Assembly (NCBI GenBank): GCA_022562795.1
Contig: JADFOP010000028.1
Location: 1-27,510 of the forward strand
From: Nitrospinota bacterium
GTDB taxonomy: Bacteria; JADFOP01
Reading direction: 5' to 3'
Length of the DNA: 27,510 nucleotides
In this document: in pieces, positions 1-27,510 of the stretch
Position numbering within the stretch: the first letter of the stretch is position 1
Layout of the letters: each line of letters opens with the position of its first letter
Program-made: the position numbers and the translations under genes
Notes under the pieces: model-generated
Seen by the model: the letters and a program-made list of their open reading frames with translations, nothing else
Database searches by the model: none
What the model was told of the DNA's origin: nothing

Positions 1-52
1 GTAGGGACAGGCCTTGTCCCTGTCCGCGGACAGCCGTAAAGGCCGTCCCTAC
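1..52. repeat. 52-bp palindromic intergenic element (REP-like)
   Basis: The first 52 bases begin GTAGGGAC and end GTCCCTAC. Inside, AGGCCTT faces AAAGGCC and GGGACAGG... faces further GTCC/GGAC blocks, so the element can fold as one long imperfect hairpin. It contains no ORF. It sits just before a second repeat piece (58-83) and before the AT-rich gene pair. It looks like a small dispersed palindrome of the REP/MITE type. The window edge may cut it, and no second full copy is present here. Confidence 0.5.
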
Positions 53-57
53 ACCCC

Positions 58-83
58 GGGTAGTCGGGGTCGCCCCTGACCCC
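58..83 (+). repeat. Half copy of the GGGTAGTCGGGG repeat
   Basis: A 26-base stretch starting GGGTAGTCGGGG and ending CCTGACCCC. It is identical, base for base, to the reverse complement of the right arm (15638-15663) of the inverted repeat 15.5 kb away. It therefore belongs to the same dispersed family, here as a single arm. Confidence 0.7.
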
Positions 84-173
84 AACACGGCCCGTTCTTG
101 CATATTGAGGATGGGCGGAGGGGCCTGGTGGTGAAAGGCCTGGCCTGCGGCGAAGGGGATGATGGGACCGGAT

Positions 174-1028
174 TCAGTCGGCAACATCTTTAGCACTGGC
201 GTCACTTACCCCTCTAAAATTCTGGAGATGTGACTCCGCGAAATTTTCGACCGCTTCATAAAGGGAATCATGTGCGCTATCAACATCTGCCTCAGTCCCC
301 GTTTTCTCATCAAATAAATCAAACGTCATACGAACGAATCCTGCAGCTGTTAACATGTAATCTGGTTCCCCTGGGAGAGAGGGATCAACCGGAATGCCGT
401 GATGACGATGTAGCGGGTTTCGGCATATATCAAGATTACATTTTCCGACATGGTTCCACATACTATGAGTCGTGGAACTAAATGGAGCGTATGCAAAGCG
501 GTGTACATCTATACACTCAGCATCTTCCGCCATTTTCCTGGTATCAACACCAGACCAACTACCAACATTCACTTCGGTTAGAAAGGCGAACCTTTGTGAA
601 TTTAGCCACTCTTCTCTATTCCTAATTAGTGGATGTTCATCGACCTCTCCTTCACCATCAGCCTCTAGTTGAGCCTTCAAGTGTTCTATATATAATTTCT
701 CTTGCCCAAGACCATATGAGATGTACTCCTGTGATCTTTCGAAGGGCTCGCGAAATATCCAAGCGAAAGTTATATATGTATCCGCCATCGTTCTCAAAAC
801 AATAGGAGCAATGTGAGCATTCCAGATTGATGGAGAACCAGCAAGTTGCGTAGCCAATGTTACTTGTCTAGCCATGAGGGCTCCTATCACCTCCTGCATC
901 CGCCTGTTTGCCAAGTTAAGCGGCCAATTATTCCATCTCTCAGCCAGCTCAGTACGGACCATTCGGATGTAGGTTTCAAGAATGTTGTAAAAGTCTTCCA
1001 AAACTTTTCGGTCATCCATGTTACTCAT
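174..1028 (-). CDS. DUF5677-like protein of unknown function
   Basis: About 284 residues, mainly helical. The stretch RTMADTYITFAWIFREPFE followed by a helix rich in E/Y/L, and later APFSSTTHSMWNHV, resemble the conserved blocks of DUF5677 proteins as I remember them: a helical core plus an S..H motif. The C-terminal third has KCNLDICRNPLHRHH, a Cys/His cluster that could bind metal. The start was taken as the ATG at 1028, which overlaps the stop of the upstream gene by 8 bases (ATGAGTAA), so the two are translationally coupled; an ATG three bases upstream is equally possible. Base composition is clearly lower in GC than the neighbouring genes, which suggests transfer. No catalytic function can be assigned. 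A role as an accessory or defence gene is only a guess from the context. Confidence 0.65.
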   Translation of the reverse strand: MSNMDDRKVLEDFYNILETYIRMVRTELAERWNNWPLNLANRRMQEVIGALMARQVTLATQLAGSPSIWNAHIAPIVLRTMADTYITFAWIFREPFERSQEYISYGLGQEKLYIEHLKAQLEADGEGEVDEHPLIRNREEWLNSQRFAFLTEVNVGSWSGVDTRKMAEDAECIDVHRFAYAPFSSTTHSMWNHVGKCNLDICRNPLHRHHGIPVDPSLPGEPDYMLTAAGFVRMTFDLFDEKTGTEADVDSAHDSLYEAVENFAESHLQNFRGVSDASAKDVAD

Positions 1029-1782
1029 CATCCCCACTAATTTCGCATGGTTCAAGTTCCAGACCTCTATTCCAAAAGTATCCTGGCCAAAATGAAGACT
1101 TATCGTAAAAATATTCTCCGAAGAATACATTGACCGTAGCACGAGCTCCACTAGCTATCATCTTTGACTCTAATGTATCTGGAAAATCGGCCACCGCCGG
1201 GAAATTAGCCATAGGGGTGCCTGCCGCGACCTTTAACTTGCCAGTAACAAACGCAACATAAACCGCATTAGCCTGTACACGTGTGGCTGGGGTATCCCAT
1301 CTATCGAAAAGTGTTGAGACTACTTCTTTTAACGCTTCTAGATGTCCTCTGGAGTCCTTAGGTTCAGGTAGTTTCCCCTCAAATAAAAAATTGAGAGGAC
1401 AATCTGGATAGAAAGCACCAAGGGGAATAATTGCTTTTCTCAATGATTCTAAGTGCCTCGATTCTTTAAGCGTTCTTGTTACTACGCTCCTTTGTTCTAC
1501 GGTAAGACTACCGTATGAGCTTGTTGGCGCAAACCAGAGTTTCGGGACCTCGTCAAATGTTTCCACTGCCGCTTTGGCCAAAGATAATGCTAGGTCTGCT
1601 CCTTCCGTGAAACCGAAACGTCTGTTTAAAAGGCCTATCCACAATAGTTCTGGAAGAACGCAATCGGGCCAATTAGCCTCCTCATACTGGCCCAGTTTGT
1701 GAAGAAAGGGGGGCCTAAATCGCTTTCCCACTTGATGATGGTCTGCTAGAATTCTTTTGTTTTCTTTATTTTGTTTACCCAT
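1021..1782 (-). CDS. Conserved-looking hypothetical protein, partner of the DUF5677 gene
   Basis: 253 residues; family not recognised. The N-terminus is basic (MGKQNKENKR...). Next comes a tryptophan-rich block around residues 35-60 (NWPDCVLPELLWIGLLNRRF), then helical segments and an aromatic C-terminus (FWPGYFWNRGLE). There is no signal peptide or membrane segment, so it is probably cytosolic. The stop codon lies inside the start of the following DUF5677-like gene, so both are made from one message as a two-gene unit. A weak AAGGA lies 11 bases before the ATG. The gene is AT-richer than the rest of the window (about 40-45% GC by eye in sampled lines, against well above 60% nearby), consistent with horizontal acquisition. 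Function unknown. Confidence 0.7.
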   Translation of the reverse strand: MGKQNKENKRILADHHQVGKRFRPPFLHKLGQYEEANWPDCVLPELLWIGLLNRRFGFTEGADLALSLAKAAVETFDEVPKLWFAPTSSYGSLTVEQRSVVTRTLKESRHLESLRKAIIPLGAFYPDCPLNFLFEGKLPEPKDSRGHLEALKEVVSTLFDRWDTPATRVQANAVYVAFVTGKLKVAAGTPMANFPAVADFPDTLESKMIASGARATVNVFFGEYFYDKSSFWPGYFWNRGLELEPCEISGDDE

Positions 1783-1997
1783 GAAAGAATTACATCCTTT
1801 TCAAACCATATGCACTCCCGTTCGGCCCATCTCCTCATTCTCGGACTATGTTGGTGACGGTTTGTGCTATTAGAGCTTTATCAGAGAGCGATAATAACGT
1901 CAACGGGTATAACCTCCGACGTAACAGCGCAAGCGCTTTTATAATTTTTTTGAAGACCGGCTTCCGGGGAGGCGTTTCTCCTTCCTCCCCCCACCCG

Positions 1998-2774
1998 CTA
2001 CTTGACCAGGTCGTGGAAAATCCAGCCGGGGCGGCCGTCGCTCAAGCGGACCTTCATCCATCCGTACCGGAGGTGGGATGAAGCCGCCCGAACCGTATCG
2101 CCCCTCTTGAGGGTTGCGGCCACCGGGTAGGCGAGCCCGAAGCCTTCTCGGACGTTGGCCTCCCAGTTGACGACCTGAACCTTCGTGAGCTCCCCGGTGA
2201 GGAAATCAGCGTTGCCCCGCGGGTCCTTTAGCTCGGCGAGCTCCCGCTCCACCTCCCGCGTCACGTTCCTGAGATGCTCGCTACGCTCCTCGCCCCAAAG
2301 CGCGTTGGCGGACACCGCATCGGCGGCCCGCTTGAGGGCCGCCACCGCCCGGGTGAGTCGAAAGACGTCCTCCTTCGTCTCCGGCCGGAGATTCGGCTCG
2401 GCGAAAGATCGGTGGGCCCCGGAGCGGTGGACTATGGCGATGTTTTCGTGGGCCACATCAAAGGTTGGGATGATGGCAACCGCCCGCTGGAAGGCATCGA
2501 GGGCTTCATTCGGCCTCCCCATCCCGGCGTCCAGCACCAGGCCCCTAAGATAGTGGAGGTAAGCGCACTCAGGGGTTGCCGTGAGGCCCTCCTCAACGAT
2601 GGCGAGCCTCACGACGGCTGGCGTGCGAGTCCACTCAAGGGCGGCCGCCCGCTCCGGCTGGCGGGCCAGGGCCTCCTGATAACAGCGGTCCTGGTTTGTC
2701 TCGGCCGCGGAGCCCCCGGACGCCCAGGTCAGCGCAAGGAGGAGAACAACGCCTGCGCGCAAAAACGCCCTCAC
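1998..2774 (-). CDS. Secreted TPR / bacterial SH3 domain protein
   Basis: About 258 residues from the GTG at 2774. That start is preferred over an ATG 33 bases upstream because GAGGAG lies five bases before it and it gives a clean signal peptide (FLRAGVVLLLALTWASGGSAA, cleavage after about residue 24). The mature part has a TPR-like helical pair at about residues 60-110 (YLHYLRGLVLDAGMGRPNEA, ALDAFQRAVAIIPTFDVAHE) and a helical linker. A C-terminal SH3b fold covers about residues 195-258, with NVREGFGLAYPVAATLKRGD and GWMKVRLSDGRPGWIFHDLV typical of peptidoglycan- or ligand-binding SH3b modules. It probably acts in the periplasm or cell envelope. It follows the Lrp-type gene by about 40 bases and is probably co-transcribed with it. 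Substrate unknown. Confidence 0.8.
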   Translation of the reverse strand: MRAFLRAGVVLLLALTWASGGSAAETNQDRCYQEALARQPERAAALEWTRTPAVVRLAIVEEGLTATPECAYLHYLRGLVLDAGMGRPNEALDAFQRAVAIIPTFDVAHENIAIVHRSGAHRSFAEPNLRPETKEDVFRLTRAVAALKRAADAVSANALWGEERSEHLRNVTREVERELAELKDPRGNADFLTGELTKVQVVNWEANVREGFGLAYPVAATLKRGDTVRAASSHLRYGWMKVRLSDGRPGWIFHDLVK

Positions 2775-2812
2775 GAGGGCTCCTCTCTCGATACGCTCCC
2801 GCAACAAGCCGG

Positions 2813-3046
2813 TTAGGGCTCCATGCAGAACATGGTGTGGGTGGCCTCGATGCCCTCGATGGTGCGGATCTGATTGTAGACGATCTTAAGGACGTCCTCG
2901 GCAGTATCGCCCTTAACGGTCGCCACCACATCGTAGAGACCGCTCACCAGGAATACGTCCGAAGCCCCTTTGACCCCTTGGAGGGTTTGGGCTGACTCTG
3001 TATCAAGCCCAGCCTCGGTGTTTATTAAAATCAGTGCTAGCGCCAT
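2813..3046 (-). CDS. Stand-alone Lrp/AsnC effector-binding (RAM) domain protein
   Basis: 77 residues that fit only the C-terminal ligand-binding alpha/beta sandwich of Lrp/AsnC regulators: a first strand ALALILINTE, the GASDVFLVSGLYDVVATVKG core (GxYD-type motif), and a final strand ATHTMFCME. The helix-turn-helix half is absent, as is usual for the short stand-alone members, so it is unlikely to bind DNA itself. It probably forms oligomers that sense a small molecule, perhaps an amino acid. AAGGAGG lies seven bases before the ATG. A promoter is visible upstream (3153-3182), with a terminator-like hairpin in the leader between them. Confidence 0.85.
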   Translation of the reverse strand: MALALILINTEAGLDTESAQTLQGVKGASDVFLVSGLYDVVATVKGDTAEDVLKIVYNQIRTIEGIEATHTMFCMEP

Positions 3047-3110
3047 GGGTTTGCCTCCTTGCCTTCGCGCCGTCGGTGCAATACGGCGAAGGGGTGGGAT
3101 GTGAGATTCG

Positions 3111-3130
3111 AAAAAGGGCCGACGGCCCTA
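3111..3130 (-). terminator. Terminator-like hairpin in the leader of the Lrp-type gene
   Basis: On the minus strand TAGGGCCG-TC-GGCCCTTTTT forms a strong GC stem followed by a run of five T. It lies after the putative promoter (3153-3182) and before the start codon (3046). It could end read-through from ymdB or act as an attenuator. The stem also resembles GTAGGG-type palindromic repeats. Confidence 0.5.
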
Positions 3131-3152
3131 CCTCCAAACCTGGTACGCTTTT

Positions 3153-3182
3153 AATATAGCGCTGCTTTCGGTGAAATTGCAA
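3153..3182 (-). promoter_or_regulatory. Sigma-70-type promoter for the Lrp-type gene
   Basis: On the minus strand TTGCAA (3182-3177) and TATATT (3158-3153) are separated by 18 bases. The leader to the ATG at 3046 is about 100 bases and holds the hairpin at 3111-3130. Confidence 0.5.
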
Positions 3183-3199
3183 CGAGACGGCGGGGAAGA

Positions 3200-3982
3200 T
3201 CAGCCGCCGGGCAGGCAGAGCCGCTCGATAGAGAGCGCCCGGCCCGTGGACTCATCCACCTCGATGATGCAGGCGGAGAACTGGGACGGGCCGCTTGCGG
3301 TCTCCATCTTCTGGGGCTGGAGCGTTAGGAAACGCTTCAGGGCGAGCTCCTTGATCACGCCGATGACGCTCTCGGAAGGGCCGGTCATGCCGACGTCTGT
3401 GATGTAGGCGGTCCCGCCGGGCAGGATACGTTCGTCGGCGGTCTGGACGTGGGTATGGGTGCCGATGACCACCGAGGCCCGCCCGTCGAGATAGTAGCCC
3501 ATGGCCTGTTTCTCGCTCGTGGCCTCGGCGTGCATGTCCACGACGATGACCCGGGCGGCCTCGGCGAGCGCCGGCAACAGATCGTCGGCGGTCCGAAACG
3601 GACAGTCGTAGGATGCCATGAAGACCCGGCCCGAGAGGTTGAGGACAGCCACGGGAACGCCGCCGGGCGTCTCAGCGACGATTGAGCCGAACCCGGGCTG
3701 CGCCGGGGGGTAGTTTGCGGGCCGTAGCAGCCTGCGTTCGGTATCGATGACTTCCATGACCTCACGCTTGTCCCAGATGTGGTTGCCGCTGGTGAGCACA
3801 TCGATGCCGTAGGCGAAGAGCTGCTTGAGTATCGAGGGGGTCACGCCGAATCCCCCGGCTGCGTTCTCACAGTTGGCGATGGTGAGGTCCACGTTGCGGC
3901 TGTCAATGAGGCCGTAGAGGTGCTCGGCCACGGCCCTGCGGCCTGGCTTGCCCACGATGTCGCCGATAAAGCAGATCCTCAC
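3200..3982 (-). CDS. ymdB: YmdB-family metallophosphoesterase (TIGR00282)
   Basis: 260 residues, the usual family length. Metal-binding motifs are in order: FIGDIVGKPGR (D8), NCENAAGG (E39, N40), SGNHIWDK (N67, H68), VDMHAEATSEK (H151) and GTHTHVQTADE (H176, H178). In Bacillus the homologue hydrolyses 2',3'-cyclic nucleotides and affects biofilm and RNA turnover; it is a cytosolic di-metal enzyme. The start is a GTG, with AAGGAG about 11 bases upstream. It lies 29 bases after rny, the classic pairing of RNase Y with a phosphodiesterase that could act on RNA degradation products. All metal ligands are present, so it should be active. Confidence 0.92.
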   Translation of the reverse strand: MRICFIGDIVGKPGRRAVAEHLYGLIDSRNVDLTIANCENAAGGFGVTPSILKQLFAYGIDVLTSGNHIWDKREVMEVIDTERRLLRPANYPPAQPGFGSIVAETPGGVPVAVLNLSGRVFMASYDCPFRTADDLLPALAEAARVIVVDMHAEATSEKQAMGYYLDGRASVVIGTHTHVQTADERILPGGTAYITDVGMTGPSESVIGVIKELALKRFLTLQPQKMETASGPSQFSACIIEVDESTGRALSIERLCLPGG

Positions 3983-4011
3983 TACGTCCTGGACTCCTTA
4001 TCTCCCTACGA

Positions 4012-5577
4012 TCAGCGCGCGAAATCAGTGGCCCTGGTCTCTCTGATAACGGTGACCTTGATCTCCCCCGGGTAGGCCATCTCGGCCTCGATTTTCTTGG
4101 CAATATCCCTGGCCAGCAAGTAGGTCTCTTTGTCGGGGATCGCCTCCGGCTCAACAAGGACCCGCACCTCACGACCCGCCTGAATGGCGTACGTGCTCCT
4201 CACCCCACGGAAGGAGTTGCCAACCTCCTCGAGCTGTGTGAGGCGCTTGATGTGGGACTCCAACATCGCCCGGCGCGCCCCCGGGCGTGCCGCGCTCAAG
4301 GTGTCGGCGGTGGAGACGAGGACCGCTTCGATGCACGTAGGCTCCTGGCCCTCGTGATGGCTGGCTATAGCATCGAGAACCGGCTCGGGCTCGCCGTACC
4401 GGCGGGCGATATCGAGGCCTATCTCGACGTGGCTCCCCTTGGTCTGGTGGTCGATGGACTTGCCGATGTCGTGGAGCAAGCCCGCACGCCTGGCCATTGT
4501 TGCGTCAATGCCAAGCTCGGAGGCCATCATCCCGCACAAGTGCGCCACCTCTTTGACGTGCTTTAGGCTGTTCTGGCCGTAAGAGGTCCGGTACTTGAGC
4601 CGGCCCACGAGCTTGATGATTTCGGGATGGAGCCCTTCGATCCCAAGCTCGAAAGCCGCCGCTTCGCCTTCCTCTTGAATGAGCTGATCCATTTCCTTCT
4701 TGACCTTGGCGACCATCTCCTCAATACGGCCCGGGTGGATGCGGCCGTCTTTGATGAGCCGCTCCAAGGCGATACGGGTGATCTCGCGTTTAACGGGATC
4801 GAAAGCTGAGAGGATGACCGCCTCGGGGGTGTCGTCAATGATGAGGTCGACGCCGGTGGCCGCCTCCAGGGCCCGTATGTTGCGCCCCTCGCGCCCGATG
4901 ATGCGGCCCTTCATCTCGTCGCTGGGCAAAGCGACAACGCTTACGGTAGACTCCACCACCATATCCGTCGCACAGCGCTCCATGGCAATGCTGAGGATAT
5001 TCTGGGCCTTCTTTTCCGCGGTGGCAGCCGTTTCTTCATCGATTTTCCGGAGACGGTTGACTGCGTCGCGCCGCGCCTCGTCTGTAAGCCGCTCGATTAT
5101 CTCAGCCTTGGCGTCCTCTCGGCTCAGGCCGCTCATCTCCTCGAGGACAACTATGTGGCGGTCAACGAGACGCTGGGCCTCGGCCTGCCTTGCGGCCAGC
5201 ACCTCCCTGTTCTCTTGGAGAGTCTTTTCCTGCTCCCTAATCTCTTGGTCTTTCGTCTCAATATAATCCGCTTTCTTATCGAGGATTTCCTCCTTCTTTG
5301 ACATCCGCCGCTCGAGGTCCAAGAGCTCCTGCCGTCGGTCCTTCGTCTTGCTTTCAAAATCCTGCTGGGCCTGGTAGATGAGCTCCTTCGCCTCTATACG
5401 AGCCTCCTTGCGGAGCGTCTCGGCTTCCCTCTCGGCCGCGGAGCGAATCTGAACGGTCTCTGCCTTCGCACCCTTGACCCGTCGGGCCGCGATCACCTTA
5501 TGGACGAGTATCCCTAAAGCTAACCCTACTATGGGTATAGCGAATAATATCGCCGGGTGGACGAGTATTGGGCTCAC
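4012..5577 (-). CDS. rny: Ribonuclease Y
   Basis: 521 residues, matching the roughly 520 of Bacillus RNase Y. There is one N-terminal membrane helix (about residues 8-28) and a long charged coiled coil (about 35-200). A KH domain follows with IIGREGRNIRALE (from about 226), then an HD domain with LLHDIGKSIDH (H369, D370) and ASHHEGQEP (H407, H408). It is a membrane-anchored endoribonuclease that starts mRNA decay. The GTG start overlaps the stop of the 5-FCL gene by four bases (GTGA), with GGAGGTGG upstream, so the two are translationally coupled. It is followed by ymdB. Confidence 0.97.
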   Translation of the reverse strand: MSPILVHPAILFAIPIVGLALGILVHKVIAARRVKGAKAETVQIRSAAEREAETLRKEARIEAKELIYQAQQDFESKTKDRRQELLDLERRMSKKEEILDKKADYIETKDQEIREQEKTLQENREVLAARQAEAQRLVDRHIVVLEEMSGLSREDAKAEIIERLTDEARRDAVNRLRKIDEETAATAEKKAQNILSIAMERCATDMVVESTVSVVALPSDEMKGRIIGREGRNIRALEAATGVDLIIDDTPEAVILSAFDPVKREITRIALERLIKDGRIHPGRIEEMVAKVKKEMDQLIQEEGEAAAFELGIEGLHPEIIKLVGRLKYRTSYGQNSLKHVKEVAHLCGMMASELGIDATMARRAGLLHDIGKSIDHQTKGSHVEIGLDIARRYGEPEPVLDAIASHHEGQEPTCIEAVLVSTADTLSAARPGARRAMLESHIKRLTQLEEVGNSFRGVRSTYAIQAGREVRVLVEPEAIPDKETYLLARDIAKKIEAEMAYPGEIKVTVIRETRATDFAR

Positions 5578-6212
5578 AGCGTCTCCACCTCCTTCTCCTT
5601 CCGGGCCGTAAGTTGTGGCTCCGGCAACGGCCCTCCGGATTGTCTGCGGCAGTCAAGAATCCGCCTCTCGGTACAGATGAAATCCATTGGCACATCGTGC
5701 TCTTCGGCCGGCAGGGCCGGCTGAAGCTGACATTCAAACGCCAGGGCAACGACCACGCTTTCCGGGGCGCGACGGCTCAAGAGCCGGTCGAAGTAGCCAC
5801 GGCCCGTGCCGCATCGTCTGCCTGAGGGATCGAAAGCCACCCCAGGTACGATGAAGCAGTCCACCGCCTCAGCCTCGAGGGGCGGGGCTGCTCCTAGGCG
5901 GGGCTCCTCGATGCCAAAGGCGCCGAGTTCCACCTGTCCCTCCAGAGCCTCGATGGGGTAAAGTTCCAGGCGTCCCTCGGCGGCCACCCGAGGCACGACC
6001 ACACGGCAGCCGACCTCCAGGGCTCGGCCCACCAAAGGTCGGGTCTCCACTTCCTCGGCCGTAGCGAGGTAGAAGCAGACCGTCGCTTCGGGGCGGATAA
6101 CATCGAGGCGTGAAAGCCTCTGGCTCACAGCCTCGCTACTTCGGCGCCGCTCTTCCGGGCTCATCTGACTGCGTCGCAACCGCGCCGCTTCACGGAAGCC
6201 GGCCTTGGGCAT
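5574..6212 (-). CDS. ygfA: 5-formyltetrahydrofolate cyclo-ligase
   Basis: About 212 residues. The family blocks are present: RRSQMSPEERRRSSEAVSQR near the N-terminus, CFYLATAEEVETRPL in the middle, and the C-terminal IVPGVAFDPSGRRCGTGRGYFDRLL loop that binds ATP and folate. The enzyme uses ATP to convert 5-formyl-THF to 5,10-methenyl-THF, returning folate to one-carbon metabolism. The start was placed at the ATG at 6212 because GGTGGAG lies six bases before it; a GTG at 6224 and an ATG at 6215 are also in frame. The C-terminus is longer than in E. coli. It leads an operon with rny and ymdB, and a 6S RNA lies upstream on the same strand, echoing the ssrS-ygfA pairing of proteobacteria. Confidence 0.93.
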   Translation of the reverse strand: MPKAGFREAARLRRSQMSPEERRRSSEAVSQRLSRLDVIRPEATVCFYLATAEEVETRPLVGRALEVGCRVVVPRVAAEGRLELYPIEALEGQVELGAFGIEEPRLGAAPPLEAEAVDCFIVPGVAFDPSGRRCGTGRGYFDRLLSRRAPESVVVALAFECQLQPALPAEEHDVPMDFICTERRILDCRRQSGGPLPEPQLTARKEKEVETL

Positions 6213-6224
6213 CATCAACTCCAC

Positions 6225-6767
6225 CTCGGCCCTACGCCAGGAGCATCGGCGCTGGGGTCTATGGAGCGCGGCGGCAGGTTGGAATGTGGTTAGGAAGTAG
6301 TTTGGTTGAGCCTAGCTGCTAAGAGGCAGAAGGCAGTCTGAGCCTTGAACCTTTAGCCATAACCAGGAGAGGACGGACGCGACGACTAGGGTCGGGCTGA
6401 GCCCTCCAGCACCCCAGCTGTTCGCTTACGGGGGCGACCAATTGCGCTGTCAAGCATTGAAGCTAATTCTCACCAATTCAGTAACCTTCCGTTAGGAAGG
6501 AATGACGAGAGTCGGGAATGCCCCTCCCTCTTGGGAAAGGAACCGAGCCGCTCCACTGTCGTCTTGCTAACCCTGTTGGGTTACAACAGCTGCGCCTCAA
6601 CGCAGCCTCTCCTTACAGACTTCCTAAACCAGCTTTCCTTGCAATCGCCTCGGCAAGGCCTAGTAGGGGGACTTAAGGCCCCGCGGCCTGCTCGAGCCTG
6701 AGGCAGCCACCGCCGCCTCGTGAACGCTCAAAGGGAACCCCTGGGGAGCCCCTTTCACACCATTAAT
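6225..6767. other. Non-coding gap between 6S RNA and ygfA
   Basis: About 540 bases without a believable protein gene. Several short hairpins are visible, for example CCTTCC-gtta-GGAAGG at 6485-6500 and CTGTT...AACAG near 6573-6589. I looked on both strands for the conserved cores of RNase P RNA, tmRNA, SRP RNA and tRNA and did not find them. A TTGACA on the minus strand around 6448-6453 has no good -10 partner. The role is unknown; it may be a leader of the ygfA operon or an unrecognised RNA. Confidence 0.5.
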
Positions 6768-6783
6768 AATAAAACCCCCACCC
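6763..6783 (-). terminator. End of 6S RNA (stem plus T-rich tail)
   Basis: On the minus strand the closing arm GGGTGGGGGTT is followed directly by TTATTATT. The arm pairs with AACCCCTACCC at the RNA's 5' end, so the outer 6S stem itself seems to act as the terminator stem. Confidence 0.5.
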
Positions 6784-6958
6784 TAGCCGTGCGGCACCAA
6801 ATTTTGAACCTGGCTTAACCAGGTGGGTGCCCCCTGACCGGCTTTAGGCTCCCCTCTCGCGGAGGGTTTGCTCACCACCGTCCAAGCGGGGCTCCCCTTT
6901 TTAGGCTGTTGGCTCAAAATTTGTGTACCCACACGCACTTGGGTAGGGGTTAAACACC
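6768..6958 (-). ncRNA. ssrS: 6S RNA
   Basis: About 190 nt, read on the minus strand; not previously visible as a protein gene. 6S RNA is a long hairpin that mimics an open promoter and binds sigma-70 RNA polymerase. Here the 5' end AACCCCTACCC (6951-6941) pairs fully with GGGTGGGGGTT (6783-6773). Further in, ACACAAATTTTGAGCC (6926-6911) pairs with GGTTCAAAATTTGGTG (6810-6795). The apical part reads GGTGGTGAGCAAAC, CCTC-CGCGA-GAGG and GGAGCCTAAAGCC. It closely follows the E. coli 6S series GGTTGGTGAGCA, CTCGG-TCCGT-CCGAG, AAGCCTTAAAAC as I recall it. A small hairpin CCTGG-TTAAG-CCAGG in the 3' half matches the GAACC/GGGTTC hairpin of E. coli 6S. The position upstream of ygfA and a strong promoter support the call. 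The ends are estimates. Confidence 0.85.
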
Positions 6959-6964
6959 GAAGGC

Positions 6965-6993
6965 ATTATAGACCCAGGGAGGGGGCCTTGCAA
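6965..6993 (-). promoter_or_regulatory. Promoter of 6S RNA
   Basis: On the minus strand TTGCAA (6993-6988), a 17-base spacer and a perfect TATAAT (6970-6965) predict a start near 6958, just before the first paired arm of the 6S fold. Confidence 0.75.
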
Positions 6994-6994
6994 G

Positions 6995-7020
6995 AAAAAA
7001 ACGGCTTTTGGGCGAAAACC
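6995..7020 (-). terminator. Intrinsic terminator-like hairpin just upstream of the 6S promoter
   Basis: Minus strand: GGTTTT-cgccc-AAAAGCC, then G and seven T. The T-run abuts the -35 box of the 6S promoter. It would insulate 6S from minus-strand transcription entering from 7020-7220, where I see no gene. Confidence 0.45.
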
Positions 7021-7143
7021 CTCTTTTTCCATTGCTCGAACTATGGGGCGGCTTATTGCAGCAAAGAGGCAATCGGCGCGAAGAAGGCATAGGGACTGAA
7101 TCCCTTCGGTTTCCTGCCTGTCGGACGACCAGGGAAAAAGGGC

Positions 7144-7172
7144 TGGACACTCAGCCATCGGCCTGTTACAAC
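7144..7172 (+). promoter_or_regulatory. Possible promoter for the TPR membrane protein
   Basis: TGGACA and TACAAC with a 17-base spacer, about 50 bases before the ATG at 7222. The -10 box is weak, so this is only a suggestion. Confidence 0.3.
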
Positions 7173-7221
7173 CCTGTGGTGAAGCGTGCCGCGCCAATTT
7201 GTCATGCCGACGGAGGCGCCC

Positions 7222-8382
7222 ATGACTCTGCGGGAAGACAACGAATCCTCGACACAGACGCCCCGTGAAACGGCTCCCGAACCCACCCCGCCAAGCATTC
7301 CTCTGACAGTGGCAATGCTCGCCGGCCTCATTGTCCTTACCTCCATTGCCTGGCGGGTAGACTCCAGACTGCACTCCAGCCTATTCAAGAAACCTGCTAC
7401 CGCCGTGGCACGTGTCGGGCGAACCGAGGTCGCCAAGGAGCCCCTCATCGAGGACCTCCCCCGGCCGGAGCAGAAAGCGGAAGAACCCCCCGTCGCCCCA
7501 GAGGAGCAATTCGCCCCAGAGGAACGTTTCGCCCCAGAGGAGCGTTTCGCCCCCGAAGATATGAAACCCCCTGTCGCCGAGGGGGCGCCACTTACAGAGG
7601 CCGACCGCTATTTTTTGCAAGCGACAAGCGACTACGAGGCCAAGGACTACAAGGCGGCAGCGGAGGCGCTTCGCCAAGGGCTCGCCCTGGAGCCCGACAA
7701 CACCGTCCAGCAGGCAATGTTCGCAATGGTGCTCTCGTACCAGGAGAGGTGGGCTGAGTCGGCTGAGGCATACCGCAAGGCCCTCAAAGGGCAGCCTAAC
7801 GACGCGCTGCTCCACCTCGGGTTGGGCGTGGCCCTCCACCGCCAGGAGCGGCCTCAGGAGGCCGTGGAGAGCATGGAGCGGGCAGTGGCCCTCAATCCCG
7901 AGCTGGAGGAAGCTCATCGGATGTTGGAATTCCTGACCCGAGAGCCGGAAGGGACGCTAGAGAAGGTTTGGTTTGAACACAACGTCCAGATTAAGGGATG
8001 GGAGGGATTTTGGATTCACGCAGCCTGCACGGCCAACTTCTGGAATAAACGCCAGGGTGTGCTACGGGTGGCCTTCTATCACGAGGACGGACGGCCGGTC
8101 TACGGCATCTTCTCCAATTTTGTCCTCACCAACGGCCAGGCGGTTATTGAAGGGCACTTTACACCACCCCACCGAAAGACACGGTATAAGGACCTCCACC
8201 TCTTTTTTCCCTATAAAGGGCTACGCCTCGGCGAAGGCGATCATCGCCTAAAAGCCCAATTGGAACTGGAGGGTCCAACAGGAGGGGTTCTCGCAACGCA
8301 GTGGGCGTCGATCATGCTGGAAGTGCTGGAGACAGCCTATAATGGGGCGGTGGAAGAGGCTCGCTCCTCGTCTGTTCCTTAA
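7222..8382 (+). CDS. Membrane-anchored TPR protein with a C-terminal beta domain
   Basis: About 386 residues from the ATG at 7222, chosen because GGAGG lies five bases before it; two in-frame ATGs further upstream lack a site. There is one membrane helix (about residues 27-45, IPLTVAMLAGLIVLTSIAW) after a short cytosolic tail. A Pro/Glu-rich stalk contains a tandem FAPEER repeat (about 91-113). Then come three TPR units (about 125-235; e.g. AAEALRQGLALEPDN, AESAEAYRKALKGQPND, QEAVESMERAVALNPE). The last 140 residues look like a beta-rich domain (VWFEHNVQIKGWEGFWIHA) that I cannot name. It probably scaffolds proteins outside the inner membrane. It converges on fabH with only seven bases between the stop codons. 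Confidence 0.8.
   Translation: MTLREDNESSTQTPRETAPEPTPPSIPLTVAMLAGLIVLTSIAWRVDSRLHSSLFKKPATAVARVGRTEVAKEPLIEDLPRPEQKAEEPPVAPEEQFAPEERFAPEERFAPEDMKPPVAEGAPLTEADRYFLQATSDYEAKDYKAAAEALRQGLALEPDNTVQQAMFAMVLSYQERWAESAEAYRKALKGQPNDALLHLGLGVALHRQERPQEAVESMERAVALNPELEEAHRMLEFLTREPEGTLEKVWFEHNVQIKGWEGFWIHAACTANFWNKRQGVLRVAFYHEDGRPVYGIFSNFVLTNGQAVIEGHFTPPHRKTRYKDLHLFFPYKGLRLGEGDHRLKAQLELEGPTGGVLATQWASIMLEVLETAYNGAVEEARSSSVP
7492..7560 (+). repeat. 18-bp in-frame tandem repeat
   Basis: Nearly four copies of an 18-base unit (TTCGCCCCAGAGGAGCGT) at 7492-7509, 7510-7527, 7528-7545 and a partial copy at 7546-7560. They encode FAPEER repeats in the stalk of the TPR membrane protein. Copy number could vary between strains without breaking the frame. 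Confidence 0.85.
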
Positions 8383-8389
8383 CTTGTAG

Positions 8390-9388
8390 TTAGACCGCCC
8401 AGCGCAAGACGTTCGCAGCCCAGGCCAGCCCCCCACCGAACCCCAGCAGCCCCACGATGTCGCCCTTCTTAATCTTCCCGAGCCGAACCGCCTCATCGAG
8501 GGTCACGGCAATGGAAGCGGCCGCCGTATTGGCGTACTTTTCGATGGTCATGTGGGTTTGGTCCATCGTCATGCCAAGGAAGTCGACGATGTGCTCGATG
8601 ATGTTGACGTTGGCCTGGTGCGTGATGATGAAGTCAAGGTCTTCGCGGCTAAGCCCGGCCTTCTTCAGGCAGGCGTCCATCCCGTGGGGAACGATACCCG
8701 TGGCGAAATCCCAGACGGCCTTGCCATCCATACGGAAGTAATTCTCCCGATTCGCGATGGTCTCCTCGCTCGATGGCCTGGCAGCCGCTCCGGCCAGCAC
8801 CTTAATGACGTCGGCCTTGGAGCCGTCGGCCCGCATGTAGTTGGAAATAAGCCCGTATCCCTCATCAACGGGCCTCAGTAGCACCGCCCCGGCCCCGTCG
8901 CCGAAGTAGACGCAGCTCGTACGGTCAGTGAAGTCGAGGATACGGCTGTATGCCTCGGCGCCAATCACCAGCACGGTTTCATGAGACCCATCGGCCACAA
9001 AGGCGCTCCCAACAGCGAGGGCATGGTTAAATCCGCTGCAGACGGTGTTGACGTCGAAGGCGCCCGCGTTCATCGCCCCAATCTTTCCCTGGGTTACACA
9101 GGCAGTAGGCGGCTGGATGTGGTCGGGCGAGGAGGTAGCGACAATCATCAACTCCACCTCCATGGGGTCGACACCCGCATCCTCAAGGCATCGCATAGCC
9201 GCCCGTGAGGCAAGGTCAGAAGTCGTATCCTCAGGGTCGATGATGCGCCTAGCGTGGATGCCGGTCCTCTCGCGGATCCACTCGTCCGTAGTATCGATCA
9301 ATTTTTCGAAGTCTTTGTTCGGCATGATGTGGTCAGGGACGTATGCCCCCGTGGCCACAATTCCAACAGATCTTAGTGCCCCGGGCAT
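8390..9388 (-). CDS. fabH: Beta-ketoacyl-ACP synthase III (FabH-type)
   Basis: 332 residues with the complete KAS III triad: C117 in NTVCSGF, H257 in ITHQAN and N287 in KYANTAA. The N-terminal DEWIRERTGIHARR and C-terminal GLLGFGGGLAWA blocks are typical. FabH condenses acetyl-CoA with malonyl-ACP to start fatty acid synthesis in the cytosol. It is not in a fab cluster but stands next to an acyl-CoA operon (mutase, Ccr, dehydrogenases) on the same strand. It may therefore use another starter such as butyryl- or branched acyl-CoA, or make a specialised product; that part is inference. It has its own promoter (9426-9454) and an excellent AAGGAGGT site before the ATG. Confidence 0.92.
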   Translation of the reverse strand: MPGALRSVGIVATGAYVPDHIMPNKDFEKLIDTTDEWIRERTGIHARRIIDPEDTTSDLASRAAMRCLEDAGVDPMEVELMIVATSSPDHIQPPTACVTQGKIGAMNAGAFDVNTVCSGFNHALAVGSAFVADGSHETVLVIGAEAYSRILDFTDRTSCVYFGDGAGAVLLRPVDEGYGLISNYMRADGSKADVIKVLAGAAARPSSEETIANRENYFRMDGKAVWDFATGIVPHGMDACLKKAGLSREDLDFIITHQANVNIIEHIVDFLGMTMDQTHMTIEKYANTAAASIAVTLDEAVRLGKIKKGDIVGLLGFGGGLAWAANVLRWAV

Positions 9389-9425
9389 GGCGCTACCTCC
9401 TTAAATCAGAGTAGAGGTTACAGCC

Positions 9426-9454
9426 AATATAACACGGTTTGGGCGTAAATTCAA
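9426..9454 (-). promoter_or_regulatory. Promoter of fabH
   Basis: Minus strand TTGAAT (9454-9449), a 17-base spacer and TATATT (9431-9426), about 38 bases before the ATG, with AAGGAGGT between. Confidence 0.65.
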
Positions 9455-9519
9455 GGCTCTATAAGCCTTTTTAAAGATTAGTGAAATATGGATTATCACT
9501 TATCCTCTTCCTGCTGATT

Positions 9520-9540
9520 GGGAGGTTTAATGAACCTCCC
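9520..9540 (-). terminator. Perfect hairpin after the acyl-CoA operon
   Basis: GGGAGGTT and AACCTCCC form a perfect 8-bp stem with a 5-base loop, 36 bases past the stop of the 3-hydroxyacyl-CoA dehydrogenase gene. There is no T-run, so it may stabilise the mRNA 3' end or work with Rho rather than be a classical terminator. Confidence 0.4.
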
Positions 9541-9576
9541 TTCGGCGTAATCGGTATTTGTCTTAATAATATTCGC

Positions 9577-10485
9577 CTAAGGGCTTTTGAAGCCCCGCAC
9601 CAGTTCCTCATTTGGGGCCGGCGGCTTGGCGGTATAGTCGTAGAAGCCGCGGCCCCCTTTGCGCCCGACGAAACCGAGCGTCAGCATTCGGTTCAGCAGC
9701 TCCGGAGGGGCGAAGGCCTCGCTTCGATACTCCTCGTATAGATTGCTGGCCATGGCGTGGACGACGTCGATGCCGATGTAGTCGATCAGTTCAAAGGGAC
9801 CCATCGGCATCCCAGCAGCCTCGCGCATGGCGGTATCGAAATCGGCGATGGTCCCCAGGCCACGCTCCAGAAGACGGACGGCATCCAACAGGTAAGGCGC
9901 CAGAAGACGATTGACCATGAAGCCTCGGGAGTCGCGCACGACGATGGGTGTTTTGCCAAGTTCGAGCATGAAAGCCCTGACCGTCTCGACCACGGCAGGG
10001 TCGGTCTCTACGGTCGGGACCACCTCGACGAGCCCCATCACCACCGGGGGGTTGAAGAAGTGACAACCTAGAAAGCGCCGCCTCCGCTCCTCGCCCGTCG
10101 CACTGGCCAGGGACGTGATCGATAGGGTCGAGGTGTTGCTCGCCAAGATTGCCTCGGGGCCGAGACGCTCATCAAGCGTGCGGAAGAGGGTCTTCTTCGT
10201 CTCCAGATCCTCCACGATGGACTCAACCACCAGCCCGCAGCCTTTCAAATCGTCAAGGGTCGCCGTGTACGAGAGGTTTGCAACCACGGTATCGCGCACC
10301 TCGGCCTCGAGCCGCCCCGTGTCGACGGCCTTGGCCATGCGCCCCTCCACGCGGTCCCGAAGAGAGTCCACCTCCCCACCAGTGGCCTTCACAAGGACCG
10401 TCGGCGTCCCCACTTGGGCGACCACCTGAGCAATGCCGCTTCCCATGAGCCCGGAGCCAACGATGCCAACCTTTGAGATGGTCAT
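9577..10485 (-). CDS. 3-hydroxyacyl-CoA (3-hydroxybutyryl-CoA) dehydrogenase
   Basis: 302 residues from the ATG at 10485, the normal length for the single-function enzyme. A longer in-frame reading upstream only overlaps the mutase gene. The NAD-binding loop GIVGSGLMGSGIAQ is at residues 7-20. The catalytic region has ASNTSTLSI (S116) and GCHFFNPPVVMGLVEVV (H142, N145), and the C-terminal 3HCDH domain has RGFMVNRLLAPYLLDAV and PMGPFELIDYIGIDV. It interconverts 3-hydroxybutyryl-CoA-type substrates and acetoacetyl-CoA with NAD(P). Start and upstream stop overlap as ATGA, coupling it to the B12 subunit. In this operon it could supply crotonyl-CoA precursors to the carboxylase/reductase. Confidence 0.92.
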   Translation of the reverse strand: MTISKVGIVGSGLMGSGIAQVVAQVGTPTVLVKATGGEVDSLRDRVEGRMAKAVDTGRLEAEVRDTVVANLSYTATLDDLKGCGLVVESIVEDLETKKTLFRTLDERLGPEAILASNTSTLSITSLASATGEERRRRFLGCHFFNPPVVMGLVEVVPTVETDPAVVETVRAFMLELGKTPIVVRDSRGFMVNRLLAPYLLDAVRLLERGLGTIADFDTAMREAAGMPMGPFELIDYIGIDVVHAMASNLYEEYRSEAFAPPELLNRMLTLGFVGRKGGRGFYDYTAKPPAPNEELVRGFKSP

Positions 10486-10925
10486 GACCGGTCCGTCCTC
10501 CAGCCCACCTCTTCGGCCTCCCGCTTCGCCTCGGCCAAGCGGCAGCATTCCTTGACGACCGAATCCAGAGAATCCTCTTGACCGAAGACCATAGCAACCC
10601 CGAGCGCCGAGAGGGCGTCGTAATCTTTCCTGGGGACGACCCCCCCAATGACGACGGGCACATCCTCCATGCCCTCCTCTTTCAGGCGTTTCGCGAGATC
10701 GGCGCACACGCTCTTATGGGCTCCGGAGAGGAGGGAGAGCCCGATGAGGTCCACATCCTCTTGGACAGCCGCCTGGACGATGGCCTCCACGTTCGAGCGC
10801 AACCCTGTGTATATGACCTCCATCCCCGCCTCCCGAAGCGCCCTGGCTATCACCTTGGCCCCCCGGTCATGGCCGTCGAGACCGGGTTTGGCCACCAGAA
10901 CTCTCAGCGGACGCTCGACGCGCAT
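10482..10925 (-). CDS. Cobalamin-binding small subunit of acyl-CoA mutase
   Basis: 147 residues forming one B12-binding Rossmann domain with the base-off signature: DGHDRG (D17, H19, G22; H19 would be the cobalt ligand), SLL (S64-L66) and VVIGGVVP (G94-G95). It fits the separate C-terminal domain of methylmalonyl- or isobutyryl-CoA mutases. It carries adenosylcobalamin and works with the large subunit encoded 15 bases upstream. GAGGAG lies close before the ATG. No cobalamin riboswitch, chaperone (MeaB) or epimerase gene is in the window, so those must lie elsewhere. Confidence 0.93.
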   Translation of the reverse strand: MRVERPLRVLVAKPGLDGHDRGAKVIARALREAGMEVIYTGLRSNVEAIVQAAVQEDVDLIGLSLLSGAHKSVCADLAKRLKEEGMEDVPVVIGGVVPRKDYDALSALGVAMVFGQEDSLDSVVKECCRLAEAKREAEEVGWRTDRS

Positions 10926-10940
10926 TTGCTCCTCACTCGG

Positions 10941-12548
10941 TTAATAGCTCGTCAGCGGAATGTAGGCCCCGAAAACCTTCAGGAAGACCCCCATCATTTC
11001 GCCCACGGTGGCGTACGCCTTTACGCACTCGACCAGAGGGGGCAACGTGTTGGCCCCGGTGCGAGCCGCCTCTTCCAGAGCCGTTAATGTCCGGGCAACG
11101 GCCGTGCCGTCTCTGCCGTTGCGTACATCCTGGAGGCTTGATACCTGTCCCTGCTCAATGTTGCTATCCATCTCATAGATTTCCATATCCGCCGGGGGCT
11201 CCCCCGACCCGAAGCGGTTGACCCCGACAATCACCCGCTCGCCGGAGCCAACGGCCCGCTCGTGCTCGCTGGCCCGCTCGGCGATGCGCTGCTGGATGTA
11301 TCCGGACTTGAGACACTCGACCATGCCCCCGCGGGCCTCTATCTCGTCCATCACCTCGACGATAGCCTCTTCCATCGCATCGGTGAGGCCCTCCACGAAA
11401 TAGCTCCCTCCAAGCGGGTCCGGGGTGTTCGGAATGTCGGTCTCGTAGGCCACGATCTGCTGGATGCGCAGGGAGGTCCTGGCGCTCTCCTCGGTAGGAA
11501 TAGCGAAGGCCTCATCGTAGGCGGCCGTGAAGACGCTCTGAAGCCCCGCGCAGGCCACCGCCATCATCTCAATAGTAAGCCTGGCGATGTTGTTGAGCGG
11601 CTCCTGCTTGGTCAGTGAGTGGCCGCCACATACACAGGCGGCCCGCAACATCCAGCTCTTGGGGTCTTTGGCCCCGAACTCCTCACGCATTATCCGGGCC
11701 CACATGCGCCGTCCTGCCCGGTATTTGGCCACTTCCTCAAAAAAGTTGGTATAGGTGTAGAAGAACCACGAGAGCTGGGGCGCGAAGGCATCGACATCGA
11801 GGCCCCGGTCCAGGGCCGCCCGCACGTACGCCTTGCCGTCGGCCAGGGTGTATGCCATCTCCTCGACCGGCGTGGCCCCTGCGTCGCGGAAGTGGCTCGC
11901 AATTGAGATGGGATTGAAGGCCGGCATCTCTGTTGCGCAGTACTCGATGCAGTCCACCACCAGCTTCATGCTCGGGTCGACCGGCAGGACCCAGGCCCCG
12001 CGCGCGCCGAACTCTTTCAAGATGTCGTTTTGAACTGTGCCGCGCAGCCGGCTCGGAGGGACCCCCTGGGCGTCGCCCACGGCCTGGTACATGGCGAGCA
12101 GAATCGGAGCTGTGGCGTTGATTGTGAAAGACGTGGAGACCTTATCGAGCGGAATGCCCTCAAATATCTGCTCCATGTCCCTAAGCGAGTCGATGGCGAC
12201 CCCGACCCGGCCCACCTCGCCGGAAGCCTCTGGCGCGTCGGAGTCGTAGCCGAGCTGGGTCGGCAGGTCGAGCGCCACCGAGAGTCCCGTCTGTCCCTCA
12301 TCGAGCAGGTAGCGGAACCGTTCGTTGGTCTCCAGAGCGGTGCCCATCCCCGCGTATTGGCGCATGGTCCACATCCGCCCGCGGTACATCGTCGGATAAA
12401 TACCCCGGGTATAGGGGTACTGGCCCGGGTCGCCGAGCTTTTCCGAGTACTGATCGGGCGGCATGGCTTCTGGCCCGTACAGCGGCCCGATGGGAAGCCC
12501 GCTACGCGTCGAAAACTTCTCCTCCTTGGGATCCTCGTTCTCGCTCAT
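10941..12548 (-). CDS. Acyl-CoA mutase large subunit, methylmalonyl-CoA mutase type
   Basis: 535 residues, i.e. the TIM-barrel substrate domain without the B12 domain. Typical blocks include YPYTRGIYPTMYRGRMWTMR, GLSVALDLPTQLGYDSD, TVQNDILKEF and EMAYTLADGKAYVRA. The residue that distinguishes mutases is Tyr in RQYAG (Y65), and the second is Arg in GARGAW (R183). From memory, methylmalonyl-CoA mutase has Tyr/Arg here, while isobutyryl-CoA mutase has Phe/Gln. A dicarboxylic acyl-CoA (methylmalonyl- or ethylmalonyl-CoA) is therefore the likelier substrate. It needs adenosylcobalamin on the small subunit. It sits between the acyl-CoA dehydrogenase (42 bases) and the small subunit in the ccr operon. 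Confidence 0.92.
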   Translation of the reverse strand: MSENEDPKEEKFSTRSGLPIGPLYGPEAMPPDQYSEKLGDPGQYPYTRGIYPTMYRGRMWTMRQYAGMGTALETNERFRYLLDEGQTGLSVALDLPTQLGYDSDAPEASGEVGRVGVAIDSLRDMEQIFEGIPLDKVSTSFTINATAPILLAMYQAVGDAQGVPPSRLRGTVQNDILKEFGARGAWVLPVDPSMKLVVDCIEYCATEMPAFNPISIASHFRDAGATPVEEMAYTLADGKAYVRAALDRGLDVDAFAPQLSWFFYTYTNFFEEVAKYRAGRRMWARIMREEFGAKDPKSWMLRAACVCGGHSLTKQEPLNNIARLTIEMMAVACAGLQSVFTAAYDEAFAIPTEESARTSLRIQQIVAYETDIPNTPDPLGGSYFVEGLTDAMEEAIVEVMDEIEARGGMVECLKSGYIQQRIAERASEHERAVGSGERVIVGVNRFGSGEPPADMEIYEMDSNIEQGQVSSLQDVRNGRDGTAVARTLTALEEAARTGANTLPPLVECVKAYATVGEMMGVFLKVFGAYIPLTSY

Positions 12549-12590
12549 AGAGCCTCCTCAAGGGCATCTCTCGCCTGCGCCTCTCCCTCC

Positions 12591-13751
12591 TTAATCCAAT
12601 ATGCGTCTGGCGATGACCTCGCGTTGAATCTCGCTCGTTCCTTCGAAGACCCGAAAAAGGCGCCCGTCTCGCCAGTAGCGGCTGACCGAGTATTCCTTGG
12701 AGTAGCCGTAGCCCCCGTGAATCTGGAGGGCGCTGCTGGTAACCCGCTCGACCATATCCGAGGCGTAGAGCTTCGCCATGCCAGCCTCTAGGTCGCACCG
12801 CTGACCCGAGTCCTTGCGTGCTGCGGCGAAGTAGGTCAGCTGTCGGGCCGCCTCGATCTCGGTGGCCATATCGGCCAGCATGTGTCGTATGGCCTGGAAC
12901 TGAGAGATCGGCTGATCAAATTGGACTCGTTCCTTAGCGTACTGCTTGGCGAGATCGTAGGCCCCTTGAGCCACGCCGACCGCCCGGGCCGCCGTCTGAA
13001 TGCGGGCCGCCTCGTAGGTAGCCATGAGCTGGTAGAAGCCCTGGTTTTCCTGGTCTCCTATGAGATTGGCCGCCGGGACAGGAAGCTCCTCGAAGGCCAG
13101 GCTGTAAGAGCGCATCCCGTAGTAGCCGATTGTCGGGATGTGCTCGCCAGACAACTGCGGCGGATCAAAGCCTTCGACCGGCTCCTTCTCGACGAGAAAG
13201 AGCGACAGCCCCTTGTGGCGCTTGGAGTAATCGGGGTCGGTGCGTGCCAGGACACAGAGAAGATGGGCCCGATTGGCCATAGTGCACCAGGTCTTGGCGC
13301 CCGTCAGGAGGTAGTTGTCGCCGTCCTTGACGGCCCGGCACTTCATTCCACCGGTATCGCTGCCGTAATCCGGCTCGGTAAAGGCCGCGGCGCTCAAGAC
13401 CTCGCCGCTGGCCAGCCCCGGCAACCAGCGCTCCTTTTGTTCCTCCGTCCCGTGGGCCAGCAGAAGCGCCCCCGTGATGAGGTTGCGGGTCATGACGCTT
13501 CCCACGCTGAGCCAGCCCCGTGAGAGCTCCTCGGCGACCAGGGCGAGGCTCACGTAATCCATCCCGCTGCCCCCGTACTCAGGCGGGAAGACGAGGCCGA
13601 AGTAGCCGAGCTTGCCCAGGGCCTTCAGCAGCCCCTCCGGGATCTCCTTCTCCTCCTGGTAATACTCATCGGCGATGGGCAGAACCTCGCCCTCTGTAAA
13701 CTTCCGGACGGAGCGGCGAACCTCCTCATGTTCCGCCGTCAATAAACTCAT
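12591..13751 (-). CDS. Acyl-CoA dehydrogenase
   Basis: 386 residues, the usual length of short/medium-chain enzymes. FAD and substrate motifs: AAAFTEPDYGSDTGG, GAKTWCTMANRAH, QFDQPISQFQAIRH and QIHGGYGYSKEY. The catalytic base is Glu in RVFEGTSEIQ (E370). It oxidises an acyl-CoA at the alpha-beta position in the cytosol and passes electrons to ETF, whose genes and membrane outlet lie divergently at 15837-19633. Its place between ccr and the mutase would suit butyryl-CoA or methylsuccinyl-CoA. It lacks the N-terminal extension of known methylsuccinyl-CoA dehydrogenases, so the substrate is open. Confidence 0.93.
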   Translation of the reverse strand: MSLLTAEHEEVRRSVRKFTEGEVLPIADEYYQEEKEIPEGLLKALGKLGYFGLVFPPEYGGSGMDYVSLALVAEELSRGWLSVGSVMTRNLITGALLLAHGTEEQKERWLPGLASGEVLSAAAFTEPDYGSDTGGMKCRAVKDGDNYLLTGAKTWCTMANRAHLLCVLARTDPDYSKRHKGLSLFLVEKEPVEGFDPPQLSGEHIPTIGYYGMRSYSLAFEELPVPAANLIGDQENQGFYQLMATYEAARIQTAARAVGVAQGAYDLAKQYAKERVQFDQPISQFQAIRHMLADMATEIEAARQLTYFAAARKDSGQRCDLEAGMAKLYASDMVERVTSSALQIHGGYGYSKEYSVSRYWRDGRLFRVFEGTSEIQREVIARRILD

Positions 13752-13816
13752 CTCAATCTACCCCCCGGCCCGCTCCTTACGCCTATTCGGAGCTTCCTAT
13801 TCTTATTCTTAAAGCC

Positions 13817-15079
13817 CTACGGCTGGCTCTGGCGAACTTCCTCCAGGGTTTTTAGCCCCGCAGTTCTGGCCTGCACGAGAATGGCCATATTGCCGCTCGG
13901 GTGGAGGTTGTCGTGCATAAGCTGATGGCACGCCCCCGTATCAGCAAACTCAAAGACCCGCGAGAGGCACGGGTTCACCTTCCCGGCGATGACCAGATCG
14001 TTGATTCCTTTGGCCTGATCGTCGTTGGCGAAGTGTGAGCCCTGAAGCCTTTTTTGCCGCATCCAGTGGTAGCGCAGATCCACCGTGGCGTTGTAGCCGG
14101 TGGTGCCCGCGCAGATTACCACCATCCCCCCCGTATCGCAGACGAAAATCGAGGTGGGGATGGTGGCTTCGCCGGGGTGCTCGAAGACGATCCGTGGGCT
14201 TATCCGCTCGCCCAGGACGTCCCAGAGGGCCTTGCCGAACGCCCGGGCCCCTTTGAACCACACGCCGTAGGCCTCGTCGTCCTTCCAGTGAGGGAGCATC
14301 CCCCAGTGGTCGAAGTTCTTGCGGTTGATTACCCCGACGGCGCCCAGATTGGTACAGAAGTCAATCTTGTCGTCGCTGGAGACAACGGCTACGGCCCGTC
14401 CGCCGGCGGCTTTGACAACCTGGACCGCCATGCAACCAAGCCCGCCAGCCCCGCCCCAGACCAGCACCACATCGCCCTCTTTGACCTCGTTCTCTGACCA
14501 GCCGTGTAGCATCCGGTAGGCGGTTGCCCCGACCAGCATGAAGGCCGCCGCCTCCTCCCATGTAAGGTCAGGCGGTTTGGGCAGGCACATATGGTCCTGG
14601 ACCTTGGCTAGCTGGGCGAAACTGCCGTAGTTGATCTCGTAGCCCCAAATTCTCATTGAGGGTGAGAGGCAGGGGTCTTTGCCGGCAACGACGTGGGGGT
14701 CGTCGTGGTTCCACCATCCGCAGTGGACCACCACCTCGTCGCCCACCTTGAAGTTTGTGACCTCATCGCCCACCGCCCATACCACGCCAGAGGCGTCGGA
14801 GCCGCCAATGTGGAAATCCTCCGGCTCCCCGCCCTTTTGCCGAGCAGCGATGACGTCTACCGGCGAGCCCAGCGCGGCCCAGACGTTATTATAGTTGACC
14901 CCGGCGGCCATGACCATGACCAGGACCTCCCGTGGCCCGATTGAAGGGACAGGGATTTCCTCCTGGGCGAACGCCTTGGAGGGCTCCCCGAAGCGATCCT
15001 GGCGGATGACTTGTGCGAGCATCCTCTCGGGAACCACCCCGATCTCGGGAATCTCTCCTAGTTCGTAGAGTGGCTTCAT
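13817..15079 (-). CDS. ccr: Crotonyl-CoA carboxylase/reductase
   Basis: 420 residues; a medium-chain reductase of the Ccr family. Characteristic stretches are [63 protein letters not shown] (NADPH loop), [33 protein letters not shown] and [11 protein letters not shown]. Residues expected in the CO2 pocket (N62/N64, E148, H349) are present. The enzyme reductively carboxylates crotonyl-CoA to ethylmalonyl-CoA with NADPH. That is the key step of the ethylmalonyl-CoA pathway of acetyl-CoA assimilation, or of extender-unit supply. It is the first gene of a five-gene operon with AAGGAG before the ATG. Similarity to R. sphaeroides Ccr is high over the whole length as recalled. Confidence 0.95.
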
Positions 15080-15389
15080 GCGGGTCGTCTCCTTCGTCCG
15101 TGGTCATTCTCCGACCGAGCCGCGCCGCAGAGGCTCAGTCCCAGTCGGATTCGGCGGATGGTAGCGCCCTCCCGGGCCCGAGCCCCAGATTCAGCCGCAT
15201 GAAGCGACCATAGGCGCAGCCTCGGCTGAAGTGAATATCGTCCGCTCGCTTCCCGTGTTGAGAATCCCAAACCATGGAAACGCATTGACCACAAGTTCAG
15301 TTTTGGCACACAAAGCTAATTGAATCCCCCGGTGGGGTAAAATGCGGTTGCATTCGTAATGATACAGGATTCTTAGCGTTATGGCTACG

Positions 15390-15491
15390 GGAATTTTTGG
15401 GATTTTTTGGATTTCTGAGAATTTTTAGAAATCGCGGAAAATCGCGGAAATTTGAATATTCGGAAATTCGCGGAAATTCGCGGAAAATCGG
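15390..15491. repeat. Phased A/T-tract repeat, about 10-bp period
   Basis: A run of degenerate 10-base units: first GAATTTTTGG and GATTTTTTGG, then AATCGCGGAA twice and AAATTCGCGG twice, ending AAAATCGGG. AT tracts recur about once per helical turn, a pattern that bends DNA. The composition is quite unlike the GC-rich surroundings. Confidence 0.7.
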
Positions 15492-15586
15492 GCCGTCAGG
15501 GAGCTTGAACGGTCAATGGGGCAATCTCCTCTATTTGTGAATAATATGTGCTGGACGATCTGTCGAGACACGGTTTACCCCTGTCC

Positions 15587-15669
15587 GAATTAAACGGGGT
15601 AGTCGGGGTGGCCCCTCACCCCGACACCTTATTAGGCGGGGTCAGGGGCGACCCCGACTACCCTTAATT
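15587..15669. repeat. Long inverted repeat of the GGGTAGTCGGGG family
   Basis: Two 26-base arms, 15597-15622 and 15638-15663, are inverted copies with two mismatches around a 15-base centre. The outer flanks GAATTAA and TTAATTC extend the pairing. The right arm is identical (as reverse complement) to 58-83. There is no ORF inside, so it would be a non-autonomous palindromic element, able to form a cruciform or a very stable RNA hairpin. Confidence 0.8.
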
Positions 15670-15738
15670 CCGTACACACAACTCGCCCCAATCCATTATC
15701 GTGGAGCGGCCAGAGCAAAGATTCCCGCCATATTCCTC

Positions 15739-15768
15739 TTGAATCCCCCCGTCGGCCCAAGATATTAT
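15739..15768 (+). promoter_or_regulatory. Candidate promoter of the etf operon
   Basis: TTGAAT and TATTAT with an 18-base spacer, about 70 bases before the TTG start of etfB. The sequence around it is AT-rich, but other -10-like boxes overlap. Confidence 0.35.
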
Positions 15769-15836
15769 TGTTATAGTTGAGTTTCACAATCTAAACTGTC
15801 TCTCGTCCACCCCTTCAAAGCCAGAGGAATCGGCCT

Positions 15837-16595
15837 TTGAAATTCTTAATACCCGTCAAGCGCGTGCCCGACCCGGATGCCACCATTAAGCTCACCAGCG
15901 ACGGTTCGGGAATCGTAACCGACCATGTGAGCTTCGTCATAAGCCAGCTCGATGAGATCGCCCTTGAGGAAGCGCTCCGTATCCGGGAGGGCCGTGGCGA
16001 CGAGAGCGAAATTGTGGCCGTCTCCATAGGGGGCGAGGAGGTGGTCGAACAGATACGAACGGCTCTGGCGATGGGCGCCGACCGGGGGCTCTTCGTCAGG
16101 GTCGAAAAGCCCCTCGACCCCCACGTGGTTGCGACGGCTCTGACCAAAGTGGTCGAGCGGGAGCAACCGGACCTAATCATCATGGGCAAGCAGTCGCCCG
16201 AGGATGACTCCACCCAGGTGGGCCAGCTGCTGGCCGAACACCTGGGCTGGCCCCAGGCGACCTTCCTCGCTAAGCTTACCCTTGAGGAGGACCTGACAGG
16301 CGCCGTATGCGAGCGCGAGGTGGACGGGGGGATCGAGACCATCCGGGTAAAGCTGCCGGCGGTCTTCACCGCCGACGTCAGGCTCAACGAACCCCGCTAC
16401 GCAAGCCTTCCCATGATTATGAAAGCCAGGGGCAAGCCCATCGACGAGGTGAGCCTCGACGAGCTTGGAGTGGCCTACGCCCCTGTCCAACACATCCACG
16501 CTCTGGAATTGCCCCCGGGACGCGAGGCGGGTGTGATGGTCAAGAGCGTGGAGGAGCTGGTGGATAAGCTCCGAAACGAAGCCAAGGTCTTGTGA
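15837..16595 (+). CDS. etfB: Electron transfer flavoprotein, beta subunit
   Basis: 252 residues, the normal length. EtfB hallmarks are KFLIPVKRVPDPDATIKL at the N-terminus, MGKQSPEDDSTQVGQLLAEHLGWP in the AMP-binding region, and the family signature VRLNEPRYASLPMIMKARGKPI near residue 185. It forms a heterodimer with EtfA and accepts electrons from acyl-CoA dehydrogenases. The start is a TTG with AGAGGA seven bases upstream; no ATG or GTG fits the N-terminus. It is 10 bases before etfA and divergent from the ccr operon, which contains the likely dehydrogenase partner. Confidence 0.96.
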   Translation: MKFLIPVKRVPDPDATIKLTSDGSGIVTDHVSFVISQLDEIALEEALRIREGRGDESEIVAVSIGGEEVVEQIRTALAMGADRGLFVRVEKPLDPHVVATALTKVVEREQPDLIIMGKQSPEDDSTQVGQLLAEHLGWPQATFLAKLTLEEDLTGAVCEREVDGGIETIRVKLPAVFTADVRLNEPRYASLPMIMKARGKPIDEVSLDELGVAYAPVQHIHALELPPGREAGVMVKSVEELVDKLRNEAKVL

Positions 16596-16605
16596 GACTA
16601 CGACG

Positions 16606-17583
16606 ATGAGCGCAATTCTCGTCCTGGCGGAACACAGAGAGGGCCGGCTTAAGAAGGCCACCCTTTCGGCGGCCGCGTGCGCCAAAGAGGTGAGCGAGGC
16701 CCTGGGGGGTGTGCCCTGGCACGTGCTCGTGGTCGGCCACGAGGTGGCATCGGTCGCCGAGGAGGCGGCCCGTTACGGGCCTTCCGGCGTCCACGTCGTG
16801 GACAACGAGGCCCTCGCCCATCCCATGGCCGAGAGCTACGCGCCGGTCGTCGCGGAGGCGGCCCGGCAGATGGGCGTCGTGTTCCTTTGCGCGGCGGCGA
16901 CGAGCTTCAGCCGCGACCTCTTGCCGAGGGTTACTGCCAGACTCGGGGCCGGGATGGTGAGTGAGGTGCTGGAGACACGGCTGGAGGACGGGACGTTCTA
17001 TTTCAAGCGGCCCATGTGGGCCGGGAGCGTCATCGCGACCGTCTCGCTCACCAGCGACGTGAAGGTGGCTACTGTGCGGGCGACCGCCTACGAGCCCGTG
17101 GAGCCCGCCGCTGAGGCGGCCCAAGTAGTCACCCTCCCCATAGAGGTGGATGCGAACCGGCTCCAGACGACCTTCCTCTCGGTCGATGAACACAAAAGCG
17201 ACCGGCCCGATCTGACCGAAGCACGCATCGTGGTCTCGGGAGGCCGAGGCATGAGGGGCGAGGAGGGCTTGGCTCTAGTCTGCGCCCTGGCCGACGAGTT
17301 AGGGGCCGCGGTGGGCGCCAGCCGCGCGGCCGTGGACGCCGGATGGACCCCCAACGACTGGCAGGTGGGCCAGACCGGAAAGATTGTGGCCCCGGACCTA
17401 TACATCGCCTGCGGCATCTCCGGGGCCATCCAACACATCTGCGGGATGAAAGGCTCGAAGGTCATCGTGGCCATCAACAAGGACCCCGAGTCACCGATCT
17501 TCTCGCTTAGCGACTACGGGCTCGTTGGCGATCTTTTCGAAATCATTCCTGATATGATAGAGGCGCTGAAGAAACCCTCCTGA
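16606..17583 (+). CDS. etfA: Electron transfer flavoprotein, alpha subunit
   Basis: 325 residues. The C-terminal FAD domain is clear: [62 protein letters not shown] and [14 protein letters not shown]. The N-terminal domain is ordinary for EtfA. It carries the FAD of the ETF dimer and passes electrons to a membrane oxidoreductase, whose gene follows after 43 bases. The start ATG has only a weak ribosome site, consistent with coupling to etfB. Confidence 0.96.
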
Positions 17584-17626
17584 TTCGCCTCTTCACACAC
17601 GGGCTTCTTCCGCCGGGTGAGCAGCC

Positions 17627-19633
17627 ATGGACCCATCTGCCACGCGAGAAATTTTCTGGAACATCCCTCAGGCGACCATCCCTATATTTTACGGGGTGGC
17701 GGCCCTGGCAACGGCGGTCTTTGCATGGGGGTTCTGGCGTCGGTGGCAGGCCTGGTCTCAGGGCCGACCGGGGCCTGGGCTTGATGTAGTGGGCCGACGC
17801 CTTAAGGCCCTTCTTACGGAGGGGCTCGGCCAGCGGAAGCTCTTCCGGGAGCGCTTCGGCGGCTGGATGCACGCAGGGCTCATGTGGGGGTTTCTCGTCC
17901 TCCTCTACGGCACAACAGTCGTTTTCCTCGAGTACGATTTCAACTTAGGAATTTTTCGCGGGAGATCTTACCTCTTCACTTCTCTGGCCTGCGACCTCTT
18001 CGGCCTCTTTTTCCTCGGAGCAATTCTGGCGGCCGGCTGGCGCCGCTTTATAATCAAGCCCGACCGGCTTGAGCAGGGAAGAGATCTCGTAATCATGTGG
18101 GCCGCCCTCGTTCTCATCACCGTCTCCGGGTTCCTCATTGAGGGGCTCCGAATCCTGGGTACGGGATACCCGGCCTTCGAGGTCTGGTCGCCGGTGGGCT
18201 ACGGGCTGGCGGGGGTGTTTCGCCTGGCCGGACTAGGAGGCGATGCGCTCAGAGCCACCCACCTGTGGCTCTGGTGGGGACACGCCCTCCTCGTCTTCGG
18301 GCTGATCGCCTACGTCCCATTCAGCATGCTCCGCCACATAGTCGCGGCGAGCCTCAACATCCTCTATCAGCCTATGGAGGCCCCGGGCGCTCTTCGGCCC
18401 GTGACGATGGAGGAGGTGGAGGCCACAGGCAAGTTCGGCGCCGGAGAGCTGAAGGATTTCTCATGGACCCAGCTTCTAAGCCTCGACGCCTGCACCGAGT
18501 GCGGCCGCTGCCAGGACGCCTGCCCAGCCTACGCCGCAGACTTGCCCCTCTCGCCAAAGGCGGTGGTCCTCGACCTCCAGCACCACATGACAGACACCCT
18601 GGTTGGAGGCGACAAGGGGAAAGGAGCGATGCACGGCGATGTAATCCAGGCCGATACCCTATGGAGCTGCGTATCGTGCAGGGCCTGCGTCGAGGAGTGC
18701 CCGGTCATGATTGAACACATCGACATCATCGTCGATATGCGCCGCCACCTCGTGGGAGAGGGCGCAGTGCCCCCAACGGCCCGGACGACCCTCATGAAGC
18801 TCACCAACCACGGCAACGTCTACGGCTTTCCACAGGACGAGAGGGGCGAGTGGGCCGAAGGCCTGGAGCTCGCCGGGCCCGAGGAAGGCGACGAGGAGGC
18901 TTACCTCTTCTTTGTCGGGTGCGTGAGCTCCTTCGACCGCCGCAACCAGAAGATCGCCAAGGCCCTGGTAAAGGTCCTGCGCGCCGCAGGGGTGAACTTC
19001 TTCATTCTAGGGGCCAAGGAGCGATGTTCCGGCGACCCGGCCCGCCGATTCGGGGATGAGTTCCTCTTCCAGCAGTTCGTGGAGGAGAACATCGCGACCT
19101 TCGAGCAATACAAGGTCAGGCGCATAATCACCCACTGCCCTCACTGCTTCAACACTCTGAAGAACGAATACCCCCAGTTCGGGGGGAATTACGAGGTGCT
19201 CCACCACTCCCACATCATCGAGCAGCTCCTTAAGGACGGCCGCCTGCCCCTCAAGCGGACGCTCCCACAGGCACTCACCTACCATGACTCCTGCTACCTG
19301 GGTCGTCACAACCGGACATTCGACGCCCCACGGGAGGCCTTCGAGGCGGCCACGGGCGAGCCGATCCGGGAGATGGACCGCAGCCGCGACAAGAGCTTTT
19401 GCTGCGGCGGGGGGGGGGGGCACATGTGGATGGAGATAGACGTGGAGGCGCAGCGAATCAACCAGCTCCGTTTTAAGCAGGCCCTCGACGTCGAGGCCGA
19501 GACTATCGGAACCGCCTGCCCCTTCTGCGTCACCATGCTCGAAGACGCCGGGAAGGTCCTGGACCGGGAGGACGTGGAGGTGCGGGACTTCGTCGAGCTT
19601 TTGAGCGATGCGCTCGACGAGGAGCCGGCCTGA
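17627..19633 (+). CDS. Membrane Fe-S oxidoreductase, ETF:menaquinone oxidoreductase (EMO) type
   Basis: 668 residues. The N-terminal third is a NarI-like membrane domain with about six helices (around residues 17-37, 82-102, 114-138, 153-175, 186-206 and 211-240), including histidines that could bind haem. Then come two 4Fe-4S motifs (C289, C292, C295, C299 and C348, C351, C354, C358). Two CCG-type heterodisulfide-reductase modules follow, with THCPHCFNTL, FCCGGGGGHMW (C592-C593) and ACPFCVTMLEDA. Such proteins beside etfBA carry electrons from ETF to menaquinone. The operon therefore gives the acyl-CoA dehydrogenase a route into the respiratory chain. The glycine run is encoded by 12 consecutive G (19409-19420). 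Confidence 0.92.
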   Translation: MDPSATREIFWNIPQATIPIFYGVAALATAVFAWGFWRRWQAWSQGRPGPGLDVVGRRLKALLTEGLGQRKLFRERFGGWMHAGLMWGFLVLLYGTTVVFLEYDFNLGIFRGRSYLFTSLACDLFGLFFLGAILAAGWRRFIIKPDRLEQGRDLVIMWAALVLITVSGFLIEGLRILGTGYPAFEVWSPVGYGLAGVFRLAGLGGDALRATHLWLWWGHALLVFGLIAYVPFSMLRHIVAASLNILYQPMEAPGALRPVTMEEVEATGKFGAGELKDFSWTQLLSLDACTECGRCQDACPAYAADLPLSPKAVVLDLQHHMTDTLVGGDKGKGAMHGDVIQADTLWSCVSCRACVEECPVMIEHIDIIVDMRRHLVGEGAVPPTARTTLMKLTNHGNVYGFPQDERGEWAEGLELAGPEEGDEEAYLFFVGCVSSFDRRNQKIAKALVKVLRAAGVNFFILGAKERCSGDPARRFGDEFLFQQFVEENIATFEQYKVRRIITHCPHCFNTLKNEYPQFGGNYEVLHHSHIIEQLLKDGRLPLKRTLPQALTYHDSCYLGRHNRTFDAPREAFEAATGEPIREMDRSRDKSFCCGGGGGHMWMEIDVEAQRINQLRFKQALDVEAETIGTACPFCVTMLEDAGKVLDREDVEVRDFVELLSDALDEEPA

Positions 19634-19682
19634 GCGGAAATCGACTTATTCCCGAGAACTTCCCGGCTCAACTCACCACACG

Positions 19683-19711
19683 TTGCGACGATATAAAAGG
19701 ACGGGTATGGT
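19683..19711 (+). promoter_or_regulatory. Candidate promoter of the DUF457-like gene
   Basis: TTGCGA and TATGGT with a 17-base spacer, about 27 bases from predicted start to ATG. Confidence 0.4.
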
Positions 19712-19744
19712 AGGCTACATGGATGTCGCCGGAGGCCAACGGCC

Positions 19745-20212
19745 ATGATGCCACTTGATCACATCAAACACTCGTCATGGTTCAGCCTCGTCCTGTGGGC
19801 CGTCGCAGGTCTGCCCACGGCCGCCGTCGTATTTGTCTCGAGCCTGCTCATTGACATCGACCACTGGCTCTGGAGCATCTGGGCCTTCGGCCACTGGTCG
19901 CCCTTCAAGGCCGTCCGGTGGCACCTTTCAACCTTGAAGGACCCATCGAGCAAATACCACACCTGCTGTGTCTTCCACACCGTTGAGTTCCTCTCGGCCT
20001 TGGGCGCAGTGGCTCTCTTTTCGCCCTTCGCCAGGGCGGTCTTCGTCGGCTGCCTTTTCCACATCGCACTGGACCTCTATTACCACTTCAGCAGCGAGCC
20101 TGACCGGAGGGTTGACCTGCGGGTGAAATACCTCCTCACCCCGTTCCTGTCCAAGTTAGCCCGCCGCGAGGTCTACGTCCGGACTGAGGCCGCTGCCGCC
20201 AGGTGGCGATAA
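19745..20212 (+). CDS. Membrane protein resembling DUF457/YdjM metal-dependent hydrolases
   Basis: 155 residues with three or four membrane helices (about 12-38, 74-98, 98-114). Polar residues inside the hydrophobic parts are D37, D39-H40 (LLIDIDHWLW), H78 (FHTVEFL), and H106/D110/H114 (HIALDLYYH). This arrangement of D-x-D-H, then H, then H-x3-D recalls the membrane-bound YdjM/DUF457 hydrolase family, but the full HR..tHS motif of that family is not obvious. GGAGG lies nine bases before the first of two adjacent ATGs. It is monocistronic by spacing. Function unknown; assignment tentative. Confidence 0.7.
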   Translation: MMPLDHIKHSSWFSLVLWAVAGLPTAAVVFVSSLLIDIDHWLWSIWAFGHWSPFKAVRWHLSTLKDPSSKYHTCCVFHTVEFLSALGAVALFSPFARAVFVGCLFHIALDLYYHFSSEPDRRVDLRVKYLLTPFLSKLARREVYVRTEAAAARWR

Positions 20213-20235
20213 GATCCCTTGCGCCAACCTAGCCA

Positions 20236-20266
20236 CCGAGGCCCTGGACCCACCCCAGGCCCTCGG
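20236..20266. terminator. GC-rich hairpin after the DUF457-like gene
   Basis: CCGAGG-CCCTGG pairs with CCAGG-CCCTCGG around a short loop, 23 bases past the stop. There is no T-run, so it is only a possible terminator. Confidence 0.35.
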
Positions 20267-20353
20267 CTCATCCCGAACTCTATTGTTTCATAAGTTGATA
20301 AGAACCATACTTTATGGAAAAGGGAAAACACTAAAGGGAAGGAGGAGACAGAG

Positions 20354-20626
20354 ATGACAGAGCCTGTCCAGATTAGTGTTCAGCCCACACCGAATCCCAA
20401 CAGCGCGAAGTTCGTCCTGGACCGGGAGGCCGCTGGCGGCGAGATGAAGAGCTACATGCGAAAGGAAGAGGCCGAAGGCGACCCCCTGGGAGAGGCTATA
20501 TTCGCCATCGAGGGGGTGGAGACCGTCTTCATGATGGCCAACTTCGTCACCGTGAACAAGGCTGCTGAGGCCGACTGGAACAACCTCATCGGGCCCGTGG
20601 AAGAGGCAATCAGGGCCCACCTTTAA
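20354..20626 (+). CDS. Nfu/NifU N-terminal-domain protein
   Basis: 90 residues covering just the Nfu N-terminal domain: QPTPNPNSAKFVLDREAAGG, DPLGEAIFAIEGVETVFMMANFVTVNK and a closing helix. In larger Nfu proteins this domain precedes a CxxC Fe-S scaffold; no cysteine is present here, so it cannot hold a cluster alone. It may assist Fe-S protein assembly as a partner, which would suit the Fe-S-rich oxidoreductase upstream, but this is inference. A strong GGAGGAG precedes the ATG. The stop is four bases from the convergent mtnA stop. Confidence 0.88.
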   Translation: MTEPVQISVQPTPNPNSAKFVLDREAAGGEMKSYMRKEEAEGDPLGEAIFAIEGVETVFMMANFVTVNKAAEADWNNLIGPVEEAIRAHL

Positions 20627-20630
20627 GCCC

Positions 20631-21683
20631 TCAGACGGAGCAAATCGCCTGCAGCGTCTCTTCGTACGGAGCCCTTACAATCCCTCGCTCGGTGATGATG
20701 GCCGTGATGAGCTTCGAGGGGGTTACGTCGAAGGCGGGGTTGGCCACACCGATGCCCTCAGGGGCGACGCGCTTCCCCGCCCAAGTGGTGATCTCCTCGG
20801 GCGAGCGCTCCTCAATAGGAATTTCAGCACCCGAAGGCAGGCCGAGATCGACCGTGGAGGTGGGAGCCGCCACGTAGAACGGCACCTCGTGCTCCCGAGC
20901 CAGAACGGCCAGGGTGTATGTGCCGATCTTGTTTGCCGTATCGCCATTGGCGGCGATGCGGTCGGCGCCGACGATTACGAGGTCCACGGCCCCCTGCTGG
21001 AGGAAGTGGCCGGCCATGTTGTCGGTTATGAGCTGGATGGGAATGCCGTCGCGGGCGAACTCCCACGCCGTAAGGCGGCTTCCCTGGAGGAACGGGCGGG
21101 TCTCGTCGACGTAGACGGAGATGGTCTTGCCCTGGTAGTGGGCGGTTCGGATAACTCCGCCTGCCGTCCCGTATCCCGCCGTCGCCAACCCGCCGGCGTT
21201 ACAGTGAGTGAGCACCATAGCGCCCTCGTCGATTAGGGTAGCTCCGGCCTGGCCCAAGGCCTGGCAGGTGGCGACATCCTCTTCGAGAATCGACAACGCC
21301 TCATGCTCCAGGGCCTTGGCCACCTCAGGAAGGGCCGACTTTTGGTGGCGTTCGGCCACTGCCCGCATCCGCTCGATGGCCCAAAAGAGATTCCGCGCCG
21401 TCGGGCGGGTGTCGCTCAACCTCTGGAAAGAGGCCTCCAGGGCGTTCCAGAAGGCCTCTGGCTCGCCGGCGTCGATGGCTCTGACTGCTACCAACACGCC
21501 CAGGGCCGCCGTCACCCCTATAGCCGGAGCCCCACGGACCACCATCGTCTCGATCGCCTGGGCGACCTCTTCGACGGTCCGTAACTTGAGAAAAACCTCC
21601 TCCGCCGGAAGCTTTCGCTGATCGATCAGCACCACAGCCCCGTCTCGCCAGGCCACGGTTGGGATGAGGGGAACCTCCCTCAT
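20631..21683 (-). CDS. mtnA: S-methyl-5-thioribose-1-phosphate isomerase
   Basis: 350 residues, the normal length. The catalytic pair is C161 in LTHCNAGGLAT and D241 in VGADRIAANGD. Other family blocks are RGAPAIGVTAALG, RPTARNLFWAIERM, ETRPFLQGSRLTAWE and NKIGTYTLA. It isomerises methylthioribose-1-phosphate to the ribulose form in the methionine salvage pathway; some relatives act on other sugar phosphates. It is the last gene of the yggS operon and overlaps yggU by four bases (ATGA). No other mtn gene is in the window. Confidence 0.95.
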   Translation of the reverse strand: MREVPLIPTVAWRDGAVVLIDQRKLPAEEVFLKLRTVEEVAQAIETMVVRGAPAIGVTAALGVLVAVRAIDAGEPEAFWNALEASFQRLSDTRPTARNLFWAIERMRAVAERHQKSALPEVAKALEHEALSILEEDVATCQALGQAGATLIDEGAMVLTHCNAGGLATAGYGTAGGVIRTAHYQGKTISVYVDETRPFLQGSRLTAWEFARDGIPIQLITDNMAGHFLQQGAVDLVIVGADRIAANGDTANKIGTYTLAVLAREHEVPFYVAAPTSTVDLGLPSGAEIPIEERSPEEITTWAGKRVAPEGIGVANPAFDVTPSKLITAIITERGIVRAPYEETLQAICSV

Positions 21684-21982
21684 AGGAGCTCCATCTGCCC
21701 GCCGAGCCGCGCCCGAGCTTCTTCGAGGCTGACCCCGGCGACGTCCAGCACCTTCCGCCTTCCTCGCTCGCCCCTAACGATGGCGACGGCATCTTTGGCG
21801 ACACCAAAGGTTTTCGCCACGAAAGCGATTAGCGCTTGGTTCGCCTTGCCATTGACGGGCGGGGCAGCCACCCGCACACGCAGGATATCTCCATGCGGCC
21901 CGGTCCATCCGGTTTCCTTTGCGCGAGGCTGGACCTGAACGGTGAGTCGCACTCCTTCTTTCGTTGAATGGAGGGCTCCCAT
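21680..21982 (-). CDS. yggU: YggU family protein (DUF167)
   Basis: 100 residues with the family pattern: VQVQPRAKETG, RVRVAAPPVNGKANQALIAFVAK and AIVRGERGRRKVLDVAG. It is a small cytosolic alpha/beta protein of unknown function. It lies two bases after divIVA and overlaps mtnA by ATGA. Confidence 0.93.
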   Translation of the reverse strand: MGALHSTKEGVRLTVQVQPRAKETGWTGPHGDILRVRVAAPPVNGKANQALIAFVAKTFGVAKDAVAIVRGERGRRKVLDVAGVSLEEARARLGGQMELL

Positions 21983-21984
21983 GG

Positions 21985-22533
21985 CTATCCTCGCGGCTTG
22001 GGAGGCGCCGTCGAGGGGGCCTTGGCCCCTTCCGTCTCTAGCAGCCGGAGCTGACTCTCCAGCAGGTTCCGCACCTGCTCGATCATCTCCCGGCGCTGCT
22101 CGGCGAGGGCCTCGACCTCCTCTTGGGCCTTTGCCCTCTCGTGGCGGGCAACCTCCACGATGGCCTGGGCCTCCCGCGCGGCAATGGCCCGCGCCTCCGC
22201 CGTCTCAGTGCGGAGCGCCTCCTTAGTCTGGGCCATCGCCTTCTCGGCCGCCCCGAGGGCTTGTTCTCTGTCCCGCTGCGCCGCGCCCAAGGCCTGGGCC
22301 TTCGACCTTTCCGCAGCATTTAGGGCCTCGCGCAGCCGTTTGACCTCCATCTCAAGGGCCTTGGACTTCTCTTCCAGGCGCTTTACCTTCTGTCTCGTTG
22401 CCTTGCCGGCTTGAATGATGATCTCGAACTCGTCGGCGACCATCTCCAGGAAGGTGTCCACCTCCTCTGGGTCGAAACCTCTAAGCTTCACATGGAAGCG
22501 CTGCTGCCTGATCTCCTGGGGCGTTATCTCCAC
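21985..22533 (-). CDS. divIVA: DivIVA domain protein
   Basis: 182 residues. The N-terminal DivIVA domain (residues 1-45) has ITPQEIRQQRFHVKLRGFDP and EEVDTFLEMVADEFE, which dock to curved membranes. The rest is a long coiled coil rich in A, E, R and K, with a short proline tail. It is probably a scaffold in cell division, polarity or envelope growth. The start is a GTG. It is preceded by yggT (12 bases) and followed by yggU (two bases), the standard cluster order. Confidence 0.9.
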   Translation of the reverse strand: MEITPQEIRQQRFHVKLRGFDPEEVDTFLEMVADEFEIIIQAGKATRQKVKRLEEKSKALEMEVKRLREALNAAERSKAQALGAAQRDREQALGAAEKAMAQTKEALRTETAEARAIAAREAQAIVEVARHERAKAQEEVEALAEQRREMIEQVRNLLESQLRLLETEGAKAPSTAPPKPRG

Positions 22534-22545
22534 GAGTGGCCCTCT

Positions 22546-22845
22546 CTATCGGAGGCGTTGCGCGAGGTCCAGGAGGCTGCGAATCAGGAAAACTCTTGTA
22601 AAATAGATAGCCAGCAGGACGATGATGGGCGAGAAATCGAGGCCCCATCCAGACATGGGGAGATACCGGCGGACTCTGTAGAAGACGGGCTCGGTGGCTT
22701 GGTGGAGGAAGCGGACGATGGGGTTATACGGGTCGGCGCCGACCCACGAGATGATTACCGACCCGATGACAATCCACATGTAGGCCCAAAGCACATAGCT
22801 CAATATCAGCGCCACAGCCTGGAGGAAGTTGCCAAAGACAAACAC
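22546..22845 (-). CDS. yggT: YggT family membrane protein
   Basis: 99 residues with two hydrophobic segments (about 8-32 and 72-90) around the conserved loop SWVGADPYNPIVRFLHQATEPVF. This is the YggT fold, linked to osmotic or division functions in other bacteria. GTG start with GGAGG five bases upstream; it follows proC by about 11 bases in the operon. Confidence 0.93.
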   Translation of the reverse strand: MFVFGNFLQAVALILSYVLWAYMWIVIGSVIISWVGADPYNPIVRFLHQATEPVFYRVRRYLPMSGWGLDFSPIIVLLAIYFTRVFLIRSLLDLAQRLR

Positions 22846-22856
22846 GTCCGCCTCCG

Positions 22857-23669
22857 CTAAAAGAGACCCAGCTCTTTGGAGCGTCGGGTGGCGGCCGCCA
22901 CCGCCTCCATGAAGGCTGCCCTAAGCCCTCTGGCCTCCAGCGCCGCGAGGCCCGCGATGGTCGTCCCTCCGGGGCTGGCCACATTGTCGCGCAGCACCGC
23001 CGGATGTTCGCCCGACTCCAAGACGAGCTTCGCCGTCCCATAGACCGTCTGAGCCGCGAGGAGTTGGGCCTCAGACCGTGGGATACCTTGCCGGACGCCG
23101 GCATCGGCGAGGGCTTCGATGACCATTAAAATATAGGCCGGGCCGCTGCCGGACAACCCTGTCACCGCATCGAGGAGCGACTCAGGTACCCGGACCACGC
23201 TGCCGACTGCCTCGAAGAGGACCGTCACCTCCCGGAGGTCCTTCTCGGTCGCCCAGGTGCCGCCAGCCAAGGCGCAGGCGCCCGCCCCGACGAGAGCAGG
23301 CGTGTTGGGCATGGCGCGGACACATCGGACCCGATGCTTGAGAGAGGCCTCGATGGTCTCCAGGGTAAGCCCGGCGGCGATGGAAATGAGTAGGTGATGC
23401 TCATCAACAACCGGGGCGATGCTGGATAAGGCCTCGGAGGCGTCCTGGGGTTTCACGGCCAAGATGATGATCTCCGCAACTTGAGCCGCCTCGGCGTTGC
23501 TCTCCGCCTGCACCGCCTCGAACGTCCTGCCGATCTCCTGCAACCGCTCAGGCCGGATGTCGGCAGCAACGATCTGCTCAGGTCTCCTAAGGCCGACGTT
23601 CAAAATCCCGCGGATGAGGGCCTCGGCCATCTGGCCCGCACCGATGAAGGCTATGCGCTTCGTCCTCAC
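22857..23669 (-). CDS. proC: Pyrroline-5-carboxylate reductase
   Basis: 270 residues. NADPH loop IAFIGAGQMAEALIRG at the N-terminus, VKPQDASEAL in the middle, RVRCVRAMPNTPALVGAG, and the C-terminal SGSGPAYILMVIEALADAGVRQG and VASPGGTTIAGL signatures. It performs the last step of proline synthesis in the cytosol. The GTG start overlaps the stop of yggS by four bases (GTGA). Confidence 0.95.
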   Translation of the reverse strand: MRTKRIAFIGAGQMAEALIRGILNVGLRRPEQIVAADIRPERLQEIGRTFEAVQAESNAEAAQVAEIIILAVKPQDASEALSSIAPVVDEHHLLISIAAGLTLETIEASLKHRVRCVRAMPNTPALVGAGACALAGGTWATEKDLREVTVLFEAVGSVVRVPESLLDAVTGLSGSGPAYILMVIEALADAGVRQGIPRSEAQLLAAQTVYGTAKLVLESGEHPAVLRDNVASPGGTTIAGLAALEARGLRAAFMEAVAAATRRSKELGLF

Positions 23670-24409
23670 AGATGCGTCTCCCGGGGCCCAAAGAGGGCGG
23701 TCCCTATCCGGACGATGGTCGCTCCCTCCTCTATGGCGACCTCGAAGTCGCCGGTCATCCCCATGGAGAGGTGCGTCATATCCACCCCCTCGAGGCCGGC
23801 CCGGCCGATTTCGTCCCGAAGGAGGCGCAGCGCCTTGAAATGGGCCCTGTTCGCCTCCGGCTCAGCAACCAGGGGCGGCATGGTCATAAGGCCACGAAGG
23901 CGCACCCGCTCGAGCCGACCGACGGCTCTGGCCAGGGCAACCGCCTCGTCAGGCGCGACACCGCACTTCGAGGCCTCGCCAGCCGAATTGACCTCAATTA
24001 GAACGTCCATCGCCTCATCTTTTGCAGCGGCCCGCCGCTCAATCTCCTCGGCGAGGGCGACGGAGTCGACCGAATGGATGAGGTCGAAGAGGTCGAAACA
24101 GTGTTTAACCTTGTTGCGCTGCAGGGGTCCCACCAAGTGCCACGAGAGCCCCGGGCGGCCGACCAGCGGAATCTTGGCCCGCGCCTCCTGAACCCGGTTC
24201 TCCCCGAAGACGGTCAGGCCACAATCGATCGCCCCCCGGACGACCTCCGCCGGGAAGCTTTTGGTGACGGCCACCAGAGTGACCTCGGCGGGGTCTCGCC
24301 CGGCTTGGCTGGCGGCCCGGGCGATGCGCTCCCGGACCTGGGCGATCCGCTCGCTCAAAAGCTCGATAGCCGCTACGGAGGTGGCTTCCTGTGAACCCAT
24401 AACGATCAA
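23666..24409 (-). CDS. yggS: YggS family pyridoxal-phosphate homeostasis protein
   Basis: 247 residues. The PLP lysine is K50 in LVAVTKSFP. Other blocks are FGENRVQEA, WHLVGPLQRNK, SVDSVALAEEI, EVNSAGEASKCG, LRGLMTMPP and HLSMGMTGDFEVAIEEGATIVRIG. It binds PLP without a known enzymatic reaction and balances B6 and amino-acid pools. The start is uncertain: TTG at 24409 has GGGGTGAT seven bases before it and is preferred, while an ATG at 24400 is also possible. It leads the operon yggS-proC-yggT-divIVA-yggU-mtnA. Confidence 0.94.
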   Translation of the reverse strand: MIVMGSQEATSVAAIELLSERIAQVRERIARAASQAGRDPAEVTLVAVTKSFPAEVVRGAIDCGLTVFGENRVQEARAKIPLVGRPGLSWHLVGPLQRNKVKHCFDLFDLIHSVDSVALAEEIERRAAAKDEAMDVLIEVNSAGEASKCGVAPDEAVALARAVGRLERVRLRGLMTMPPLVAEPEANRAHFKALRLLRDEIGRAGLEGVDMTHLSMGMTGDFEVAIEEGATIVRIGTALFGPRETHL

Positions 24410-24473
24410 TCATGGTATCACCCCGGGACGGGCGCTGCAAGGGAAATCCATATGTTCCAGTGAGCTGGCCAGC

Positions 24474-24502
24474 TTGACAGGGGCCCGACCTGCGCTTATG
24501 CT
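24474..24502 (+). promoter_or_regulatory. Promoter of the DUF1122-retropepsin pair
   Basis: Perfect TTGACA, a 17-base spacer and TATGCT. The predicted start lies only about 12 bases before the GTG at 24521, so the leader is very short. Confidence 0.65.
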
Positions 24503-24520
24503 ACCGAAGTTGGGAGCCAG

Positions 24521-25354
24521 GTGACGATGGCCATTGACCAAAGAGTCCAGACTATCCCCAAGCCCCTTGAGGCTCTCGTGGGCCGCCCGGTGGGCCCTTA
24601 TACTCTCCATGTTACACGATGCGAGCCCCAAGCCCGTCGTAGCGGCTGGAGGAGGGTCGCATTTTGCCTGACCGACAGCGACGGCCGACAGGCCGACCGC
24701 CCCGTGGTGGAGGGCTTCTACAGCATCGCCGGCCAGCGAGTCGGCAGCTGGCTCGACTGCGACGTCTACCCCATTCAGGCCTTCGACGGCTCCAGGGTCG
24801 ACATCACCGAGGAGGGGGTCGCCATCGAGCTGTTTAGGGTGTTAGGCGAGGCAATCACCAGCCACTGCATGGTGTCCTACGAGGTCTGGGAGCAAACTTC
24901 TCCTCTACACACCATCACGGAGCGGAGCTACCGCCTCGGCATTCCTCCTGAGGCGACGCCCGTGGGAGAGCTCCTCATCGCCGCCGGCTGTGTCGCCGGC
25001 TTCAAGGATTGGTATATCGCCGAGGGGGGCAACGAAGGGCCTCGCAAGCTCCAGGCCGAGAAACCCCCGAACGAGGCCGCCCATTCAACAGCCCTCGCCA
25101 CGCTGGCCCGCTCCCTCTCCGGCTATCTGGCATCCCAACCCGTGGCGGGAGCCGAGGCCGTGGAACTCGACTGCCGGGCCCGGGCTGCGCGCCTCCTGGA
25201 GAGTCTAGAGTGGCCTGAGGCGGTGGGCCCTATGGCCCGAGCCGTCGCCGCTTCGGCAGGCGAAGTGGAAGGTCTCCTTCGGGACGGGCAAGAGCGGGTC
25301 CTGGAGACCCTCGCGGCCCGACGTCCCCCCTGGAACCTGGAGGATGGACCATGA
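24521..25354 (+). CDS. DUF1122-like protein of unknown function
   Basis: 277 residues. The middle matches my memory of DUF1122 (PF06557): EGFYSIAG, SWLDCDVYPIQAF, CMVSYEV, then the strongest block LGIPPEATPVGELLIAAGC, GFKDWYIAEGGNEGPRKLQ and AEKP. The C-terminal 90 residues are helical and look like an extra domain (repeated ARAARLLESLEW / MARAVAASAGEVE pieces). No signal peptide, so cytosolic. The start is a GTG with GGGAG just upstream; an ATG six bases on is possible. Its stop overlaps the next start (ATGA). Role unknown; the GNAT-like look of the GFKDWY region is only an impression. Confidence 0.8.
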   Translation: MTMAIDQRVQTIPKPLEALVGRPVGPYTLHVTRCEPQARRSGWRRVAFCLTDSDGRQADRPVVEGFYSIAGQRVGSWLDCDVYPIQAFDGSRVDITEEGVAIELFRVLGEAITSHCMVSYEVWEQTSPLHTITERSYRLGIPPEATPVGELLIAAGCVAGFKDWYIAEGGNEGPRKLQAEKPPNEAAHSTALATLARSLSGYLASQPVAGAEAVELDCRARAARLLESLEWPEAVGPMARAVAASAGEVEGLLRDGQERVLETLAARRPPWNLEDGP

Positions 25355-26616
25355 AACGTCTCGCTCCATTGCTGGCCCTGTTCCTTACCGCGGGAGGCGC
25401 CTTCGCCGAGACCCCGCCCGCCCTAGAGCCCTGCAAGGCGGTGGATGAGTTCAACCTCCACGACCCCCGCCGGCCGGAAACACGCTTCACCACACCGCCC
25501 TACGTGGCCCTCGCCGCTTCAGGGAAGCTCAAGCGAATGGTCCATCGGACCCGGCCGTCACGCCAGGAAATCGCCCTGGCCCCCGAGCAGGCGGCTTGCC
25601 TCGAGAGCCTCACCGGCGCCCTGATGACCGCCGTGCGGGCCGAATCGACCTACCGCTATAAGCTACAGACTCCCGCCGGAACCCTGTTAATCTTTCACGT
25701 GGGCGACCTCGTGGGCAGCGAGGCCATCCCTCCTACCCAAGTCGAACGGCTGCTGGCCAACGCCGAGCGGTTCCTAGCGGAAGGCAACCGCGAGGAGTCC
25801 GCCAAAGCCTACCTTGAGGTGCTCAAGGCCGAGCCCCGCCCCGTCGAGGCGGCGACGGCTTTCACGGCGCTCGGAATGATGGAGAAGGAAGCAGGCCAGA
25901 AATTCAAAGCCTTGTACCACTTCCGTAAAGCCGTGGAAGCCCATCCCAGCTCAACCCTCGCCCTCCAAGAGCAGGCCGCCCTCGCCGTAGCTCTGAATCA
26001 GCCCGAGGAAGCCCGGCTGGCCAACGAGGCCCTCACCAAGCTGATCCCTGGCCGGCCCGGCCCCTACGTAGCCCTCATCCAGCTGGCTAAGAAGCAAGAC
26101 GACCAGGAGGAGATGGTACGCCTCTTCAGCAAGCTCCAGGCCGTCGACCGGAAGGCCGCCGAGCACCTTGCTCACACGATGCCTGAGCTCAAGGGCCGGC
26201 TTAGGGCCGTGCGGGAGCACGCTCCCACGGTCAAGGACGTGCTGGAGATTCCGCTCAACGCCCGGCCCGGGGGAACCCTCACGGTCGATGTCAGCGTCAA
26301 CGGCAGCGAGCCGATGACCTTCATGGTCGATACGGGCGCCTCCTTCGTGAGCCTAAAGGAAGAGACCGCCCGGCGCCTCGGTATCGAGATCGACCCGGAG
26401 CGCAAGGGGGTTTTCATAACGGCCAGCGGCCCCCAAACGTCATTCGTAATCAATATTGAGCGGATGGAGATCAAGGGAATCGAAGCCAAAGACGTCAGTG
26501 GCGCCATCCTCAACCAAGACTTCGGAGGGGGGGTGGAGGGCCTCCTCGGCCAGAGCTTCCTCCAAAAAATCAACGCCCGCATCGACATCGCCAAGAAGGT
26601 GATGATTATCGAGTAA
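25351..26616 (+). CDS. Secreted TPR protein with retropepsin-like aspartic protease domain
   Basis: 421 residues. Signal peptide MKRLAPLLALFLTAGGAFA (cleaved near residue 19). TPR-like helices run from about 130 to 260 (AERFLAEGNREESAKAYLEV, ALYHFRKAVEAHPSSTLALQ). The C-terminal 125 residues form a clan AA protease domain: VDVSVNGSEPMTFMVDTGAS with catalytic D327 in the DTG motif, and VEGLLGQSFL (GLLG flap-side motif) near residue 390. Such domains work as homodimers. It probably acts in the periplasm; the substrate is unknown. It is translationally coupled (ATGA) to the DUF1122 gene, an unexpected partner since that protein appears cytosolic. Confidence 0.9.
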   Translation: MKRLAPLLALFLTAGGAFAETPPALEPCKAVDEFNLHDPRRPETRFTTPPYVALAASGKLKRMVHRTRPSRQEIALAPEQAACLESLTGALMTAVRAESTYRYKLQTPAGTLLIFHVGDLVGSEAIPPTQVERLLANAERFLAEGNREESAKAYLEVLKAEPRPVEAATAFTALGMMEKEAGQKFKALYHFRKAVEAHPSSTLALQEQAALAVALNQPEEARLANEALTKLIPGRPGPYVALIQLAKKQDDQEEMVRLFSKLQAVDRKAAEHLAHTMPELKGRLRAVREHAPTVKDVLEIPLNARPGGTLTVDVSVNGSEPMTFMVDTGASFVSLKEETARRLGIEIDPERKGVFITASGPQTSFVINIERMEIKGIEAKDVSGAILNQDFGGGVEGLLGQSFLQKINARIDIAKKVMIIE

Positions 26617-26743
26617 GAGAGTGGGCGGCCCCAAGGCGCTCTATTTGCTGGCGCTCCCAGGCTACGGGATGCAGACCGGCCCAGCAGACCATAACGTCTT
26701 ATTTTCAATAAATCACTCCTCCCCAGCGCGGCCGTTAATACCG

Positions 26744-26772
26744 TTGCATTTGCTCTCCGAGGCCATTATCCT
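26744..26772 (+). promoter_or_regulatory. Candidate promoter of the cysteine-rich lipoprotein
   Basis: TTGCAT and TATCCT with a 17-base spacer, about 40 bases before the ATG at 26818. Confidence 0.4.
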
Positions 26773-26817
26773 GCTTACAATCAGGTAAGACGGCTCCTTC
26801 GGAAGAGGACGTCTGCA

Positions 26818-27510
26818 ATGCCTCACCGCTCGTGGCTTTGGGTAACGCTGCTGGGTTTAGGCCTCGTTGGGTTTTTGAGCGGATGCCGCTCAGCCCCGCC
26901 ACCGCCTCCCGCGCCTTCCGCCGAGACCCCCGTCGGGCCCCTCTGCCAGCTCCAAGGCCGCCCCGACATTCCTGCGACCCTCGGGGAGGGATGGAGCTTT
27001 TGCGTCAGGCAGCAGGCCGACTGCAACCTGGCCAACGCCTCCGAGGCGGTTCGCCTCCGCTGGTGCGTCCAGTCAACCGCTCAAATATGCCTCGATACGG
27101 GCTGCAAGAAGCACCGGGCCAAAGAGTGCCGGCTTGGAGTGGACGCGCCTCCAGGGGCGGAGCTTCAGGCCACACCGCCTCGAAACACCATGTGCGGGAA
27201 GAGGTGGAAGTGCACGGTGCGCGCCCCACGGCCGTCCGTCTTTCTATGCAAGTGTGAGTGCCCCGGGTGCCCAGGGGTCCCTCAGGCCCGGCATTCGAGA
27301 GCGCCTCTGCTGCCGCTTGCTGAGGGCGCCTACGCCGTTGTCGCCGTATGGGACGAGGGCTTCTGCCTCAGCGGGAAGGTGCGGGTGAGTAAGTTTGAGG
27401 GCGAAGCCTTCACCCTGACCACAGCCGGGAAATGCCTGCCGGCGGGACTTAAGCTGCGGGCGGTATTCGCTCGCTCTGGAGGCGCCTTCTTCGCCGTGGG
27501 TGAAGACCCC
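26818..27510 (+). CDS. Cysteine-rich lipoprotein, 3' end beyond window
   Basis: 231 codons stay open to the window edge, so the gene is partial. The ATG has AGAGGA eight bases upstream. The N-terminus is a lipoprotein signal (WLWVTLLGLGLVGFLSGC) with lipobox LSGC and lipidated C23, followed by a Pro-rich linker. The mature part has many cysteines: C43, C62, C69, C83, C91, C96, C104, C126, C132, and a tight group C144, C146, C148, C151 (CKCECPGC), then C183 and C206. This pattern suggests disulfides or metal or cluster binding outside the inner membrane. The family is not recognised. The second half (AEGAYAVVAVWDEGFCLSGKV) looks beta-rich. Codon usage is like the neighbours. Confidence 0.8.
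   Translation, partial: MPHRSWLWVTLLGLGLVGFLSGCRSAPPPPPAPSAETPVGPLCQLQGRPDIPATLGEGWSFCVRQQADCNLANASEAVRLRWCVQSTAQICLDTGCKKHRAKECRLGVDAPPGAELQATPPRNTMCGKRWKCTVRAPRPSVFLCKCECPGCPGVPQARHSRAPLLPLAEGAYAVVAVWDEGFCLSGKVRVSKFEGEAFTLTTAGKCLPAGLKLRAVFARSGGAFFAVGEDP

Follow-up and report, generated by a model that had tools for sequence, protein, structure and literature searches.

DitA and DitB, when encoded together, make up what we take, from the naming used in PADLOC, to be the Aditi system. Aditi is counted among the newer defence systems (PMC10121019, PMC12926258), and its mechanism is given as unknown (PMC12926258). A canonical single DitA of 500 aa (E 1.5e-191) is encoded in the genome G112, where it adjoins DitB (E 2.1e-74) and carries a DUF5677 domain (PF18928), a family without known function. 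Another group of proteins relevant to this comparison is that of the defence HEPN ribonucleases, helical domains encoded in defence operons and having Rx4-6H as active-site motif (PMC3710099).

The locus described here is placed at one end of the window, by which we mean the whole analysed stretch of 27,510 nucleotides from a Nitrospinota bacterium. Position 1 of the window is the end of its contig (C28) in a draft genome of 2.15 Mb and 84 contigs, and the phylum is represented by 3 genomes in the searched collection. Two co-directional genes are found on the minus strand, gene B upstream (1021-1782, 253 aa) and gene A downstream (174-1028, 284 aa), both at the place given in the original prediction. 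The stop of B and the start of A share the sequence ATGAGTAA (1021-1028, minus strand), giving the predicted overlap of 8 bases, through which the translation of the two genes may be coupled; an alternative in-frame ATG for A, 3 bases earlier at 1031, would give a protein of 285 aa and an overlap of 11 bases. To the right of the pair only housekeeping genes are visible; to its left, the downstream side, the contig breaks off. The window itself shows no known defence gene and no tRNA, and promoter and terminator scans remained at chance level.

From profile searches, both proteins match the DitA model of PADLOC and neither matches a metabolic family. In detail, residues 10-248 of B align with positions 4-236 of the 486 positions of the profile (E 5.6e-10), and A aligns with positions 306-442 of 486 (E 3.4e-9). 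Since the two genes match one and the same model collinearly, the pair corresponds to DitA in two pieces, so that the gene initially described as an unknown partner is the N-terminal half of DitA, although no Pfam family is matched by it. The assignment of A, the C-terminal half, as DUF5677-like was confirmed by a match to PF18928 (E 1.5e-19, 71 bits against a curated cut-off of 27.1) that spans only residues 47-195. All 14 A-type sequences match DUF5677, and the DitA profile is matched by 13 of the 13 B-type and by 13 of the 14 A-type sequences; searches of the pair against PHROGs and NCBIfam gave no matches. The resemblance to Aditi (PADLOC PDLC03826/PDLC03827) thus consists of both DitA halves, in order and co-directional, of a DUF5677 domain located C-terminally, as it is in canonical DitA, and of the defence-gene neighbourhoods of relatives. 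The differences are that DitA is here made of two proteins, that DitB was found in none of the nine genomes with a split locus, and that the sequences are distant, B and the DitA of G112 being 25% identical over about 177 residues. By these searches the pair is not a complete Aditi, as neither a single DitA nor a DitB was found.

The split layout is found in nine loci, the window and eight others, distributed over about eight phyla as labelled, and the order B then A is identical in all of them. The MAG labels of the other eight are Brocadiaceae, Desulfobacterales, Deltaproteobacteria, Oligoflexia, Actinobacteria, Acidobacteria, Gemmatimonadaceae and Thermoplasmatota; the last label may be a binning error, the contig belonging to the same MAG series as L015. 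When the nine junctions were compared, B and A were found to overlap by 4 bases (two loci), by 8 (the window and two loci), by 11 or by 23, or to lie 1 base apart, with the start of A uncertain in the Thermoplasmatota MAG. In the closest relative (L014), whose A is 52% identical, B and A likewise share 8 bases, ATGAGTGA where the window reads ATGAGTAA.

Both halves also occur as one protein of 521 aa on a Rhizobium plasmid, and further fused proteins are encoded in Rhizobium multihospitium, in Mesorhizobium, in a Caulobacteraceae MAG and on a viral contig, the last two being incomplete at the 3' end. The fused DitA-like proteins of Rhizobiales and their relatives (L004, L021, L022, L024), of 521-527 aa where complete, have the same B and A content as the pair and are about 36-40% identical to it in A, and those of L021, L022 and L024 are likewise DitB-less; they differ from the pair in being encoded by a single gene, whose neighbour can be a HEPN_LA2681 protein, as in a Novosphingobium relative (L025) whose contig breaks off on the B side. 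Among relatives from the genome scan, B adjoins A or is fused to it in each one whose sequence extends to both sides, and no homologue of either was found apart or in a core position among them, so that none of the outcomes named as refuting the original view occurred. The fusions imply that the two halves work together in a single complex, which we regard as likely. A tree of both forms firmly groups the fused alphaproteobacterial sequences and gives no order of split versus fusion. The phage collection contains no relatives of the pair and a second viral scan using different patterns returned nothing; a plasmid search yielded one fused relative and two plasmids with DUF5677.

The DitB profile, which recovered the DitB of G112 as a positive control, found none in the window genome (97% complete), where the contig ends 173 bases past A, none in the eight further genomes with a split locus and none in the genomes of four alphaproteobacterial relatives. 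The split form therefore appears to be DitB-less, and no third gene is common to the split loci. Six of these loci have 5 kb or more of sequence on each flank, and in five of the six PADLOC defence genes lie within about 7 kb. They are type IIG and type III restriction-modification genes in L015, PD-Lambda-4_A, which comes next downstream, plus a TIR protein in L016, PDC-S46 and a cytosine methylase in L018, AbiEi/AbiEii upstream together with an integrase-like recombinase downstream in L019, and a type I methylase in L020; no defence gene was identified near the sixth, L023. A more distant fused relative (L007) adjoins CfrBI. These surroundings give strong, though not quantified, support to a role of the pair in defence, which from the sequences is probable. 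Of the original view of an uncharacterised mobile pair of defence or toxin type, the defence setting and the pairing of B with A have thus held, whereas the pair is not uncharacterised, being a variant of the known Aditi.

The base composition of the pair is clearly different from that of every other gene in the window, in agreement with its earlier description as AT-rich. The GC content of the two genes is 0.446 and 0.442, that is 0.44-0.45 against a mean of 0.63 (z about -6.4), the 25 other window genes having a mean of 0.628 with a standard deviation of 0.029; their GC3 values are 0.40 and 0.36, compared with 0.771 and a standard deviation of 0.059 in the same 25 genes, and over GC and GC3 the deviation of the pair ranges from z -6.3 to -6.9. 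Neither the same-genus genome G002 (85% complete) nor G001 contains the pair. The SH3/TPR-like gene next to the pair (1968-2807, minus strand), a resident gene at the edge of the variable site and outside the system, is retained in G002 with 68% identity, and the homology of G002 to the window stops at about 1968-1984, with different genes beyond, one of them with a GC of 0.41. The site is thus variable within the genus, as G002 keeps the neighbouring gene and has other genes past the end of homology. At the corresponding site of a same-genus genome (L029:3413-5289) other small genes of lower GC are observed.

On the other side of the pair, the contig end (1-173) is occupied by dispersed palindromic repeats that lie outside the system, with window positions 1-52 forming a palindrome with 28-nt arms. 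The presence of repeats on the left had been correctly noted, but they are not special to the module: with 54 matches over the whole draft genome they are ordinary intergenic elements, and their candidacy as a component of the module was rejected. They probably explain the break of the assembly at the contig end. The repeat families GTAGGGAC... and CCCGGGTAGTCGGGGTCGCCCCTGACCCC, seen at window positions 1-173, occur also at 15597-15666.

Conservation within A was examined in an alignment of 18 A-type domains including the canonical DitA of L005, with residues numbered from the start at 1031. Wherever the position is present, no substitution is seen at R80, I87, G109, K112, L113, R165, H189, W192, H208 or H211, and all 18 sequences contain H189 and W192; position 84 is occupied by either D or E throughout, and 17 of the 18 retain C203. 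Residues 189-211 form a conserved His/Cys patch, a portion of which, HSMWNH (residues 189-194), is encoded at 450-467 on the minus strand, and all the invariant residues are intact in the window copy. The conserved set of charged residues and histidines suggests an active or ligand-binding site, to judge from the alignment. An AlphaFold model of A (pLDDT 78.8, pTM 0.74, with low confidence around residues 192-198) consists of helices with one short beta-hairpin close to the histidine patch, which agrees with the early description of a Cys/His-rich helical protein, and a model of a fused relative (pLDDT 78.0, pTM 0.61) is almost wholly helical. Foldseek searches of the PDB and of viral models gave no match at E 0.001 for A or for the fused relative, VIA-align gave generic helical-bundle matches only (Z up to 7.4), and a PDB sequence search gave none for A and chance-level matches for B. 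From such generic matches no fold is named for A, and none is discounted. With the defence HEPN ribonucleases A shares a helical character and an association with defence genes, and a HEPN protein stands beside one relative of the pair; it differs from them in having neither a conserved Rx4-6H nor a HEPN profile match, no Pfam HEPN family being matched up to E 10. Membership of A in the HEPN superfamily was considered and finds no support in the motif: among the 18 sequences no invariant R is followed by an invariant H at the spacing of the motif, and with the motif missing the site of A is not a HEPN site.

Taken as a whole, the locus is best read as an Aditi-like anti-phage module that arrived by horizontal transfer and whose DitA, made as two co-translated halves, forms one complex without DitB, and we consider this reading rather likely to be right. 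The pair would probably work like Aditi or like a two-part abortive infection system. B and A, co-translated, would bind each other in one complex with no DitB required; the B half would sense infection or restrain A, the A half would be an enzyme or a ligand-binding effector, and once infection is sensed A would halt the growth of the infected cell. That A is an effector enzyme with B as its regulator is a plausible but less than even proposal. An additional N-terminal HTH of XRE type on the B of L019 fits B as the regulatory half; it is seen in one of the nine split loci only, and no HTH was matched in the window B. A bolder formulation, to be regarded as tentative, makes split DitA a self-sufficient two-protein defence system separate from Aditi, with A as an enzyme of an undescribed helical fold whose Arg/Asp/Lys/Arg/His/His site is held off or triggered by B.

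Other explanations place the meaning of the pair elsewhere. B and A could be a sensor core only, with killing entrusted to a third gene that changes from locus to locus and that would here lie past the contig end. The varied neighbours agree with this, namely DitB in L005, HEPN_LA2681 in L025 and, truncated, in L004, a membrane-like protein in L022 and, immediately upstream in L023, a nuclease-like gene; the split loci, however, have no third gene in common, and several of them (such as L018 and L019) have no third gene clearly in the operon, which makes this idea a doubtful one. Somewhat less likely still is a toxin-antitoxin pair in which B, the antitoxin, and A, the toxin, maintain a mobile element rather than sense phage. 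The overlapping bicistronic operon is a likeness to type II toxin-antitoxin systems, and the antitoxin-first order, the HTH on the B of L019, the AbiE and HigBA-like pairs near relatives and the conserved charged and histidine residues of A can all be cited for it. On the other hand, the window B has no DNA-binding HTH, the proteins, of 253 and 284 aa, are both large, canonical DitA operates with DitB, and canonical DitA and several lineages have the halves fused, an unusual condition for antitoxin and toxin.

The remaining alternatives deny that the two reading frames are an arrangement in their own right. If the pair were a functionless remnant of Aditi, with a frameshifted DitA and a lost DitB, the absence of DitB and the contig end would fit, and a comparable out-of-frame pair does exist in G036. 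Against such decay stand the clean stop/start overlaps of the nine split loci, found in both phases, the open and conserved state of all their halves, the preservation of the invariant residues in the window copy, and the absence of DitB from every split genome, because of which its loss is a trait of the lineage; decay is thus improbable. An error of sequencing or assembly that split one ditA in this MAG, to which the frames one base apart and the A frame open upstream of its start would lend themselves, is the least credible of all and in practice already refuted: the same layout recurs in independent genomes, L014 shares the 8-base overlap, and the upstream extension of the A frame resembles, by eye, neither B nor the fused relatives. 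Since the overlaps differ and occur in both phases, a single sequencing error cannot account for the split, and from these junctions the division of DitA is judged to be real.

The natural split marks where the two halves of DitA meet, and it shows an apparently DitB-less form that is spread across phyla. It also suggests that defence searches requiring full-length DitA together with DitB would overlook the split form. The named DUF5677 residues are targets for mutation, by which the mechanism is directly testable.

Some further features were observed around the relatives. In G036 (L006:558-2032) a DitA-like gene lies in two overlapping frames, with one match running through a TGA, and may be decayed. 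On the viral contig (L013:4209-5597) the fused DitA-like gene stops short in the His patch, near a serine-recombinase-like ORF. In Novosphingobium (L025:768-2330) the gene right after the DitA-like one encodes a HEPN_LA2681 protein (E 1.8e-62), of which a truncated copy is present on the Rhizobium plasmid (L004:9599-10147), with transposase-like genes just downstream. In Gemmatimonadaceae (L023:5098-6117) a 339-aa protein without family match, whose N-terminus is nuclease-like by eye, ends 25 bases before B. Finally, a protein of 216 aa with probable membrane helices, as seen by eye, overlaps a fused DitA-like gene by 4 bases (L022:5553-6203) and is a possible alternative partner.
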